From NCBI GenBank assembly GCA_019634625.1, contig JAHCBA010000029.1, forward strand, positions 1-64,000: a stretch of DNA of 64,000 nucleotides. The letters run 5' to 3'. Below the pieces are notes generated by a model. It was not told the DNA's origin and made no database searches. It worked only from the letters and a program-made list of their open reading frames with translations. Of the stretch, positions 1 through 64,000 are shown piece by piece. The stretch's first letter is position 1. The number at the start of each line of letters is the position of its first letter. Source of the DNA: Verrucomicrobiia bacterium. GTDB lineage: Bacteria; Verrucomicrobiota; Verrucomicrobiia; Limisphaerales; CAIMTB01. Made by a program: the position numbers and the translations under genes.

Positions 1-126
1 GTGGAGGATGTTGAGGAGCTTGTGCCTGGCGGAATCGTCGAGGAGAGGGAGGCGGCCGGCGACACGGGACATGCAGTGATACGTCGCCGGGAGGGATGGG
101 TCGGCCTTGATGCGAGGGGTTCTCAT
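1..126 (-). CDS. REP-associated tyrosine transposase (RAYT, Y1_Tnp/IS200-like), N-terminal fragment cut by the window edge
   Basis: Reading the minus strand from an ATG at 126 gives 42 codons open to the window edge, starting MRTPRIKADPSLPATYHC. A basic start, then a YHCMSR segment and a Gly-Arg just after it, is the typical opening of Y1_Tnp/RAYT transposases, which use a catalytic tyrosine (lying outside this window) and single-stranded REP hairpins. This is family knowledge; only the N-terminus is visible. RAYT genes are usually single-copy, domesticated and found in genomes carrying REP palindromes. This window holds eight copies of a 73-bp palindrome (for example at 4972, 13110 and 52703), which supports the call. 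It could also be an ordinary IS200/IS605-type transposase. Confidence 0.72.
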   Translation of the reverse strand, partial: MRTPRIKADPSLPATYHCMSRVAGRLPLLDDSARHKLLNILH

Positions 127-406
127 GGATGGACGTCAGAGGGGGGGCGCGAGACCAGGTTGCGCTGATGTGTGATGGACTTGGTGAGGTGCGCAAATGC
201 TGGGGCAGTTTCGGTCATTGAGTTGAGTCGTCAATTACAAAATGTCAGGCTTATTGCAATAAGAGTCTACTAAAACAAGGCTGGCTTAATTGAGAGGCGA
301 TGCTTGTGAGCCTATTCGGTCGTCGCGGGTCGATGGGATTCTGCTGGGATGGTTAGGAAAATGCCGCTGGCTCCGGTGGGGGGGGAGGGTGTTGGATGGG
401 GGGACG
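127..406. other. Intergenic region with an AT-rich stretch (about 215-290)
   Basis: This gap lies between the divergent transposase and methyltransferase genes. Positions 215-290 are clearly AT-richer than anything nearby and contain several TTG- and TA-rich hexamers, so promoters for either gene could sit here. No convincing -35/-10 pair was assigned. No gene was seen. Confidence 0.3.
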
Positions 407-1849
407 ATGGCAGATGTGCGCCGATCCCGAGGTTCAAGCCGGTCCGATCCCCGTTCCCGAGTGGTTTCCGGCCGGCGGGCCGAGGTTCGCGAGGGGCCGG
501 GCCCGGCAGGGCGGCCGGGCTTTCGTCCGCCGCGTGACCGCCTGGGCCGGGGCCAGGGGAGACCGCCGGAACGGAGAAGCGGGCGTGGCATTGAGGGGGA
601 AGGGACGGCGGCGGCGGCGGGGGGTGGGGAGGATGTGCTGCCGACGGTGTATTTGAAGCCGGGCGAGGCGGATCGGGTGGTGGGCGGGCATCCGTGGATT
701 TACGAGGGATCGCTGCTGCGGGTGGTCCGGGACCCCGGGGACGGCGGGGTGGTCCAGGTCAAGGATCATCGGCGCCGGCTGATTGGGGTGGGCTTCTACA
801 ATTCCAAGTCGCGCATCCGGGTCCGGGTGCTGGCGTGGGAGCGGGCGGAGCTGGACGAGGCGTTTTTCGAGCGGCGGCTGCGTCAGGCACTGGAGCATCG
901 GCAGCGGCATCTGCCGGAGGCGACGTCATACCGGTGGGTGAACGCGGAAGGGGATCTGTTGAGCGGACTGATCGTGGACCGCTACGAGGATGTGCTGGTG
1001 GTCCAGATGTCGTCGGTGGGGATGGAGACCCGCAAGTCGATGCTGGTGCGGCTGCTGGAGAAGCTGGGGCGTCCGAGGGCGATCGTGGAACGGAACGACA
1101 TGGGGGCGCGGCGGTTCGAAGGGTTGGAGGAGGCGTCGGGGGTCCTGGCGGGAGACCTTTCGGAGGCGGAGCGGCGGGCGTTGCCGGTGCGGCTGAACGG
1201 TCTGCAATTCGAGGCCGACCTGGTGGGCGGGCACAAGACGGGATTGTACCTGGATCAGCAGGTGAACCAGGCCCTGGTGGCGGGCTGGGCGAAGGGGGCT
1301 GAGGTGCTGGATGCGTTCAGTTTCCAGGGGGGCTTCGCACTGGCGGCGGCGCGGGCCGGGGCGAAGTCGGTGCTGGGACTGGATCAAAGCGCCGAGGCGG
1401 TGGCAGTGGCGGAACGGATGGCGGTGGCGAACGGGCTGGAGGCGGTGTGTTCGTTCCGGGCGGGGAACGTCTTCGACTGGATGCGGGAGGCGGTGGCGAC
1501 GGGGGCCGAGGGGGGGCGCCCGGAACCGCGGTTCGACCTGATCGTTCTGGATCCGCCGTCGTTCACACGGAATCGCGCGTCGGTGCCGGACGCCCTGCGC
1601 GGGTACAAGGAGATCCATCTGCGGGCCATGCGGCTGCTGCGTCCCGGCGGGCTGCTGGCGACGTTCTGCTGTTCGCATCATGTCGATGCCCGGACCTTCG
1701 AGGCGACGATCCTGGAGGCGGCATACGATGCGCGGCGGCAGTTGCGCCGGGTGACGGCGTTCGGCCAGGCGGCGGATCATCCGGTTTTGCCGGCGGTGCC
1801 GGAGACGGAGTATTTGAAGGGGTTTGGCTACGAGATGCTGTGCCCATGA
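407..1849 (+). CDS. Class I SAM-dependent rRNA methyltransferase, RlmI-like (23S rRNA m5C)
   Basis: The protein has about 480 residues. An Arg/Gly-rich, probably disordered N-terminus of about 85 residues is followed by a PUA-like domain (GHPWIYEGSLLRVV) and a Rossmann methyltransferase domain. Visible motifs are SAM motif I in LDAFSFQGGFALAAARAG, the acidic LGLDQS turn, motif IV DPPSF, and a late CCS motif (TFCCSHH) where RlmI-type enzymes carry a conserved cysteine. RlmI methylates C1962 of E. coli 23S rRNA; the same substrate is inferred, not shown. The ATG at 407 has a G-rich upstream stretch, but starts further in cannot be excluded because the first 85 residues are unconserved. The stop overlaps the next gene (ATGA at 1846). 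Confidence 0.85.
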   Translation: MADVRRSRGSSRSDPRSRVVSGRRAEVREGPGPAGRPGFRPPRDRLGRGQGRPPERRSGRGIEGEGTAAAAGGGEDVLPTVYLKPGEADRVVGGHPWIYEGSLLRVVRDPGDGGVVQVKDHRRRLIGVGFYNSKSRIRVRVLAWERAELDEAFFERRLRQALEHRQRHLPEATSYRWVNAEGDLLSGLIVDRYEDVLVVQMSSVGMETRKSMLVRLLEKLGRPRAIVERNDMGARRFEGLEEASGVLAGDLSEAERRALPVRLNGLQFEADLVGGHKTGLYLDQQVNQALVAGWAKGAEVLDAFSFQGGFALAAARAGAKSVLGLDQSAEAVAVAERMAVANGLEAVCSFRAGNVFDWMREAVATGAEGGRPEPRFDLIVLDPPSFTRNRASVPDALRGYKEIHLRAMRLLRPGGLLATFCCSHHVDARTFEATILEAAYDARRQLRRVTAFGQAADHPVLPAVPETEYLKGFGYEMLCP

Positions 1850-3762
1850 GCCGGGCCGTCGGCCAGGCGGGGGAGGCGGGGCCGGCGGAAGGGGAATGGG
1901 GGCGGCGGCGTGAGGCGGGGATGGCATTCGGGCTGCACGCGATCGCGTGGGGGGCGTTCTATCTCACGGTGGTGGTGGCGTGGGGGCAGCACAATGCGTG
2001 GCCCTCGGAGTTGATCGTGTCGGTGCTGTCGGTGCCGCTGAGCGGGCTGGTGGCGGCCTCGGTGTTTGCGGGGGAGCGATTTGGACTGGCGATCGAGCCG
2101 GCCAAGGGGCAGCAGGAGCAGCTGATTGCGGCCCTGGTGCTGGCGTTGGGCCTGGCCAGCGGCCACCTGGTGCTGATGAGCCTGGGGTGGGTCTGTCTGG
2201 GGATGGCCTGGCTGCGACCGGCCCGGCCCGGGTTGAACTGGACCGAGTGGTTGAAGGTCCCGGCGATCTTCATGACGGCGCTGCCGTTCTGGCTGGATTT
2301 CGAGGGGCACGGCTGGCTGGCGGCGGCGGGCTTCGAGGATCCGCTTCGCAATCCGGGTCTGACGTTACCGCTGGCCCTGACCACGACGCAGGCCCGGGTG
2401 CTGGGGTACTGCGCGCTGCTGGGGATGGCATTGTTTGTGCGGGGAAGGGCGTTCTGGCTGGGGGTGGGGTTGCTGCCGGGGTTTCTGGTGGCGACGGTGG
2501 CGGTTCCCGGATGGATTCCCGGCTGGGCGGACTGGCCCGGGACGGTACGGGCGATGATTCCGTGGGGTCTGGCGATGGGAGGCATTGGGCTGCTTGCGAA
2601 CCGGGCGGAGTGGATCGGGGCGAAGAGCCGCCGTTGGATTTCCGGGGCGACGGTCCGCGGGTGGTTCGAAGGGCGGCGGTATTCCCCGTGGCTGGCGGTG
2701 GCGGTGGTCTCGGCGATGCAGGGGGTGCCATTGGAGAGCACGCGGTTCGATTTGGGCGAGGTCCTGGGCCTGATGGGAATGGGGATCATGGCGATGCTGC
2801 TGTTGGGACTGAGGCGGCGGACTCCGAAGGGGCCGGTGCACTCGCGATCGGTGGCGATGGTGGCCGGGGGGGTGGCGATGATGCTGGGGGCGGAGTTCAC
2901 GACGTACGAGCCGTTGCGGCGGGTGGCGCTGGCATGGGTGATCCTGGGGCTGGTGTCGTGGCGCTGTTTCTGGCCCTGGCGGGTGCTGGGGGTGGCGGTC
3001 GCGGCGAGTTTCGTGCTGCTGGCATTTCCCGCGGGATCGGGATGGGGTCGGATTGGGCCGGAACCTTTGCTGGCGGTTCGGTTGTCGGTGGCGGTGCTGT
3101 TGCTGGCGGGGCTGGCCCGGTTCGCACGGCAGCCGCCGCCGCTGTCGGGCCAGCGGGGATACAGCGATCTGGGGTGGGTCCCGTCGAAGCGGTTCGCGCT
3201 GATCCTGCTGGGCTTGATGATGCTGTTCCAGACCGCCTCGGCGTTCTGGCCGGAGCACGAGATGGCGGTGCTGGTGGTGGCGCCACGGGACGAGGACGCC
3301 GTGGGCGGGCTCAAGGGGCCTCTGACACCCCAGGATGCGGGAGTGCACCGGTTGTCGAGCTGGCAAGGCCCGGTCCAGGTCTCGCTGGCCTACCCGCGGA
3401 AGAGTTCCTACCTGCTGACCTCGCCCGAGGTGGCCCTGCGACGGGCGGGATGGCGGGTGACCGGGCGGGGGTGGGTGGAGCACCCGCACGGGGAGGCGAT
3501 GGTGGTGAGGCTGGAGCGGTCGGGGGGGGAGCAGGCGACGGCGATGTGGTGGTTCGAGCAGGGTGAGCGGGCGTTCAGCCACGCTCGGCATGCGCGGCGG
3601 ATCCTCTGGAGCGGCTGGCACCTTGCGGATCGGCGGCTGCGCCTGGTGCGTCTGGAATCCACCGCGGTGCGCGATCCGGAGGATCTGGTGGCCGTGGCCC
3701 GGCGTGAGGGATGGTTTCAGGGCGGGAGGTGGGAGGGCGGGAAGGCGGGAGACCGGGGTTGA
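1846..3762 (+). CDS. Polytopic membrane protein with EpsI-like (DUF3485-like) C-terminal domain
   Basis: A 638-residue protein that starts at an ATG overlapping the stop of the methyltransferase gene, so translation is probably coupled. The first 450 residues hold many hydrophobic segments, separated by short basic loops. The last 150 residues are soluble: WQGPVQVSLAYPRKSSYLLT, RRAGWRV, then MWWFEQGER. This order (membrane core, then a segment with AYP, GW and a W-W/F-F strand) resembles exosortase proteins carrying an EpsI domain. The catalytic cysteine motif of exosortases was not found and no PEP-CTERM substrate is encoded nearby. The resemblance is therefore an inference, and a plain membrane protein of unknown function is equally possible. 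Confidence 0.6.
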   Translation: MSRAVGQAGEAGPAEGEWGRRREAGMAFGLHAIAWGAFYLTVVVAWGQHNAWPSELIVSVLSVPLSGLVAASVFAGERFGLAIEPAKGQQEQLIAALVLALGLASGHLVLMSLGWVCLGMAWLRPARPGLNWTEWLKVPAIFMTALPFWLDFEGHGWLAAAGFEDPLRNPGLTLPLALTTTQARVLGYCALLGMALFVRGRAFWLGVGLLPGFLVATVAVPGWIPGWADWPGTVRAMIPWGLAMGGIGLLANRAEWIGAKSRRWISGATVRGWFEGRRYSPWLAVAVVSAMQGVPLESTRFDLGEVLGLMGMGIMAMLLLGLRRRTPKGPVHSRSVAMVAGGVAMMLGAEFTTYEPLRRVALAWVILGLVSWRCFWPWRVLGVAVAASFVLLAFPAGSGWGRIGPEPLLAVRLSVAVLLLAGLARFARQPPPLSGQRGYSDLGWVPSKRFALILLGLMMLFQTASAFWPEHEMAVLVVAPRDEDAVGGLKGPLTPQDAGVHRLSSWQGPVQVSLAYPRKSSYLLTSPEVALRRAGWRVTGRGWVEHPHGEAMVVRLERSGGEQATAMWWFEQGERAFSHARHARRILWSGWHLADRRLRLVRLESTAVRDPEDLVAVARREGWFQGGRWEGGKAGDRG

Positions 3763-3776
3763 GGGGCGGGGGAGGA

Positions 3777-4838
3777 TCAACCTTTTTCGAGGAGTCGCGC
3801 CTGCCAGGGGAGGAGGGAGGTTTGCTGCCAGTCGCCGGTTTCGGCGAGTTCGAGGAGCTGGCTGCGGCTGGCGAGGAAGGAGGGGTCGAGGTCGAGGGCT
3901 TCGGCGTGGCGGTCGCGTCGTTCGCGGAGCGCGACGGCGCGGCGACCGACGGCGAGGGAATGGCGTTTATGTTCGTGGCGGGGCTTGTCGGGCAGCTGGT
4001 CGGGGGGAAGGGCGAGGGCCTCCTTGACGGCATTGGACAGGCCCTGACGGCGGCGCGGGGTCAGGTGGCGTGGGAGCTGGTGGGGGACGTTGCCCCAGCG
4101 GGAGGCGGCGGCGGCGAGATCGACGAGGGCATCGGGATTGAGGATATGAAAGGTCGGGCGATTGGCGCGGAGGGCCTCCTGTTCGCGCCAGAGCCAGAGG
4201 GCGCGGAGGACGGCGAGGCCGAGTCGGTCGAGGGTGTGGGAACCGCGGACACGCCAGACGAGGTTGGGATCGGGCGGGTTGAGCCGGAGGGCTTCGGAGA
4301 CGATGCGGGCGCAGGTTTCCTGGTGCCATTCCAGGCGGCCGAGGCGGATGAGTTCGGCTTCGAGTTTTTCCTGGAGGGGCTTGAGGTAGCGGGCATCGGC
4401 CTCGGCGTAGGCGGTCATGCGGGGCGTGAGCGGGCGTTGTCCCCAGTTGGCCTTCTGGGGGCCCTTTTCGAGTTTGAGGCCGAGGAACTGGTGGACGAGG
4501 TCGGTGAGGCCGAAGCGGCGGACGCCGAGAAAGCGGGCGGCCGTCATGGTGTCGAAGATGGCGTGCGGTTCGAAGCGCCAGGTTCGGAACATCAGGCGCA
4601 GGTCGTAATCGGCGCCGTGGAGGATGAGGCGATGACGATGGAGGATGGCGAGCAGGGGCTGGAGGTCGAGTTCGGCGAGGGTATCGACGAGGACTTCACC
4701 GCCGGGATGACTGAGCTGGAGGAGGCAGAGCTTTTCGGGGTAGGCGTGGAGGCTGTCGGCCTCGGTGTCGATGGCGATCCACGAGGCATGGTCCAGTTCC
4801 TCCAGGGCCTCCGCCAGTCTCTCCGGGGTGTCGATCAC
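3777..4838 (-). CDS. rnd: Ribonuclease D (DEDDy 3'-5' exoribonuclease with HRDC domain)
   Basis: With a GTG start at 4838 the protein has 353 residues and begins IDTPERLAEALEELDHA, close to the usual RNase D length. All DEDDy motifs are visible: WIAIDTEAD (Exo I), HGADYDLRLM (Exo II) and AYAEADARYL (Exo III with tyrosine). An HRDC domain follows (REQEALRANRPTFHILNPDAL). The family trims 3' ends of tRNA precursors and other structured RNAs in the cytoplasm. A longer in-frame start (TTG, 4919) would add 27 basic, Pro-rich residues and bring the gene to the edge of the repeat at 4924; the shorter form is preferred because it begins just before the fold. The gene is convergent with the membrane protein gene, 14 bp away. 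Confidence 0.9.
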   Translation of the reverse strand: MIDTPERLAEALEELDHASWIAIDTEADSLHAYPEKLCLLQLSHPGGEVLVDTLAELDLQPLLAILHRHRLILHGADYDLRLMFRTWRFEPHAIFDTMTAARFLGVRRFGLTDLVHQFLGLKLEKGPQKANWGQRPLTPRMTAYAEADARYLKPLQEKLEAELIRLGRLEWHQETCARIVSEALRLNPPDPNLVWRVRGSHTLDRLGLAVLRALWLWREQEALRANRPTFHILNPDALVDLAAAASRWGNVPHQLPRHLTPRRRQGLSNAVKEALALPPDQLPDKPRHEHKRHSLAVGRRAVALRERRDRHAEALDLDPSFLASRSQLLELAETGDWQQTSLLPWQARLLEKG

Positions 4839-4923
4839 GCGACGATTTAAGCGCGGGGCCGGGCCGGGCGACAACCTTGCGCGCGGGTGGAAGCGGGCGC
4901 GGGCCGGCGATACCGGCAACGGG

Positions 4924-5080
4924 GCATCCCGGAGTCGTGGGGAGAGGTGCGAACCTCGCGAAGCGTCGCTTCGGAGGGCCGAATTCCACGAGGCCGCAAC
5001 GGTGTGGAGTGTTGGGTTGAGGACTCGCGGAGCTCGTCCCTCCGATTCGCTGCCTTCTCACCCACAACTCCGGGATGCAC
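4924..5080 (+). repeat. REP-like palindromic element, copy A, with nested outer arms
   Basis: The core at 4972-5044 (73 bp) is an imperfect palindrome: 24-base arms CGGAGGGCCGAATTCCACGA... and ...GCGGAGCTCGTCCCTCCG pair with only a few mismatches around a GTGTGG/TTGGG loop. A second pair of arms lies outside it: GCATCCCGGAGTCGTGGGG near 4924 and CCCACAACTCCGGGATGC ending near 5080. A smaller dyad CGAAGCGTCGCTTCG sits just left of the core. The same core recurs at 13110, 13205, 45327, 52703, 52799, 52895 and 53549. Confidence 0.85.
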
Positions 5081-5133
5081 GGTACCCGCAACGAGCGGTC
5101 ACGGGGTACTTGACGATTGGAGTGGGGAACCGC

Positions 5134-6645
5134 ATGAAGCGCGGGTCACCGCCCATGAACCTGTCGCAACGCTTCCTCGAAACGGCCGCCCGCCAGGCGG
5201 ACAAGACCGCCATTTATTACGGGACGGAATCGCGCACGTACGGGCAGTTGGGGGAGCAGACGGTGGCGCTGGCGTCCCTGTTGAGGGGCCGGTTTGGGGT
5301 GGCGTCGGGGGACCGGGTGGGGTTGTGGCTGCGGAACCGGCCGGAGTTCGTGCCCGCCTTGATGGGAGCCTTGCACGCCGGGGCGGTGGTGGTGCCGATC
5401 AACAACTTTCTGAAGCCGGAGGAAGTGGCGTACCACGTGGAGGACGCGGGGATCGGAGTCCTGATCACGGACGGGACGATGGACGAGGCGCTGGGGGCGT
5501 TGCGGGCCCGATGTCCTGAGTTGAAGGTCTGGTCGGTGGATGAGATTGGGGGTCTGGATGGGGTGGGGAACGGGGACGGGGGAATGGGGGAGGCGAAGCC
5601 GGAGGACCTGGCGGTGCTGGTGTACACGTCGGGGACGACGGGCCGGCCGAAGGGGGCGATGCTGACGCACGGGAACCTTCTGCACAACGTGGAGAGCTGC
5701 CGGCGGATTCTGGAGATCGTGGATCACGACCGGTTTGTGCTGATGCTGCCGATGTTTCACAGCTTCATGCTGACGGTGTGCATCCTGCTGCCGCTGGTGA
5801 CCGGGGGATCGATCGTGCTGATCCAGTCCCTGCATCCGGCCAAGGCGATGATTGGCGAGATCCTGATGCACCGGGGATCGATTCTGCCGGCGATGGCGCA
5901 GGTGTTTCGAGCCCTGGCGGGGATGCCGGCGGGGGTGGAACTGCCCTTGCGGTTGTGCATCAGCGGGGCGGGACCGCTGCCCAACAGCATTCTCGAGGCG
6001 TTCCAGGCGCGGTTCCCGAGGATCCCGCTGATCGAGGGGTATGGATTGAGCGAGGCCAGTCCGGTGGTGTCGGTGAACCCGGTGCGGGGGCCGGCGATTC
6101 CCGGGACCATCGGTCTACCGATTCCCGATGTGGAAGTGACCATTCAGGACGACGAAGGGCAGATGCTGGGCGATTTGGAGGACGGGGAAATCTGCGTGCG
6201 CGGGGGCAACGTGATGCGGGGCTACTGGAATGCCCCCGACAAGACCGCTGAGACCCTGCGGAATGGGTGGCTGCTGACGGGGGACATCGGGCATCGACGT
6301 CCGGACGGGTATCTGGTCATCACCGACCGGAAGAAGGACATGCTGAAGCCGAACGGGATGAACGTGTATCCGCGGGAGATCGAGGAGGTGATCTATCGAT
6401 TCCCGGGGATCAAGGAGGCGGCGGTGGTGGGGGAACCGGACGAGCGCCGTGGGGAGCGGGCGGTGGCGTTTGTGGCGGCGGAGGAGGGGGTGGTGCTGGA
6501 CGAGGCGGCGTTGCTGGGATTCCTGAAGGAGCGGCTGGCCGATTACAAGCTGCCGAGGCGGGCCATTGTCCTGCCGGCCCTGCCGCGCAACGCGACCGGC
6601 AAGGTGCTCAAGACGCGGCTGCGGGAGATGCTGAGGGAGGAATGA
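5134..6645 (+). CDS. Long-chain fatty-acid--CoA ligase / AMP-binding enzyme
   Basis: A 503-residue member of the ANL adenylating superfamily, which activates a carboxylate as acyl-AMP and transfers it to CoA. The P-loop YTSGTTGRPKGAMLTH, the GYGLSEASPVV motif, TGDIGHRRPDGYL and DRKKDMLKPNGMNVYPREIE are all present, as is the C-terminal catalytic lysine in LPRNATGKVLKTRLRE. Length and motif order fit FadD-type acyl-CoA synthetases. The exact chain length is unknown. The ATG at 5134 has GGAG and GGGG upstream; a second ATG at 5155 is possible. The gene follows REP copy A, which leaves little room for a promoter other than within or just after the repeat. Confidence 0.88.
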   Translation: MKRGSPPMNLSQRFLETAARQADKTAIYYGTESRTYGQLGEQTVALASLLRGRFGVASGDRVGLWLRNRPEFVPALMGALHAGAVVVPINNFLKPEEVAYHVEDAGIGVLITDGTMDEALGALRARCPELKVWSVDEIGGLDGVGNGDGGMGEAKPEDLAVLVYTSGTTGRPKGAMLTHGNLLHNVESCRRILEIVDHDRFVLMLPMFHSFMLTVCILLPLVTGGSIVLIQSLHPAKAMIGEILMHRGSILPAMAQVFRALAGMPAGVELPLRLCISGAGPLPNSILEAFQARFPRIPLIEGYGLSEASPVVSVNPVRGPAIPGTIGLPIPDVEVTIQDDEGQMLGDLEDGEICVRGGNVMRGYWNAPDKTAETLRNGWLLTGDIGHRRPDGYLVITDRKKDMLKPNGMNVYPREIEEVIYRFPGIKEAAVVGEPDERRGERAVAFVAAEEGVVLDEAALLGFLKERLADYKLPRRAIVLPALPRNATGKVLKTRLREMLREE

Positions 6646-6666
6646 GAAGGGGGAGGATGGCGCTGC

Positions 6667-9297
6667 TCAGGAGGCGAAGAGGTCGAGTTGGGGGGAGTCG
6701 GGGAGCTGGCGGAGCTTGTCGCGTTCGGCGCGTTGGCGGGGGGTGCGGCGGGCGGGTTGGGGAGGGGCGGTCGTTTCGTCGGGGTGGGCGGCGGCGACGC
6801 GCTGGAGGTCGAGTTCGGCTTCTTCGAGGACGCGGAGGATGGTTTTGGCGCGTTCGATGACGGGGCGGGGCACGCCGGCGAGGCGGGCGACCTGGATGCC
6901 GTAGCTTTTGTCGGAGCCACCGGGGAGGATCTTGTGGAGGAAGACGATGCGGTCCTGCCATTCACGGACGGCGACATTGAAGTTGCGGAGGCGGGGGAGC
7001 CGGGCGGCGAGTTCGGTGAGTTCGTGGTAGTGGGTGGCGAAGAGGGTGCGGGCGCCGACGGTGTGGTGGAGGTGTTCGACGATCGACCAGGCGAGGCTGA
7101 GTCCGTCGAAGGTGCTGGTGCCGCGCCCGACTTCATCGAGGATGACCAGGCTGCGGCGGGTGGCGTTGTTGAGGATGCTGGCGGTCTCGCTCATTTCGAC
7201 CATGAAGGTGGACTGACCGCGGGCGAGGTTGTCGCTGGCGCCGATGCGGGTGAAGAGGCGGTCCACGAGGCCGATGCGGGCACGTCGGGCGGGAAGGAAG
7301 GCGCCGGTGTGGGCGAGGAGGGTGAGGAGGGCGACCTGACGGATGTAGGTGCTTTTGCCGGCCATGTTGGGGCCGGTGATCAGGGCGATCTGGGCGGCGT
7401 CCACATCGAGGTCGGTGTCGTTGGGGACGAAGGGTTCGGCGGCGCCGGGGCGGTCGAGGACCGGGTGGCGGCCTTCCTCGATGAGGAGGACGCCGTCGGG
7501 GGTGATTTCGGGGCGGACGTGACCGCCGAGGCGGGCATTTTCGGCGAAGGCGGCGAGGGCATCGAGCTGGGCGAGGACGCGGGCGGAGGCCTGGAGGGGG
7601 GCGACGCGGGTGAGGACCTGTTCCCGGAGTTGCTGGAAGAGGGTGTACTCGAGTTTGAGGGCGCGTTCCTCGGCACCGAGGATTCGGCCCTCCATTTCCT
7701 TGAGGGCGGGGGTGACATAGCGTTCGCCGCCGGCGACGGTTTGTTTGCGGACGTAGTCGGCGGGGACTTTGTCGAGGTGGGTGCGGGTGACTTCGAGGTA
7801 ATAGCCGAAGACGGAATTGAAGCGGATTTTCAGGGAGGGGATGCCGGTGCGCTCGATTTCCTGCTGCTGGAGGCGGGCGATCCAGTCGTGGCCTTCGCGT
7901 CGCGCCTGGCGGAGGGCATCGAGTTCCGGGTGGTAACCGTCACGGATGAGGCCGCCCTCCTTGAGGGCGAGGGGCGGGTCGTCCACCAGGGCATGGCGGA
8001 TGAGTTCGGCGAGGTCGGGTTCGGCGGTGAGTTCGGTGAGGAGCGTGGTGAGGAGGGAAGGGGGGTGGGTGGGGGAACTGTCGGCGGCCGGGGATGGGAC
8101 GAGGGACGGGATGGGCTCCTGGGGAATCGGGGTCTTGGCGAGGTGCTGGACGAGGTGTTGGAGGGTGGGGACCTGTTCGAGGGCGAGGCGGAGGGCGACG
8201 AGGTCGCGGGCATTGCCGGAGCCGGCGCTGAGGCGGCCGAGGGTTCGTTCGAGATCGCGGACCTCGCGCAGGGCGGCGCGGAGGGCGGCGAGGGATTCGG
8301 GGTCGTCCAGGAGGCGGGCTATGGTGTCCTGGCGGCGTTGGATGGGTTCGAGGTTGGCGAGGGGCTGGCTGAGCCAGTCGCGGAGGAGCCGCGAGCCCAT
8401 GGGGGTGGCGGTGGATTGGAGGGCGGCGAGGAGGGAGGAAGCGCCCGGGGTATCGCGGTGGAGGGGTTCGAGGACTTCGAGGTGACGGAGGGAGGCGGCA
8501 TCGAGGTGGAGGAAGCCGGAGGTTTCGTAGGAGACCAGGGTGGTGAGCTGGGAGACATTCCGTCGGAGGTGCTGGGTGAGGTAGTGGAGGGCGGCGCCGG
8601 CGGCGGCGATGGCGGCGGGCCGGCCGCGGAGGCCGAAGCCATCGAGGGACGCGACACCGAAATGTTCGCGGAGGGCGAATTCGGCGGTTTCGGGGGCGAA
8701 GGTCCAGTCTTCTGAGCCCTGGGGGACGGTGGGGTGGAGTTGGAGCCGGGCTTCGAGATCGGCGAGGGAGGCGGGGAAGACGGTTTCGGCGGGGCGGACG
8801 CGTTCGAGTTCGCCGTCGAGGGCGGCGGCATCGGGGAGTTCGGTGACGCGGAAGGTGGCGGTGGTGAGATCGACGAGGGCGAGGCCGAAGCGGGAGCCGA
8901 CGCGGGAGACGGCGGCGAGGTAGTGATGACGTTCCGAGGCGAGGAGGCGTTCGTCGGCGTGGGTGCCGGGGCTGAGGATCTGGGTGACGGCGCGTTGGAC
9001 GAGTTTGCCCGGGCGGGGTTCCTCGATCTGGTCGCAGACGGCGACCTTGCGTCCGGCCTTGAGGAGGCGGGCGATGTAGGATTGGGCGGCATGATAGGGC
9101 AGGCCGCACATGGGGATGCCCTGGCGTTGGGTGAGGGCGAGGTTGAGGAGGGCGGCGCCGGATTTGGCATCTTCGAAGAAGAGTTCGTAGAAGTCGCCGA
9201 GGCGGAAGAGGAGGAGGGCGTCGCGGGGCACTTCGCTGCGGATGCGAAGGTACTGGGCCATCATGGGCGAGGATTGGGAGCTGGCCTCAGCGGGCAT
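6667..9297 (-). CDS. mutS: DNA mismatch repair protein MutS
   Basis: An 876-residue full-length MutS. The N-terminal mismatch-binding domain includes LLLFRLGDFYELFFEDA, which contains the conserved F-x-E mismatch-contact region in the form FYELF. The connector, lever and clamp regions follow. The ATPase domain carries Walker A GPNMAGKSTYIRQ, the SETASILNNAT stretch, Walker B LVILDEVGRGTSTFDG and the ATHYHEL switch. MutS binds mismatches as a dimer and recruits MutL; mutL is not in this window. The gene is convergent with the acyl-CoA ligase gene. The tail is charged and ends in QLPDSPQLDLFAS; a terminal QLDLF peptide is of the type that binds the beta clamp in other MutS proteins. Confidence 0.97.
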   Translation of the reverse strand: MPAEASSQSSPMMAQYLRIRSEVPRDALLLFRLGDFYELFFEDAKSGAALLNLALTQRQGIPMCGLPYHAAQSYIARLLKAGRKVAVCDQIEEPRPGKLVQRAVTQILSPGTHADERLLASERHHYLAAVSRVGSRFGLALVDLTTATFRVTELPDAAALDGELERVRPAETVFPASLADLEARLQLHPTVPQGSEDWTFAPETAEFALREHFGVASLDGFGLRGRPAAIAAAGAALHYLTQHLRRNVSQLTTLVSYETSGFLHLDAASLRHLEVLEPLHRDTPGASSLLAALQSTATPMGSRLLRDWLSQPLANLEPIQRRQDTIARLLDDPESLAALRAALREVRDLERTLGRLSAGSGNARDLVALRLALEQVPTLQHLVQHLAKTPIPQEPIPSLVPSPAADSSPTHPPSLLTTLLTELTAEPDLAELIRHALVDDPPLALKEGGLIRDGYHPELDALRQARREGHDWIARLQQQEIERTGIPSLKIRFNSVFGYYLEVTRTHLDKVPADYVRKQTVAGGERYVTPALKEMEGRILGAEERALKLEYTLFQQLREQVLTRVAPLQASARVLAQLDALAAFAENARLGGHVRPEITPDGVLLIEEGRHPVLDRPGAAEPFVPNDTDLDVDAAQIALITGPNMAGKSTYIRQVALLTLLAHTGAFLPARRARIGLVDRLFTRIGASDNLARGQSTFMVEMSETASILNNATRRSLVILDEVGRGTSTFDGLSLAWSIVEHLHHTVGARTLFATHYHELTELAARLPRLRNFNVAVREWQDRIVFLHKILPGGSDKSYGIQVARLAGVPRPVIERAKTILRVLEEAELDLQRVAAAHPDETTAPPQPARRTPRQRAERDKLRQLPDSPQLDLFAS

Positions 9298-9566
9298 GGG
9301 ACGGCGACGGTAACAGGGGAGCGGGGTGGGGTCACGCGGGAGTCAGGCGGGGACGGGCGGGCGCAAAAAAAGCGGTGCAAGCAAAGATTTATCGTGAGTT
9401 CCGGCGGGTGCTTCCGTTATACACGCGGTCGAAGCCTGTCATGTTCGCCCCGCGATTCATGGAGCGCGCCATTCTGGCAACGCCGGGAGGGAAAAGATGC
9501 CCGGGGTTGTGGGGAGGTGCCGACACGGGGAGCCAGGCCGAAGTGGGGCCGGATGGATGCCAGCGC
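9298..9566. other. Intergenic region upstream of the minisatellite
   Basis: About 270 bp between the mutS start and the 13-bp repeats. It contains a short AT-rich stretch around 9365-9425 that could carry promoters for mutS (leftward) and for the small peptide gene (rightward). No gene or clear -35/-10 pair was assigned. Confidence 0.3.
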
Positions 9567-9683
9567 CGGGGCCAATTGCAGGGGCCAATTGCAGGGGCCA
9601 AATGCCGGGACCAGTCACCGGGACCAGTCACCGGGGCCGGTTACCGGGGTCAGGCGTCGGGGAGAGACATCGGGGAGAGACGC
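9567..9683 (+). repeat. Degenerate 13-bp minisatellite, nine units
   Basis: Nine head-to-tail units of exactly 13 bp can be laid out from 9567: three of the type CGGGGCCAATTGC, two CGGGACCAGTCAC, one CGGGGCCGGTTAC, one CGGGGTCAGGCGT and two CGGGGAGAGACAT-like. Neighbouring units are nearly identical while distant ones differ, the pattern left by local duplication. The period is not a multiple of three, so it is probably non-coding. It lies in the leader region of the Lys/Ala peptide gene. Confidence 0.8.
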
Positions 9684-9755
9684 CGGGTCAGGGTCGGGCG
9701 CTGGATCGAAGGCAAACCGCGGAGTGGACCGCAGTCCAGATGGGAGGTGAACGAG

Positions 9756-9815
9756 ATGGCAGCGAAGAAGAAGGCAGCCAAGAAGGCCGCTAAGAAGACC
9801 GCCAAGAAGAAGTAA
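9756..9815 (+). CDS. 19-residue Lys/Ala-rich peptide resembling a histone H1-like tail
   Basis: An ATG at 9756 opens a 19-codon gene of only Met, Ala, Lys and one Thr (MAAKKKAAKKAAKKTAKKK). A perfect GGAGG lies 9 bp upstream and a strong hairpin terminator follows 22 bp after the stop, so a short transcript ending here is plausible. The AAKK pattern matches the C-terminal tails of bacterial histone H1-like and some HU proteins that bind DNA through charge. No globular domain is present. A longer in-frame reading starting upstream would run through the 13-bp minisatellite and lacks any conserved sequence, so the short form is preferred. Function as a nucleoid or RNA-binding peptide is inference. 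Confidence 0.6.
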   Translation: MAAKKKAAKKAAKKTAKKK

Positions 9816-9837
9816 CCTCCTGGATCAACCATCACGC

Positions 9838-9877
9838 GACGAGGCTAGCCGAGCCTATCGGCTGGCCTCGTCTTCTT
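9838..9877 (+). terminator. Rho-independent terminator after the Lys/Ala peptide gene
   Basis: A 15-bp stem GACGAGGCTAGCCGA pairs with TCGGCTGGCCTCGTC (one T-G wobble) around a GCCTA loop at 9853-9857. It is followed by TTCTTATTT. The EamA transporter gene starts 8 bp later. Confidence 0.85.
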
Positions 9878-9884
9878 ATTTATC

Positions 9885-10799
9885 ATGCTCGCGGCGTTTC
9901 TGACGACCCTGTTGTTTTCGATTTCCGGCGTGTCGGCGAGCCGGTCCACGCGAATTCTGCCGAGTCTCGAGGCGAACTTCTGGCGGTTGCTGCTGGCGAC
10001 GTTGTTTCTGGCGACGTACGGGCACGGGTGGGGGGCGGGGTTGGGGGGAGTGGCCCTGGGTTGGTTTTTGATCAGCGGTTTTATTGGATTCGGGGTGGGG
10101 GACATCGCGTTGTATCTGGCCTATCCGCGGCTGGGTTCACGCCTGGTGATTTTGATTGTGCATTGCGTGGCGGCTCCGTTGGCGGCGGGGGTCGAGTGGA
10201 TCTGCCTTGGCCTGCCGATGACCGGAACGGAGGTGGTGGCGAGTGGCCTGATCCTTTCGGGGGTGGTGACGGCGTTATTTCCCGAGCGGGGCCTTGAGCG
10301 GGAAGCGAAGGCGAGGAGCGGTTTCGGGGCGGGGGTGGGGTATGCGTTGGTGGCGGCGGCGGGGCAGGGGTTGGGTGCGGTATTGAGCCGGCATGCGTTT
10401 GAGGTGGCGCGGATGGCGGGTGAGCCTGTGGATGGGATCAGCGCGGCGTACCAGCGGATCCTGCCCGGGGTGGCATTGAGTGCGTTGACCTACATCTGGC
10501 TCCGGCGGTGGGGTCGGGGCGGGGTGCCGGGGGATGCGGGGGCATCGGGCAGGCTTCGGAAGGCGGCGCCGTGGGTGCTGGTCAATGCGCTGGCGGGTCC
10601 GACGCTGGGGGTGAGTTGTTTTCAGTGGGCCCTGGCGCAGCGGGGAACCGGGGTGGTGCTGCCGATCGTGGCCCTGACACCGCTGATCATCATCCCGTTT
10701 GCGATGCGATGGGAGGGGGAACGGCCTTCGCGGCGCTCGCTGTTTGGGGGGGTGCTGGCGGTGGCGGGGGCGGTGATCCACGCGGCCACGCACTCGTGA
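9885..10799 (+). CDS. EamA/DMT-superfamily transporter
   Basis: A 304-residue, strongly hydrophobic protein with about ten predicted membrane segments arranged as two halves, as in the drug/metabolite transporter superfamily. It opens MLAAFLTTLLFSISGVSASR, and the typical end-of-domain phrase PLIIIPFAMRWEGERPS is followed by GGVLAVAGAVI. Substrate cannot be told from sequence; members export amino acids, nucleotides or drugs. The start lies directly behind the terminator of the peptide gene, so the promoter must overlap that terminator or transcription must read through it. Confidence 0.82.
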   Translation: MLAAFLTTLLFSISGVSASRSTRILPSLEANFWRLLLATLFLATYGHGWGAGLGGVALGWFLISGFIGFGVGDIALYLAYPRLGSRLVILIVHCVAAPLAAGVEWICLGLPMTGTEVVASGLILSGVVTALFPERGLEREAKARSGFGAGVGYALVAAAGQGLGAVLSRHAFEVARMAGEPVDGISAAYQRILPGVALSALTYIWLRRWGRGGVPGDAGASGRLRKAAPWVLVNALAGPTLGVSCFQWALAQRGTGVVLPIVALTPLIIIPFAMRWEGERPSRRSLFGGVLAVAGAVIHAATHS

Positions 10800-10805
10800 A
10801 ATGGA

Positions 10806-10837
10806 CGCAAACTTCGTGCATATGCACGAAGTTTGCG
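10806..10837. repeat. 32-bp perfect palindrome, copy 1
   Basis: The 16-base half CGCAAACTTCGTGCAT is followed directly by its exact reverse complement, with no loop. A 26-bp version of the same palindrome recurs at 26876 and a worn half-copy is seen near 53651. It lies 6 bp after the transporter gene and 83 bp before the GH9 gene. No T-tract follows, so it is not a classical terminator. Confidence 0.9.
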
Positions 10838-10920
10838 ACGATTGCGGACCTGGAGTGGATCGCGGGGGCAGAATGGGCTTCGTCCGGGGTGGAGTCATCG
10901 GGTAGAAGCATCTTCAGACT

Positions 10921-13101
10921 GTGAAAGCATTCGTTTCCATTCTGGCGGGTCTGGGTTTGACCTGGGCGTTGTGGGGGCAGGAGGCCGCACCGTCGGTGCG
11001 GTTGAACACCCTGGGATATCTTCCGGAGGCGCGGAAGGAGGCGACGGTGGAGGGAGGGGCGGAGCGGTTTTCCGTGGTGCGGGAGCGGGATGGCGTGGTG
11101 ATGCTGGAGGGGCCGCTGGGGGAGGCGAGGCCGCACGGGGGGAGTGGGACGCGGCTGAGGACGGCGGATTTTTCGGGATTGGCCGAGCCTGGGGAGTACC
11201 GCCTGCGCCTCGATGCGGGCGGCACGTCACCGGTTTTCCGGGTTGGGAACGATGTGTATCGCGAGGCGTACCGGACGGTGATGCGGGGGTTTCATCTCTG
11301 GCGGTGCGGAACGGCGGTGCGTGGGGAGCATGGGGGCGACGTGTTTGCGCACGGGGCGTGTCATCTGGATGATGCGCGACTCGATCTGGTGGGGCGGCCG
11401 GGGGAGCGGCGGGCGGCGACGGGCGGCTGGCATGACGCGGGGGATTACAACAAATACGTTGTGAATGCCGGGGTGACGGTGGGGGTGCTGTTGCGGGCGT
11501 GGGAGGATTTTGGGCCGGCGCTTGGGGGGATCCGGCTGGGCTGGCCGGATTCGGGCGGGGAGTGGCCCGAGTACCTGTCCGAGGTGCGATGGGAGATCGA
11601 CTGGCTGCACAGGATGCAGGCGGACGACGGGCGGGTGTATCACAAGGTCAGCACGCGGGAGTTTGGGGCGATGATTCTGCCGGACCGGGAGACGGCCGAA
11701 CGGTATTTCGCGCCTCCGAGCACGGCGGCGACGGCCTCGTTCGTGGCGATGATGGCGCAGGCGGCGCGGGTGTTCCGGCCCTACGACGCGGCGGAGGCGG
11801 AGCGGTGTCTGGCGGCGGCTCGGAGGAGCTATGCGTATTTGAAGGCGCATCCGGACAATGAGCATGCGGACCAGAGCGCGTTCCGGACCGGGACCTACCA
11901 GACTTCGGACGACGACGATCGGTTGTGGGCGGCGGCGGAGTTGTGGGAGACCACGGGGGACCCGGAGGTGCTGAAGGACCTGGAGGGCCGGCTGCGGGAG
12001 GCGGGGGTGCGGGTTCAGGACGAGTTCGACTGGGGTTCGGTGGGCAACCTGGGGATCTTCACGTACCTGAGATCGGGCCGCGGGGGTCGGGATGAGGAGC
12101 TGGTGCAGGAGTTCCGGGACGACGTGTTGAGGGCGGCGGACCGGATTGTGGCGACACGGGACGGGCAGGCGTACGGGCGGACGATGGGGGACCGGTATCA
12201 CTGGGGCTGCAACGGCACGGTGGCGCGGCAGAGCCTGGTATTGCACGCGGCGTACCGGGTCTCGGCCCGGCGGGTGTACCGCGAGGCGGCATTGGACACG
12301 GTGCATCACGTGTTCGGTCGGAATGCGTACGGGCGGTCGTTCGTGACGGGGGTTGGGTATCGTCCGCCGATGCGGCCCCACGACCGGCGGTCGGCGGGGG
12401 ACGACGTGGTGGCGCCGTGGCCGGGGTATCTGGTGGGCGGGGCGCATCCGACGGAGGGGGATTGGCGGGATGTGGAGGAGGATTACCGGACCAATGAGAT
12501 CGCCATCAATTGGAATTCGGCCCTGGTGTATGCGCTGGCGGGATTTGTGGACGGGGCGGCCGGGTGGCGCATCGAGGGACCGCCGCCGGCGCGGCGTCCG
12601 GACGTGGTCTTTGTGCCCACGCCGAACAAGGTGGTGAAGCGGATGCTGGAGCTGGCGGAGATCCAGCCTGGCGACGTCGTGTACGACCTTGGCTGCGGGG
12701 ACGGCCGGATTGTGGTGGAAGCGGCCAAGCGGTACGGGGTGCGGGCGGAGGGATTCGACATTGATCCCGACCGGGTGCGGGAGGCGCGGGAGAATGTCCG
12801 GACCAACGGGGTGGCGCATCTGGTGACCATCCACCAGGCGGACATCTTCACGCTGGATTTGCGTCCGGCCAACGTGGTGATGCTTTACCTGTTGCCGCAG
12901 CTCAACGTCCGGCTGATGCCGCAGCTTCGGGAACTGCGGCCCGGGTCACGCATTCTCTCGCACGATTTCGACATGCGTGGAGCCAGGCCGGTGGTGCGTG
13001 AGACGGTGGAGGTGGAGGACACCGGGGCGGGGGATCTGTTTTTCGGGCCGCGGGAGCACACGATCTACCTGTGGCGGGTTCCCTGGGAACCCGGGGAGTG
13101 A
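10921..13101 (+). CDS. Secreted glycoside hydrolase family 9 enzyme fused to a SAM-dependent methyltransferase domain
   Basis: A 726-residue protein from a GTG start. Residues 1-20 form a signal peptide (KAFVSILAGLGLTWALWG). Residues 25-95 look like the Ig-like N-terminal domain of GH9 cellulases (VRLNTLGYLPEARKEA). Residues about 100-545 are the GH9 barrel: GGWHDAGDYNKYV supplies the catalytic aspartates (near 172 and 175) and EEDYRTNEIAINWNSAL the catalytic glutamate (near 526). GH9 enzymes cleave beta-1,4-glucans with inversion. After a short Pro/Arg linker, residues about 562-720 are a complete methyltransferase fold with VVYDLGCGDGRIVVEAA, an acidic GFDIDPDR loop and a motif with SHDFDMRGA. 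The frame is open without a stop between the halves. No internal start with a good ribosome-binding site was noticed. Confidence 0.85.
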   Translation: MKAFVSILAGLGLTWALWGQEAAPSVRLNTLGYLPEARKEATVEGGAERFSVVRERDGVVMLEGPLGEARPHGGSGTRLRTADFSGLAEPGEYRLRLDAGGTSPVFRVGNDVYREAYRTVMRGFHLWRCGTAVRGEHGGDVFAHGACHLDDARLDLVGRPGERRAATGGWHDAGDYNKYVVNAGVTVGVLLRAWEDFGPALGGIRLGWPDSGGEWPEYLSEVRWEIDWLHRMQADDGRVYHKVSTREFGAMILPDRETAERYFAPPSTAATASFVAMMAQAARVFRPYDAAEAERCLAAARRSYAYLKAHPDNEHADQSAFRTGTYQTSDDDDRLWAAAELWETTGDPEVLKDLEGRLREAGVRVQDEFDWGSVGNLGIFTYLRSGRGGRDEELVQEFRDDVLRAADRIVATRDGQAYGRTMGDRYHWGCNGTVARQSLVLHAAYRVSARRVYREAALDTVHHVFGRNAYGRSFVTGVGYRPPMRPHDRRSAGDDVVAPWPGYLVGGAHPTEGDWRDVEEDYRTNEIAINWNSALVYALAGFVDGAAGWRIEGPPPARRPDVVFVPTPNKVVKRMLELAEIQPGDVVYDLGCGDGRIVVEAAKRYGVRAEGFDIDPDRVREARENVRTNGVAHLVTIHQADIFTLDLRPANVVMLYLLPQLNVRLMPQLRELRPGSRILSHDFDMRGARPVVRETVEVEDTGAGDLFFGPREHTIYLWRVPWEPGE

Positions 13102-13109
13102 TCGTTCAT

Positions 13110-13277
13110 CGGAGGGCCGGGATTCACGAGGCTGCGATGGTGTGGTGCATTGGGATGGGGACTCGCGGAGCTCGTCCCTCCGGAGTGAAGCGGCGGGGTG
13201 AAATCGAAGGGCCGGGTTCTGCGGGGCTGGAAGGGTGGGGAGCGCTGGGTTGAGGACTCTCGGAGCTCGTCCCTCCG
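13110..13277 (+). repeat. Tandem pair of REP-like palindromes, copies B1 and B2
   Basis: B1 (13110-13182) and B2 (13205-13277) are each 73 bp, with period 95 bp and a GAGTGAAGCGGCGGGGTGAA spacer between them. The right arms (GGAGCTCGTCCCTCCG) are almost invariant, while the left arms carry substitutions (for example GGGATTCACGAGGC). The tandem lies between the GH9 gene and the glucan operon. Confidence 0.85.
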
Positions 13278-13343
13278 ATTCGCGGCCTCCACAGCCATGG
13301 CTCCGGGGTGCACTGCGGATGCACAGGAATCCGGACGGCACGC

Positions 13344-13373
13344 TTGGCAGGAATTGCAGGAATCGGGTACGCT
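13344..13373 (+). promoter_or_regulatory. Candidate sigma70-type promoter for the GH57-treY-treZ-malQ operon
   Basis: TTGGCA (13344-13349) and TACGCT (13368-13373) are separated by 18 bp. This would start transcription about 70 bp before the GH57 gene and downstream of the REP pair. The hexamers match imperfectly, so this is only a candidate. Confidence 0.3.
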
Positions 13374-13450
13374 CCGTCCCCTGAAAGTGGATTGGGAGCG
13401 TCGCGGTCCCGTCATTGGGGTCCTTCGGTCGGAGCGGTACTCGACAGGCA

Positions 13451-15880
13451 ATGCAAAAGTATCTTTGTCTTCACGGACATTTCTATCAGCCGCCGCGGGA
13501 GAACCCGTGGCTGGAGGGGGTTGAACTTCAGGATTCGGCGCATCCGTACCACGACTGGAACGAGCGGATCACGGCGGAATGCTATGCGCCGAATGCGATG
13601 GCGCGGTTGCTGGACGGGGACGGGCGGATCGTGGACATCGTCAACAACTATTCGCGGATCAGTTTCAATTTCGGGCCCACGCTGCTGGCGTGGATGGAGC
13701 AGAAGGCGCCGGACGTTCTGGCGGCGATCGTCGAGGCGGATCGGAGGAGCCGGGATCGGTTTTCGGGTCATGGATCGGCGCTGGCGCAGGGGTACAACCA
13801 CATGATCCTGCCGCTGGCGAACGCACGGGACCGGCACACGCAGGTGGTATGGGGGAAGCGGGATTTCGAGCATCGGTTCGGACGGGCGCCGGAGGGGATG
13901 TGGCTGGCGGAGACGGCGGCGGACACGCCGTCGCTGGAGGCGCTGGCCCAGCAGGGGATCAAGTTCACGATTCTGTCGCCGTTCCAGGCCAGCCGGGTCC
14001 GGTCGTTGCGGGGCGGGCCGTGGAGCGACGTGAACGGGGCGCGGGTGGATCCGTCGCGGCCGTACCTGGTGCGGCTGCCGGCGGGGCGGAGCATCGTGGT
14101 GTTCTTCTATGATGCGCCGGTCTCGAAGGCGGTGGCCTTCGAGCGGTTGCTGGCGACCGGGGAGGGATTCGCGCACCGGCTGATGGATGCGTACGACGAC
14201 ATCCGGAACCGGGATCAACTGGTGCACATTGCGACGGATGGGGAATCGTACGGGCACCATCATCGATACGGGGAGATGGGTCTGGCGTATGCCTTGCGGT
14301 ACATCGAGTCGAACGGGCTGGCGAAGCTGACGAACTACGGGGAGTACCTGGCGGGGCATCCGCCGACGATGGAGGCGCAGATTCACGAGAAGAGCGCGTG
14401 GAGTTGTTCGCACGGGGTTTCGCGGTGGTTTGCCGATTGCGGCTGCAACAGCGGGGGCCGGCCGGGATGGAACCAGCGCTGGCGCGCCCCGTTGCGCGAG
14501 GCCTTCGACTGGCTGCGGGACCAATTGGCGCCGCGGTACGAGGAGGCGTCGAGGAAGCTGCTGGTCAACCCGTGGGCGGCGCGGGACGATTACATTTCCG
14601 TCATACTGGACCGGTCGGACGGGTCGGTGGCGGCGTATTTCGAGAGGCACGGACTGCGGCCGCTGGACGAGGCGGAGCAGGTCACGGCGTTGCGGCTCCT
14701 GGAACTGCAGCGGCACGCGATGCTGATGTACACGAGCTGCGGGTGGTTTTTCGACGAACTGTCGGGGATCGAGACGGTGCAGGTGATCCAGTATGCGGGG
14801 CGGGCGCTGCAACTGCTGCAGAACGTGACCGGCGAGGATCTGGAGCCGGCGTTTGTGGAACGGCTGGCGCGGGCGCCGAGCAACATCCACGAGCACCGGA
14901 ACGGGCGGCACATCTACGAGAAGTTCGTCAAGCCGGCGATCGTGGACCGGGAGCGGCTGGGGGCGCACTACGCGATCAGCTCGCTGTTCGAGGAGCAGGC
15001 GCCGGTGCAGCGGATCTACTCGTACGTGTTCGAGCAGGAGCATCGCCATGTGTACACGGCGGGCAAGGCGCGGCTGGTGGTGGGGAGTTCGAAGGTCACC
15101 TTCGAAGTGACGCGGGCCTGCGACCGGGTGAGTTTTGCGGCGCTGCACCTGGGCGACCACAACGTTCACGGCGGGGTGCGGATCTTCCGGGGCCAGGAGG
15201 CGTTCGAGGAACTGGTGATGGAGTTTCGCGAAGCGTTTGACCGGGCGGATTTCCCGCTGGTGATCCGGCTGATGGACCGGCATTTCGGGGAATCGTACTA
15301 TTCGTTGAAGTCGCTGTTCCGGGACCAGCAGCGAAAGATCCTGAACGAGATCCTGGTTTCGACCGGGCAGGATCTGGAATCGCATTTCCGGCAGATCACG
15401 GACCAGTACACGCCGCTGATGCGGTTTCTGAAGGACATCGGGGCGCCATTGCCACCGGCGTTGAACACGGCGGCGGATTTCGTGCTGAACTGCGATTTGC
15501 AGCGGCTGTTCGAGAGCGCCGATCCGGACCCGACGAAGGCGCGGGAATGGATGGAACTGGCGCGGGACGGCAATGTGGCGATTGCGGTGGATGAGCTGGC
15601 GTACGCGATCAAGGGCCAGTTGGACCGGCGGCTGGCGCGACTGGCGGAGGTGCCGGACGATCCGGGGTATCTGAGCCGGACGGCGGACATTGCCGAGGTG
15701 GTGCGCTCGATGGACATCGAGGTGAATCTCTGGAAGACGCAGAACCTGTACTTCCAGATGCGCCGCAGCCTGCTGGCGTCACGACGCGAGGCTGCGGCGG
15801 GGGGGGATGCGGGGGCGGCGGAGTGGGTGGGACACTTTGCGCGGCTGGGGGAGCAATTCGGGTTCCGAACGGAGGATTGA
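13451..15880 (+). CDS. Glycoside hydrolase family 57 protein with DUF3536 domain
   Basis: An 809-residue protein starting MQKYLCLHGHFYQPPRENPW, the classical GH57 opening (HGHFYQP). The nucleophile motif is visible in APEGMWLAETAADT, and a second acidic motif in HIATDGESYGHHHRYGE. A Cys-rich insertion (SWSCSHGVSRW) and the long C-terminal half match DUF3536. GH57 enzymes act on alpha-glucans (amylases, branching enzymes, 4-alpha-glucanotransferases). The product of this subclass is unsettled, but the next three genes show an alpha-glucan role. The treY gene begins 5 bp after the stop. There is no signal peptide, so it should be cytoplasmic. Confidence 0.9.
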   Translation: MQKYLCLHGHFYQPPRENPWLEGVELQDSAHPYHDWNERITAECYAPNAMARLLDGDGRIVDIVNNYSRISFNFGPTLLAWMEQKAPDVLAAIVEADRRSRDRFSGHGSALAQGYNHMILPLANARDRHTQVVWGKRDFEHRFGRAPEGMWLAETAADTPSLEALAQQGIKFTILSPFQASRVRSLRGGPWSDVNGARVDPSRPYLVRLPAGRSIVVFFYDAPVSKAVAFERLLATGEGFAHRLMDAYDDIRNRDQLVHIATDGESYGHHHRYGEMGLAYALRYIESNGLAKLTNYGEYLAGHPPTMEAQIHEKSAWSCSHGVSRWFADCGCNSGGRPGWNQRWRAPLREAFDWLRDQLAPRYEEASRKLLVNPWAARDDYISVILDRSDGSVAAYFERHGLRPLDEAEQVTALRLLELQRHAMLMYTSCGWFFDELSGIETVQVIQYAGRALQLLQNVTGEDLEPAFVERLARAPSNIHEHRNGRHIYEKFVKPAIVDRERLGAHYAISSLFEEQAPVQRIYSYVFEQEHRHVYTAGKARLVVGSSKVTFEVTRACDRVSFAALHLGDHNVHGGVRIFRGQEAFEELVMEFREAFDRADFPLVIRLMDRHFGESYYSLKSLFRDQQRKILNEILVSTGQDLESHFRQITDQYTPLMRFLKDIGAPLPPALNTAADFVLNCDLQRLFESADPDPTKAREWMELARDGNVAIAVDELAYAIKGQLDRRLARLAEVPDDPGYLSRTADIAEVVRSMDIEVNLWKTQNLYFQMRRSLLASRREAAAGGDAGAAEWVGHFARLGEQFGFRTED

Positions 15881-15885
15881 CGCCC

Positions 15886-18372
15886 ATGGCCACCCCGCCC
15901 CGGTGCACCTACCGGCTTCAGTTCCATGCCGGATTCACCCTGCGGGACGGCCTGGCCGTGGTCCCCTACCTGGATGCGCTGGGGGTGTCGCATGTGTACG
16001 CCTCGCCGCTGCTGCGCGCACGGTCCGGCAGCCTGCACGGCTACGATGGGTGCGATCCGACGCGGTTGAATCCGGAACTGGGGAGCGAAGGGGATCTCGA
16101 GGCGCTGGTCGAGGCGTTGCGTCGTCGGGGCATGGGGCTGGTTCTGGACCTGGTGCCCAACCACATGGCCGTGGGGACGCCGGAGAACCGCTGGTGGTGG
16201 GAGGTGCTGCGGGACGGCCGGGCGAGCCGGTACGCGGGATACTTCGACATCGACTGGGAGGCGGCGCCCGGGGATGGAGCGGGCGGCCGGGTCATGGTGC
16301 CGGTGCTGGGCGGGCCGGTGGAGGCGGTGTTGGAGCGGGGCGAGTTGGCGGTGGACCGATCGGGGCCGGAGCCGGTGTTGCGCTACTTCGAGCATGTCTT
16401 TCCGTTGAACGCCGGATCGATGGAGGGGTTGGAGGGGTTGGGGGAAGGTCCGGAGGGGATTGGAAGGCTGCTGGCGCGGCAGCATTACCGGCTGGCGGAC
16501 TGGCGGCGGGGGGATGCCGAACTGAACTACCGTCGGTTCTTCAACATCAGCCATCTGGCCGGGCTGCGGGTCGAGGTGCCGGAAGTGTTCGAGGCGACGC
16601 ACGGGTTGGTGCTCGAGTGGTGGCGGCGCGGGTGGCTGGACGGGTTTCGCATCGATCATCCGGACGGACTGCGGGATCCGAGGGGCTACCTGGAACGACT
16701 GGCGGCGGCGGCGCCGGGGGCATGGATCGTGGTGGAAAAGATCCTGGAACCCGGCGAATCGCTGCGGGCCGACTGGCCGGTGGCGGGGACCACCGGGTAC
16801 GACTTTTTGAACCGGGCGTCCGGCTGGTTTCTGGACGCGGCCGGGGAGAGGCCCCTCACGGAGGCGTATGCGTCGTTCACCGGCGAGGGCACGGACTTCC
16901 CGGCGCTGGTGCGGGAGAAGAAGCGGCATGTCCTGGGCACGGTGCTGGAGGCCGAGGTCACGCGGCTGCTGAGGGATCTGGACCGATGGGTGGCGGGTGC
17001 CGGGGCGGGCTCGGCGCCGGAATGGAAGGGTTGGGATCGCGGGCGGGTGCGGTCGGCCCTGATCGAATGGATCGCCCACCTGCCTGTGTACCGGACCTAT
17101 GTGCGGGCGGACGCGGGGGAGGTGAGTCGCGAGGATGAAGAGGCGGTCGCGGCAGCCGGGTGCGGGGCGGAGGGGCAGCGGCCGGACGACGGGCCCTTCT
17201 TCCGATGGCTGGGCGAGGCCGTGGGATTGCGGTGGGGGGCGGAGGTGGCGGCGGGACGGGACTGGGTGATGCGGTTGCAGCAACTGACCGGACCGGCGAT
17301 GGCCAAGGGGGTGGAGGACACGGCGTTCTACATCTTCAACCGGCTGGTGGCCCTGAACGAAGTCGGGGGTGACCCCGGCCATTTCGGGGTGGGAACGGAG
17401 GCGTTTCATGCGGCGTCCGGGTGCGTGTCACGGGAGTGGCCGTGGACGCAAAACGCGAGTGCGACGCACGACACCAAGCGCGGGGAGGATGTGCGGGCGC
17501 GGCTGCAATTGCTGTCGGAGGATGCCGCGGCATGGGCGGAGGCGGTGCGGGGCTGGTCGGCCATGAACGACCGCCATTGGCGCGGAGCCCGGCCCGACCG
17601 CAATGCCGAGTATCTGTACTATCAGACCGTGGTCGGGGCGTGGCCGATCGGGCTGGAACGGGTCTGGGCGTACATGGAGAAGGCGGCGCGGGAGGCGAAG
17701 GTGCACACCACATGGACCGATCCGGACGCGGCCTACGAGGCGGGGCTGCGGGGCTTCGTGGCGGGCACGCTGGAGGACGGGGCATTTGCGGCGTCGGTGG
17801 GTCGGTGGGTGGCGGAACGGGACGAGGCCGCGCAGGTGCGGTCCGTGGCCCAGACGTTGCTCAAGGTGATGGCGCCTGGGGTGCCCGATGTGTATCAGGG
17901 CACCGAGCTGTGGGACTTCAGCCTGGTGGACCCGGACAACCGGAGGCCGGTGGATTTCGAGCGGCGTCGGGAGGTTTTGGGAGCCCTGGAGGGCGCGGAC
18001 GTCGAGACCGTTTGGGCGCATCGGGCGCATCGGGCGGAAGGCTGGCCGAAGCTGTGGACCCTCCGGCGCGGTCTGGAGGTGCGGCGACGATGGGCGGAGG
18101 TTTTCGCGGCGCGGGGCACGTATCGGGCGTTGAGGCCGGTGGGACGCGAGGCGGACCGGGTCCTGGCGTTTGCGCGGGGCGAGGGGGTGATTGCCGTGGT
18201 GCCCCGGCGTGGGGCAAGGAGGGATGAGGACTGGGGCGACACGCGGCTGGGGGTACCCTTGGGGCGTTGGGAGAATCGGATGACCGGAGAGACCGTGGAA
18301 GGCGGGGAGGTGGAAGTCGCGGCGTTGTTGCGCCGGTTTCCGGTGGCCCTGCTGCAACGCATGGAGGAATGA
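15886..18372 (+). CDS. treY: Malto-oligosyltrehalose synthase (maltooligosyl trehalose synthase)
   Basis: An 828-residue GH13 enzyme that turns the reducing-end alpha-1,4 bond of a maltodextrin into an alpha,alpha-1,1 (trehalose) bond. It opens with CTYRLQFHAGFTLRDG, typical of TreY. Catalytic motifs seen are LVLDLVPNHMAV, GFRIDHPDGLRDP (nucleophile aspartate), WIVVEKILEPGE (acid/base glutamate) and SATHDTKRGEDVRARL (transition-state aspartate). PDVYQGTELWDFSLVDPDNR near the end is also characteristic. It lies 5 bp behind GH57 and 6 bp ahead of treZ, in one operon. Confidence 0.96.
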   Translation: MATPPRCTYRLQFHAGFTLRDGLAVVPYLDALGVSHVYASPLLRARSGSLHGYDGCDPTRLNPELGSEGDLEALVEALRRRGMGLVLDLVPNHMAVGTPENRWWWEVLRDGRASRYAGYFDIDWEAAPGDGAGGRVMVPVLGGPVEAVLERGELAVDRSGPEPVLRYFEHVFPLNAGSMEGLEGLGEGPEGIGRLLARQHYRLADWRRGDAELNYRRFFNISHLAGLRVEVPEVFEATHGLVLEWWRRGWLDGFRIDHPDGLRDPRGYLERLAAAAPGAWIVVEKILEPGESLRADWPVAGTTGYDFLNRASGWFLDAAGERPLTEAYASFTGEGTDFPALVREKKRHVLGTVLEAEVTRLLRDLDRWVAGAGAGSAPEWKGWDRGRVRSALIEWIAHLPVYRTYVRADAGEVSREDEEAVAAAGCGAEGQRPDDGPFFRWLGEAVGLRWGAEVAAGRDWVMRLQQLTGPAMAKGVEDTAFYIFNRLVALNEVGGDPGHFGVGTEAFHAASGCVSREWPWTQNASATHDTKRGEDVRARLQLLSEDAAAWAEAVRGWSAMNDRHWRGARPDRNAEYLYYQTVVGAWPIGLERVWAYMEKAAREAKVHTTWTDPDAAYEAGLRGFVAGTLEDGAFAASVGRWVAERDEAAQVRSVAQTLLKVMAPGVPDVYQGTELWDFSLVDPDNRRPVDFERRREVLGALEGADVETVWAHRAHRAEGWPKLWTLRRGLEVRRRWAEVFAARGTYRALRPVGREADRVLAFARGEGVIAVVPRRGARRDEDWGDTRLGVPLGRWENRMTGETVEGGEVEVAALLRRFPVALLQRMEE

Positions 18373-18378
18373 GCCGTC

Positions 18379-20112
18379 ATGGAACGATTTCGCGTGTGGG
18401 CACCCTTGCCGAAGCGGGTTGAGGTTCAGGTGGATGGCCGCCGGCACCCGATGATCCGGGGGGCGGACGACTACTGGTCGGCGACGGTGGACGGGGCGGG
18501 AACCGGATCGGCCTACGGGTTTGTGCTGGATGGCGAAGGGCCCTTTCCCGATCCGCGTTCCCCCTGGCAACCGTGGGGCGTGCATGGGTTGTCGCGGCTG
18601 TGGGAGACGGGGGCGTATGGGTGGAGCGACGGGGAGTTTCGGGCGCCACCACTGGGATCCGGGGTGGTGTATGAGCTGCATGTGGGGACGTTCACGCCGG
18701 GCGGGACCCTGACGAGCGCGATCGAGCGGCTCGACGAGTTGGTTGGGCTTGGGGTGACGCATGTGGAGTTGATGCCGGTGAATGCGTTCCCCGGGGAGCG
18801 GGGCTGGGGATACGACGGCGTGGCGTTGTACGCGGTGCAGGAATCGTACGGGGGTCCGGCGGCCTTGCAGGCATTTGTGGAGGCCTGCCATCGGCGGGGC
18901 ATGGCCGTGTTGCTGGACGTCGTGTACAACCACCTGGGGCCGTCGGGGAACTACCTTGGGAAGTACGGTCCCTACTTCAACCGGCGCTACCACACTCCGT
19001 GGGGGGAGGCATTGAACTTCGACGGGCCGGACAGCGAGCCGGTGCGGCGGTTCTTCCTGGACAACGCGCTGCGATGGTTCCGGGAGTTCCGGGTGGACGG
19101 GCTGCGACTGGACGCGGTGCATGCGATATTCGACACCTCGGCGGAGCCGTTCCTCGAGGAACTGGGCCGGGAAGTGCGGGCGTTGAGCCATCGACTCGGG
19201 CGGCCGCTGGTGTTGATCCCGGAGAGCGACCTGAATGACCCGCGGCTGTTGTGGTCGCGGGAGCGGGGCGGGTACGGCCTGGACGCGCAGTGGAGCGACG
19301 ATTTTCACCATGCCCTCCACGGGTGTCTGACCGGGGAGCGGTCGGGGTATTACGCCGACTTCGGGACCGTCGGGGATCTCGCGAAGGCGCTGCGGGACGG
19401 CTACGTGTACGACGGGCGGTATTCGCGGCACCGGCGCCGGCGCCATGGGCGACCGGCCGAAGGGCTCGGCGGGGAGCGGTTTCTCGGCTACCTGCAGAAC
19501 CACGACCAGGTTGGGAACCGGGCGCAGGGGGATCGATTGAGCCGGACGCTGGGTCCCGGGGCCTTGAAGGTGGGTGCGGCGCTGGTGTTGATGGCGCCTT
19601 TCGTGCCGATGCTATTCATGGGGGAGGAGTGGGGTGCCACGAGCCCGTTCCAGTATTTCACCGATCATGCCGAGCCGGAGCTGGGGAAGGCGGTGCGGGA
19701 AGGGCGGCGCCGCGAGTTTGCGTCGTTCGGGTGGAAGCCCGAGGACATACCGGATCCGCAGGCCCTGGCGACCTTCGAGCGCAGCCGTCTGGACTGGGCG
19801 GAGCGGGAACGGTCTCCGCACCGGGAACTGCTGGAGTGGCACCGGATGCTGGTGGCCTTGAGGCGGCGGGAACCCGACCTGACCGACGGCCGGCTGGACC
19901 GGGTGCGAACGCGCCACGACGAGTCCGGAAGGTGGCTGGTGATGGAGCGGGGGCGGATGGCGTTGGCGGTGAACTTCGGCGATCGCATGGCGGATCTGCC
20001 TCTCAGCGGCGGCGGGTGGCGGACCGAACTGGCGTCGTTCGAGGCGCCGGCGGGGGCGAGGGATGTGCTGTCGCTGCCTCCTGTCTCGGTGGCGATCCTG
20101 CGGCGGGACTGA
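18379..20112 (+). CDS. treZ: Malto-oligosyltrehalose trehalohydrolase
   Basis: A 577-residue GH13 enzyme that releases trehalose from the product of TreY. The N-terminal carbohydrate-binding/beta-sandwich part (FRVWAPLPKRVEVQVDG) is followed by the barrel with VLLDVVYNHLGPSGNYL, GLRLDAVHAIFD (nucleophile), VLIPESDLNDPR (acid/base) and QNHDQVGNRAQGDR. PMLFMGEEWGATSPFQYFTDH is a family signature. Normal length. The malQ gene starts 4 bp after the stop. Confidence 0.96.
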   Translation: MERFRVWAPLPKRVEVQVDGRRHPMIRGADDYWSATVDGAGTGSAYGFVLDGEGPFPDPRSPWQPWGVHGLSRLWETGAYGWSDGEFRAPPLGSGVVYELHVGTFTPGGTLTSAIERLDELVGLGVTHVELMPVNAFPGERGWGYDGVALYAVQESYGGPAALQAFVEACHRRGMAVLLDVVYNHLGPSGNYLGKYGPYFNRRYHTPWGEALNFDGPDSEPVRRFFLDNALRWFREFRVDGLRLDAVHAIFDTSAEPFLEELGREVRALSHRLGRPLVLIPESDLNDPRLLWSRERGGYGLDAQWSDDFHHALHGCLTGERSGYYADFGTVGDLAKALRDGYVYDGRYSRHRRRRHGRPAEGLGGERFLGYLQNHDQVGNRAQGDRLSRTLGPGALKVGAALVLMAPFVPMLFMGEEWGATSPFQYFTDHAEPELGKAVREGRRREFASFGWKPEDIPDPQALATFERSRLDWAERERSPHRELLEWHRMLVALRRREPDLTDGRLDRVRTRHDESGRWLVMERGRMALAVNFGDRMADLPLSGGGWRTELASFEAPAGARDVLSLPPVSVAILRRD

Positions 20113-20116
20113 ATCC

Positions 20117-22060
20117 ATGAAGGATCGCGACAGCGCCACCGACGCCTGGGGCATCCAGCATGGGTACCGCGACGTTCACGGCGCGTGGCACCCGGTGGGT
20201 CGGGGAACGCGGACGCGCCTGCGGGCGGCGATGGGGGGCGACGGCCCGCGGAGTCCGGAACCTGGCGGCGTGCGGAGGATGCGCCCCGGGATGCGTCGGG
20301 TGACGGGTGGATCGGGCTGGCTGCGGTGGGAAGACGGGGGGGAAGTGGAGTTGCGCCGTGGAGAGCGGGTGGACGTTCCGGAAGGGATGCACGAATGCCT
20401 CGACGTGGACGGGGCGCATGCCGGCTGGTGGCTGGCCGTGGGTGGGGGGTGTGACGAGGCGCCGCCGGGGACGGCGTGGGGTTGGGCGGCGCAGTTGTAT
20501 GCGGCACGGTCACGGCGCAGTTGGGGGCACGGGGACTTCGGGGATCTGCGGCGGTTGGGGGACATGGCGCGGGGAATGGGGGCCGGGTTCACGCTGCTCA
20601 ACCCTCTGGGTGCGCCGCTGCCGGGGCGGCCGCAGGAGGACAGCCCGTATTCGCCGAGCAGCCGGATGTTTCTGAACCCGCTTTATCTGCGGATCGAGGA
20701 CGTGCCGGGGGCGGAGGAGGAGGGGCGGTTTCTTGAAGGGCTGGTGACGGCGGGCCGGGCGTTGAACGAGCGGCGGCGGATCGACCGGGATGCGGTGTAC
20801 GGGTTGAAGATGCGGGCGCTCGAACGGCTGTGGAGACGGTTTCGCGGTGACCCGCGGTACGACCGGTATTGCCGGGAGCAGGGGTTGGTGCTGCGCCGGT
20901 TTGCCGTCTTCAACGCGCTGTCCGAGCGGTGGGGAGGCGGCTGGTCGCGATGGCCCGAGGCCTGCCGGCGACCGGATTCCGCGGCGGTTTCGAGGTTTGC
21001 GGACGAGGAGGCCCCGCGGGTGGCGTTTCATCAGTGGTTGCAGTGGCTGCTCGATGAGCAACTGGGTCGGGCGGCGACGGCCCTGCCGTTGATGCTGGAT
21101 GTGCCCATCGGGGTGGGGCGGGACGGCTTCGATGCCTGGCTGTGGCAGGACGTCCTGGCGCTGGACGTCGCGGTGGGGGTGCCGCCGGACGAATACAACA
21201 CCCAGGGACAGAACTGGGGGCTGCCGCCGTACATCCCGCACCGGCTGCGGCGGGCGGGATACGGGCCGTGGCGTCAGACCTTGCGGGCGATGCTGCGGCA
21301 GGCGGGGGGATTGCGGGTGGACCATGTGATGGGGTTGTTCCGGCTGTACTGGATTCCCGGGGGGGCGTCGCCGGCGGACGGCGGTTATGTGCGGTACGCG
21401 GCGGACGAGATGCTGGCGGTGCTGGCGATCGAGAGCCGGAGGGCGGGCGCGGTGGTGGTGGGGGAGGATCTGGGGATGGTGGAGCGCGGGGTGCGACCGC
21501 GGTTGCGGCGGGCGAACGTGCTTTCGTACCGGCTGCTGTGGTTCGAGCGGGGGCGGCCGGAGACGTATCCGGAGGAAGCGATGGCGGCGATCACCACGCA
21601 CGACCTGTTCACGGTGGCAGGGCTCTGGACGGGCTCCGACCTGAAGGAGCAGGAAGCCTTGGGACTGCGACCGAACGGCGCGGGGATGCGGTCGATCCGG
21701 CGCAGGGTGGCCCGATGGGCGGGGCTGGGGGATGGGGCCGGGGCGGGGGAGGCGGTTGTGGCGGCTCACCGATTGCTGCGGGGGGCGCCGTGCCGGCTGC
21801 TGACCGCCACGCTGGACGATGCGTTGGGTGTGGAGGAACGGCCGAACCTGCCGGGGACGGTGCATGAGAGGCCGAACTGGCGACTGGCCCTGCCGCGGCC
21901 CCTGGAGGCGTTGGAGCGCCATCCGCTGGTTCGGGCGGTGGCGGAGACGATGCGGGGCGGGGTCAGGAATCCGTCCGGCGGGGATTCCAGACGTTCCACT
22001 CGGACCAGCGCCAGCGGAGGGCGAGGATCGCCTGACCGGCGAGGCGCTCGGGAGGCATGA
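20117..22060 (+). CDS. malQ: 4-alpha-glucanotransferase
   Basis: A 647-residue GH77 enzyme. About 130 residues at the N-terminus form a beta-rich domain ending in QLYAARSRRSWGHGDFGDL, which is where the GH77 core begins. The core has VAVGVPPDEYNTQGQNWGLP, GLRVDHVMGLFRLYWIP (nucleophile aspartate), VVVGEDLGMVE (acid/base) and ITTHDLFTVAGLW. It moves maltosyl segments between glucans and could supply TreY with linear chains. The last 30 residues are Arg/Ser-rich and unconserved because the frame runs 98 bp past the end of the convergent lepB gene; the functional end is probably nearer codon 615. Confidence 0.92.
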   Translation: MKDRDSATDAWGIQHGYRDVHGAWHPVGRGTRTRLRAAMGGDGPRSPEPGGVRRMRPGMRRVTGGSGWLRWEDGGEVELRRGERVDVPEGMHECLDVDGAHAGWWLAVGGGCDEAPPGTAWGWAAQLYAARSRRSWGHGDFGDLRRLGDMARGMGAGFTLLNPLGAPLPGRPQEDSPYSPSSRMFLNPLYLRIEDVPGAEEEGRFLEGLVTAGRALNERRRIDRDAVYGLKMRALERLWRRFRGDPRYDRYCREQGLVLRRFAVFNALSERWGGGWSRWPEACRRPDSAAVSRFADEEAPRVAFHQWLQWLLDEQLGRAATALPLMLDVPIGVGRDGFDAWLWQDVLALDVAVGVPPDEYNTQGQNWGLPPYIPHRLRRAGYGPWRQTLRAMLRQAGGLRVDHVMGLFRLYWIPGGASPADGGYVRYAADEMLAVLAIESRRAGAVVVGEDLGMVERGVRPRLRRANVLSYRLLWFERGRPETYPEEAMAAITTHDLFTVAGLWTGSDLKEQEALGLRPNGAGMRSIRRRVARWAGLGDGAGAGEAVVAAHRLLRGAPCRLLTATLDDALGVEERPNLPGTVHERPNWRLALPRPLEALERHPLVRAVAETMRGGVRNPSGGDSRRSTRTSASGGRGSPDRRGAREA

Positions 22061-22571
22061 CGGCGTAGAAGAGGATGAACTCCGAGCCGGACCGGTTGTC
22101 GCCGAGGATGGCGTAACGGTTGGCGGCGAGATGACCGGGCAGGACATCGAGGGGACCGTGGAGCACCGGCCAGGGTTCGGGCAGGGCGGTGCCGTTGACG
22201 CAGACCGTGCCGTGGGCGACTTCGATCTGTTCTCCCGGCAGGCCGACGATGCGCTTGATGACGAGTTCCCTGCGGAACCGGGCCACCACCACATCGCCGC
22301 GGCTCGGGGCGTGATCCTGGTAGGCATGCTTGCGGACGAGGAGGAGATCCCCGTTGCGGAGCGAGGGCAGCATGCTGTCGCCCACGACGAGCACGCATCC
22401 GAAGCGGGTCTGGGCGGTGAGCAGGAGCGCGATGGCGGCGCAGCCGGCCAGGATCCAGCGGCGCAACGGGCGGGAGGTCGAGGGAACCCGGGGGTGCCCC
22501 GGCCGGGCGTTCATCCGGCGGGGGGGTGGGAGAGCGTGCAGGGATGGGGCGCCAGGGACGGTAGCGTTCAT
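21963..22571 (-). CDS. lepB: Signal peptidase I
   Basis: A 202-residue S26-family serine protease that cuts signal peptides on the outer face of the inner membrane. One membrane segment (WILAGCAAIALLL) is followed by VVGDSMLPSLRNGD with the catalytic serine, ELVIKRIVGLPGE with the catalytic lysine, and ILGDNRSGSEF (the box with GDN). The protein is short, as in many non-model S26 enzymes. The ATG at 22571 overlaps the stop of the upstream gene (ATGA); an alternative start lies at 22514. The 3' end overlaps the malQ tail on the other strand by 98 bp. Confidence 0.88.
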   Translation of the reverse strand: MNATVPGAPSLHALPPPRRMNARPGHPRVPSTSRPLRRWILAGCAAIALLLTAQTRFGCVLVVGDSMLPSLRNGDLLLVRKHAYQDHAPSRGDVVVARFRRELVIKRIVGLPGEQIEVAHGTVCVNGTALPEPWPVLHGPLDVLPGHLAANRYAILGDNRSGSEFILFYAVMPPERLAGQAILALRWRWSEWNVWNPRRTDS

Positions 22572-23359
22572 GGCGGGCCCGGATCGACGGGTTGAGGGAG
22601 ATCCCCGGCGTCCTGGAAGGTATGGCGGTGGCGGAAGCGTGGGGGGATGCGGTTGCGGTGTTGGATGGCGTCGTGAAGTTCGGATTCGCGGCCCAGCGTG
22701 CGGGCGTATTCCGAGGCGCGATGGGCCAGTTCGTCGAGGACGTCGTGGGTGGGGGCGAGGAAGGCGATGTCGAGGTAGGTATCGAGCCAGTCGGAGCCGG
22801 CGTGGGTGAGGTGCAGGAGTCGGAGGAGTTCGGCGCGGAGGATGATCGCCTGGTCGGTGCCCTCGAATTGGGGGATCAGGCGGTGCAGGCGTTGGATGGC
22901 GTCGGCGCGGGCGCGGTCGATGGCGGACTGGCGGGAGACGAAGAGGGGGTCGGCACCGTGCTGGACACGAAAGATGGCGGCCCGGGATTCGGCGATGGAC
23001 TGGAGGCAGAGGGCGTGGAGGAGCGCCTTGGTCTGTTGCACCTCGGAGAACGAATTCCACCAGAGGAAATTCTCGAGGGGCGCCACCTGGGTGAGAAAGC
23101 GAGGGCGCCAGTTCTGCTGCACATCGCGGGCCACGTATCCGGCGGCGAGGAGGGCGGCCACTGCGGCGACGCGTAGAAGGGCGGTCCAGGGGCGACGGGG
23201 CGGAGGGGGTTCGGCTATGACGGGCGCGGAAACGGTCCGACCGAGGGGATGGGCGGCACCGAGGCGGAGGGGAATGCGGTGCGGAATGCACGGATGTCGA
23301 TGGCCGCGCGCCAACGCATGGCCGTGGAGTCCGTTGGTCCGAGCCGGGCGCCCACTCAT
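22568..23359 (-). CDS. Single-span membrane protein of unknown function, coupled to lepB
   Basis: A 263-residue protein. After about 60 basic, Pro/His-rich residues comes one hydrophobic segment (ALLRVAAVAALLAAGYVA), then a helical periplasmic-looking domain (WNSFSEVQQTKALLHALCLQ, LRLLHLTHAGSDWLDTYLD). The stop overlaps the lepB start, so the two proteins are probably made together. No family was recognised. The ATG at 23359 is used; a TTG 9 bp upstream is also in frame. A role in secretion is only suggested by the pairing. Confidence 0.7.
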   Translation of the reverse strand: MSGRPARTNGLHGHALARGHRHPCIPHRIPLRLGAAHPLGRTVSAPVIAEPPPPRRPWTALLRVAAVAALLAAGYVARDVQQNWRPRFLTQVAPLENFLWWNSFSEVQQTKALLHALCLQSIAESRAAIFRVQHGADPLFVSRQSAIDRARADAIQRLHRLIPQFEGTDQAIILRAELLRLLHLTHAGSDWLDTYLDIAFLAPTHDVLDELAHRASEYARTLGRESELHDAIQHRNRIPPRFRHRHTFQDAGDLPQPVDPGPP

Positions 23360-23455
23360 CTCAACCAAGGAGTACGGCAGGTTGGCCGCCGACCTTAGGG
23401 GATTTGTGGTGAACGGCGGGAGGGGAGGGGCGGAATCCGCGGCCGCCGGATGCGG

Positions 23456-25360
23456 CTACTTCCGGAGTTCGAAGGCGTCGCGGAGGCGGCCGTCGGTATC
23501 GAACATCTGGAACGACAGGTGATCCTGGTGAAGGCGGATCAGGCAGTAGTGATGACCGCGGAAGAGTTTGTTGGAGAAGGCATTCCGGTTGGGGGTGAAG
23601 TCCTCGAGATTGCCGCCGGCGCCGCCGGTCTGGATGTAGCGGACGCCGCGCTGGGTCTGCACCTGCCCTTCGAGCATGGGCCAGGTGCGTTCGTAGGCGT
23701 GGATGTGGCCGTAGAAGACGATGTCCACGCCGTAGCGTTCGTAGAGGGCGACCGCGCCGCGGGGGTTGGCATCGCCGAGCGCGGAAGGGCCGCGCCAGGT
23801 ATTGCCGTAATCGTCCTCGTCGGAGGTGTACACGGGGTGGTGATGGCAGGCGAACTTCCAGCGGGCGGTGGAGGCGCGGAGGCGGGTTTCGAGCCAGGCG
23901 TACTGTTCGCTGCCCGGACCCATGGGCCGGTTGCTGTCGAGCATGAAGAACTCGGCGTTGCCGTACCGGAAGGTGTAGCGGTCGGCGGGTTGCGGCATGC
24001 CATGATAGCGGCGGTACCAGTGGAGGTCCGATTCGCCGTTGCCGGGGACGGGGAAGAGGGGGATGCGACCGAGCACCTGGTTCATGCCGAGGAAGTACTC
24101 GAGGTTCCACTCGAACTTGTGGTGTTCCTGTCCGCCGTCGGTGAGGTCGCCGACGTTCAGGATGAAGTCCGGGCGTTCGCCCCAGATGGCCTTGGCGATC
24201 CGGTCGTTGACGTGGGGTCGGGCCTCGGTGTCGCCGATGATGGCGAAACCGAACGGGGATCCTTCCTCGACCGCGGTCTTGAAGGTGAGCGGTCCGGAAT
24301 CGATCTCCTCGCCGCCTTCGTCGATGGCGGTCACCTGGTAGAAGTAGGGTGTTTCGGGATCGAGGCCGGTGAGGACCGCGTGCTGGATGGAGCGTGCTTC
24401 CGGAAGGGTCAGGGTCTGGTCCCCGGGCAGGCGGGTGCCATAGCGGACCACGGCGCGGGCGGGCCGGTCGGTTTCCCAGGTCAGGTGGGCGTTGGTGCGG
24501 GACATGAAGGTGAGGGCGGGACCGGCGTTGAAGTGGAACAGGTCGGCGAAGATGCGTCCCTCCTCGACCAGGCGGGAGAGCGCTTCGAAGCGTTCGCGGG
24601 CCTGGGTCGGACCGATGTCGTCGTCGTAGAGGCGGACTTCGCGGACCAGGTTGGGGAGGGTCATGTAGGGTTCGCGGGCGAGGTAGGCGGCGATCTCGAA
24701 CTCCGGTTCGCGGGGCATGGAGAGGGTGCCGCCGGCGACCTCTTCCAGGGCGAGTTCACCATTGAGGTAGAGGCGCACGCGGTCGCCGTCGTAGGAGGCG
24801 ATGATATGGCGCCAGTACTTCTTGAACGTCGGGGCCCGGGGGGCGTCGAGGACCACCGGTTCGTCCATGGCGCCGCTGCGGAGGAGGAAGCGGACGGCGC
24901 CGCGGCGGTAGGTCACGGCCCAGGCGGGGGGATCCTCGGGGCGCCGTCCGCGGGCGGTGACCAGCGCGCTGACGGGTTGGTTGACGTGATCCACCAGCCA
25001 GAGTTCGAGGGAGAAGGTGTGGGTGGGGATCCGGTCGGCGTCGATCAGGCGGGCGCGCCGGTCGGTTGGCAATTCACCGAACAGCCGGAGCGGCGGGGTG
25101 TCGGTGTCGAGCCAGTCGAAGGGTGTCTGCGGTTCGGGTTCCCGCGGGCCCGGGTAGTTCGCAGCGCGGGCGTCCAGCGTGTAGTCGGGCCAGAAGAACC
25201 AGGAACCGATGGGGAAATGCTCGTGCCCCTCGTGGGCGGCGAGCGGGAGGGTCAGGAGGGTGGCGAGGACAACCAGGCAGGGGAGGGAACGGGAGCGGGC
25301 GCGCCGTGGGAATGGTGGACGGCCTGCGGGAACCTGGGGACGAACATGCGCCGTTGGCAT
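23456..25360 (-). CDS. Secreted LamG-domain purple-acid-phosphatase-like metallophosphoesterase
   Basis: A 634-residue protein. A signal peptide (VVLATLLTLPLAA) is followed by a LamG/concanavalin-like domain (FSLELWLVDHVNQPVSALV, YDGDRVRLYLNGELALEEV) at about 110-250. A PAP-type Fn3 domain then ends YFYQVTAIDEGGEE, and the calcineurin-like phosphatase domain carries FAIIGDTEAR, DFILNVGDLTDGG, FPVPGNGESD, FACHHHPVYTS and IVFYGHIHAYERT. These are the usual metal ligands, but the common GNHE motif reads GNGE, so one metal or phosphate contact may differ. A phosphomonoesterase or diesterase acting outside the cell is likely; substrate is unknown. The cytoplasmic membrane protein gene lies 96 bp downstream. 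Confidence 0.88.
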   Translation of the reverse strand: MPTAHVRPQVPAGRPPFPRRARSRSLPCLVVLATLLTLPLAAHEGHEHFPIGSWFFWPDYTLDARAANYPGPREPEPQTPFDWLDTDTPPLRLFGELPTDRRARLIDADRIPTHTFSLELWLVDHVNQPVSALVTARGRRPEDPPAWAVTYRRGAVRFLLRSGAMDEPVVLDAPRAPTFKKYWRHIIASYDGDRVRLYLNGELALEEVAGGTLSMPREPEFEIAAYLAREPYMTLPNLVREVRLYDDDIGPTQARERFEALSRLVEEGRIFADLFHFNAGPALTFMSRTNAHLTWETDRPARAVVRYGTRLPGDQTLTLPEARSIQHAVLTGLDPETPYFYQVTAIDEGGEEIDSGPLTFKTAVEEGSPFGFAIIGDTEARPHVNDRIAKAIWGERPDFILNVGDLTDGGQEHHKFEWNLEYFLGMNQVLGRIPLFPVPGNGESDLHWYRRYHGMPQPADRYTFRYGNAEFFMLDSNRPMGPGSEQYAWLETRLRASTARWKFACHHHPVYTSDEDDYGNTWRGPSALGDANPRGAVALYERYGVDIVFYGHIHAYERTWPMLEGQVQTQRGVRYIQTGGAGGNLEDFTPNRNAFSNKLFRGHHYCLIRLHQDHLSFQMFDTDGRLRDAFELRK

Positions 25361-25739
25361 GCGCCTTGGTAAACGCTTGCCGTCGGGGCTGGCGAGCGGA
25401 ACCGGGTAACAAACGGGAGACGCGGGTCGGGTCCGATCCCATGGACCGAACGGGGTTTGTTCAGGGCGTGGAATGGATTGGAAGGAGACGCCGAATACGA
25501 CGGCCCTACCGAGATGGAGTGCGGATCGTGCCGGTTGTCGGGTGCACCGCGCGGCAAGAGGGGGATGGGATGGAAGGATGGGACCGGGTTTGGGCGGCCT
25601 TGGGTGGGCGTAGAGCGGTTTAGCGTGGTGGGGTGGATTGGGAGGCTCACGCTAAAGCGTGTACACCCAACCGTCATGGCGGGGCGGGGACGTGGGGGCA
25701 CGCTGAAGCGTGTACACCCAACGGCGCTGGCGGGGCGGG
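25361..25739. other. Intergenic region with CACGCT-NN-AGCGTG hairpin repeats
   Basis: A 379-bp gap without a convincing gene. Two copies of a 14-bp dyad followed by TGTACACCCAAC lie at 25648-25661 (CACGCTAAAGCGTG) and 25699-25712 (CACGCTGAAGCGTG), 51 bp apart. Each is followed by a GGCGGGGCGGG stretch, and an inverted half copy (TTTAGCGTG) is at 25620. These look like another small dispersed repeat family. Confidence 0.6.
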
Positions 25740-26822
25740 TCACTGCGGTGGGTTCTCGATGGGGAGCGGTTGCAGGGGGCCGATGTAGTCCGTGGCCACG
25801 ACCACGTCATCGAACCAGACCCGGATGCGGTGACCGGCGGGTTGCTGGGTGTACACGTAGAGCCAGAGGAAGTTGATGCGCAATTCGGGATCGGTGCGCC
25901 ACTGGTAGCCTTCGAAGGGGGCGCCGCCGTCGGGAACCTCGAAGGTCTCGCGACGGGCGGAGGCGTCGTTCCATCGGGTTCCCTGTCCGCCGCGGCCGGG
26001 TTGGAACTTGTCGAAGGTCCATCGTCCCGTGGGGAAGCCGGGTCCGAGGTGGGCGACGAGGCGGCCATCGATCCAAAGGGCCTGTTCGCCGTTGCGCTGA
26101 CCGACGTCGTTGAGCTGGATCATCTGTTCGATGCAGATCCAGGGCCCGCGGGCCACACGAAGTTCCGGGTCGTGAATGAAGCTGTTGCCCCAGGTCTGAC
26201 CTCGCGGCGGGCTGCCGCGCATTTCGGACCAGTAGGTGTAGAAGTCCCACGTCCACCGGCTGCCGAACGGCTCGATGCCGGACCAGAAGGAGCGGGCGCC
26301 ATCAGGGCGATGGCCGGCACGGACCTGGGGCCAGGGGGTGGAGGGATGATTACCGCCCAGGCAGGTTCCGAAGTGGTGGATCTCGCCGCAGTCGGGATCG
26401 AAGCGCACGTAGTAGCGGGCAAAGACACGATCGTGTCCCCAGCCGCCCGAGGCGTTGGCCAGGCGCCGGAAGAGTTGGGGGCCGGGACCGTCCCGCCGGT
26501 CCATTTCCAGCGACTGCCGGCCGGTGCTGCCGGGAGGACGCAGTCCGCTGAAGGATATGGCTTCGGGCGACCCCACGGTTTCCCAGCGGGCGGCGAGGGC
26601 GTCGATCGTCGGGGACTCGAAGTCCTCGACAAACAGCACCCGCGGATCGCGGTGAATGCCCACGTCGCCGGGGTAGTTCGCGGCGATTCCGGATGCGGGC
26701 CAGGCCGGGGTTGGAGCGGGGGCGGAGCGTGCGGCAGGGAGAGCGCCTGGGGCGAAACAGAAGGCGACCAGGGCGACGGCGATGGGGACGCGGGTGCGAG
26801 GGGGAACCGACGTTGGCTTCAC
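25740..26822 (-). CDS. Secreted concanavalin-like (polysaccharide-lyase-like) protein
   Basis: A 360-residue protein with signal peptide (PIAVALVAFCFAPGALPA). The rest looks like one jelly-roll domain: an early VLFVEDFESP strand, then FARYYVRFDPDCGEIHHFGT, WTWDFYTYWSEM, PWICIEQMIQLNDVG, ALWIDGRLVAHLGP, and a closing HRIRVWFDDVVVATDYIGP. This succession of strands with W/Y-rich faces is seen in LamG and polysaccharide-lyase-type lectin folds. No catalytic residues could be assigned, so binding of polysaccharide is inferred only. The start is GTG at 26822. It was not matched to a named family. Confidence 0.75.
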   Translation of the reverse strand: MKPTSVPPRTRVPIAVALVAFCFAPGALPAARSAPAPTPAWPASGIAANYPGDVGIHRDPRVLFVEDFESPTIDALAARWETVGSPEAISFSGLRPPGSTGRQSLEMDRRDGPGPQLFRRLANASGGWGHDRVFARYYVRFDPDCGEIHHFGTCLGGNHPSTPWPQVRAGHRPDGARSFWSGIEPFGSRWTWDFYTYWSEMRGSPPRGQTWGNSFIHDPELRVARGPWICIEQMIQLNDVGQRNGEQALWIDGRLVAHLGPGFPTGRWTFDKFQPGRGGQGTRWNDASARRETFEVPDGGAPFEGYQWRTDPELRINFLWLYVYTQQPAGHRIRVWFDDVVVATDYIGPLQPLPIENPPQ

Positions 26823-26875
26823 GCCTGACTACCCCGGGGGTCGGGCATCAAAAATGCAACCCCCGAAAGCGACGA

Positions 26876-26901
26876 AAACTTCGTGCATATGCACGAAGTT
26901 T
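26876..26901. repeat. 26-bp perfect palindrome, copy 2 of the family at 10806
   Basis: AAACTTCGTGCAT followed by ATGCACGAAGTTT, an exact match to the core of the copy at 10806. It lies between two minus-strand genes, 54 bp upstream of the secreted protein gene and 76 bp beyond the chemoreceptor stop. A T-tract is absent. Confidence 0.9.
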
Positions 26902-26977
26902 GCGTCGGTGTCGGGAAAGGGGGAAAGGAGAAAGGGCGTCGCGCCGGCGAGGGGGGGCAGACGCGACGCCCGTGGGG

Positions 26978-28684
26978 TTAGAAGTCGCGGAAATCGCCGT
27001 CGAGCGGGAGTTCGGCGCGTTTGCGTTGGGTGTCCAGGGTGGAGGCGGAGGTGATGGTGCGGGTGACCGGCGCCGGCTTCGGGGCAGGTTGGGTGCGGTG
27101 TCCGTTGCCGGCGTTGGCCGGGGCCGGTCCGTCGTTTGCGACGGGGGCTGGAGCGGTGCGGGCGGCGGGGATGGACCGGTGAGATGCGGCTGCCGTGTGG
27201 GACCCGGTTCTGGAGGTGGGTTGGGGACGGGTACGGGAGGTTCCCGGGGTTTGCAGGCTGGCCCCGACGAGGTGGAGCAGGTCCTGGACGGCCTCCTTGA
27301 GGGCATCGGCCTGGGCGTTGAGTTCCTCGCCGGCACTGGCGCTTTCCTCGGCGCTGGCGGCATTGCTTTGGGTGACCTTGTCCATCTGGCTGACGGCGAG
27401 GTTGACCTGGGCGATGCCCTGGGATTGTTCCTTGGAGGCGGCGGCGACCTCGGAGGCGAGTTCATCGACCTGACGGACCTTCTGAAGGATCTGCTGCAGC
27501 CCGACGGAGACCTTGGAACTGATCTGGACGCCCTGGGCGGCGCGGGAGATGGCGCCTTCGATCTTGGCGCTGGTTTCCTTGGCGGCCTGGGCGCTGCGCT
27601 GGGCGAGGCTGCGGACTTCATCGGCGACGACGGCGAAGCCCATGCCGGCTTCCCCGGCGCGGGCGGCCTCGACGGCGGCGTTGAGGGCCAGGATGTTCGT
27701 CTGGAAGGCGATTTCGTCGATGGTCTTGATGATCTTGGCGATGTCGTCGCTGGACTGCTTGATGGCGTCCATGGCGGCGGTCATGGCTTCCATGTCGGCG
27801 GCGCCATGGTCGGCGGCGTCGCGGGCTTCGCGGCTGAGGGTGGAGACCTGGGCGGAATTGTCGGCGTTCCGCTTGGTCATGCTGGACATTTCCTCGAGGG
27901 ACGAGCCGGTTTCCTCGAGGGAGGCGGCCTGTTCGCTGGCGCCTTCGGCGAGGGACTGGCTGGCGGCGGCGACCTGGCCGGCGGCGGCGGCGACCTGGTT
28001 GGAACCGTCGCCGAGGGTCCGGGCCAGTGCCATGAGGGCGCGGGTCACACCGCGGACGATGAAGAAGCCGAGGAAGGAGCCGACCGCGACGGCAAGGGTC
28101 ATGACGATCAGGTTGACGCGGACGGTCGTGGCGAGGCTGGCGACAGCGGAGTTGGCGGCGGCGTCGCCGGCCCGGGTGTTGTACTCGCGGCAGTCCAGGA
28201 CGGCTCGTTCATAGCTGGCGTAGGCGCGGGCGGCATCGCCCTGGAAGAGCGCGGTGGCCTCGGCGGTGCGGCCTTCGGTGCTGGCGGCCCGGACCTGGCG
28301 GACCAGGGTCTGGTAGGCGAGAAAGAGCGGTTCGATGCGATCGAAGAGGGCGCGTTCCTCGGGATCGTTCCCGATGACGTCGCTGTACTCCTTGATTCCG
28401 GCCAGGATGGTGGCGGCCTGGGCGATGGCCTCCTGATCGATGGCGGCCATTTCCGCGGGGTCGGTACTGGCGACGTGACGGAGGTTGATGACGCGGTAGC
28501 GGAGGGTTTCGGCGACGAGATGACCGGTGAGGCGAAGGCCCGGGATGCTGTCGTCGGCGAGGTGTCGGACTCCATCGGTGACCCTTCGGGCCAGGAGGGT
28601 CGAGACGATGCCCAAGGTACAGAGCAGGAGGAGTAACGTGACGAATCCGGCGATGATGCGGCGACCGATGGTCCAATGGTTCAT
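26978..28684 (-). CDS. Methyl-accepting chemotaxis protein
   Basis: A 568-residue chemoreceptor. One membrane segment ([23 protein letters not shown]) is followed by a helical periplasmic bundle of about 150 residues (4HB-MCP-like), then a second membrane segment ([19 protein letters not shown]). A long coiled-coil signalling domain follows, whose hairpin tip reads [20 protein letters not shown], the most conserved part of the family. The C-terminal 90 residues are Pro/Ala/Thr-rich and end in GDFRDF; no NWETF-like CheR tether was seen. No other chemotaxis gene is in the window. The ATG at 28684 gives the expected short cytoplasmic N-terminus (MNHWTIGRR); an in-frame start at 28765 would add a Pro-rich piece. 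Confidence 0.93.
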
Positions 28685-28904
28685 AGATGTGGGAGGGCGA
28701 CCGATCAGGATCCCGGGATAAGGCGCACCCTGGTGCGGAGGGACGATGGTCGATCGAGCATCCAAGGAGTCTATCGGATCAGCTTGGCAAAGATTGAACG
28801 GGGCGCAGCGTGCGAGTCATTGGGAGGACTGGAGGGGGCTCTGCGCCCGACTCTGGAGGAGGGTCGTTGACGCGGAGCCTCCAGGGTTTCGACGTGTTCA
28901 GGGT

Positions 28905-29726
28905 TCAGACAGAATCCCTGCCCGGGCCCGGCCTTTGCAGGAGGGCGGCGAGGGAGAGACAGAGGCGCTGACGGAGGAGGAGCGGGAGGTGGGTGACGAG
29001 ACGTTCGACGGTCTGGATGGCGGAGTTGGGGAGGAACCGGAGGCAGGGTTCGGTGCCCAGTGCGCCGTGGGTCAGGGGGCAGCCGAAGAGGCGAAGTTCG
29101 AGGAGGTCGAGTCCGGCGGCGGCGGCGAGGGGCGGGATTTCGTCCGGGTGGAGGAGGAAGATGTGGCCGTCGGCGTCGGGTTGGAACTGCCGGTCTTCGA
29201 AGGTGGCGGGATTGGGATGATTGGAGAAGCGGGGGAGGCGGTTGCGGAAGTAGCGACCGTTGGGGGTGGTCATGACGAGATGGCCGCCGGGCCGGACGAG
29301 GGCGGCGGCGTGGCGGAGGAAGGCATCGGGATGGGCCACGTGTTCGATGACCTCGGTGATGAGGACGATGTCGAAGGCGTCGCGAAGGCCCAGTTCGAAG
29401 GCGTTGCCCGGGGCGAAGCGGACCGTGCCGGCGGTTTGTTTGAGGCGGACGAAGCCGGCGAGTTCCCCGCGGAGATCGTTCCAGGTCACCTGGTAGCCGA
29501 GTTCGGCGAGGGCGAGGGTGAAGTTGCCCTGGGCGGCGGCGACATCGAGGAGGGTGGCTGGGGGCGGGGCGGCGCGGGCGACCAGTTCGAGCGTGTGGCG
29601 GCGGCGTTCGGCATAGGCGCGGGCATAGCCGCACCGGGGGCGTTCGCCGTGGATTTCGAGGCGGTCGTAGTCGTGGCTGCGTCGCCAGCTTTCCGGCCAG
29701 GCGTCCTGGGGGACGAGGCGACGCAT
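28905..29726 (-). CDS. SAM-dependent methyltransferase (class I)
   Basis: A 273-residue Rossmann methyltransferase with the SAM motif ATLLDVAAAQGNFTLALAE, the acidic motif after TWNDLR, and the family phrase VLITEVIEHVAHPDAFLRHA. Such motifs are typical of Methyltransf_11/23 enzymes including those acting on sugars, lipids and small molecules. The C-terminal part (GCPLTHGALGTEPCLRFLP) is unusual and may shape the substrate site. The LysR gene lies upstream on the same strand, 64 bp away. Substrate unknown. Confidence 0.85.
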   Translation of the reverse strand: MRRLVPQDAWPESWRRSHDYDRLEIHGERPRCGYARAYAERRRHTLELVARAAPPPATLLDVAAAQGNFTLALAELGYQVTWNDLRGELAGFVRLKQTAGTVRFAPGNAFELGLRDAFDIVLITEVIEHVAHPDAFLRHAAALVRPGGHLVMTTPNGRYFRNRLPRFSNHPNPATFEDRQFQPDADGHIFLLHPDEIPPLAAAAGLDLLELRLFGCPLTHGALGTEPCLRFLPNSAIQTVERLVTHLPLLLRQRLCLSLAALLQRPGPGRDSV

Positions 29727-29790
29727 GGAACCGGCCTTGGGAATGGGGCGCCGCGGGTCGGCGGGCAGTGGGTGGCGGGCCGGGGCGGGG

Positions 29791-30783
29791 TCAGGCGGTC
29801 ACGGTTGCCACCGCGCGTTTGGACGAGCCGGACCGGGAGCCGGACGAGGATTTGGAAGGGGCTGGGGAGGGTTCACTGCGTTCGGGGAGGCTGTCGGGGC
29901 CCGGCTTGGGTTCGCGCAGGATGGCGAGGAACTGTTTCATGGCGGGGGAGAGGACCTTGCTCTTCTTGACGATGGCGGCGACGGGGCGGGCGCAGTCCCC
30001 GCCGGATAACTCGACCTCGGCGAGCGTTCCGTTGCGGACCTCCTGGGCCACGGTGGACTGGGGGATGATGGAGACGCCGAGTTCGATTTCCACGGCGCGT
30101 TTCACGGTTTCGATGTTGTCCACCTCCATCACATGCTGGACCTCGACGCCTTCGGCGCGGAAGGCCTTGTCGATGGCGCGGCGGGTGGGGATGTCGGGTT
30201 CGAAGCTGATGAAGCGTTCGCCGCGGAGGGCGGAGAGGGGCATGGAACCGCGGGCGGCGAGGGGATGACGGGGGGAGCAGACGAGGACCAGCTTGTCCTT
30301 CCAGAGGGGCACGATATCGAGGCGGCTTTCCTTCACCGGGTAGGCGACGAGGCCGATGTCGCAGACGTTGCTGAGGACGTCCTCGTACACGCGATTGGAG
30401 CGGTGGTACTCGACGTGGACATTGACGGTGCGGTGGGTTCTGAGGAAGCGCTTGAGGAAGGGGGGCAGATCGTAGAGGCCGATGCTGTAGATGGTGGCGA
30501 CGCGGAGGGTGCCGGAGACGACATCGCGCAGTTCCTGGAGCTGGGCGCGGAGGGTGTCGTAGGTCTGGATGATCTGCTTGCTGTGCTCGTAAAGGATCTG
30601 GCCTTCGCGGGTGAGGCGGAACTTCTTCTTGGAACGTTCGATCAGGGTGGAACGGAACTGGTTTTCGAGGGAGCGGATCTGCTGGCTCACCGCGGACTGG
30701 GTGATGTCGTTGATCTGCGCGGCCTTGGTGAAGCTCTCGGTTTCCGAAAGGTCGCAGAAGACCTTGAGCGTCTCGATTTGCAT
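29791..30783 (-). CDS. LysR-family transcriptional regulator
   Basis: A 330-residue protein. The N-terminal winged helix reads MQIETLKVFCDLSETESFTK and AAQINDITQSAVSQQIRSLE, followed by the linker helix and a periplasmic-binding-like effector domain (LRVATIYSIGLYDLPPFLKR). The protein ends in a Ser/Arg/Lys tail of about 20 residues (SSSGSRSGSSKR). LysR regulators bind inverted repeats and need a small effector, which is unknown. The gene is divergent from the subtilase gene; a dyad at 30798-30812 lies 15 bp upstream of its start. Confidence 0.95.
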   Translation of the reverse strand: MQIETLKVFCDLSETESFTKAAQINDITQSAVSQQIRSLENQFRSTLIERSKKKFRLTREGQILYEHSKQIIQTYDTLRAQLQELRDVVSGTLRVATIYSIGLYDLPPFLKRFLRTHRTVNVHVEYHRSNRVYEDVLSNVCDIGLVAYPVKESRLDIVPLWKDKLVLVCSPRHPLAARGSMPLSALRGERFISFEPDIPTRRAIDKAFRAEGVEVQHVMEVDNIETVKRAVEIELGVSIIPQSTVAQEVRNGTLAEVELSGGDCARPVAAIVKKSKVLSPAMKQFLAILREPKPGPDSLPERSEPSPAPSKSSSGSRSGSSKRAVATVTA

Positions 30784-30829
30784 AAGCTCATGATTGTGAT
30801 GGCTTGGCCATCGTCAAGTTTTTCTTATG
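30781..30829. promoter_or_regulatory. Candidate LysR operator/promoter in the lysR-subtilase divergent region
   Basis: A 6-bp perfect dyad GATGGC-TTG-GCCATC is centred at 30798-30812, inside outer arms CATAAG (30781-30786, containing the start codon) and CTTATG (30824-30829). On the minus strand a TTGACG overlaps the right edge of the dyad and could be a -35 box for lysR. Autorepression of lysR and control of the subtilase from the same site would fit the family. The core boxes are weak. Confidence 0.35.
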
Positions 30830-30933
30830 GGATCACGCGAATCGCGGTGCGAGGGTCCCGATCCGGGGATGGGTGCAAAGGTCCTGGCGACGTGCCATAG
30901 TCGGCCGTGCCTCAACGGGTGGAAAACCGATCG

Positions 30934-33900
30934 ATGGGCTGGACGACTGCCTGGTGGCGGGCGGTGTTGGTCCTGGGGATGGGGCTCCTGGTGTGGCGCG
31001 GGGCGGATGGCGACAGTCTGGGCGCGGTGCGGAGCACGGTGTATGTGGCGGTGCCGGCGGCCGGGGTGGAAGGAGGAGAGGAGGCCTGGGGATGGGCGGT
31101 GCCGGACGAGGTGGTGGTGCGGTTGCGCCCGGAGGCGGGCCGGGCAGGTCGGGCCATTCCGGCGGGATTGGGGGGGCAAGTGCGTTGGGTGGTGCCGCGC
31201 CGGGGGGGCCAGGTGGCGGTCCTGGGGGGGAGGGAGGGGAGGTTGGCGGAGGAGCTGGCGGTGGTGCGACTGCCGGCGGGGACGGAGCTGGGGGAAGCGG
31301 TGCGGGCGTTGTCGGAGCATCCCTCGGTGGCGTGGGCGGAGCCGAACTGGCGACTGCGGACCGCGGTGGAGCCCGGGGGGGTGACGCCGAGCGATTTCGA
31401 GTTTGCGCGGCAGTGGGCCCTGGAGAACACGGGGCAAACGGGCGGGGTTCCCGGGGCGGACATTGGGGCGCGGGCCGCGTGGGAAGTGACGACGGGGTCT
31501 TCGAACGTGGTGGTGGCCATCATTGATACGGGGATCGACCGGTTCCATCCGGATCTGGCGCCGAACCTGTGGAGGAATGCCCGGGAGGTGGCGGGGAACG
31601 GTCTGGACGACGACGGGAACGGATATGTCGATGATGTGCACGGGTACGATTTTGTGAGCCGGGATGGCGACCCGATGGATGACAACCTGCACGGGACGCA
31701 TGTGGCGGGGATTCTGGGGGCGGTGGGGGACGACGAGAACGGCGTGGCGGGCGTGGCGTGGTCGGTCCGGTTGATGGGACTGAAGGCCTTCGACGAGACC
31801 GGGTCGGGGACATTGGATCACACCATCGAGGCCATCGCGTATGCGGTGTCGATGGGGGCGAACATCATCAATGCGAGCTGGGGGACGACGGTCCGGTCGC
31901 GGGCGCTGGACGAGATGGTGGAGGGGGCTGTGGCGCGGGGGGTGGTGTTTGTGGCGGCGGCGGGGAACAACGGGAACGAGACGCGGTTTTTTCCGGCGGC
32001 GGTGCCGGAGGCGGTGGCGGTGGGGGCGACCACCGACCGGGACGAATCGGCGAATTTCTCGAACCATGGGGATTTCGTGGATCTGGTGGCGCCGGGTGAG
32101 GCGATCCATGCGACGGTGCCGAACGCGGCGTGGAGCACGCTGAGCGGGACTTCGATGGCGGCGCCGCATGTGAGCGGGGCGGTGGCGCTGTTGTTGTCGG
32201 TGGCACCCGATCTGACCCCCGGGCAGGTGCGGACGATTCTGCGAAGCACGGCGGACGAGTTGCCGTTGGACCGGTACACGGGGGCGGGGCGGCTCAATGC
32301 GGCGCGGGTGGTGGGGGTACGGGAGGCATTGCCCGAGGCGGGGATCGACATGCCGGCCGAGTGGTCCGGGCGGCTGGCGGTGCGGGGGGTGGCGGGGGGG
32401 CATCGATTCGCGGAGTACCGGCTGGAGATCGGGGCGGGTCGGCGGCCTTTGGAGTGGACGTTGCTGCGCCGGGGAACGCAGCCGGCGGCGGTCGGGGTGT
32501 TGATGGAGGATTTCGACACCAGCGATTTCGACGACGGCGAGTACACGGTGCGCCTGGAGGTGGAGAATCATGCAGGACAGGTGGCGCGGGAGCGGAAAGG
32601 GGTGACGATCCGGAATGTGCGGATGGCGTCGCCGCGGAACAACGATGTGTTGCGATGGGGCGAGTGGGTGGAGATCCGGGGGAGTGTCGCCGGGGACGGA
32701 CGGGTCTTCGAGGTGGCGTGGGGGTTGGGGCATCAGCCGGCGGAGTGGAGGACGGACGGGGTGGCATTGCAGGGGGCGGGCCTGGGTCCGCGGGTGGACG
32801 GGGTGCTGGCCCGGTGGGACAGCCGGGTGGTCCCGGCGGATGCGTTTGTGACCTTTCGACTGACGGCGATGCGGGAGGGGCGATGGGTGGGCGAGTCGCA
32901 GGCCCGGGCGGTGCATTGGTCGGGGGCGATGCGGGAGGGCTGGCCGCGGCTGTTGCCATTCGAGGATGAGTTTCCGGTGGGACACTGGCGGGAGTTTGCG
33001 GTGGCGGATCTGAATGGGGACGGGCGGCAGGAGGTGGTGCTGGTGGACCATGGCGAGCCGGGTGGGCGGCCGCCCCGGCTGATGGCGATCGGGGCGGACG
33101 GGACGGTGCGCTGGGCGCGGGATCTGCCGGGTGGCGCTCCGGAGTACGACGTGCCGGTGATTGGGGACCTCGAGGGGGACGGGTTGATGGAGATCTTCGT
33201 GGACACGGGAGACGGTGGGTGGATCCAAGGGTTCCGGTCGGACGGGGAACCGCTGGGTGGAGATTGGCCGGTGGCGCCCGGGGGGACGCATTTCGGGAAG
33301 TTGCTGGCCGACGTGACGGGCGACGGCCGGCTGGAACTGGTGGCGCTGGCGAGTCCGCCGCCGGATCTGGTGAGCGATCCGCGGCGGACGCTGGTGGTGC
33401 TGGATGCCGGGGGACGGGTGCTGGAGCGCTGGAGCGTGGCCGGGTGCGCCGAGCACGAGATCAACGTCCCGGAGCTGCGACCGGCGGTGGCGAACCTCGA
33501 CGACGATACGGCCCTTGAGATCGTGGTGGTGGACGGGTGCCAGTCGGTCAGTGCCTTCAAGCTGGGGCGGGCTGGGGAGCCGCTCTGGACGGCGCACACC
33601 GACGCCTGGCTGGTGGCGTCTCCGGTGGTTGGGGATCTGGACGGCGATGGCCGGGAGGAGGTGATCCTTGGAGGCGTGGCGCGGGCGCGGGGCCAGCCGG
33701 GCGGGCTCTACGTCTTCGACCGCGAAGGTCGGAGACGGCCGGGCTGGCCGGTGCTTACCGGGCAATCGTTCCATGTCAGCGCCGCCCTGGCGGATCTGAG
33801 CGACGACGGGCGGCTGGAGATCGTGGTGCCGAGCTGGGATTCGGGAAGTCTTCACGTGCTGCGGGACGACGGGTTCGAATTGCTGGGATGGCCGGTGCGG

Positions 33901-36540
33901 AACGAATCGCAGGGGGCGGTGAGGTCGGGGGCGGTGGTGGGGGACATTGATGGGGACGGGGTGCCGGATGTGGTGCTGGCGACGCCGGGATTCTGGCTGC
34001 AGGTGGTGATCAACGGGGACACCACACGGTCTGGCGGGGTGCGGGCATGGCGGGCGGACGGGTCGCCCATCGATCTGCAACCCGGCCGGCCGGCGGCGGG
34101 ACTGGTGATGGAGACGGCGGCGGGGGCGACCTGGCACCGGTATCCCGCGGCGGTGCTGGCCGATCTGGATGGGAACGGGCGGCTGGATGTGGTGGCGGCG
34201 AGCGTGCAGGACCGCGAGTACTCGGCCACGCCGCCGGTGGCACGGGCCAAGATGCGATCGAGCCTGTATGCGTGGGAACTGCCGGCGGCGGTGACGTCGG
34301 ACACGCTGCCCTGGCCGGCGGCGCATGGCGGCCCCGCCCGCACGGGCCGGTTCCATCGTCCGCCGCCCCCGAACCAGGCTCCGGTGGCGCAACCGCTGCC
34401 GCATCAGACCATCGATTTGGGCGGTACGTTCCGGGCCATTCCGCTGGACCGGTATGTGCGCGATCCGGATCACCCGGTCAGTGCCCTGGAATGGCGGGTG
34501 GTCGATGACGGGGGCCTGAGGGTGACGGTGGAGACGGGACGGGTGTTGCGGGTCGATCCGCCGCGTGACGGGTGGGAGGGCCGTGGGACCGTGGTGCTGG
34601 CGGTGCGGGACCCGGCGGGGGCGGAAGTGCAGGTTGCCGCGGGATATGCGGTGGTGGCCGGGTTCCGGCCTCCGGTGGCCTTCCCGGACAGCGCGGCGAC
34701 CTGGGAGGAGGAGCCCCTGACTCTGGATCCGGCGGCGAACGATGTCTCGCCCTCCGGGCTGCCGCTGAGGGTGACCGGCGTGAGCCGGCCCGGGAACGGG
34801 GTGGCCGAGGTGCTGGCGGACGGGCGGGTACGGTACACGCCGGCGGTGGATTTCTTCGGGGTGGACACCTTCGAGTACACGGTGACGGACGGGGAGGGAG
34901 GCTGGGCGACGGGGGAGGTGGAAGTGCTGGTGATCAATGTGAACGATCCACCGCGGCCCGAGCCGGTGCGTCTGGTGCTCGATGAGGACACCCGGGTGGA
35001 GTTCGATCCGCTGGAGAACGACAGCGACCCCGATGGGGACCCGTTGATTCTGGTCTCGATCGGCACGCCTGAGGCGGGAACCCTGACCGCTCTTGGGGAC
35101 ACGCGATTCCTCTATGTGCCACCCACGAACTACCACGGACAGCAGAGGTTCTTTTATGTCGTCGGGGACCCGCACGGGGCGACGGCAACCGGGGAGGTGG
35201 CGATCCTGGTGCAGCCGGTCAACGACGCACCGGTGGCGCGGGACCAGGTGGTGACGGTGAACCGCAACCGGTCGGTGGATGTGTTCTACGACGCGGAGGA
35301 TGTGGACGGGGACCCGCTGACGTTCACCATCCTCGAGGGTCCCGAGCATGGCATCCTGCTGGCATATCCGACCCTGGCCCACTACGAACCCGGGCGCGGT
35401 TTTGTGGGGACCGACCGCTTTACCTACCGGGTTTCGGATGGGATCGAGAGTGTCGGGCCGGTCACGGTGACGCTGGTGGTCGTGGACGCCAACAATCCGC
35501 CGGATGTGGAGCCGGTGGACACCGTCACGGCGGTGGACCAGCCGATCCGGGTGGGGCTGGCGGTGTGGGATGTGGACGGGGATCCGTTCACGGTGCGGAT
35601 GACGCTGGCGCCGGCGCATGGCGAGACGCGGTGGGAAGGGACCAACGTGACCTACACGCCGTTGCCGGGGTATGTCGGGACGGACCGGTTCGGGTACCGG
35701 GCCAGCGACGGCATGGATGAGAGCGCGGAGGCGGTGGTGACGATCCGGGTGACGGACGAGAACACCCCACCGCGTGCGGTGTCGGAGGTGTTGACGGTGG
35801 GTCGCAACCGGACGACGTCCATCCAGTTGAAGGCGACGGACGCGGAGAACAATCCGTTGCGGTTCGAGGTGGTGGAATTCCCGACGTATGGCCGGATCGA
35901 GGGCACGCCGCCGGCGATCGAGTACGCGCCGCTGACGGGATTCCGGGGAGTGGACCGCCTGCAATTCACGGCGAGCGACTGGGAACAGACGAGCGAGGTG
36001 GCGACCGTTCATCTGCTGGTGCGGGATCCGAACACCCTTCCGGTGGTGACGAATCAGACCGTCCGGGTACGGAGGGACGAGGCGGTGAGCTTCCGGTTGG
36101 CGGCGACGGACGCGGACGGGCATCCGCTGGAGGCGGCCATTCTGAAGGGGCCGAGGTTCGGGCGGCTGTATGGATCGGGCATCGACTTCACTTACGGACC
36201 GCAGGCGGGTTATGAAGGGAGCGACAGCTTCACGTACCGGGTGTGGGACGGGTACGCGCTGAGTGCGGAGGCACGAGTCACGATGGTGGTCGAGGCGCCC
36301 CGGCCGGCCTGGGTGAGACTGGGGGGGGCAGCCCTGGAGGACGGGGAGTTGGAACTGCGGATCGAGGCGTCCCCGGGGGCACTGGTCCGGATTGAGACTT
36401 CGGAGGATCTGGAACGGTGGACGGTGCGGGTTGTCCTTCCGGTATCGGAAGGAAGTCTGCGTTGGCGGGATGGAGAAGGTGCCGGGGAGGCGATGCGATT
36501 CTACCGGGTGGGGGTGGAAGGGGCGGGTTTTGGGCCGTAA
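30934..36540 (+). CDS. Giant secreted subtilisin-like (S8) serine protease with FG-GAP propeller and tandem Ig/cadherin-like repeats
   Basis: An 1868-residue protein with a signal peptide (AVLVLGMGLLVWRGADG). The S8 protease domain has its catalytic triad in AIIDTGIDRFHPDL (Asp near 198), NLHGTHVAGI (His near 256) and LSGTSMAAPHVSGA (Ser near 407). Then come FG-GAP/VCBS-type repeats (VADLNGDGRQEVVLVD, IGDLEGDGLMEIF, GDLDGDGREEVILGG, GDIDGDGVPDVVLAT) likely forming a propeller. From about residue 1140 to 1790 lie roughly seven Ig/cadherin-like domains, several containing a D-x-D-x-D-P-L motif and ending in V-x-D-x-N-x-P-P. The last 70 residues may be a small beta domain. It probably acts outside the cell on proteins or in the matrix. 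The GTG at 30907 is an alternative start 27 bp upstream. Confidence 0.92.
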   Translation: MGWTTAWWRAVLVLGMGLLVWRGADGDSLGAVRSTVYVAVPAAGVEGGEEAWGWAVPDEVVVRLRPEAGRAGRAIPAGLGGQVRWVVPRRGGQVAVLGGREGRLAEELAVVRLPAGTELGEAVRALSEHPSVAWAEPNWRLRTAVEPGGVTPSDFEFARQWALENTGQTGGVPGADIGARAAWEVTTGSSNVVVAIIDTGIDRFHPDLAPNLWRNAREVAGNGLDDDGNGYVDDVHGYDFVSRDGDPMDDNLHGTHVAGILGAVGDDENGVAGVAWSVRLMGLKAFDETGSGTLDHTIEAIAYAVSMGANIINASWGTTVRSRALDEMVEGAVARGVVFVAAAGNNGNETRFFPAAVPEAVAVGATTDRDESANFSNHGDFVDLVAPGEAIHATVPNAAWSTLSGTSMAAPHVSGAVALLLSVAPDLTPGQVRTILRSTADELPLDRYTGAGRLNAARVVGVREALPEAGIDMPAEWSGRLAVRGVAGGHRFAEYRLEIGAGRRPLEWTLLRRGTQPAAVGVLMEDFDTSDFDDGEYTVRLEVENHAGQVARERKGVTIRNVRMASPRNNDVLRWGEWVEIRGSVAGDGRVFEVAWGLGHQPAEWRTDGVALQGAGLGPRVDGVLARWDSRVVPADAFVTFRLTAMREGRWVGESQARAVHWSGAMREGWPRLLPFEDEFPVGHWREFAVADLNGDGRQEVVLVDHGEPGGRPPRLMAIGADGTVRWARDLPGGAPEYDVPVIGDLEGDGLMEIFVDTGDGGWIQGFRSDGEPLGGDWPVAPGGTHFGKLLADVTGDGRLELVALASPPPDLVSDPRRTLVVLDAGGRVLERWSVAGCAEHEINVPELRPAVANLDDDTALEIVVVDGCQSVSAFKLGRAGEPLWTAHTDAWLVASPVVGDLDGDGREEVILGGVARARGQPGGLYVFDREGRRRPGWPVLTGQSFHVSAALADLSDDGRLEIVVPSWDSGSLHVLRDDGFELLGWPVRNESQGAVRSGAVVGDIDGDGVPDVVLATPGFWLQVVINGDTTRSGGVRAWRADGSPIDLQPGRPAAGLVMETAAGATWHRYPAAVLADLDGNGRLDVVAASVQDREYSATPPVARAKMRSSLYAWELPAAVTSDTLPWPAAHGGPARTGRFHRPPPPNQAPVAQPLPHQTIDLGGTFRAIPLDRYVRDPDHPVSALEWRVVDDGGLRVTVETGRVLRVDPPRDGWEGRGTVVLAVRDPAGAEVQVAAGYAVVAGFRPPVAFPDSAATWEEEPLTLDPAANDVSPSGLPLRVTGVSRPGNGVAEVLADGRVRYTPAVDFFGVDTFEYTVTDGEGGWATGEVEVLVINVNDPPRPEPVRLVLDEDTRVEFDPLENDSDPDGDPLILVSIGTPEAGTLTALGDTRFLYVPPTNYHGQQRFFYVVGDPHGATATGEVAILVQPVNDAPVARDQVVTVNRNRSVDVFYDAEDVDGDPLTFTILEGPEHGILLAYPTLAHYEPGRGFVGTDRFTYRVSDGIESVGPVTVTLVVVDANNPPDVEPVDTVTAVDQPIRVGLAVWDVDGDPFTVRMTLAPAHGETRWEGTNVTYTPLPGYVGTDRFGYRASDGMDESAEAVVTIRVTDENTPPRAVSEVLTVGRNRTTSIQLKATDAENNPLRFEVVEFPTYGRIEGTPPAIEYAPLTGFRGVDRLQFTASDWEQTSEVATVHLLVRDPNTLPVVTNQTVRVRRDEAVSFRLAATDADGHPLEAAILKGPRFGRLYGSGIDFTYGPQAGYEGSDSFTYRVWDGYALSAEARVTMVVEAPRPAWVRLGGAALEDGELELRIEASPGALVRIETSEDLERWTVRVVLPVSEGSLRWRDGEGAGEAMRFYRVGVEGAGFGP

Positions 36541-36597
36541 AACCGGGTCGGGGAGGCGGGAAAGGCGAAGAAATCAGGCATTTTCGAGAGTTTTCCC

Positions 36598-36627
36598 TTG
36601 CGGGGCGGCTTCTCACATCCGTAGAAC
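36598..36627 (+). promoter_or_regulatory. Candidate promoter for the HU gene
   Basis: TTGCGG (36598-36603) and TAGAAC (36622-36627) with an 18-bp spacer lie about 45 bp before the HU start. A GGAG at 36644 is too far from the ATG for a usual ribosome-binding site; the start context is A-rich instead. Confidence 0.35.
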
Positions 36628-36671
36628 GCATCCGGTATCCGCGAAGGAGCAACGTTTCAACCACAACATCT

Positions 36672-36959
36672 ATGGCGAAACCTTTGACCAAATCACAACT
36701 GGCTGCGTCCCTGGCTGACAAGGTGGGGCTGACGAAGAAGCAGGCCTCCGAGGTGCTGGCGGTGCTGACCGAGATGGCGTACAAGCACGCCAAGGACACC
36801 TTCACCCTGCCCGGGATCGGCAAGCTGGTGCTGGTGAATCGGAAGGCCCGGCAGGGGCGCAATCCGAAGACCGGCGAGACCATCAAGATTCCCGCCAAGA
36901 AGGTGGTGAAGTTCCGGGTGGCCAAGGCGGCGAAGGACGCGATCCTCGGTCACAAGTGA
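36672..36959 (+). CDS. HU/IHF-family DNA-binding protein
   Basis: A 95-residue protein, normal for HU. It shows the helical N-terminus LTKSQLAASLADKVGLTKKQ, the strand FTLPGIGKLVLVNRKARQGR, the arm region NPKTGETIKIPAKKVVKFRV and a C-terminal helix. The NP before KTGE is the place where the conserved proline intercalates into DNA. HU bends DNA and compacts the nucleoid. Its start ATG is preceded by an A/C-rich leader without a good GGAGG at close range. A terminator follows. Confidence 0.95.
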   Translation: MAKPLTKSQLAASLADKVGLTKKQASEVLAVLTEMAYKHAKDTFTLPGIGKLVLVNRKARQGRNPKTGETIKIPAKKVVKFRVAKAAKDAILGHK

Positions 36960-36978
36960 GTTTCGGGATCTGGTGCAT

Positions 36979-37009
36979 GGCACCCTGTTAAACGGGGTGC
37001 CTTTTTTTT
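36979..37009 (+). terminator. Rho-independent terminator after HU
   Basis: GGCACCC pairs with GGGGTGCC around a TGTTAAAC loop, followed by eight T residues. The next gene starts 6 bp later, so transcription of that gene must read through or start inside the terminator. Confidence 0.9.
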
Positions 37010-37014
37010 CCTGG

Positions 37015-38037
37015 ATGGAGGGATTTCCCGGGACCGGACGTCCGCGGATCGCGGTGGTGGGCTGCGGTGCGTTGGGGAGTTACTACGGCGCATGCCTGGC
37101 GCGGAGCGGGCTGGATGTCCGGTTTTTGTTGCGGTCCGACTACGAGGCGGTGCGACGGGACGGAGTACGGATCGAATCAGCGCACGGGGGGAGTTTCACG
37201 GTACGGCCCGGGGTGGCGCGGGAGGCCGGAGAGATCGGGCCGTGCGACCTGGTGGTGATCGGGCTGAAAACCACGGCCAACGGGGAGCTGGGTCGCCTGG
37301 TGTCGCCGCTGGTGGGGCCGGGGACGGCGCTGCTGACGTTGCAGAATGGATTGGGCAACGAGGAGGCGCTGGCCCGGTTGTTCGGGGCGGAGCGGGTGCT
37401 GGGGGGGCTGTGTTTCGTCTGCCTGAACCGGACGGCGCCGGGGGTGGTGCGGCATCTGGCGCACGGGCGGATTGTGATGGGAGAGATGGGACGCGCGGCG
37501 ACGGAGCGGGCGGCGACGGTGGCGGGATGGTTTCGGGCGGGGGGTGTTCCCTGCGAGGTCACGGATCACCTGGAGGCGGCGCACTGGGAGAAGCTGGTGT
37601 GGAACATTCCATTCAACGGGCTGGGGGTGGCTGGCGCGGCGGGGTACGAGAGTGTCCTGGCGGGGCGGCGGATGGGAACGGGACCGCTGGGGGCGTGCCT
37701 GGCGACCGACGTGTTGCTGGCGGAGGCGCGGTGGCTGGCATTGGTGCGGGAATTGATGGAGGAGACCCTCCGGGCGGCGCGTGCGCAGGGGTTGGGCGTG
37801 CCGGAGTCGGCGGCCGGGGAACAGATCGAGAGGACGCGCCAGATGGGGGCTTATCGGGCTTCGACGCTGATCGACTTCGAGCGGGGACTGCCGCTGGAAC
37901 GGGAGAGCCTGTTTGGCGAACCCCTGCGACGGGCGCGGGCGCACGGGGTGGAGGCGCCGCGACTGGCGGCGTTGCACGCGCTGCTGGGGGAGTTGGAGCA
38001 GGAACGGACGCGGGCCGGGAAGGCTGTGGATCAGTAG
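37015..38037 (+). CDS. Ketopantoate reductase-like (ApbA/PanE) oxidoreductase
   Basis: A 340-residue protein with an N-terminal Rossmann motif IAVVGCGALGSYYGACLARSG and the family segment DLVVIGLKTTANGELGRLV. The middle motif LLTLQNGLGNEEALARLFG and the C-terminal stretch NGLGVAGAAGYESVL, EEQIERTRQMGAYRASTL-like region with DFERGLPLERE are typical of PanE. PanE reduces 2-dehydropantoate with NADPH for coenzyme A synthesis; several paralogues act on other 2-oxo acids, so the symbol is withheld. The ATG at 37015 is used because upstream ATG/GTG codons lie inside the terminator. The stop overlaps the end of the convergent glyoxalase gene by 7 bp. Confidence 0.85.
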   Translation: MEGFPGTGRPRIAVVGCGALGSYYGACLARSGLDVRFLLRSDYEAVRRDGVRIESAHGGSFTVRPGVAREAGEIGPCDLVVIGLKTTANGELGRLVSPLVGPGTALLTLQNGLGNEEALARLFGAERVLGGLCFVCLNRTAPGVVRHLAHGRIVMGEMGRAATERAATVAGWFRAGGVPCEVTDHLEAAHWEKLVWNIPFNGLGVAGAAGYESVLAGRRMGTGPLGACLATDVLLAEARWLALVRELMEETLRAARAQGLGVPESAAGEQIERTRQMGAYRASTLIDFERGLPLERESLFGEPLRRARAHGVEAPRLAALHALLGELEQERTRAGKAVDQ

Positions 38038-38435
38038 GTCGAATGGGGGCCGGGCGCGCGTTGGATCAGTTCGATCTCGTAGCCTTCGGGGGCGTCGATG
38101 AAGGCGAAGCCACTGCCGTCGGGTTTCATGTGGGGTCCGTCGGAGTACCGGATGCCGTGGGATTCGAGGTGACGGGCGAAGGCGTCGAGGCTGTCCACCT
38201 GGAACGCCAGGTGGGTGAGATCGGGTTGAACCTGGACGGGGCCGCTGTCGGGGAACGAGCAGAGTTCGACGGTTTCGTCGCTTTCGGGAGCCTTCAGGAA
38301 GACGAGTTCGGAGCCGCGGGGGGATTTGTGGCGGCGCACCTCCTCGAGGCCGAGGACGTCGCGGTAGAAGGCCACGGAACGGGCGAGGTCATTCACGCGG
38401 TAGCGGGTGTGGAGGAGTTTGAAGGCCAGACGCAT
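38031..38435 (-). CDS. Glyoxalase/VOC-family protein, lactoylglutathione lyase-like
   Basis: A 134-residue protein with two beta-alpha-beta-beta-beta modules. The first opens LHTRYRVNDLARSVAFYRDV, and the second reads LTHLAFQVDSLDAFARHLES and ends GFAFIDAPEGYEIELIQR. The His near the start (LLHTRYRV) and the Glu at YEIELIQ stand where GloA binds metal. Lactoylglutathione lyase detoxifies methylglyoxal; other VOC enzymes are possible. Its start lies 103 bp from the divergent lpxC-fabZ gene. Confidence 0.85.
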   Translation of the reverse strand: MRLAFKLLHTRYRVNDLARSVAFYRDVLGLEEVRRHKSPRGSELVFLKAPESDETVELCSFPDSGPVQVQPDLTHLAFQVDSLDAFARHLESHGIRYSDGPHMKPDGSGFAFIDAPEGYEIELIQRAPGPHSTY

Positions 38436-38538
38436 GGGGGGGAGGGTATCGGGATCGGGCCGGGAGGTCACGTGTTCGTCCTGGGGCGGGCCATGGCACA
38501 GCTTGCCAAAGGGTTGGGGGCTCCGTTTAATCCGTCCC

Positions 38539-39921
38539 GTGCCGCCACAGCAGACGTTGCGCCGCCCGATTGGGCTTTCCGGAGTGGGCCTGCACGGTGG
38601 GAACCGGGTCGAGATGACGTTCCTGCCGGCTGCGCCCAACACGGGGATACGGTTTCGGAGGGTGGATTTGGAAGGGCGCCCGGAGATCGAGGCGCGGGTG
38701 GATCATGTGGGGGACACGACGCGATCGACGACGTTGACCCGGGGCAGCGCGAAGGTGCACACGGTGGAGCATGTGCTGGCGGCGTTGAGCGGGGCGGGGG
38801 TGGACAATGCGGTGGTGGAACTCGACGCCGGGGAGCCGCCGATCGGGGACGGGAGTTCGCTGCCGTACCACCGGATGATCGAGGAGGCGGGGATTCTGCC
38901 GCAGAGCGAGCCGCGGGAACCGTACCGGCTGACGGAACCGATCGAGTTGGTGGCGGGGGACACGACGCTGGTGGCGTTGCCGCACGACCGGCTGAAGGTC
39001 ACCTGCACGAATGCGGACCGGAACGGGCGGTACACGCAGGTGTATTCGGTGGAGATCACGCCGGAGACATGGGCCCAGCAACTGGCTCCGGCGCGGACGT
39101 TCTGTTTTTTCGAGGAGATCGAGGCGTTGGTGAAGTCGGGTTTGATCAAGGGGGGCAGCCTCGAGAACGCGGTGGTGATCCGGGAGGACGCGGTGCTGAC
39201 CACCGAACCGTTGCGGTATCCGGACGAGTTTGTGCGGCACAAGATTCTGGACATCGTCGGGGATCTGGCGCTGACGGGGAGAGCGGTTCAGGCGCACATC
39301 GTGGCGGTGCGGCCGGGGCACGGGGCGAACTGCGAACTGGCCCGGCGGATCGTGGAGCAGATGCGGCGTCCGGACACGCTGCGTGGGGCGTTCACGCCGC
39401 CGCCGGCGCGGGTACGGACGCCGGCTGCGGCACCGGCTCCGGTGACGGCGGGGGCCGGGACCGATGGCGGGGTGGCGGTGGCGGTGGATCCGGTGGATTC
39501 GAGTGTGGATTACGTGATGCGGCTGCTGCCGCACCGGTATCCGTTTCTGATGGTGGACCGCGTGACGAAGGTGGAAGGGAACCGGATATGGGCGTTGAAG
39601 AACGTCACGATCAACGAGCCGTTTTTTGCGGGGCACTTTCCGGGGCATCCGATCATGCCCGGGGTGCTGCAACTGGAGGCCATCGCGCAGGTGGCCGGGA
39701 TCCTCATGCTTCGGCAGGCGGAGAACGTGGGCAAACTGGCGTACTTCATGTCGGCGGAGAGCGTGAAGTGGCGCCGGCCCGTGCGACCCGGGGATCAACT
39801 CGTCATCGATGTGGAGTTGACCAAGAGCCGTGGGAAGATCGGGCGTGCCCGCGGGGTGTGCACGGTCGAAGGCGAAGTGGTGAGCGAAGCCGAGGTGTTG
39901 TTCATGCTGACGGACGGTTGA
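38539..39921 (+). CDS. lpxC-fabZ: Bifunctional LpxC-FabZ: UDP-3-O-acyl-GlcNAc deacetylase and 3-hydroxyacyl-ACP dehydratase
   Basis: A 460-residue fusion. The LpxC half opens TLRRPIGLSGVGLHGG and carries the zinc ligands in HTVEHVLAAL and FVRHKILDIVGDLALTG plus the PGHGANCELA motif. The FabZ half, after a Pro/Ala linker, reads LLPHRYPFLMVDRV, FFAGHFPGHPIMPGVLQLEA and SVKWRRPVRPGDQL. LpxC commits UDP-GlcNAc to lipid A; FabZ makes the trans-2-enoyl-ACP step of fatty-acid elongation and supplies hydroxyacyl chains. The fusion is known in Bacteroidetes and PVC bacteria. No ATG is near the fold start, so the GTG at 38539 is chosen; a longer start is possible. The stop and the lpxA start share one base (TGATG). 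Confidence 0.93.
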   Translation: MPPQQTLRRPIGLSGVGLHGGNRVEMTFLPAAPNTGIRFRRVDLEGRPEIEARVDHVGDTTRSTTLTRGSAKVHTVEHVLAALSGAGVDNAVVELDAGEPPIGDGSSLPYHRMIEEAGILPQSEPREPYRLTEPIELVAGDTTLVALPHDRLKVTCTNADRNGRYTQVYSVEITPETWAQQLAPARTFCFFEEIEALVKSGLIKGGSLENAVVIREDAVLTTEPLRYPDEFVRHKILDIVGDLALTGRAVQAHIVAVRPGHGANCELARRIVEQMRRPDTLRGAFTPPPARVRTPAAAPAPVTAGAGTDGGVAVAVDPVDSSVDYVMRLLPHRYPFLMVDRVTKVEGNRIWALKNVTINEPFFAGHFPGHPIMPGVLQLEAIAQVAGILMLRQAENVGKLAYFMSAESVKWRRPVRPGDQLVIDVELTKSRGKIGRARGVCTVEGEVVSEAEVLFMLTDG

Positions 39922-40712
39922 TGCAAGTGGCGCCTCCAATGTCGCCGGTGATCCACCCCACCGCCGTGGTCCACCCGCAAGCGCGCCTCGGGGAACGTTG
40001 CGAGATCGGGCCCTACTGTGTGATCGGGCCGGAGGTGACCCTGGGCGCGGGGAACCGGCTGCACAGCCATGTGGTGATCGACGGGCATACCACGCTGGGG
40101 GAAGGGAACGAGGTGTATCCCTTTGCCACCCTCGGGCTGCGGACCCAGGACCTGAAGTGGCGGGGAGGGACGACGCGGACGGAGATCGGGGACGCCAACA
40201 CGATTCGGGAGGCGGTGACGATCCACAGTGCGACGGGGGACGGGGAGGCGACCCGGATTGGATCGCGGAATCACATTCTCGCGTACAGCCACATTGCCCA
40301 CAACGTGCGGATGGGGGATCACATCACCCTGTCGAGCGCCGGGTTGGCGGGGCATGTGCAGGTCGAGGACCGGGCGGTCATCGGGGGGCATTCGCTGGTG
40401 CACCAATTTTGCCGGATTGGAACCATGGCCATCATTGGCGGCTGCGCCAAGGTCGTGCAGGACATTCCCCCCTACATGCTCGCCGACGGCAATCCCGCCA
40501 GCATTCGCACCGTGAACAAGGTGGGGCTCGAGCGGAACGGGGTCTCCGAGGAGGCCACCCTCTGTCTGAAGCAGGCGTTCCGATGGCTGTTTCGTGAAAA
40601 CCTTTCGCTCTCGACGGCTCTGTCGCGCATCGAGAACGACCTTCCACCCCTGCCGGAACTGCGACATCTCGTGCAATTCATCCGCGCCAGCGATCGGGGC
40701 ATCAGCAAATGA
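39921..40712 (+). CDS. lpxA: UDP-N-acetylglucosamine acyltransferase
   Basis: A 263-residue left-handed beta-helix protein with hexapeptide repeats (IHPTAVVHPQARLGERCEIG). Residues around AYSHIAHNVRMGDH contain the catalytic histidine found in LpxA. The C-terminal helical part (KQAFRWLFRENLSLSTALSR) is normal. LpxA transfers a hydroxyacyl chain from ACP to UDP-GlcNAc, the first lipid A step, and precedes LpxC in the pathway. Translational coupling to lpxC-fabZ is expected from the overlap. Confidence 0.97.
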   Translation: MQVAPPMSPVIHPTAVVHPQARLGERCEIGPYCVIGPEVTLGAGNRLHSHVVIDGHTTLGEGNEVYPFATLGLRTQDLKWRGGTTRTEIGDANTIREAVTIHSATGDGEATRIGSRNHILAYSHIAHNVRMGDHITLSSAGLAGHVQVEDRAVIGGHSLVHQFCRIGTMAIIGGCAKVVQDIPPYMLADGNPASIRTVNKVGLERNGVSEEATLCLKQAFRWLFRENLSLSTALSRIENDLPPLPELRHLVQFIRASDRGISK

Positions 40713-40784
40713 CCTTCCCGATCCCGCGCCTCAACGGCGCATCGACGGCGCCCAACCCGAAACCGTAAGTCCGCATCATTGACC

Positions 40785-42086
40785 ATGAGTTCCCCATCCG
40801 AGCATTCGTCCGACCCCGGCGCCGGGGCCCTGTCCGGGCTTCGCCGCCGCACCGGCCGCGGGCGCACCTTCCGGCCGCGCCACCGGCTTTCGAAACCCAA
40901 GACGAGCGAGGGCGAAGCCGCCGAAGGCGCGCCGCCACCGATTCCGCCGGCCGCCGCGTCCGGTGTGTCCGCCCCCGAACCGGCCGTTCCAGTGCCACCC
41001 AGCGAGGGCTACGACTTTGGCGCTCCCGAGGACATGGGAGCGCCCGGCGAGCCGAACGCGCTGCCGGACGCGCTGCCGGACGATGCGGCGGTCCCCGTGG
41101 GGCCGGCGGAATCCGAGTGGTCCGAACCGGGGCCGGAGCCCGACGCTGGAATGCAGGAGGAGGACGGCTCGGGGCTGCCGCAGCCGCCGGAGCCGGTTCC
41201 GTTCCGTCAGGGCTCGCGAGCCGCGGTCCCGCCACCGCCACCCGAACCCGTCGGCCCGTTGCCGGGTACGGTCGAGGCCCTGGCCTATCGCCCGGCGACG
41301 CCGCGGTCGATCGAGCAGGCGGTGCTCGAGGTGAAGCGTGTGGTGGATGCCCTGCAGAAGGCGCTGACCGACATGGAGGAGGTCCTGGAACTGGTCGAGG
41401 ACGCCGAACAGCAGAAGGTCGCCGACGAACGCGAATTGCAGCGGTTGCAGGAACTCCTGCGGCAGATGACCCAGATCCGGGAACGGGTGGTTCCGCCGCC
41501 GGCGCCCCGGCCGCTGCCGCCCGCCCCGCTGGAACGTCGGCGCCGCGAATATCCGGAGGGGCCTTCCGGCTCCGGCCCGATGCGGTCGCCAGCGGGATCT
41601 GGCTACGAGGGTGGACCGGACGATTACGCGGGTGACCCACGACGTCGCGCCCGGATGCGCGGACGCGGGCGGGGACGCGGGCGTGTGCCGGCAGGGGGGG
41701 CAGGGTATGCCGACAGCGGTCCGGGCCTGGTGCGGCGCAGCGACAGCGGCGGGGAAAGAGCTACATCGTCCGGCGACGCAGGGTCGTCCGGAATGGTCCG
41801 GGGCGAGGATCGTGGGGAGCGAATGGAGCGTGGGGAGCGAATGGAGCGTGGGGACCGGATGGAGCGCGGGGACCGGATGGAGCGCGGGGACCGGATGGAG
41901 CGCGGGGAGCGCAGACCGCTGGAGCGGGGATCGGCAGGCCGGGAGCCATTGGACCACGGCCAGGCCGAGCGCGCGCCCGGGGAGCGTGTGGAACGCAGAC
42001 CGGTGGAGCGTGCCCAACCGGATCGAGCGCCTGTGGAGCGGGGGCCGGTTTCGGAGCCGCCCCCGTTGCCACCGACGCTGGACTGA
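40785..42086 (+). CDS. Disordered Pro-rich protein with central coiled coil and RG/MERGD repeats
   Basis: A 433-residue protein with no recognised family. The first 170 residues are Pro, Ala and Glu-rich. A charged helix at about 185-240 (VLEVKRVVDALQKALTDMEE and QQKVADERELQRLQELLRQM) predicts a coiled coil. After that come Arg/Gly-rich stretches (RRRARMRGRGRGRGRV) and five near-identical six-residue units of the type GDRMER, encoded by an 18-bp tandem repeat at 41814-41903. RG-rich tails often bind RNA, but this is inference. It lies 72 bp after lpxA on the same strand, without a recognised terminator between, so it may be co-transcribed. ATG at 40785 is chosen; a TTG lies two codons upstream. 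Confidence 0.72.
   Translation: MSSPSEHSSDPGAGALSGLRRRTGRGRTFRPRHRLSKPKTSEGEAAEGAPPPIPPAAASGVSAPEPAVPVPPSEGYDFGAPEDMGAPGEPNALPDALPDDAAVPVGPAESEWSEPGPEPDAGMQEEDGSGLPQPPEPVPFRQGSRAAVPPPPPEPVGPLPGTVEALAYRPATPRSIEQAVLEVKRVVDALQKALTDMEEVLELVEDAEQQKVADERELQRLQELLRQMTQIRERVVPPPAPRPLPPAPLERRRREYPEGPSGSGPMRSPAGSGYEGGPDDYAGDPRRRARMRGRGRGRGRVPAGGAGYADSGPGLVRRSDSGGERATSSGDAGSSGMVRGEDRGERMERGERMERGDRMERGDRMERGDRMERGERRPLERGSAGREPLDHGQAERAPGERVERRPVERAQPDRAPVERGPVSEPPPLPPTLD
41814..41903 (+). repeat. 18-bp tandem repeat inside the RG-rich gene
   Basis: Five units of GGGGACCGGATGGAGCGC or its close variant GGGGAGCGAATGGAGCGT run head to tail and keep frame, encoding GERMER or GDRMER. The high identity shows recent expansion. 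Confidence 0.85.
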
Positions 42087-42209
42087 AGACCGGCATTGCC
42101 ACGGGCTGCCGGAAGGCGGCCCGGATCGAGGCGGTGACCCGCCCGGAACCCTGTTGAGCCGTGGGTTCGAAGGCGTGACAGGATCTCATGGCGGGGTTAA
42201 GCAGGCGCC

Positions 42210-44570
42210 ATGCGCAGCGGGCCTGGCCCATGCATCCCGTTTCATCGGGCGATCTTGTGTGTCTTCGTGGCGGCCCTGCCCGGCGTGTGCGTTGCCTTCC
42301 CGGAAGGCCCCGCGACTCCCGGTTCGGCGTTGTACCGGGTCGAACGACATCGGGTGCCCCAGGCGCTGCCGGCACCCGTCCGAACGGCTTCGCCAGGAAC
42401 CCGGGCCGCGCCCGCCCCAACGCCCGTCCCTTCGGACTCCCGGCCAACCGTCCAGGTGCTGGACGGTCCCGAACTCCGGGGGAGGTTCGGACATTCGGTG
42501 GATGGGGCCGGGGACGTGAATGGCGACGGGTACGACGATGTGATCGTGTCGGCGTTCACCGCGCTGGATTGGGCGGGGCTGGTTCATGTGTACTACGGAG
42601 GACCCGACGGCGTGTCGGAAAGCCGGATCTGGCGGTACGCCTGCGAGGAGCCCCAGGCCAAGTTCGGACACCAGGTGGCGGGGTTGGGCGATGTCAACGG
42701 CGACGGCTATGACGACATCCTGATTGGCGCCCCCGATTTTCACCGGGAACCTGACATCAGCGGACGGGTGTTTGCATTCTATGGATCGGCGGAGGGCCTG
42801 CCCCCAAAGCCCTCCTGGGAGTATCGGACGCCCGTCGTGCAGGGGAACCTCGGCTTCAGCGTGGGCGCCGCGGGAGACGTCAATGGCGACGGATACGCCG
42901 ATGCGCTGGTGGGGGGCTACTACGACGTGGTTCCTCGACCGTCCGGGGCGCCCATGGTCCGTGGGTATGTGGGTCTGTTCTACGGTGGCCCGCAGGGTCT
43001 CGCTTCGGAGCCGGGCTGGGAGATTCGCGGCGACCGGAACATGACGCTGTTCGGGTATTCGGTCGCCGGGGCCGGAGACCTCAACGGGGATGGCTACGCC
43101 GACCTGGTGATCAGCGAGCCGCATGCCTCGGGGGCGCGGCAGAAGACCGGGCGCGTGTTTGTGTTCTACGGCTCCCCGGACGGACCCCGTCCGGACCCGG
43201 ACTGGACCATCGTGGGCGTTCAGGAAACGCAGGAGCTGGGGGTGTCGGTGAATGCGGCCGGCGATGTGAACGGGGACGGGTACGACGACCTGATCGTCGC
43301 CGCCAACCGCACCAGCAACGGTCAACGCGAGGAGGGCATGGTGCTGGTGTTCTTCGGTTCGCCGACCGGGCTCGGACTGGAACCCGACTGGCGATTCGAA
43401 TCCAACCAGGTCGAATTCCTGCTGGGCCACAGCGTGGCTCCGGCCGGGAGCGTCAATGGCGATCGTTACGGGGACATCGTGATCGGGGCCTTCTACGGGG
43501 AACAGGTCGAACCGAACGAAGGTGTCGCCATGGTGTTTCACGGATCGCGCTGGGGCCTGGGACGCCGCCCCGACTGGACCGGCCGCGGCATCCAACGCGA
43601 GTCGGGTTACGGTGCGACTGTCCGGTCGGCGGGCGACGTGAACGGCGACGGGTTTGCGGACATCGTCGTGGGACAACCCCGATACACCGGCAGTCTCGAG
43701 TATCAGGGGCGTGCCTTCCTATACTTCGGTTCCCGGGAGGGTCTGTCCGCTTCGAGCGGATGGCGGCCCCCGGGCGAACGGTTTGGATTCGAATTCCGCA
43801 GCGTGGTGGTGCCGTTTCCCGGCGTTGGCTGGACCTCGTTCCTGCTGCTGGCAACCGGCGCCGCGATTTTCGTGGTCACCCGCGGGTATTACCGGAGGCG
43901 CGAGAGGACCGCCCGGATGTTGCATGAGGTGCGGGAGTCCACCCTTCGCGCCGAACGCGACCGCGTGGCGCAGGATCTGCACGACCAGCTTGGCGCGCAC
44001 ATCACGGAGATCGCCCGCACCAGCGGCAATGCGCGACGCAGCCTGGACCAGACCCCGCTGGTCGAACGCAGCCTTCGCTCCATCGAGAAGACCGCCGGAG
44101 AACTGGTGGACAGCCTCGACCGGATCGTCTGGATCACCCAATCGCGCAACGACACCCTGGAACGGACGGTCGCCTACCTGCTCGACCGCATCGCCGAAAC
44201 CCTGGAGGCCGCCGACCTCGCCTGCGAACTCGATGTCCCTGTCAGGCTTCCCGACATCCCCATCGAGAGCGTGGTTCGGCGCGACATCCTGCTCGCCGTG
44301 CGGGAGGCCCTGCACAATGTGATCCGTCATGCCGGTGCCACCCGGGTGCGCGTCGCCGTCGCCATCGAAGCCCGCCGGCTCCGCATCCAGGTCGAGGATG
44401 ATGGCTGTGCGGAACCGCGGTACCCGGGCGAGGGCAGACGCCATTCGGGCAATGGCCTGGCCAACATGGAGGAGCGCATGCGCCGCCACGGCGGGAGCTG
44501 TACCGTCCGGTTCGAGGACCGCGGCACCTGCGTCGCCCTGGATCTGCCCCTGCCGGAGCCACTCCCATGA
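42210..44570 (+). CDS. Sensor histidine kinase with extracytoplasmic seven-bladed FG-GAP (integrin-alpha-like) propeller
   Basis: A 786-residue protein. A signal peptide or N-terminal anchor (ILCVFVAALPGVCVAFP) precedes seven FG-GAP repeats at about residues 90-530, each with a phrase like FGHSVDGAGDVNGDGYDD; most keep a D-x-N-x-D-G calcium-binding loop. A single membrane segment (FLLLATGAAIFVV) follows. The cytoplasmic kinase is of the NarL type: HisKA_3 with RDRVAQDLHDQLGAHI (His near 591) and a HATPase_c domain (REALHNVIRHAGA, GNGLANMEERMRRHGG). The response regulator gene overlaps its stop by 4 bp (ATGA), so the pair is a two-component system. Sensing of a calcium-dependent or polysaccharide/protein ligand is inferred from the propeller. 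The domain combination is unusual. Confidence 0.9.
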   Translation: MRSGPGPCIPFHRAILCVFVAALPGVCVAFPEGPATPGSALYRVERHRVPQALPAPVRTASPGTRAAPAPTPVPSDSRPTVQVLDGPELRGRFGHSVDGAGDVNGDGYDDVIVSAFTALDWAGLVHVYYGGPDGVSESRIWRYACEEPQAKFGHQVAGLGDVNGDGYDDILIGAPDFHREPDISGRVFAFYGSAEGLPPKPSWEYRTPVVQGNLGFSVGAAGDVNGDGYADALVGGYYDVVPRPSGAPMVRGYVGLFYGGPQGLASEPGWEIRGDRNMTLFGYSVAGAGDLNGDGYADLVISEPHASGARQKTGRVFVFYGSPDGPRPDPDWTIVGVQETQELGVSVNAAGDVNGDGYDDLIVAANRTSNGQREEGMVLVFFGSPTGLGLEPDWRFESNQVEFLLGHSVAPAGSVNGDRYGDIVIGAFYGEQVEPNEGVAMVFHGSRWGLGRRPDWTGRGIQRESGYGATVRSAGDVNGDGFADIVVGQPRYTGSLEYQGRAFLYFGSREGLSASSGWRPPGERFGFEFRSVVVPFPGVGWTSFLLLATGAAIFVVTRGYYRRRERTARMLHEVRESTLRAERDRVAQDLHDQLGAHITEIARTSGNARRSLDQTPLVERSLRSIEKTAGELVDSLDRIVWITQSRNDTLERTVAYLLDRIAETLEAADLACELDVPVRLPDIPIESVVRRDILLAVREALHNVIRHAGATRVRVAVAIEARRLRIQVEDDGCAEPRYPGEGRRHSGNGLANMEERMRRHGGSCTVRFEDRGTCVALDLPLPEPLP

Positions 44571-45274
44571 AAACTGAATTCCAGCCGGATATCCGTGTCG
44601 CGATCGTCGAGGACATCGCCGAGCTGCGCCGCAGCCTGAGCGAGCTGATCGGGACCGCCGCCGGCTATTGCCTGTGCGGCGCGTGGCCGGATGCCGAGAG
44701 CGCCCTGCGGGGAATTCCGTCCACCCAACCCGACGTCGTCCTCATGGACATCGAGTTGCCGGGGATGGACGGGGTGGAATGCGTGCGCCGGCTCAAGCCC
44801 ATGCTCCCGCAGGCGCGGATCATGATGCTCACCGTGTTCGGGGACCAGGAACCGCTCTTTCGCGCCCTCGAGGCCGGGGCCAGCGGCTACCTCATCAAGA
44901 AGGCGCCGCCCGAAAGACTGCTCGCCGCAATTCGGGAGCTGCATCAGGGCGATTCGCCCATGTCTCCGGCGGTCGCACGGTTTCTTGTGAACTGGTTCCA
45001 GGATCGGAACGCGACCGAGGCCGGCGCGACGCTTCCCCGCGTGTTGCCGCGGGAACCCGCGGCGGCCGTGCCCGACACGTACCTCACCGTTCGCGAGGAG
45101 GAGATCCTCAAGCTCATCGCCCGCGGGCAGCGGTACAAGGAGATCGCCGACGGGTTGGGGGTCTCGTTCGACACCGTCCGCACCCACGTGCGAAACATCT
45201 TCAAGAAACTCCACGTCAACTCGAAGGCCTCCGCCGTGCGACGCTACCGGGCCCTGGGCAACGGCGATGCCTGA
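44567..45274 (+). CDS. LuxR/NarL-type response regulator
   Basis: A 235-residue protein. The receiver domain begins RVAIVEDIAELRRSLSELIG, has the phospho-acceptor in VVLMDIELPGMDGVE and the Lys motif SGYLIKKAPPERL. The C-terminal DNA-binding domain reads LTVREEEILKLIARGQRYKE and FDTVRTHVRNIFKKLHVNSK. It is the partner of the overlapping kinase gene. Its targets are unknown; the next genes (secreted repeat proteins) are candidates. Confidence 0.96.
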   Translation: MKTEFQPDIRVAIVEDIAELRRSLSELIGTAAGYCLCGAWPDAESALRGIPSTQPDVVLMDIELPGMDGVECVRRLKPMLPQARIMMLTVFGDQEPLFRALEAGASGYLIKKAPPERLLAAIRELHQGDSPMSPAVARFLVNWFQDRNATEAGATLPRVLPREPAAAVPDTYLTVREEEILKLIARGQRYKEIADGLGVSFDTVRTHVRNIFKKLHVNSKASAVRRYRALGNGDA

Positions 45275-45326
45275 CGTGCGTTGCGGGGCGGTGCATCCCC
45301 GAGTTGTGGGTGAGGAGGCAGGGAAT

Positions 45327-45398
45327 CAGAGGGACGAGCTCCGCGAGTCCTCAATCCATTGCACCACTCCCCTGCGGCCTCGTGGAATCCGCCCTACG
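45327..45398 (-). repeat. REP-like palindrome, copy C (inverted)
   Basis: The element is reversed relative to copy A, with an outer arm GCATCCCCGAGTTGTGGGTGAG at 45293-45315 and the left core arm AGAGGGACGAGCTCCGCGAG. The core right arm (GGCCTCGTGGAATCCGCCCT) is worn. It occupies the gap between the response regulator gene and the next secreted protein. Confidence 0.8.
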
Positions 45399-45458
45399 CG
45401 ATTTCTACGTCATTTTTGCGCCTGACGACGAGGCCACCCCCTCCCGTATCGTCAGCCG

Positions 45459-46949
45459 TTGCACACGACCGATCCCAGTCCGGACCTCTGCCCGGATCCC
45501 AGCCCAAACGCACCGGCGTTGCGCCTGCCTGGCAGGGCCCGGGTTCCTGCCGGATGGCTCTGGCTGGTGCCGGCCCTGCTGCTCCGACTCGCCACCGGGC
45601 CGTGCTTCGGGGAGACGGAGGCGCCGCGCATCGACGCGGTGCTGCTGGTGGAATCGGACCTGTTCCTCCTGGCCTACGAATCCCATCCCACCCGCTACTA
45701 CACCTTGCTGGCGGGCGATTCGATCGATGATCTGAGGCCGATCCGGATGGTGTTGGGACGGGATGGCAGCGCCGCCTTTGGGGATCTTCCTGCGGGTGCC
45801 ACCACTCGTTACTACGCGATCGAGGAACGCCGCCTCGACGATCCGGGGGATGCGGACGGCGATGGCGTGGACGATGTAACGGAACTGTTGGGCGGCACCG
45901 ACCCGCTGTTGGCCGGCGGGCCGGCCAACCTCCCACCAACGGTCGAGATCGTATCGCCCCGGGATGGAGGTGCGGTCCGTCTCGGAAGCGGTGTCACGCT
46001 CACGGCAGACGCCCATGATCCCGAGGGGGACCTGACCGGAGTCAGCGTGTTGGTCGGAGGCCGACGGTTCCCTGAGGTGCGCGACGCCCCGTTTGCGGTG
46101 GAATGGATTCCGGAGCGGACCGGCTCGTTTGTCGTGTCCGCCCTCGCCACGGACGGCATGGGGGCGTTCTCAGTGGCGCCGTTCGTGACGATCCGGGTCA
46201 CCACCACCAATCTGCCGCCAGTCGTGACCCTCGTCGCGGTTCCCATCGGCGAGCTTGTCGAACCCGCAACCGTCCAGGTGACGGTGACCGCCATCGATCC
46301 GGACGGCACGGTTCTCGAGGCGGAACTGTTCCGGCAGGGGCTGTCGCTCGGCGTGTCCACCAACACCACCTTCACTCTCGCATTGCACGCTCTTCCGGCC
46401 GGCGAGCATCTGCTTGTGGCCAGGGCCACGGACGATGAAGGCGCCGTGGGAGTCTCCGCGACCGTCAGCCTCCGGGTGCGGCTCCTCACCCTCGATCTTC
46501 CGGCCGGCTCCCGGTACATCAGCCGTGAGCTGAGCGTGTTCAACTTCGGCGCACCGACCGCCGCCCGTGAGGCCATATCGAGCGAGGTGTCGGTTTACAA
46601 CGCGATGCCCGGTTCACGGTCGCCATGGTCACTCCAGCAAATGGCCATCTCCCGTGAACTGAGCTTGTGGAACTTCGGTTCTCCCAGCGCGGCGATCGAG
46701 GCCATCTCGAAAGAAGTCTCGGTCTATGCCGCCCTGCCGGGCTCCGGTTCCACAGGAACGCGCATCCCCCAGGCCATCTCCCGCGAGGCCAGCCTCTGGA
46801 ACTTCGGAGCGCCCAGCGCCCGGATCGAGGCCGTCAGCCGTGAGACAAGCCTCTTCAACTTCGGTTCGCCAACCGCGCGCATCGAGGCCATCGGCCGCGA
46901 AGTGTCCGTCCTCAACTTCTCCGAACTGCCGCCCTCCACCCAACCCTGA
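45459..46949 (+). CDS. Secreted Ig-like protein with seven SREVSVFNFG-type repeats
   Basis: About 496 residues from a TTG start; a TTG at 45519 would give a cleaner signal peptide (VPAGWLWLVPALLLRLA), so the start is uncertain. After a thrombospondin-3-like DADGDGVDDVTEL loop come two Ig-like domains (VEIVSPRDGGAVRLGSGVTL; VVTLVAVPIGELVEPATVQV). The C-terminal 150 residues carry seven repeats, such as AISRELSLWNFGSPSAAIEA and AVSRETSLFNFGSPTARIEA; copies two and four carry an inserted MPGSRSP or LPGSGS. No named family was recognised for this repeat. The FG-GAP sensor system lies directly upstream. A structural surface or matrix role is inferred. Confidence 0.78.
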   Translation: MHTTDPSPDLCPDPSPNAPALRLPGRARVPAGWLWLVPALLLRLATGPCFGETEAPRIDAVLLVESDLFLLAYESHPTRYYTLLAGDSIDDLRPIRMVLGRDGSAAFGDLPAGATTRYYAIEERRLDDPGDADGDGVDDVTELLGGTDPLLAGGPANLPPTVEIVSPRDGGAVRLGSGVTLTADAHDPEGDLTGVSVLVGGRRFPEVRDAPFAVEWIPERTGSFVVSALATDGMGAFSVAPFVTIRVTTTNLPPVVTLVAVPIGELVEPATVQVTVTAIDPDGTVLEAELFRQGLSLGVSTNTTFTLALHALPAGEHLLVARATDDEGAVGVSATVSLRVRLLTLDLPAGSRYISRELSVFNFGAPTAAREAISSEVSVYNAMPGSRSPWSLQQMAISRELSLWNFGSPSAAIEAISKEVSVYAALPGSGSTGTRIPQAISREASLWNFGAPSARIEAVSRETSLFNFGSPTARIEAIGREVSVLNFSELPPSTQP

Positions 46950-46960
46950 GCCCCACAGCC

Positions 46961-48172
46961 ATGCTCCTCAACCCTATGAACCTCGTCACACGCCTTGGCC
47001 TCCTCGCCGTATTCCTCGCAGCCCCCGCCTTCGCCCAGTTGGCCGTACCCAGCGACGGCTCGGATGGGCACCTCGTGGCCAGCGGGAAGGAATACATCAT
47101 CGATCTTTCCCAGGCCCGGGATGGTTCCTGGGACCAGAACAACGCCGCATTCGCGGGGAAGGGGATCTACGACGCCAGCCAGTGGGCCGTGGTCTTCAAG
47201 TACGAATCCGTCACCATCCCCAACGGCACCGTCGTCCGGTTCCTGAACCATCGATCCCGGGCGCCCGTGGTGTGGCTGGTGAGGGGAGAGGTGACGATCG
47301 CGGGAGAACTCGACCTGAGTGGAGAAACTCGGTTCCTTCCGGTTCTGCACAACGACTACCTCATCCCATCCGAACCGGGCCCAGGCGGGTGGCGAGGAGG
47401 CCCGGCTGGTCCTTTGGGAAAGGGGGCCGGTCTGGGGCCTGGGGGAGGCGGTGGGCCTGGGGGAGGCGGTGGGCCTGGGGGAGGGCCCGGAGGAGTGTCA
47501 AACGGAGCGCATGCGAGCCAATATGGAAACCCCGAACTGGTTCCACTGGTCGGCGGATCTGGAGGTTCATCCTTGAACCAGCCGGCCGGAGGCGGCGGCG
47601 GGGCGATCGTCATCGTGGCGGGTGGAATCATCGACATCAGGGGCATGGTTAAAGCGAATGGCGGAAGGTATGGCTATGCAGGTGGGGGAACTGCCGCCGG
47701 CGGAGGCGTGCGACTCGTTGCCAACGCCGTGACCGGGAACGGAGAGATATCCTGCCTGCCTGATGGACGTATCCGGATCGAAGCGAACACTCTCGACACC
47801 ACCTTGCGACTTGCCCCGGAAACCATCGCCGTCCCACCGGAACCGTCGCCCGTTCTATGGCCCACAACGAACAGCCCCCAGGTCCGCATTGCGGGTGTGG
47901 CGGGAAAACCCGTTCCGGCGGATCCTTCGGCACCGCTTCAAGCGGCGGCGGACGTGGATATTCAGAGCGATCTTCCCGTGGTGGTCCTCATCGAGACGCA
48001 GTACTTCCCGCTGGAGGGTTTGGTCGAATTGCGGGTTGCCCAGAAATTCGGCGCCGCCGCGTGGAGACCTGCAACTTACCTATCCGGAAACGCGCTCGCA
48101 GCGACCTGGCATGTGACCAACACCTTCGTCAAGGGCTACTCGGTCCTCCAGGTGCGTGCCACGGTCCCATGA
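46961..48172 (+). CDS. Secreted Gly-rich beta protein
   Basis: A 403-residue protein with signal peptide (LGLLAVFLAAPAFAQLAV). A region reading GPGGGGGPGGGGGPGGGPGG lies at about residues 158-180, encoded by an 18-bp repeat near 47440-47490. The following stretch (AIVIVAGGIIDIRGMVKANG) resembles beta-helical adhesin segments with Gly-rich turns. The C-terminal 80 residues form a beta domain ending SVLQVRATVP. The gene follows the SREVSVFN-repeat protein by 11 bp, so both are probably in one transcript. Alternative start: ATG at 46976. Function unknown. Confidence 0.8.
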   Translation: MLLNPMNLVTRLGLLAVFLAAPAFAQLAVPSDGSDGHLVASGKEYIIDLSQARDGSWDQNNAAFAGKGIYDASQWAVVFKYESVTIPNGTVVRFLNHRSRAPVVWLVRGEVTIAGELDLSGETRFLPVLHNDYLIPSEPGPGGWRGGPAGPLGKGAGLGPGGGGGPGGGGGPGGGPGGVSNGAHASQYGNPELVPLVGGSGGSSLNQPAGGGGGAIVIVAGGIIDIRGMVKANGGRYGYAGGGTAAGGGVRLVANAVTGNGEISCLPDGRIRIEANTLDTTLRLAPETIAVPPEPSPVLWPTTNSPQVRIAGVAGKPVPADPSAPLQAAADVDIQSDLPVVVLIETQYFPLEGLVELRVAQKFGAAAWRPATYLSGNALAATWHVTNTFVKGYSVLQVRATVP

Positions 48173-48421
48173 GTTCGATGGGGTCAAAGAACCGATGAAG
48201 ACCCATTCACTTTGGTTGGTATCAAACCATTGCCCTTGTCTCTATCATGCATACGAATCCAGTTATCTCCCTCTCTGGAAGATCGAGGATGGCGAGTGGA
48301 AGCTGCATCGAGATATATGGAACTCGAGTGTGCCGAGGAAGAATCCCTGACCCGATTGCATCGGGATGCAGGGATCACGAAGGTTCCATCTGTGTTTTCG
48401 GTCTGCCCGCAATGCTGATCC
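48173..48421. other. Intergenic region, AT-richer, possible dispersed element
   Basis: About 250 bp, clearly AT-richer than the flanking genes. A short open frame around 48290-48410 reads RVEAASRYMELECAEEESLT, which looks protein-like but has no start with a ribosome-binding site. It may be a fragment of a genomic repeat. Confidence 0.3.
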
Positions 48422-49771
48422 ATGAAGGGTGAAGCAGAGACACTGGGGCCGGTGGATCCGGGCGGACGGATCCACTCCGTGGATACCCTTCGCGGCGTCG
48501 CCGTTCTCGGGATTCTGCTGATGAACATCGTCGGCATGGGGCTCCCGGACCCGGCGTACTGGGATCCCTCCGGATACGGCGGTGCCGAAGGCTGGAACCT
48601 CTGGATCTGGGCCGGGAACGAGGTCTTCGTCGAGGGGACGATGCGGGGCCTGTTCTCGATGCTGTTTGGCGCCAGTGTCATTCTGTTTACGGGGAAGGGC
48701 GACGCCAACCGGAACGACGTGTCCATTGCCGACGCGTGGTATCGACGGACGATCTGGCTGTTCCTGTTCGGGATCATCCACGGGTATGTCCTTCTGTGGC
48801 CCGGAGATATTCTCTACGCATACGGCCTGATGGGAATGTTCCTGTTTCCGTTGCGACGGGTGAGATCCGGGAGGCTCCTCGCCCTGGGGGCCGCACTGCT
48901 GATGACCGGGGCGGGGACTGCCATGCTTGCATATCGGGGTGCCGTTCAGTCGCACCGCGGTGCGATGGCCGCGGAGGAGAAGCTGGAGCGGGGGGAGGAT
49001 CCAAGCCCGGAGGAAAGGAAGGCTCTTGATCGCTGGAGCGAAAAGCGGGCCGCGTACCAGCCTGATGCGGTGACCAAGGAAGAGGAGATTGCTGCGATGC
49101 GAGGCGGCTATCTGTCCGCGGCGGGTCAACGCTTCGGCTACACCTACTTCATGCAGTCGCAGTACCACTACCGGCACAGCTACTGGGATATTCTGGGCCT
49201 CATGATCGTCGGGATGGCGCTGTTCAAGTGGGGTGTCTTCTCCGGCCGGATGCCGATCCGAACGTATGCGCTCATGGGGGCCATCGGTTACGGCGTCGGG
49301 CTGCCCATCAACGCCTACGAAACGATCGCCTATTTCCGGAGCCAGTTCGATCTGCTCACGTACTTCCAGATGTTGAACACCTATCAGTTTGGGCGAACCG
49401 GCGTTCTGATCGGGCACGTGGGCCTCATCATGCTGGTGTGCCGTCTCGGGCTGCTCGCGGGAGTGCGGCGGCGTCTGGCGGCGGTGGGACGCATGGCCCT
49501 GACCAACTACCTGACCCATACCGTGGTGACGACGTTTGTCTTCGTGGGGCTCGCCCAGTACGGGGCTTGGGAGCGCTATCAGCTCTACCTGCTGGTTCTG
49601 GCCATCTGGGCCGCCCAATTGTGGCTTTCGCCATTCTGGCTGCGTTACTACCGCTTCGGGCCCGTGGAGTGGCTGTGGCGCCGCCTCACCTATCTTCAAC
49701 CCCAGCCGTTCCGTCGGGCCGCGGAAACGGGACGTCCGGAAGGTCCGGCGTTGGCCCTGGAGAGCCGATGA
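48422..49771 (+). CDS. DUF418/YeiB-family membrane protein
   Basis: A 449-residue polytopic protein. It starts with the family signature IHSVDTLRGVAVLGILLMNI and has the loop motif MRGLFSMLFGASVILFTGKG, then many membrane segments. A C-terminal stretch (AAVGRMALTNYLTHTVVTTF) matches DUF418. A charged insertion of about 60 residues sits in the middle (EEKLERGEDPSPEERKALDR). The biochemical role of this family is uncertain; transport or acyltransferase-like activity has been proposed for relatives. Confidence 0.88.
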   Translation: MKGEAETLGPVDPGGRIHSVDTLRGVAVLGILLMNIVGMGLPDPAYWDPSGYGGAEGWNLWIWAGNEVFVEGTMRGLFSMLFGASVILFTGKGDANRNDVSIADAWYRRTIWLFLFGIIHGYVLLWPGDILYAYGLMGMFLFPLRRVRSGRLLALGAALLMTGAGTAMLAYRGAVQSHRGAMAAEEKLERGEDPSPEERKALDRWSEKRAAYQPDAVTKEEEIAAMRGGYLSAAGQRFGYTYFMQSQYHYRHSYWDILGLMIVGMALFKWGVFSGRMPIRTYALMGAIGYGVGLPINAYETIAYFRSQFDLLTYFQMLNTYQFGRTGVLIGHVGLIMLVCRLGLLAGVRRRLAAVGRMALTNYLTHTVVTTFVFVGLAQYGAWERYQLYLLVLAIWAAQLWLSPFWLRYYRFGPVEWLWRRLTYLQPQPFRRAAETGRPEGPALALESR

Positions 49772-49970
49772 AGGGAAATCCGCCATTCACCGGTGCCGGA
49801 GCATGCCATCAAAGCTTAAACAGTCGGGAAGAACCATGACTCAACATGAAAAATTCCTTCTTTGCCGTCCAAATCCGCAAGGTCGGGTCAGGGCACTCCC
49901 GGTACCAGCGAGGCCAGCTTTACCCGGACCAATTCCAAAGAGCCCGGAAATCGCTGAAGAACCAGGATAA

Positions 49971-50444
49971 TCAATCCGCCCGTGCGGCTGGAATCCGCAA
50001 CACCTTTCCCTTCTGCTGAAGTCCAAGTTCGGCGAACGCCTTTCTCTGCGGCGCATTGAGGGTGAACGACGTTGCGCCGCTCGACACCCAGATGAAGTCG
50101 CGCTCGAATTCATTCAACCACTTGCCGTCGTCTTTCAACCAGGCTTTCAACCAGCGCAACTTGTTCAAGACCACATTGACTTCCGCATCGCTCGCGGTGT
50201 GGATTTCAACCCAATAGACCACCTCAGCGCTTCGGTTCGTGTGTTGGTAGGCGATTCCAAAATCCCAGCGGTTTGCGTTCGGTTCTTGTGGTTGCAGGGC
50301 GTCATCCACGTCCGCGCTGCCGGTCAATCGCCTCGTGTCTTCTGCTGCGATGTGCGGACGGTCCTGCGCTCGCAACGCCTGCAGGCCGGGCTTCCAGGCG
50401 TCTTTCAGATGTGGCGTTTCTTCGACGGCATGCTTGAACGTCAC
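49971..50444 (-). CDS. Small partner protein of the AAA ATPase (unknown family)
   Basis: A 157-residue protein whose GTG start at 50444 overlaps the ATPase stop (GTGA), with GGGAGG just upstream, so translation is coupled. It has an acidic and aromatic centre (NRWDFGIAYQ, then VVYWVEIHTASDAEV) and helices (VVLNKLRWLKAWLKDDGKWL) before a C-terminal FIWVSSGATSF. The order D ... E-x-H after a beta strand faintly recalls PD-(D/E)xK nucleases in which the lysine is replaced, but this is only a thought from spacing. No database family was recognised. The gene is AT-richer than the window. Confidence 0.8.
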   Translation of the reverse strand: MTFKHAVEETPHLKDAWKPGLQALRAQDRPHIAAEDTRRLTGSADVDDALQPQEPNANRWDFGIAYQHTNRSAEVVYWVEIHTASDAEVNVVLNKLRWLKAWLKDDGKWLNEFERDFIWVSSGATSFTLNAPQRKAFAELGLQQKGKVLRIPAARAD

Positions 50445-51622
50445 GACGCGGCCTCCCTTCCGGCATTCGCAACGGCGCGTGCGACGACCTCGTTGGCTCG
50501 TCCGCTGAATTCGGAAAGGCCGCCCCAACCGGCTTCCGCCGCTTCGTCCGACGATGGGTTTAGGTTGGAGATGTCCCGCGTTTGTGCGCTCTCCCGTTCA
50601 AAGTAGTAAACCCTCGCCTCGATCTTCTTCATGATGCGTTCGGCGATCTGCATCATGGATTGCGTCGCGGGTGCGTCAAAAACCTTCAATAGCGATTCCG
50701 GCCTTGCGCGTGCCTTGACCAAGTGTTTCAGCGCCCAAATTGCATCGAGAACCTGCGGCGAGTGCGTCGATACGCAGACGCGATAGCCGCGCGCGGCGAG
50801 TTCGAAAAGCATCAACACCACGACCCCGATTGCGCGCGGATGAAGACCCATTTCAAGCTCTTCGATAATCGCCCAGTCCACGCCCCTCCGCCGGGATGCG
50901 CCTGCCGGCGTCAGCAGGTAATAAAGACCAAGGAGAAGCGGAACGAACTCCCGCTGGCCGGCAGACCACACCATGAACGGAAGCGAATTCTTACCCGCCG
51001 CCAGCACCAGGCGTTTCTGCGCCCGCTGGGTGTCTACCTTCAAGTTGAAACCAGGAAAGATGTGCTGCTGAATCAAGTCCCGGAATTCTTCCTTCAATCT
51101 CCGGGGAACGGGAAAGAGGTCGCCACTGGTTCCGAACTTGCTCATGAGCAGCCGCAATTCCTCGCTGAATTCGCGCACCGTGAACGGCACGCCCGCGTCG
51201 TAATGCGTGAATGCCTGCGGCCAGCCATCGCGAAGCGTCAGGACTCGCTGGGCAGGGACAAAAAACATGGACTCGCCCCGCGATGCCTTCGTGCGTTGAA
51301 TCAGGTCAGGGAGGTTGATTGAGTTCTCATTGAACTCGATGGATGTGCGCCCGTTCTTCCAGAGGCCATGCATCCCCTCGCCGAAATAGACGTCCAGAAA
51401 AAGCGCCAGTTTGTCTTCCCAATCAATGCCCGCCCGCCGGAGTTCCGACTTCACGTGCCTGGCGTCCACCAACAGCTTCAGCAATTGCAGGAGAATGCTC
51501 TTGCCGGTCGCCTGCGGGCCAACAAATGCGGTCAGGTTGCCAAAGTGAACGTCGGCGCAGCGAATCGGCCCGAAGTTTTCAACTTTCAGGTGCGGGTGAC
51601 CTCTTTTGGATCGGATCTTCAT
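50441..51622 (-). CDS. AAA-family ATPase (AAA_15/AAA_21-like, OLD-type without TOPRIM)
   Basis: A 393-residue ATPase. N-terminal LKVENFGPIRCADVHFGNLT leads into Walker A FVGPQATGKSILLQL. An SMC/ABC-like signature (VWSAGQREFVPLLLGLYYLL) is followed by Walker B WAIIEELEMGLHPRAIG, with Glu in the usual Asp position, and the switch VSTHSPQVLDAIWAL. The C-terminal 90 residues are not a TOPRIM domain. This layout is that of ATPases which partner a nuclease or toxin in several anti-phage systems; here the partner is the overlapping gene at 49971. The gene is AT-richer than its neighbours, which suggests acquisition. Function in defence is inferred, not shown. Confidence 0.88.
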   Translation of the reverse strand: MKIRSKRGHPHLKVENFGPIRCADVHFGNLTAFVGPQATGKSILLQLLKLLVDARHVKSELRRAGIDWEDKLALFLDVYFGEGMHGLWKNGRTSIEFNENSINLPDLIQRTKASRGESMFFVPAQRVLTLRDGWPQAFTHYDAGVPFTVREFSEELRLLMSKFGTSGDLFPVPRRLKEEFRDLIQQHIFPGFNLKVDTQRAQKRLVLAAGKNSLPFMVWSAGQREFVPLLLGLYYLLTPAGASRRRGVDWAIIEELEMGLHPRAIGVVVLMLFELAARGYRVCVSTHSPQVLDAIWALKHLVKARARPESLLKVFDAPATQSMMQIAERIMKKIEARVYYFERESAQTRDISNLNPSSDEAAEAGWGGLSEFSGRANEVVARAVANAGREAAS

Positions 51623-52149
51623 ACCGATTCATCCGGTTTCTTGTGTCGCGCGGCGCAGGCTGGCATGGGTGAAATGATGCCGAAGGGTCTTATGCCAGAC
51701 AATTCGATTTGTGAAGCGGTGACAAACTCGGGCGTGAACCGGCCGTGCCAGCTGAAGTTGCTCCGCATCGGACGAACTCCGATGCCTCCGCGACGGGATC
51801 GATCCTGGTGCGAAATCATGTCAGCACTCACCCAAGCGGGACCACCTGCTGTCGAAATTGGGCCGGATCAGAATTCCCACACAGCCATGCAATTGTGGGC
51901 AGAACGATGACCTGAACCCGCGATTGGCGTAGGATCTTGCCTGCCGAGGGCAATGTGGCATTGGGACCTTGCTTGTCGGAAGAACCGATGGGAACGAGTT
52001 GAAATCGGGTGTGTGCGATGGGGCGACGCTGGAAAAGGTGCGCCTGCCGGCTCGATGACCGCCCTTCGGGCTGAGTACGAGCACCCGGGAGAGATGGCTT
52101 GGGGGAGTTCCAGAAGTCTGAGAAGCGGCCGGATGGATCTCGGAGGGGT
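51623..52149. other. Intergenic/remnant region upstream of the ATPase operon
   Basis: About 520 bp of mixed composition, AT-richer than the main window. Short open frames exist on both strands (one on the minus strand reads SNFSWHGRFTPEFVTASQIE) but none has a convincing start or conserved domain. It may contain the ATPase promoter and remains of the degraded gene at 52150. Confidence 0.3.
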
Positions 52150-52628
52150 TTTTCGGGGAGGTCAGCAGCGCGGGTGCGGTGCGGTGGGGGGATCCGAGGC
52201 AGAGGGTCGAGGGGTAGCCGGTGGAGGCGAGGGTCTGATACACCTCGGAGCAGCGGGAGCAGAGGCCTTCGTCGGGGTGCCAGTCCGGGAATTCGGACTG
52301 GATGCGGTCGCGGACGGGGTGGGGAAGGGATGCCGCCTGGGCCCAGTCGAAGGCGGCGAGGCCACAGAGGGGGCAGGGTCCGCCGGGCACGGGGGCGGGG
52401 CGGGCCTGAAGGACGCGGGGATCGGAGGCGATATCGAGCAGGTTGCGATGGGTGGCGGCGGTGCCGGGCGAAGGCGGCGGCGCGGTCGTCGGGATCGGAG
52501 ACGGAATGGCAGTGTTCCCGATCGGCATGGATGCGGCGGACTTGCAGTGCGGGAGGGGAGTTGGCGGAAGCGGACGGGGCGACGCGGAGGGCTGTTTCGA
52601 CCAGGTCATCGTCGTAGAGGGTGCGCAT
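52150..52628 (-). pseudogene. Frameshifted zinc-ribbon protein gene
   Basis: An ATG at 52628 opens MRTLYDDDLVETALRVAPSA and reads sensibly to about 52450 (VSDPDDRAAAFA). Good coding then continues in the frame one base over: HRNLLDIASDPRVLQARPAP, GGPCPLCGLAAFDWAQAASL and FPDWHPDEGLCSRCSEVYQT, with two CxxC pairs that would bind zinc. Going from the first frame to the second needs one extra or two missing bases around 52440-52460. No slippery run was seen, so a broken gene is likelier than programmed frameshifting. The C-terminal limit is approximate. The protein family was not identified. Confidence 0.6.
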
Positions 52629-52642
52629 GGGGAACGGGGTGG

Positions 52643-52985
52643 TGGTTTGGGTTTGTGGACTCGCGGAGCTCGTTCCTCCGGAGTGAAGCAACGGGGTGAA
52701 ATCGGAGGGCCGAGTTCCACGAGGCCGCAACGGGGTGGTGCTTGGGTTTGTGGACTGGCGGAGTTCGTCCCTCCGGAGTGAAGCAATGGGGGTGAAATCG
52801 GAGGGCCGAGTTCCACGAGGCCGCAATGGCGTGAAGCGTTGGTTTGTGGACTGGCGGAGCTCGTCCCTCCGGAGTGAAGCAATGGGGTTGAAATCGGAGG
52901 GCCGAGTTCCACGAGGCCGCAATGGCGTGAGGCGTTGGGTTTGTGGACTCGCGGAGTTCGTCCCTCCGATTCGTTGCCTCCTCAC
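52643..52985 (+). repeat. REP-like tandem array, copies D0-D3
   Basis: After a lone right arm (D0, ending 52680) come three complete palindromes: D1 52703-52775, D2 52799-52871 and D3 52895-52968. The period is 96 bp; the spacers read GAGTGAAGCAATGGGGGTGA or close variants. An outer-arm remnant (CTCACCCGCGACTGGGG) follows D3. The near-identity of the units shows recent duplication. Confidence 0.9.
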
Positions 52986-53025
52986 CCGCGACTGGGGGAG
53001 GCGCCGAATTCCGGGGGGCCAGAAC

Positions 53026-53313
53026 TCAGCGGTGGACGATCTTGTCGAACTCGGCGGCGTCGAAGGCCCGTGCCGATTCGGTGCGGACGTTGCCCTGGGC
53101 GGCGAGCAGGGCGAGGGCACGGAGGATGGACTGCTCGTCGTTGGCGGTCAGGATGAGGAGGCCGTCGAAGGCGCCGCTGGTCCAGAGCTGGGATTCGACC
53201 TGGACGCCTTCGCGCTGGGCGGCTTCGCGGAAGGCGTTGGCGCGTTGCGGGGATTGCTGGAGGGCTCGGGTTCCCTGGTCGGTGAAACGGAGGAGGGTGA
53301 CGTAACGGATCAT
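53026..53313 (-). CDS. GYD-domain-like small protein
   Basis: A 95-residue protein: MIRYVTLLRFTDQGTRALQQ, then a VQVESQLWTSGAFDGLLILT strand-rich centre with the GAFDG turn that corresponds to the G-x-Y-D motif of GYD proteins, and a helical end. GYD proteins are ferredoxin-fold, dimeric and of unknown function. The ATG at 53313 is the only close start. It lies 41 bp from the end of REP array remnants. Confidence 0.8.
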   Translation of the reverse strand: MIRYVTLLRFTDQGTRALQQSPQRANAFREAAQREGVQVESQLWTSGAFDGLLILTANDEQSILRALALLAAQGNVRTESARAFDAAEFDKIVHR

Positions 53314-53548
53314 GAATGAGTAGGGTTGGTTGGTTTTTGTGTTTTCGGGAGTTGGATGGGGCCGCGGCGGGTCTGGCGGAGAGGGCGATGGCCAGGAACC
53401 CCAGCCCAATGCCCAAGGGAGGAAGAAGGCGATAAGGACAGGGCATGCGTGGAGGTTATGGCACCGGGGCAGGGTTCCTGGAATTGATGCGGGTCAAGGT
53501 TCGGGCGGGCCCGTCCGAGAAATGGCGGATTCACCACGAAGGCACGAA

Positions 53549-53621
53549 GGACACGACGAGATCTGCGAGTCCTCGACCCAACGCTCCACACCGTTGCGGC
53601 CTCGTGGAACTCGGCCCTCCG
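53549..53621 (-). repeat. REP-like palindrome, copy E (inverted)
   Basis: The right core arm GGCCTCGTGGAACTCGGCCC is intact while the left arm (GACGAGATCTGCGAGTCC) is worn. Similarity to copy A continues for about 15 bp past the core (GGCGACGCTTCGCG), so the mobilised unit may be larger than 73 bp. Confidence 0.75.
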
Positions 53622-53650
53622 AGGCGACGCTTCGCGGATTTTGCGGATTT

Positions 53651-53673
53651 TGCGTGCATGTGTACGAAGTTTT
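53651..53673. repeat. Degraded half of the 26-32 bp palindrome family
   Basis: GCATGTGTACGAAGTTTT resembles the right half of the palindrome at 10806 (GCATATGCACGAAGTTTG) with two changes; the left half is lost. It adjoins REP copy E. Confidence 0.45.
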
Positions 53674-53770
53674 GGGCGGTGAGGTAGGGCGGAAGGCGGG
53701 CGGGGAGGGTCGGGGGAGGGGCGGCGCAGGGGAGCGTTGGAGGAGGGCATGGGGATTCGGGGTCAGGGGG

Positions 53771-56700
53771 TCAAGGGGTCATCAGGACCCGGTAGAAGCG
53801 GGGGGGGGCGGTGGGGTCGAGGGGAACGATCCAGTCGAAGGGGACTTCCTGGGGGCGGGTGATGGTGAGGGTCTGCCAGGTGAGGAGGTCGGTGGAGGTC
53901 TGGAGATGGTATTCGGGGCCGAAGTCGCCGCGGTTGCGGAAGTAGAGGAGGCTCCCGACGACGCGGGGAAGATCGAGAAACGGAGGGGAGGGCGCGGTGA
54001 TGGAGAGGGCAAAGGTCTGTACTGCGGCCAGGGGCGGGTGGCCGTCGTCGGTGACGGTGATGCGGAGGTCGAAGGTGGTTCCGGCCTGCTGGAGGGTGGG
54101 GCGCCAGGTGAGGGTGCCGGTGTGGGGATCGAATTCGGCGCCCGGGGGAAGGGGGTCGAGCTGGAATGTCAGCCGTTGGTGGGGTTGGTCGGGATCGGTG
54201 GCCGGGAATGGGAGGACCAGCATGGCTCCGGCGACGATGGATTGGTCGGGGATGGGGTGGAGTTCCGGGGGGCGGTTGACGTAGTGGGGGGCGTTGGAGG
54301 TTTCCGGGGACGGTTCGGCAAAGGAGACGAACGGGCCGTCGGCGCCGTCGGGCATGCGGCCCATGGAGACGCCGCGGGTCTGGCGTCCGAAGTACACGGC
54401 GTCGATGGGTTGGCCGTTGGAGGCGGTGAGGACGATGGCTTCGCCGGCGGCGGCGAGGGCGAAGCGGGCATGCTGTGGGCCGTCCTGGGGACGATTGTCG
54501 GCGTCGATTCGGACGAAGCCGCGTCCGGCGATGAAGCTGAGGGGGGCGAAGGCATACCGGTCCTGGCGGGCGAGGCCGGGGTGATCGGAGAGGTGCAGGC
54601 CGTGGAGGGCGACGGGGAGGTCGGAGCGGTTGAAGAGTTCGATCCAGTCGTTGTCGTGGTCGGACTGGGCGAGCCATTCGTTGATGCGGAGGTGACCGGG
54701 GGAGGCGGTGGGGGCGGGTTCGGCGTTGGGGGCGCCGGGAGTGGGGGTGGCGAGCAGGGTCCAGCCGTCGGGGGTGTGGCCGAGGGTCCGGTCGGGCACC
54801 TGGAATCCGAAGGCGAGGGTGTCGGAGAGGCGCCCGTCGGGGGCGAGGAGGAAGAGGGAACCGCCGCGACGGGGGAGCTGGAGACGGCTGTTGAGCGGGG
54901 AAGCGGATGAGGTGGTGGCGGGTTGGGCGGGGTCGCCATGGACGAGGAGGAAGGCGCCGGGTTGGAGGGTGGTGCCGGGCGGAAAGGTCCAGGAGGGGTC
55001 TCCGGTTCGGGACGTGGCGAGGCGGAAGCCGGACAAATCGAAGGGGGAATCGCCCGGGTGATGCAGTTCGATCCAGCCGGGTTCGAAGGCGGCGGCGATT
55101 TCGTGGAAGCGCGGGGCGGCGGGATCGGGGAGGGCGTTGGGCAGTCCGGGGCTGGCGGTGTGGGGGAAGGCGGTCAGGGACGGGGCACCGTCGGGGAGGC
55201 GACCGGCGGAGGCGCCGGGATCGAGGTGGGCGAAAGGCGTGAGGGCGATGCGATCGAGGGACTGGCCCGAGGCGTCGAGCAGGGCGAGTTCGACGGTGTC
55301 GGGGCGGAGTTCCAGGGCGACGCGGTCCGGACCGGATCGGGTGTCGGGGTGGAGGAGGAGGTGCTGGCTGGGGGCGAGGAAGGTGTGGGCAGGGAGGTGC
55401 GCGACGGCGGTATCGGTGGCGAGGAAGAGTCCGTGGAGGGAGGCCGGGAGGGAATCGTGACGGTTGTAGAGTTCGATCCAGGGGTCATGGCCGGGAGCGG
55501 GCCGGGCGAGCCATTCGTTGAGGGCGAGCTGGCCGGGGTTGGCGAGGGGTTGGGGGGCATTGGGCTGGCCGGGGGTGGGCTGGCAGAGGGTCCAGGTGGC
55601 GTCGGGGCCGGTGCGGCCGAGGGTGAGGTCGGGCAACTGGCTGCCGAACGAGACGGCGTCCACTCGCTGGGACTCGGAATTGAAGAGCGTGAGCGTTTCG
55701 CCGGCGCGGTTTAGGGCGAAACCCGTGTGAAGTCCGGGGGTGTCGCGGCGGTCGTCGCACCAGACGACGAGATAGCCGCCGGGTGGGATCGAAGTGCCGG
55801 TGGGGAAGACGAACTTCCTGGGTTCGCTGGAGTCCGAGAGGCTCCAGCCGGAGAGGTTGGCGGGGGCGGGGCCGGCGTTGTGGAGTTCGATCCAGTCGGG
55901 GGCATGGGGGCCATTCAGGACGGAGCCGGTGTTGACGGCCATGAGTTCGTTGAGGCGGACGGGGGGCGGGGTGGGGGTGGGGGCATGGGGGACGACGCCC
56001 GGGGTGCCGTGGGGGACGACGCTGGAGCGCCAGGCGGCGGGGGATTGGGGATGGGCGTTGAAGTCGATTCGTTCGAGGGAGGGACCGGAACCGGCGGGGG
56101 ATCGGGGCCAGCCGCCAGAGGAGGCGTAGGTCACGGCGGTCACGGCGCGGCGTTGGCGATCGAGGAGGGCGATGCGTTCGCCGGCATTGGCGAGGGAGCC
56201 GGAGAAGTGTCCGAAGACGGCGACGGCGGGGTACCGCTGGGCGAAGGCGTCGGGGCTGAGAGTGGAGGCGAGCACCACGACCTGGGCGGGCTGGAGGATG
56301 GAGTTGGGGGGGAAGATGAAGCGGATTCCTTCGAAGGAGAACCCGGTGACGTCGATGGGGATGACGCCACGGTTCTGGAGTTCGAGGAACTCGTAGGGAT
56401 CGCCTTCGAGGGGTTGGTAATGGATCTCGGTGATTGCGAGGGGGGATACCGGGCTGTCGAGTTCGAGGGTCGCCTCGGCCAGGGCGCTCCAGGTGTCGCC
56501 GAGGCGGGCGCGGGCCTTGACGAGGGTCGAGCGGGTCAGGGGGATGGGAGCGGTGTAGGGGACGGCGGCGGGGGCCATGGCGCCGGAAGGGGCGAGGCGC
56601 GGATCGGAGCCGTCGAGGGTGTAGTACAGCGTGCCCGACGGGGCGGTCATGGAGAGGGCGGTTCCGGAGGGGATGCGTCCGCTGCGTGGGGCGAGGGTGG

Positions 56701-59700
56701 GAGCGGCGACGGCGGGGTAGAGGCCGGCGGCACGGAGTTGGTTGAGGACGGTGCCGGTGCGATGGGGGAAGTAATCACGGAAGAGGCGGTCGCGTTCCTG
56801 GGCGAAGTGTTCGTCGACGGTGTAGAGGAGGTAGGGGCCGCTGGAGTAGGAATGGACATCGCGACGGTAATCGCCCCAGCGGGCGGATTCGGCGACCATG
56901 GCGCGTTCGACCTGGTCGATGCGGCGGCGGTAGCGGTCGGCGACGGCGTCGGGGGTGAGGGCGCCGTCGTGGAAGAGGTGGCGGTGAGCGCGGTCGGCGA
57001 AGTCGAGGCGGTACTGGGGGTTGGCCAGCATTTTGGCGTGGAGTCCGGACGCCTGGTCGGTGCGGGTGACGATGTTCTGGGTGGGGGAATTGAGGATCAG
57101 TTCGCCATCCCAGCTCCAGAAGCGGAACCCTTCGCCGGGGGCGCGCCGGCGGATGGCGTACCAGTTCTTGTCGGTGAACCAGTCCTGGTGGCCGACGTAG
57201 AAGTGGAGGAGGACGTAATCGATGTAGGCGGGGACATCGAGGTATTCCTTCATGCGCTGGTACTGGGTGTCGGAGGCGAGGTCGGAGAGGGCGCGCATGG
57301 CATTGTAGGCGACCATGGTTCCGTCCACGCGCTGACCTTCATTGACCACATCGTAGTCTTCGCGGGTGCCCCCGAAGTAGGATTCGGCGTACGCGGCATC
57401 GGGGCGTTCGGTGGGATCGTAGATGCCCCAATAGAGGCCGTTGAGGTAGAGGTGGACGAAGCGGTTATGGGAGGCGAAGCCGCCCATGGCGCGCTGGGAG
57501 TCCTTGATCCAGGCGTCCCGGACGCGCTGGCCGCGGAGGCGCTGGGCGCCGTCCCAGTGCATCCACGAATTATTGAAGTCGGCGCGGAGGGTGAGGGTGT
57601 TGAACTCGGCGAGGGGGGCGTCGGGGAAGACGCGATGTTCGAGCTTGGGCGGGCCGTAGTCGCGTTTGAAGACGAGGCGGAAGGCGTGCTTGGCGGTCTT
57701 GACGGGGTCGCGGACGGAGTTGCCCTGCATCTGGACGCCGCAGTCGATCTGGTGCGAGGCGCCGGTGTCGGGATCGAGGAACTCGGCGGAGGCGGCGCGT
57801 TCCCAGGAGGGGCCGCGGGCCTGGGATTTGGGATAGATCCCGGTGGCGTTGTCGAAGAGGTCGGCGGGCCGGGCGACGAGGGAGAGGACCGGGAGGGAGC
57901 GGAGTGAATCGATCATGCGGTCGCGATAGGCGGGGGACTGGGTGATCTCGGGGTCCATTTCGTAGTCGGCCGTCCAGGCGCGTCCCTGGGTGTCGATCCA
58001 GGTGGCTGGATAGCCGGGCGGGTCGGGCGGTTGGAGGACGACCTGGGAGAGGAAGAGGTAGGTATGGGTGATCGGGGCGGAAGGGAGGTGGCCTTCGAGG
58101 AAGGCGGTGGCGCGGAGGACGGTGGTCGTGGAGATCGTGAGCGGGTCGCGGTAGAGGCGACCGGCGGCCGCGGTGGGCGGGGTGCCGTCGGTGGTGTAGC
58201 GAATGGTGACGCCGTCGAGGGGTGAGGAGAGGTGGAGTTCGAAGGGATGTTCGAAGAGACCGCGGGAAACGTTGACCTCCACGGGGGGGACGATTCCGGC
58301 GAGGGTGCTGGGCGGGTTGGGCGAGCCCGGGGTGGGTTGGGCGAAGTGGCGGAGGTGGTCGTCGGGGTCGTAACCGTAGGAGTGGTCGAGGCGCTGGGGC
58401 GGGTAGGCGGGTGCGAATTCGGAGACGGCGACGCGGGGGGATTCGGCATTGAAGAGGGCGAGGTATTCGCCATCGAGGCCGAGCCGGAAATTGGTGTGGA
58501 GGGGGCGTTCTGGGGCGCCGGAACGGCGGTCCTTGCCCGAGGCGAAGACGACCAGGAAGGCACCGGGCGCGAGGGGGGTGTCGGGAAAGACCCACTGGCC
58601 GGGGAGGGCAGGGTCATCGGTGAGCGACCAGCCCAGGAGATTGACCGGGGTATCGCCGCGATTCTCGATTTCGATCCAGTCCGGGGTGTGGCCGTCCTCG
58701 TCGCGCAGGCCGGCATCGTTGGAGGCGTCGGCGAGGAACTCGGAGATGCGGACGGCGTGGGAAACGAGGTCCGGATCGACGAGATAGGACCAGGGGTCGC
58801 CGGAGAAGGGATTGGGTGTGGGAGCGCGATCGACGATGGCGTGGTTTCCGGCCCAGCGCAGGGCGACGGGTCCGGCCGGACGGGGCGGGAAGGTGAAGAG
58901 GTAGGGCCCGGCCTCGGAGCCGGCGACCTCGGCGGCGGGCTGGTCGTCCACGAGGAGATCGGAAGCCCGGACTCCGTCCACGGGTTCACTGAAGAGCACC
59001 TCGATGCGGGAGAGTTGCCGGACGGTATGACCGGGCGGGGGGAGGATTTGCCGGAGGGCGGGCGGGGTGCGGTCGATGTGGAGATAGGACCAGGTGGCGG
59101 CGGGGGCGGTGGTGTCGAAGGGGTTCGGGGGATCGGCGAAATCGGTGATCCCGGCGCCGGGATCCCAGGAGACGGCGACCGGGCCGAGCGGCGGGGGTTC
59201 GACGGTGAAGCGGTAGGTGGTGCCGGAACCCTGGACTCCGAGGGCGGGCCGCTGGTTGAGGAGGAGGTCGGAGAAGGCGAGGCCGCGGACGGGTTCGGAG
59301 AACGTCACCGTGACGGTGGTCAGGTCCTCGACTTCGCCGGGGGCGGGATCGATGGCGGCGAGGGTGGGGGGTGAGGTGTCGCGAGGGCGGGCGATCAATT
59401 CCAGGTCGAAGATGAAATCGGAGCTGGTGCGGGAGGTATTGAGGGCGAGGACTGCGGCCTGGTTGGTTCCCTGGACGAGGTAGGCGTGAGGGGAGGTCAG
59501 GGTGGTGCCGAGCCAGTCGATGGGTTCGGGCACGGCGGCGGTGGCGGTGGCGGTACGGCCGAAGTTGTCGCCGGCATGGTTGTAGCGATGGACGAGGGTC
59601 CCGTTGATCCAGAGGACGAAGCCATCGTCGCAGAGGTGGCGGAGGTCAAGGGTGGCGAGGGAATCGAGGTCTTCGATGACGAAGGTGCGGCGGAGGAAGA

Positions 59701-60019
59701 GGGTGGTGTAGTTGTTGCGCATGTCGGCCAGGAGGGTCCGGCCGGAGTAGACATTGGCGGTGTCGTAGTAGAACGGAGCGCGTCCGGCGGTCCAGTCGCT
59801 GTCATGGAAGTCCGTGTGCCGCCAGGCCTCGGGGGGGACGGACGGGTCGAGGGTGCCCTTGCGGTAGGTCCAGGGGGCCTCGGTGGGGATGAGGATTTGG
59901 GCGGGGGCTGCGAAGGCGGTGAGGCAGAGGGCGGCCAGGCCGAGGATCGGGAGGCGGCGAACGGGGGATCCGCAGGGAGGATGGCAGGACGGGGGGGAGG
60001 CGATCGTGGCAGGGGGCAT
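53771..60019 (-). CDS. Giant secreted lamin-tail-domain / CotH-kinase protein
   Basis: A 2082-residue protein. A signal peptide (PILGLAALCLTAFAAPAQIL) precedes a beta-sandwich domain (WRHTDFHDSDWTAGRAPFYY), two SbsA/Big-like domains (VTVTFSEPVRGLAFSDLLLN), lamin-tail domains (ISEFLADASNDAGLRDEDGH, then PDWIEIENRGDTPVNLLGWS) and a chitobiase-like sheet (GVTIRYTTDGTPPTAAAGR). A CotH kinase domain spans about 900-1250: GVQMQGNSVRDPVKTAKHAF, LNGLYWGIYDPTERPDA and FWSWDGEL. Three to four further lamin-tail domains (one RLNELMAVNTGSVL) and a Put_Ig domain (PPELHPIPDQSIVAGAMLVL) follow. Secreted CotH enzymes may phosphorylate surface proteins; this is family knowledge from spore CotH. The gene is divergent from the PSCyt1-WD40 gene, 86 bp apart. 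Confidence 0.88.
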   Translation of the reverse strand: MPPATIASPPSCHPPCGSPVRRLPILGLAALCLTAFAAPAQILIPTEAPWTYRKGTLDPSVPPEAWRHTDFHDSDWTAGRAPFYYDTANVYSGRTLLADMRNNYTTLFLRRTFVIEDLDSLATLDLRHLCDDGFVLWINGTLVHRYNHAGDNFGRTATATAAVPEPIDWLGTTLTSPHAYLVQGTNQAAVLALNTSRTSSDFIFDLELIARPRDTSPPTLAAIDPAPGEVEDLTTVTVTFSEPVRGLAFSDLLLNQRPALGVQGSGTTYRFTVEPPPLGPVAVSWDPGAGITDFADPPNPFDTTAPAATWSYLHIDRTPPALRQILPPPGHTVRQLSRIEVLFSEPVDGVRASDLLVDDQPAAEVAGSEAGPYLFTFPPRPAGPVALRWAGNHAIVDRAPTPNPFSGDPWSYLVDPDLVSHAVRISEFLADASNDAGLRDEDGHTPDWIEIENRGDTPVNLLGWSLTDDPALPGQWVFPDTPLAPGAFLVVFASGKDRRSGAPERPLHTNFRLGLDGEYLALFNAESPRVAVSEFAPAYPPQRLDHSYGYDPDDHLRHFAQPTPGSPNPPSTLAGIVPPVEVNVSRGLFEHPFELHLSSPLDGVTIRYTTDGTPPTAAAGRLYRDPLTISTTTVLRATAFLEGHLPSAPITHTYLFLSQVVLQPPDPPGYPATWIDTQGRAWTADYEMDPEITQSPAYRDRMIDSLRSLPVLSLVARPADLFDNATGIYPKSQARGPSWERAASAEFLDPDTGASHQIDCGVQMQGNSVRDPVKTAKHAFRLVFKRDYGPPKLEHRVFPDAPLAEFNTLTLRADFNNSWMHWDGAQRLRGQRVRDAWIKDSQRAMGGFASHNRFVHLYLNGLYWGIYDPTERPDAAYAESYFGGTREDYDVVNEGQRVDGTMVAYNAMRALSDLASDTQYQRMKEYLDVPAYIDYVLLHFYVGHQDWFTDKNWYAIRRRAPGEGFRFWSWDGELILNSPTQNIVTRTDQASGLHAKMLANPQYRLDFADRAHRHLFHDGALTPDAVADRYRRRIDQVERAMVAESARWGDYRRDVHSYSSGPYLLYTVDEHFAQERDRLFRDYFPHRTGTVLNQLRAAGLYPAVAAPTLAPRSGRIPSGTALSMTAPSGTLYYTLDGSDPRLAPSGAMAPAAVPYTAPIPLTRSTLVKARARLGDTWSALAEATLELDSPVSPLAITEIHYQPLEGDPYEFLELQNRGVIPIDVTGFSFEGIRFIFPPNSILQPAQVVVLASTLSPDAFAQRYPAVAVFGHFSGSLANAGERIALLDRQRRAVTAVTYASSGGWPRSPAGSGPSLERIDFNAHPQSPAAWRSSVVPHGTPGVVPHAPTPTPPPVRLNELMAVNTGSVLNGPHAPDWIELHNAGPAPANLSGWSLSDSSEPRKFVFPTGTSIPPGGYLVVWCDDRRDTPGLHTGFALNRAGETLTLFNSESQRVDAVSFGSQLPDLTLGRTGPDATWTLCQPTPGQPNAPQPLANPGQLALNEWLARPAPGHDPWIELYNRHDSLPASLHGLFLATDTAVAHLPAHTFLAPSQHLLLHPDTRSGPDRVALELRPDTVELALLDASGQSLDRIALTPFAHLDPGASAGRLPDGAPSLTAFPHTASPGLPNALPDPAAPRFHEIAAAFEPGWIELHHPGDSPFDLSGFRLATSRTGDPSWTFPPGTTLQPGAFLLVHGDPAQPATTSSASPLNSRLQLPRRGGSLFLLAPDGRLSDTLAFGFQVPDRTLGHTPDGWTLLATPTPGAPNAEPAPTASPGHLRINEWLAQSDHDNDWIELFNRSDLPVALHGLHLSDHPGLARQDRYAFAPLSFIAGRGFVRIDADNRPQDGPQHARFALAAAGEAIVLTASNGQPIDAVYFGRQTRGVSMGRMPDGADGPFVSFAEPSPETSNAPHYVNRPPELHPIPDQSIVAGAMLVLPFPATDPDQPHQRLTFQLDPLPPGAEFDPHTGTLTWRPTLQQAGTTFDLRITVTDDGHPPLAAVQTFALSITAPSPPFLDLPRVVGSLLYFRNRGDFGPEYHLQTSTDLLTWQTLTITRPQEVPFDWIVPLDPTAPPRFYRVLMTP

Positions 60020-60105
60020 GCGGTGATGGGGTTGAATGAAGCCCACGAGCCGGCGACCGTAAACCCATTGTTGATGGAATCGGACGGGGATCGGAGAGTG
60101 CCGCG

Positions 60106-61470
60106 ATGATTCCCGGTGCGAGGGGTGCCATTCGGGCGTTGCTGGCGGGCGCAGTTTTCGGGGCGGCGGTGTGGGCGGGGGAGGTACCCGACTTCCGTCG
60201 CGAGATTGCGCCTGTGCTGGTCGAGCAATGCCTGTCGTGTCATGGGCCCGAACGGCAGCGGGGTCGATACCGGGTGGACACGGTGTCGGCGCTGCGGCGT
60301 GCGGGGGTGAGCGGGGAGGCGGCGGTCGTGGCGGGCGATGCGGAGGGGAGCCTGCTGATGCGACTGCTGACGGCGGACGATCCGGAGGAACGGATGCCGC
60401 AGGGAGGGGAGGCGCTGGGGGCGGACGTGATCGAGCGGTTTCGCAGGTGGATTGCGGGCGGGGCGCGGTTCGAAGGCGATGAAAGTGTGCCGCTGGTCGA
60501 TTGGGTGGAGGCTTCGGGCGTTGAACCGCCGCCGGCCGAGTACGCTTATCCGATGCCGGTCGCGGCGCTGGTGGGGTTGGGGGAGGATCGTTGGGCCATG
60601 GGTGGGTTGCGGGAAGTGCTGGTGCGGGACGGCGGGGGCGGGTTGGTGCGGCGGCTGGCGGGGTTGCCTGAGCGGGTTCAGGCACTGGCCCTGCATCCGG
60701 ACGGGCGGCGCCTGTACTTTGCCGGTGGGGAGCCGGGGCGAAGCGGGGCGGCGGGCTGGTTGGAACTGGACGGCGACGGGTCACCGCGCGTGCTGGCGCG
60801 GGCCTCGGACTGGTACCTGGCGCTGGCGATCAGTCCGGCGGGGGATCTGGTGGCGGCGGGTGGGACGGCCCGCGACATCGGGGTCTGGGACACGGCGACG
60901 GGCGAACGGGTGGCGACGCTGGCGGGGCACTCCGACTGGGTGCTGGACCTCGCGTTCAGTCCGGATGGGGAACGGTTGGTGTCGGCGGGCCGGGACGGGA
61001 CGGCGCGGGTGTTCGGGGCGCGCAGCGGGGAGTGGTTTGGAGTGTTTCGAGGGCACGGCGCCGCGGTGACGGCGGTGGTCTTCGGGGCGGACGGGGAGCG
61101 CGTGGCGAGCGCGGGTCGGGATGGGCGGATCCGGACTTGGGAGGCGGCGACGGGGGGCGGTGCGAAGGGATCTCCGGGGGTCGCCGGGCAGGCGGTCCGG
61201 TTACGTTCCGAGGGGGAGCGTTTGTGGAGCGCGTGGAGCGACGGGCGGGTGCGGGAGCATCGATGGGAGACGCTGGAGCCGGTACGGGAGTTTGGGGAGG
61301 GTGGGGAACGATTGACGGCGCTGGCGCTGGCGCCGGGGCTTGGGGAGGGGCGGCTGGCGACGGGGAGCCAGGGGGGGTGGGTGCGGATGTGGGAGACGGA
61401 GGGTGGGGCGGCGGTGCGGGCGTGGCGGGCGGTGCCGGGGGGGGGGGGGGAGGTGAAACCTGACGGCTGA
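60106..61470 (+). CDS. Planctomycete-type cytochrome (PSCyt1) fused to a WD40 propeller
   Basis: A 454-residue protein. A signal peptide (ALLAGAVFGAAVWAGEV) is followed by a PSCyt1 domain with one haem-binding CxxCH (VEQCLSCHGPERQRGRYRVD) and the family ending RFRRWIAGGARFEG. From about residue 150 WD40-like blades begin (ALALHPDGRRLYFAGGEPGR, GHSDWVLDLAFSPDGERLVS, GHGAAVTAVVFGADGERVAS). PSCyt1 domains in PVC bacteria usually sit with PSD1 or propeller domains and are thought to act in the periplasm; the redox partner is unknown. The last 10 residues lie in a G-run and a repeat, so the exact C-terminus is not certain. Confidence 0.85.
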   Translation: MIPGARGAIRALLAGAVFGAAVWAGEVPDFRREIAPVLVEQCLSCHGPERQRGRYRVDTVSALRRAGVSGEAAVVAGDAEGSLLMRLLTADDPEERMPQGGEALGADVIERFRRWIAGGARFEGDESVPLVDWVEASGVEPPPAEYAYPMPVAALVGLGEDRWAMGGLREVLVRDGGGGLVRRLAGLPERVQALALHPDGRRLYFAGGEPGRSGAAGWLELDGDGSPRVLARASDWYLALAISPAGDLVAAGGTARDIGVWDTATGERVATLAGHSDWVLDLAFSPDGERLVSAGRDGTARVFGARSGEWFGVFRGHGAAVTAVVFGADGERVASAGRDGRIRTWEAATGGGAKGSPGVAGQAVRLRSEGERLWSAWSDGRVREHRWETLEPVREFGEGGERLTALALAPGLGEGRLATGSQGGWVRMWETEGGAAVRAWRAVPGGGGEVKPDG

Positions 61471-61568
61471 AGCCTGAAGGCTGAAGCCTGAAACCTGAAG
61501 CCTGAAACCTGAAGCCTGAAACCTGAAAGCTGAACGACTTCAGGTTTCAGGCTTCAGGCTTCAGGTTT
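61454..61568. repeat. Heptamer tandem repeats in inverted arrangement, possible bidirectional terminator
   Basis: About twelve units of CCTGAAG/CCTGAAA (period 7) run from 61454 to 61531, followed after GCTGAACGAC by their reverse complement (TTCAGGTTTCAGGCTTCAGG...) to 61568. Arms of about 25-30 bases can pair. It lies between convergent genes, where a bidirectional stop would be useful, though no T-tract follows. Confidence 0.75.
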
Positions 61569-61593
61569 GAAGGTGCGGTGGGGAGGTGTCGTT

Positions 61594-62517
61594 TCAGGGG
61601 GCGGAGGCGGGGGGGGTGGAGCGGATGAGGCGGTAGAAGGCGGTGGGGGCGGTGTCGGAGATGGGGAGGCGGAGGGTTCGTTCGTCTTCGGTGTCGTCCG
61701 GGGTGCCGTCGGCGGGTTGCCAGGGGGCATCGAGGGCCGTGGTTTGTTGGGGCGTGAATTGGTCGAAGCGACGGCACCAGCGAAGGAGCCGGGTTCCGTT
61801 GGCGGCTTCGAGGGTGAGGTGGGGACGGAGGTCGCCGTGCGCGGTGAAGGTGACGGTGCCTTCGATGCGGCCGAGGCTCGGTTCGTCGGGCTGGATGAAC
61901 TCCTCGAACCGGAAACCGCCAGTGAGGGTGGCGCGGTCGCCGTCCAGGGTGAGCCGGGTTTCGAGGCGGGAGATGGTGTTGGTCGAGCGCGTGCCCAGGT
62001 CGATGGCGTCTTCGCACGGGAGTTCGGCGAGTTGGACCACGACGCAGGCGAGTCCGGTGGCCTGGTACTGGACGTGTCCGGCCAGGAGCGTGGGGACCAT
62101 GGGGAAGACGATCACACTGTTGGTCCAGGGTTCGAAGGGGGTGGCGACGGACGCGCCGGCGTGGCGGATGACCAGGTTTTCGACCTGGGCACCGATTCTG
62201 CCGCCGAAGCCGAAGTCGAGGGTGACCTGATGGCGGGCGGTGGCGGCGAAGCGGACATCCCGGAGGCCGGCGCGGGAGTCGGCGTCGTCGCACGGCAGCG
62301 TCAGCACCAGGTGTCCATCGAGGGGATGGGTATCCGAGGAGCACTGGTCCTGGATGCAGAGGGTGGTGGTGAGCGACGAGGCGGCGGGGTCGAGGACGAG
62401 GGGGAGGAGCGTGTCGGCGGCCCGGGCACCGGGCGGCATCAGCACGGCGCAGGCGAGGGCGCAGGCAAGGGCGGGGGCAAGGGCGGGGGCATGAACGAGG
62501 CGGGGCCGGGGTTTCAT
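61594..62517 (-). CDS. Secreted beta-rich protein of unknown function
   Basis: A 307-residue protein with an Ala/Leu-rich signal peptide (LAPALACALACAVLMPPGARA). The rest is beta-rich: SSLTTTLCIQDQCSSDTHPL, VRFAATARHQVTLDFGFGGR, LDGDRATLTGGFRFEEFIQP, FTAHGDLRPHLTLEAANGTR. Two or three disulphide bonds are possible from the paired cysteines. No family was recognised. The start overlaps the trpA stop by 4 bp, so it is coupled to trpA. Confidence 0.75.
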   Translation of the reverse strand: MKPRPRLVHAPALAPALACALACAVLMPPGARAADTLLPLVLDPAASSLTTTLCIQDQCSSDTHPLDGHLVLTLPCDDADSRAGLRDVRFAATARHQVTLDFGFGGRIGAQVENLVIRHAGASVATPFEPWTNSVIVFPMVPTLLAGHVQYQATGLACVVVQLAELPCEDAIDLGTRSTNTISRLETRLTLDGDRATLTGGFRFEEFIQPDEPSLGRIEGTVTFTAHGDLRPHLTLEAANGTRLLRWCRRFDQFTPQQTTALDAPWQPADGTPDDTEDERTLRLPISDTAPTAFYRLIRSTPPASAP

Positions 62518-63326
62518 GGGAGATGGGGATCGGGTCGGACGGCTTCGACGAGCTGGCGGACGAAGGCGGCCACCTCGGGGACGAGCTGGGGGGAGTCGCC
62601 GAGCTGGGCGACGCGATGGACGATGGCGCTGCCGACGACGACGGCGTCGCCATGGGCGGCGACGGCGCGGGCCTGATCGGGATTGGAGACGCCGAAGCCG
62701 ATGGCGACGGGGAGGCTGGTGTGCCGGCGGATGGCGGCGACGCGGGCGGGGATGGAATCGGCGATGCGCTCCTGCATGCCGGTGACGCCTTCGCGGGAGA
62801 CGTAGTAGAGGAATCCGGACCCGCGGGCGACGATACGGCGGATGCGTTCCTCGGGGGTGGTCGGGGCGAGGAGCCAGATGGCGCAGAGGCCGGCATCACG
62901 CATGCGTTCCTCGTAGGTGTCGGCCTCCTCCGGAGGAAGGTCGAGGACGAGGAGGCCGTCCACGCCGGCCCGGGCGCAATCGGCGATGAAGCGGTCGAGG
63001 CCGACGCGGTGGAGGAGGTTGTAATAGACGTAGAGGACGATGGGGATTTGGGATTCGCGGCGGATGTCGGCGACGGTGGCGAGGAGGCGCGGGGGGGTGG
63101 TGCCACTGGCGAGGCCGCGCTGGGCGGCGAGCTGGTTGACGAGGCCGTCGGCGAGGGGATCGCTGAAGGGGACGCCGAGTTCGAGGACATCGACGCCGGC
63201 CTGATCGAAGGCGAGCGCGAGCTGGCGGGTGGCTTCGAGGTGGGGATCCCCGGCGCCGAGATAGGCGATGAAACCCTTCTGGCGGGCGTCGCGGAGCTGG
63301 TGGAAGCGGGAGACGATGCGGTTCAC
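62514..63326 (-). CDS. trpA: Tryptophan synthase alpha subunit
   Basis: A 270-residue TIM barrel that cleaves indole-3-glycerol phosphate to indole and glyceraldehyde 3-phosphate. The catalytic residues are in DVLELGVPFSDPLADG (Glu and Asp), with FIAYLGAGDPHLEATRQL at the start and PVAIGFGVSNPDQ and DAVVVGSAIVHRV at the phosphate site. The first fold residues begin just after the GTG at 63326, which is preferred. trpB is not in this window. The stop shares bases with the next gene (ATGA). Confidence 0.96.
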   Translation of the reverse strand: MNRIVSRFHQLRDARQKGFIAYLGAGDPHLEATRQLALAFDQAGVDVLELGVPFSDPLADGLVNQLAAQRGLASGTTPPRLLATVADIRRESQIPIVLYVYYNLLHRVGLDRFIADCARAGVDGLLVLDLPPEEADTYEERMRDAGLCAIWLLAPTTPEERIRRIVARGSGFLYYVSREGVTGMQERIADSIPARVAAIRRHTSLPVAIGFGVSNPDQARAVAAHGDAVVVGSAIVHRVAQLGDSPQLVPEVAAFVRQLVEAVRPDPHLP

Positions 63327-63441
63327 GGGTTGGGAGTGCGAAGGCGGAGCGAAGAGGAATGGCGGGCACGAAGCCGGGCGGTCTCGCGGCGGCTCGCGCT
63401 CCGGGAGGAGTGGAGGCGGTTCATGGGGGGAGGGGTCCGGT

Positions 63442-63753
63442 TCAGGCGAGTTCGGCGAGGAGCTGTTCCATTTCCGCGCGGGGTCCCTGGTGATCCTGAT
63501 CGATGGCGAGCTGGCGGGCGCGTTCGAAGGCGGCACGGGCCTCGGCGGGCTGGTCGAGGGCGAGGTGACAACGGCCGACGAGGATCTGGACGACCATCCA
63601 GTCGGGTTTGTGTTCGAGGGCGGTGTTGAGGTGGCGGAGGGCCTCCGCGTGGCGTCCGGCATCGAAGAGGGCCTTGGCCAGGCTGAAGCGGGCGAGGTCG
63701 TTGGCGGGTTGGGCGGCGAGGAGGCCTTCCCAGCGGGCGATGGGATCGTTCAT
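63442..63753 (-). CDS. Small tetratricopeptide-repeat protein
   Basis: A 103-residue protein with two TPR motifs (NDLARFSLAKALFDAGRHAE and PDWMVVQILVGRCHLALDQP), plus a half. TPRs bind partner proteins; the partner is unknown. The ATG at 63753 overlaps the stop of the dehydrogenase gene (ATGA), and trpA follows downstream, so the three may form one operon. It might be the whole protein, because no other domain is seen. Confidence 0.85.
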   Translation of the reverse strand: MNDPIARWEGLLAAQPANDLARFSLAKALFDAGRHAEALRHLNTALEHKPDWMVVQILVGRCHLALDQPAEARAAFERARQLAIDQDHQGPRAEMEQLLAELA

Positions 63754-64000
63754 GAGGGGGGACCGGCGGGGCGCACGAGGATTTCCTCGACGACGGCGCG
63801 GGGAGGGAGATGGATGGCGAGGAGGGCGCAATCGGCGACGTCCTCGGGTTGGAGCATGAACTGGCGTGCCTCGGCGGAGGGCGGGTTGGGGCGATGGTCG
63901 AGGAGGGGGGTATCGATGTCGCCGGGGAGGAGGGCACAGGCACGGATGCCGCGGTGACGTTCCTCGGCATTGATGGCCTGGGTCAGGCCGAGGAGACCGG
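63750..64000 (-). CDS. Short-chain dehydrogenase/reductase, C-terminal fragment cut by the window edge
   Basis: From 63998 the minus strand reads in frame GLLGLTQAINAEERHRGIRA, then CALLPGDIDTPLL and QPEDVADCALLAIHLPPRAV, ending EEILVRPAGPPS and TGA. The phrase after the active site (GLTQAINAEE, PGDIDTPL, EDVA) is characteristic of the classical SDR family near its C-terminus. The catalytic Tyr-Lys part is outside the window. The stop overlaps the TPR start. Confidence 0.85.
   Translation of the reverse strand, partial: GLLGLTQAINAEERHRGIRACALLPGDIDTPLLDHRPNPPSAEARQFMLQPEDVADCALLAIHLPPRAVVEEILVRPAGPPS

Follow-up and report, generated by a model that had tools for sequence, protein, structure and literature searches.

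The histidine kinase HK and the response regulator RR probably constitute a membrane two-component system with an integrin-type propeller that controls REP-GLY, a cassette of two surface proteins encoded next to it. The four genes were identified in the window, i.e., the whole stretch of 64,000 nucleotides analyzed here, which was taken from assembly contig C29 of a 6.74 Mb Verrucomicrobiia genome (Table 1). HK presents an integrin-type propeller as the sensor of a complete signaling pair, REP-GLY is defined here as an uncharacterized secreted pair, and different sensors were shown to be placed beside this one output cassette. A survey from 2011 stated that the function of bacterial integrin-type propellers was unknown, and its main text mentions neither kinases nor two-component systems (PMC3192720). 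In the portion of the open-licence literature that was covered, no paper was found to describe a histidine kinase with FG-GAP repeats. Since HK puts such a propeller at the sensor position with a candidate output cassette alongside, its function becomes testable.

Architecture of HK and RR

The architecture of HK and RR is nearly certain. HK displayed a hydrophobic N-terminus (residues 8-34) and one transmembrane segment (538-557), and a periplasmic location of the region between them is consistent with this hydropathy profile. Pfam detected FG-GAP (1.5e-46, six stretches over threshold) and also FG-GAP_3 in HK, together with HisKA_3 (2.8e-7, residues 582-641) and HATPase_c (2.1e-10, residues 691-782), the latter two both above cut-off. 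The putative phospho-accepting His, H591, is located within the HisKA_3 domain and was invariant in an alignment of the 12 FG-GAP kinases, as were N703, D730, G732 and G749, which represent the N, G1 and G2 motifs of the HATPase domain. RR contained Response_reg (1e-23) and GerE (6e-16) domains, with a putative phospho-acceptor Asp61 and a conserved Lys111; the NCBIfam match was NarL-like and under the curated cut-off. The genes overlap by 4 bp, the ATG of RR sharing letters with the TGA stop of HK (ATGA, CCATGAAAA). The initial annotation had claimed this overlap, and HK, RR and the secreted repeat protein were all found by open reading frames and Pfam where it had put them.

A cognate regulator with receiver and GerE domains adjoins HK, as expected for HisKA_3 kinases with a NarL-type partner, and by the sequence features tested HK is assigned to the HisKA_3/NarL kinase group. 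It shares the HisKA_3 core and the GerE-type regulator with the kinases NarX, NarQ and UhpB and their regulators NarL and UhpA. However, the scores were far under the NCBIfam equivalog cut-offs, and the sensor domain of HK is unrelated to theirs. The order of a propeller, a transmembrane helix and a HisKA_3-type core with a cognate regulator nearby is also that of Reg_prop/Y_Y_Y sensor kinases. In HK, by contrast, one seven-bladed FG-GAP domain makes up the propeller. Neither Reg_prop nor Y_Y_Y was detected in HK by Pfam at E<=0.1, while the same scan found both at locus L221 (see below).

Table 1. Features of the window and of related loci
Feature	Locus	Position	Strand	Basis or remarks
Conserved block HK-RR-REP-GLY	window	42210-48172
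HK, sensor histidine kinase, 786 aa	window	42210-44570	+	Pfam, hydropathy, motifs, AlphaFold model
Seven FG-GAP repeats, residues 78-510 of HK	window	42441-43739	+	predicted closed seven-bladed integrin-type propeller
RR, NarL-type response regulator, 235 aa	window	44567-45274	+	Pfam, NCBIfam, motifs
Interspersed repeat, ~113 bp, high-copy	window	45289-45402	+	between RR and REP
REP, secreted protein, 496 aa, TTG start	window	45459-46949	+	Pfam Big_7, unit positions, repeat alignment
GLY, secreted Gly-rich protein, 403 aa	window	46961-48172	+	conserved uncharacterized family
HK	G123 (L153)	9282-11717	+
RR	G123 (L153)	11714-12385	+
REP	G123 (L153)	12600-13631	+
GLY	G123 (L153)	13700-14854	+
HK-RR and REP-GLY	G315 (L152, same contig as L047)		HK-RR +, REP-GLY -	REP-GLY divergent
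HK-RR and GLY	G273 (L154, same as L069)		HK-RR +	GLY divergent, then a 1700-residue protein
Protein with PEP-CTERM-like tail	L044	2981-3946		near FG-GAP kinase
Protein with PEP-CTERM-like tail	L046	4151-5218		near FG-GAP kinase
Protein with PEP-CTERM-like tail	L156	6134-6949		near FG-GAP kinase
Protein with PEP-CTERM-like tail	L157	12554-13222		near FG-GAP kinase

Fold of the propeller and its calcium loops

An AlphaFold model of HK was built with a 33-row alignment and reached a mean pLDDT of 80.8 and a pTM of 0.62, with residues 81-510 in blocks mostly of 87-98. When this model was compared with the PDB by Foldseek, the best 50 matches listed were integrin alpha chains (E ~1e-23 to 1e-21). 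VIA-align superimposed HK 78-510 on integrin alpha heads with Z of 39-41 and an rmsd of 2.2-2.8 A over 370-384 residues, the alignment running from the first strand through the last (integrin residues ~5-451). Because the model superimposes on these heads over the full length, a seven-bladed propeller that is closed and arranged as in integrins is well supported as a prediction, and the closed propeller proposed in the initial annotation agrees with this model.

HK agrees with the integrin alpha head and with bacterial integrin-type propellers (PMC3192720) in its seven FG-GAP repeats, calcium loops, fold and strand order. Unlike integrin alpha, it has no Ig-like leg domains, and the propeller leads straight into the transmembrane helix and the kinase core. 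HK is neither an integrin subunit nor a Reg_prop/Y_Y_Y kinase, and the fold common to integrin heads and its propeller is no proof of a common function.

Calcium loops of the DxNGDxxxD type lie at residues 102, 161, 223, 290, 352, 414 and 476. The loop at 414, in repeat six, is degenerate (SVNGDRYGD), and an intact DxNGDGxxD loop was present in six of the seven repeats. Bacterial FG-GAP propellers usually have one calcium site per blade (PMC3192720). The loop Asp residues were invariant in an alignment of 30 propellers without a kinase from many phyla, so the role of calcium in HK would most likely be structural.

Occurrence and origin of FG-GAP kinases

The window genome contained at least 150 FG-GAP_3 matches, and besides HK a single kinase found there carried FG-GAP. 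This second kinase (G000:C55, L042 5965-8924) has its own NarL-type regulator with a 4-bp overlap and no adjoining REP-GLY. The search of 320 genomes from the order gave, among the matches listed, 12 FG-GAP kinases, distributed over 10 genomes: two each in G000 and G003, and one each in G002, G038, G077, G082, G123, G273, G307 and G315. A 388-genome sample of the phylum gave no full-length HK match outside the own genome at E<=1e-45, and two other matches there covered the propeller alone. These counts agree with the description of the sensor as unusual in the initial annotation. When 84,980 species genomes were scanned, 76 propeller ORFs were obtained among the matches listed, two of which included a kinase (L047 and L069, both from Verrucomicrobiota). 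L047 is titled Akkermansia muciniphila but appears identical to the 9340-base contig G315:C81, which belongs to the order of the window, and this species name is probably mistaken.

In a phylogeny built from 62 kinase cores, the window HK grouped with the C55 kinase and those of G315, G273 and G123 in one clade (support 97/91); C55 is the member without an adjoining cassette. The remaining FG-GAP kinases branched elsewhere, so that five changes were needed. This branching speaks against treating the FG-GAP kinases as one gene family, yet a single clade was not rejected (p-AU 0.131), so that either a single or a repeated origin may apply.

Conserved neighborhood of HK

A full-length GLY was located within ~2.5 kb of four of the 12 FG-GAP kinases, namely in the window, G123, G315 and G273. 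Thus, the gene order is conserved but rare among the matches listed from the 320 genomes. The identical order HK-RR-REP-GLY occurred in one other genome, G123, where HK and RR also overlap by 4 bp. The 1700-residue protein that follows GLY in G273 carried weaker SREFS units. Identity to the window HK over the alignment was 46% for the G315 kinase, 42% for G123 and 38% for G273. At these identities, the linkage is old or repeatedly selected and not the result of recent copying. The chance of the four-locus linkage of HK and GLY was estimated as ~5e-12, a rough product of per-genome chances that assumes uniform placement and independence. The initial annotation had asked for conservation of the gene order; it recurs in diverged genomes, being identical in one of them, whereas in two REP-GLY or GLY is oriented divergently.

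At a fifth locus, L221 from the same genus, HK-RR is followed on the same strand by REP-GLY after a gap of 1.9 kb, and Pfam assigns a Reg_prop and Y_Y_Y sensor to the kinase there. The cassette is therefore constant while the sensor varies: two-component systems with different sensors sit beside REP-GLY at some loci. A NarL-type regulator was also found near all of the other eight FG-GAP kinases. Proteins with PEP-CTERM-like tails lay 0.3-2.3 kb from four of these eight and may be a lead; one of the four proteins has a choice-of-anchor E domain.

The secreted cassette

The initial annotation had placed two secreted proteins downstream of the regulator. Both exist, but the second, GLY, falls outside the range it had given. 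REP contains two Ig-like Big_7 domains (Pfam, 6.1e-17) and a DADGDGVDD loop, and its residues 353-485 comprise seven SREVSVFNFG-type units, a repeat that was conserved in the alignment and had no Pfam or NCBIfam match. GLY had no Pfam, NCBIfam or PHROG match, and its profile retrieved nothing from PDB sequences at E<=0.1. A 24-member alignment of the GLY family displayed invariant W, G and D positions; the structure prediction, from a three-sequence alignment, was poor (pLDDT 54.5).

The REP-repeat profile matched in 16 of the 320 genomes of the order. GLY adjoined REP-type repeats at each of the 15 loci whose contigs permit a judgement, two further loci being near contig ends; therefore, REP and GLY form one output unit. 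Most of the cassettes had no kinase inside the fetched flanks, indicating that REP-GLY does not need the HK-RR system.

The spacer between RR and REP contains an interspersed repeat that has ~40 further sites in the genome at 86-93% identity, among the matches listed, and that is predicted to fold as a long hairpin (z -1.8). Co-transcription of RR and REP is doubtful because this element separates them. Promoter and terminator scans gave matches no more numerous than in shuffles.

Regulatory model and alternative explanations

In the model that we favor, the integrin-alpha-type propeller would act as the periplasmic sensor of the membrane system formed by HK and RR. Calcium may keep the blades rigid, while the propeller face would bind a ligand outside the cytoplasm, possibly a surface polymer, a matrix protein or the products of the cassette itself. 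Binding would be relayed via the transmembrane helix to the kinase helices, and phosphorylated RR would switch transcription of REP-GLY and so change the outer layer. Control of these matrix proteins by RR is plausible, and the retention of the kinase beside the same secreted proteins in relatives suggests a surface-sensing switch for outer-layer building. Of the calcium- or surface-sensing circuit originally put forward, the predicted propeller, the gene order and the unusual sensor stand, and calcium sensing is not supported. A full counterpart of integrin outside-in signaling, in which the HK head senses the state of the extracellular layer and in turn adjusts the REP-GLY proteins that build it, is unlikely.

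HK-RR may instead be a real system with its main targets elsewhere, REP-GLY being linked as ligand or by a common function and not controlled by RR. Most cassettes have no neighboring kinase, as this would predict. REP-type repeats were held by six of the 10 FG-GAP-kinase genomes and were unlinked in three, which fits a functional better than a cis-regulatory tie, although genome size and kinship confound the comparison. The arrangement HK-RR-REP-GLY in the window, in G123 and, with another sensor, in L221 is the usual pattern of local control, and we consider targets elsewhere rather unlikely.

It is improbable that the propeller serves mainly as an adhesin or as a scaffold for surface-protein assembly, with a kinase output that depends little on ligand. 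Among the matches listed, most bacterial propellers closest to that of HK are in kinase-less proteins, and the window genome abounds in FG-GAP domains; however, the kinase residues and the adjoining regulator were retained in diverged copies, and sensor, transmembrane helix and kinase follow the standard signaling layout. Periplasmic calcium as the signal proper, for which the six intact propeller loops and the additional loop in REP could be cited, is very improbable and was rejected as a specific signal, because such loops are a general feature of the FG-GAP fold, their Asp residues show no variation among propeller-only proteins from many phyla, and with one site per blade being usual (PMC3192720) nothing marks calcium as the signal.

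Further features of the loci

On the minus strand of the window, ORFs at 51821-53120 repeat a GGTSSASPQT...CGLVELGPPIS-like peptide. These ORFs look like translated copies of the interspersed repeat found between RR and REP, and not like genes. At loci L222, L224, L234 and L264, giant proteins of 1039 to 3025 aa carry SREVSVFN-type units beside GLY, and the one at L224 has five CARDB stretches.
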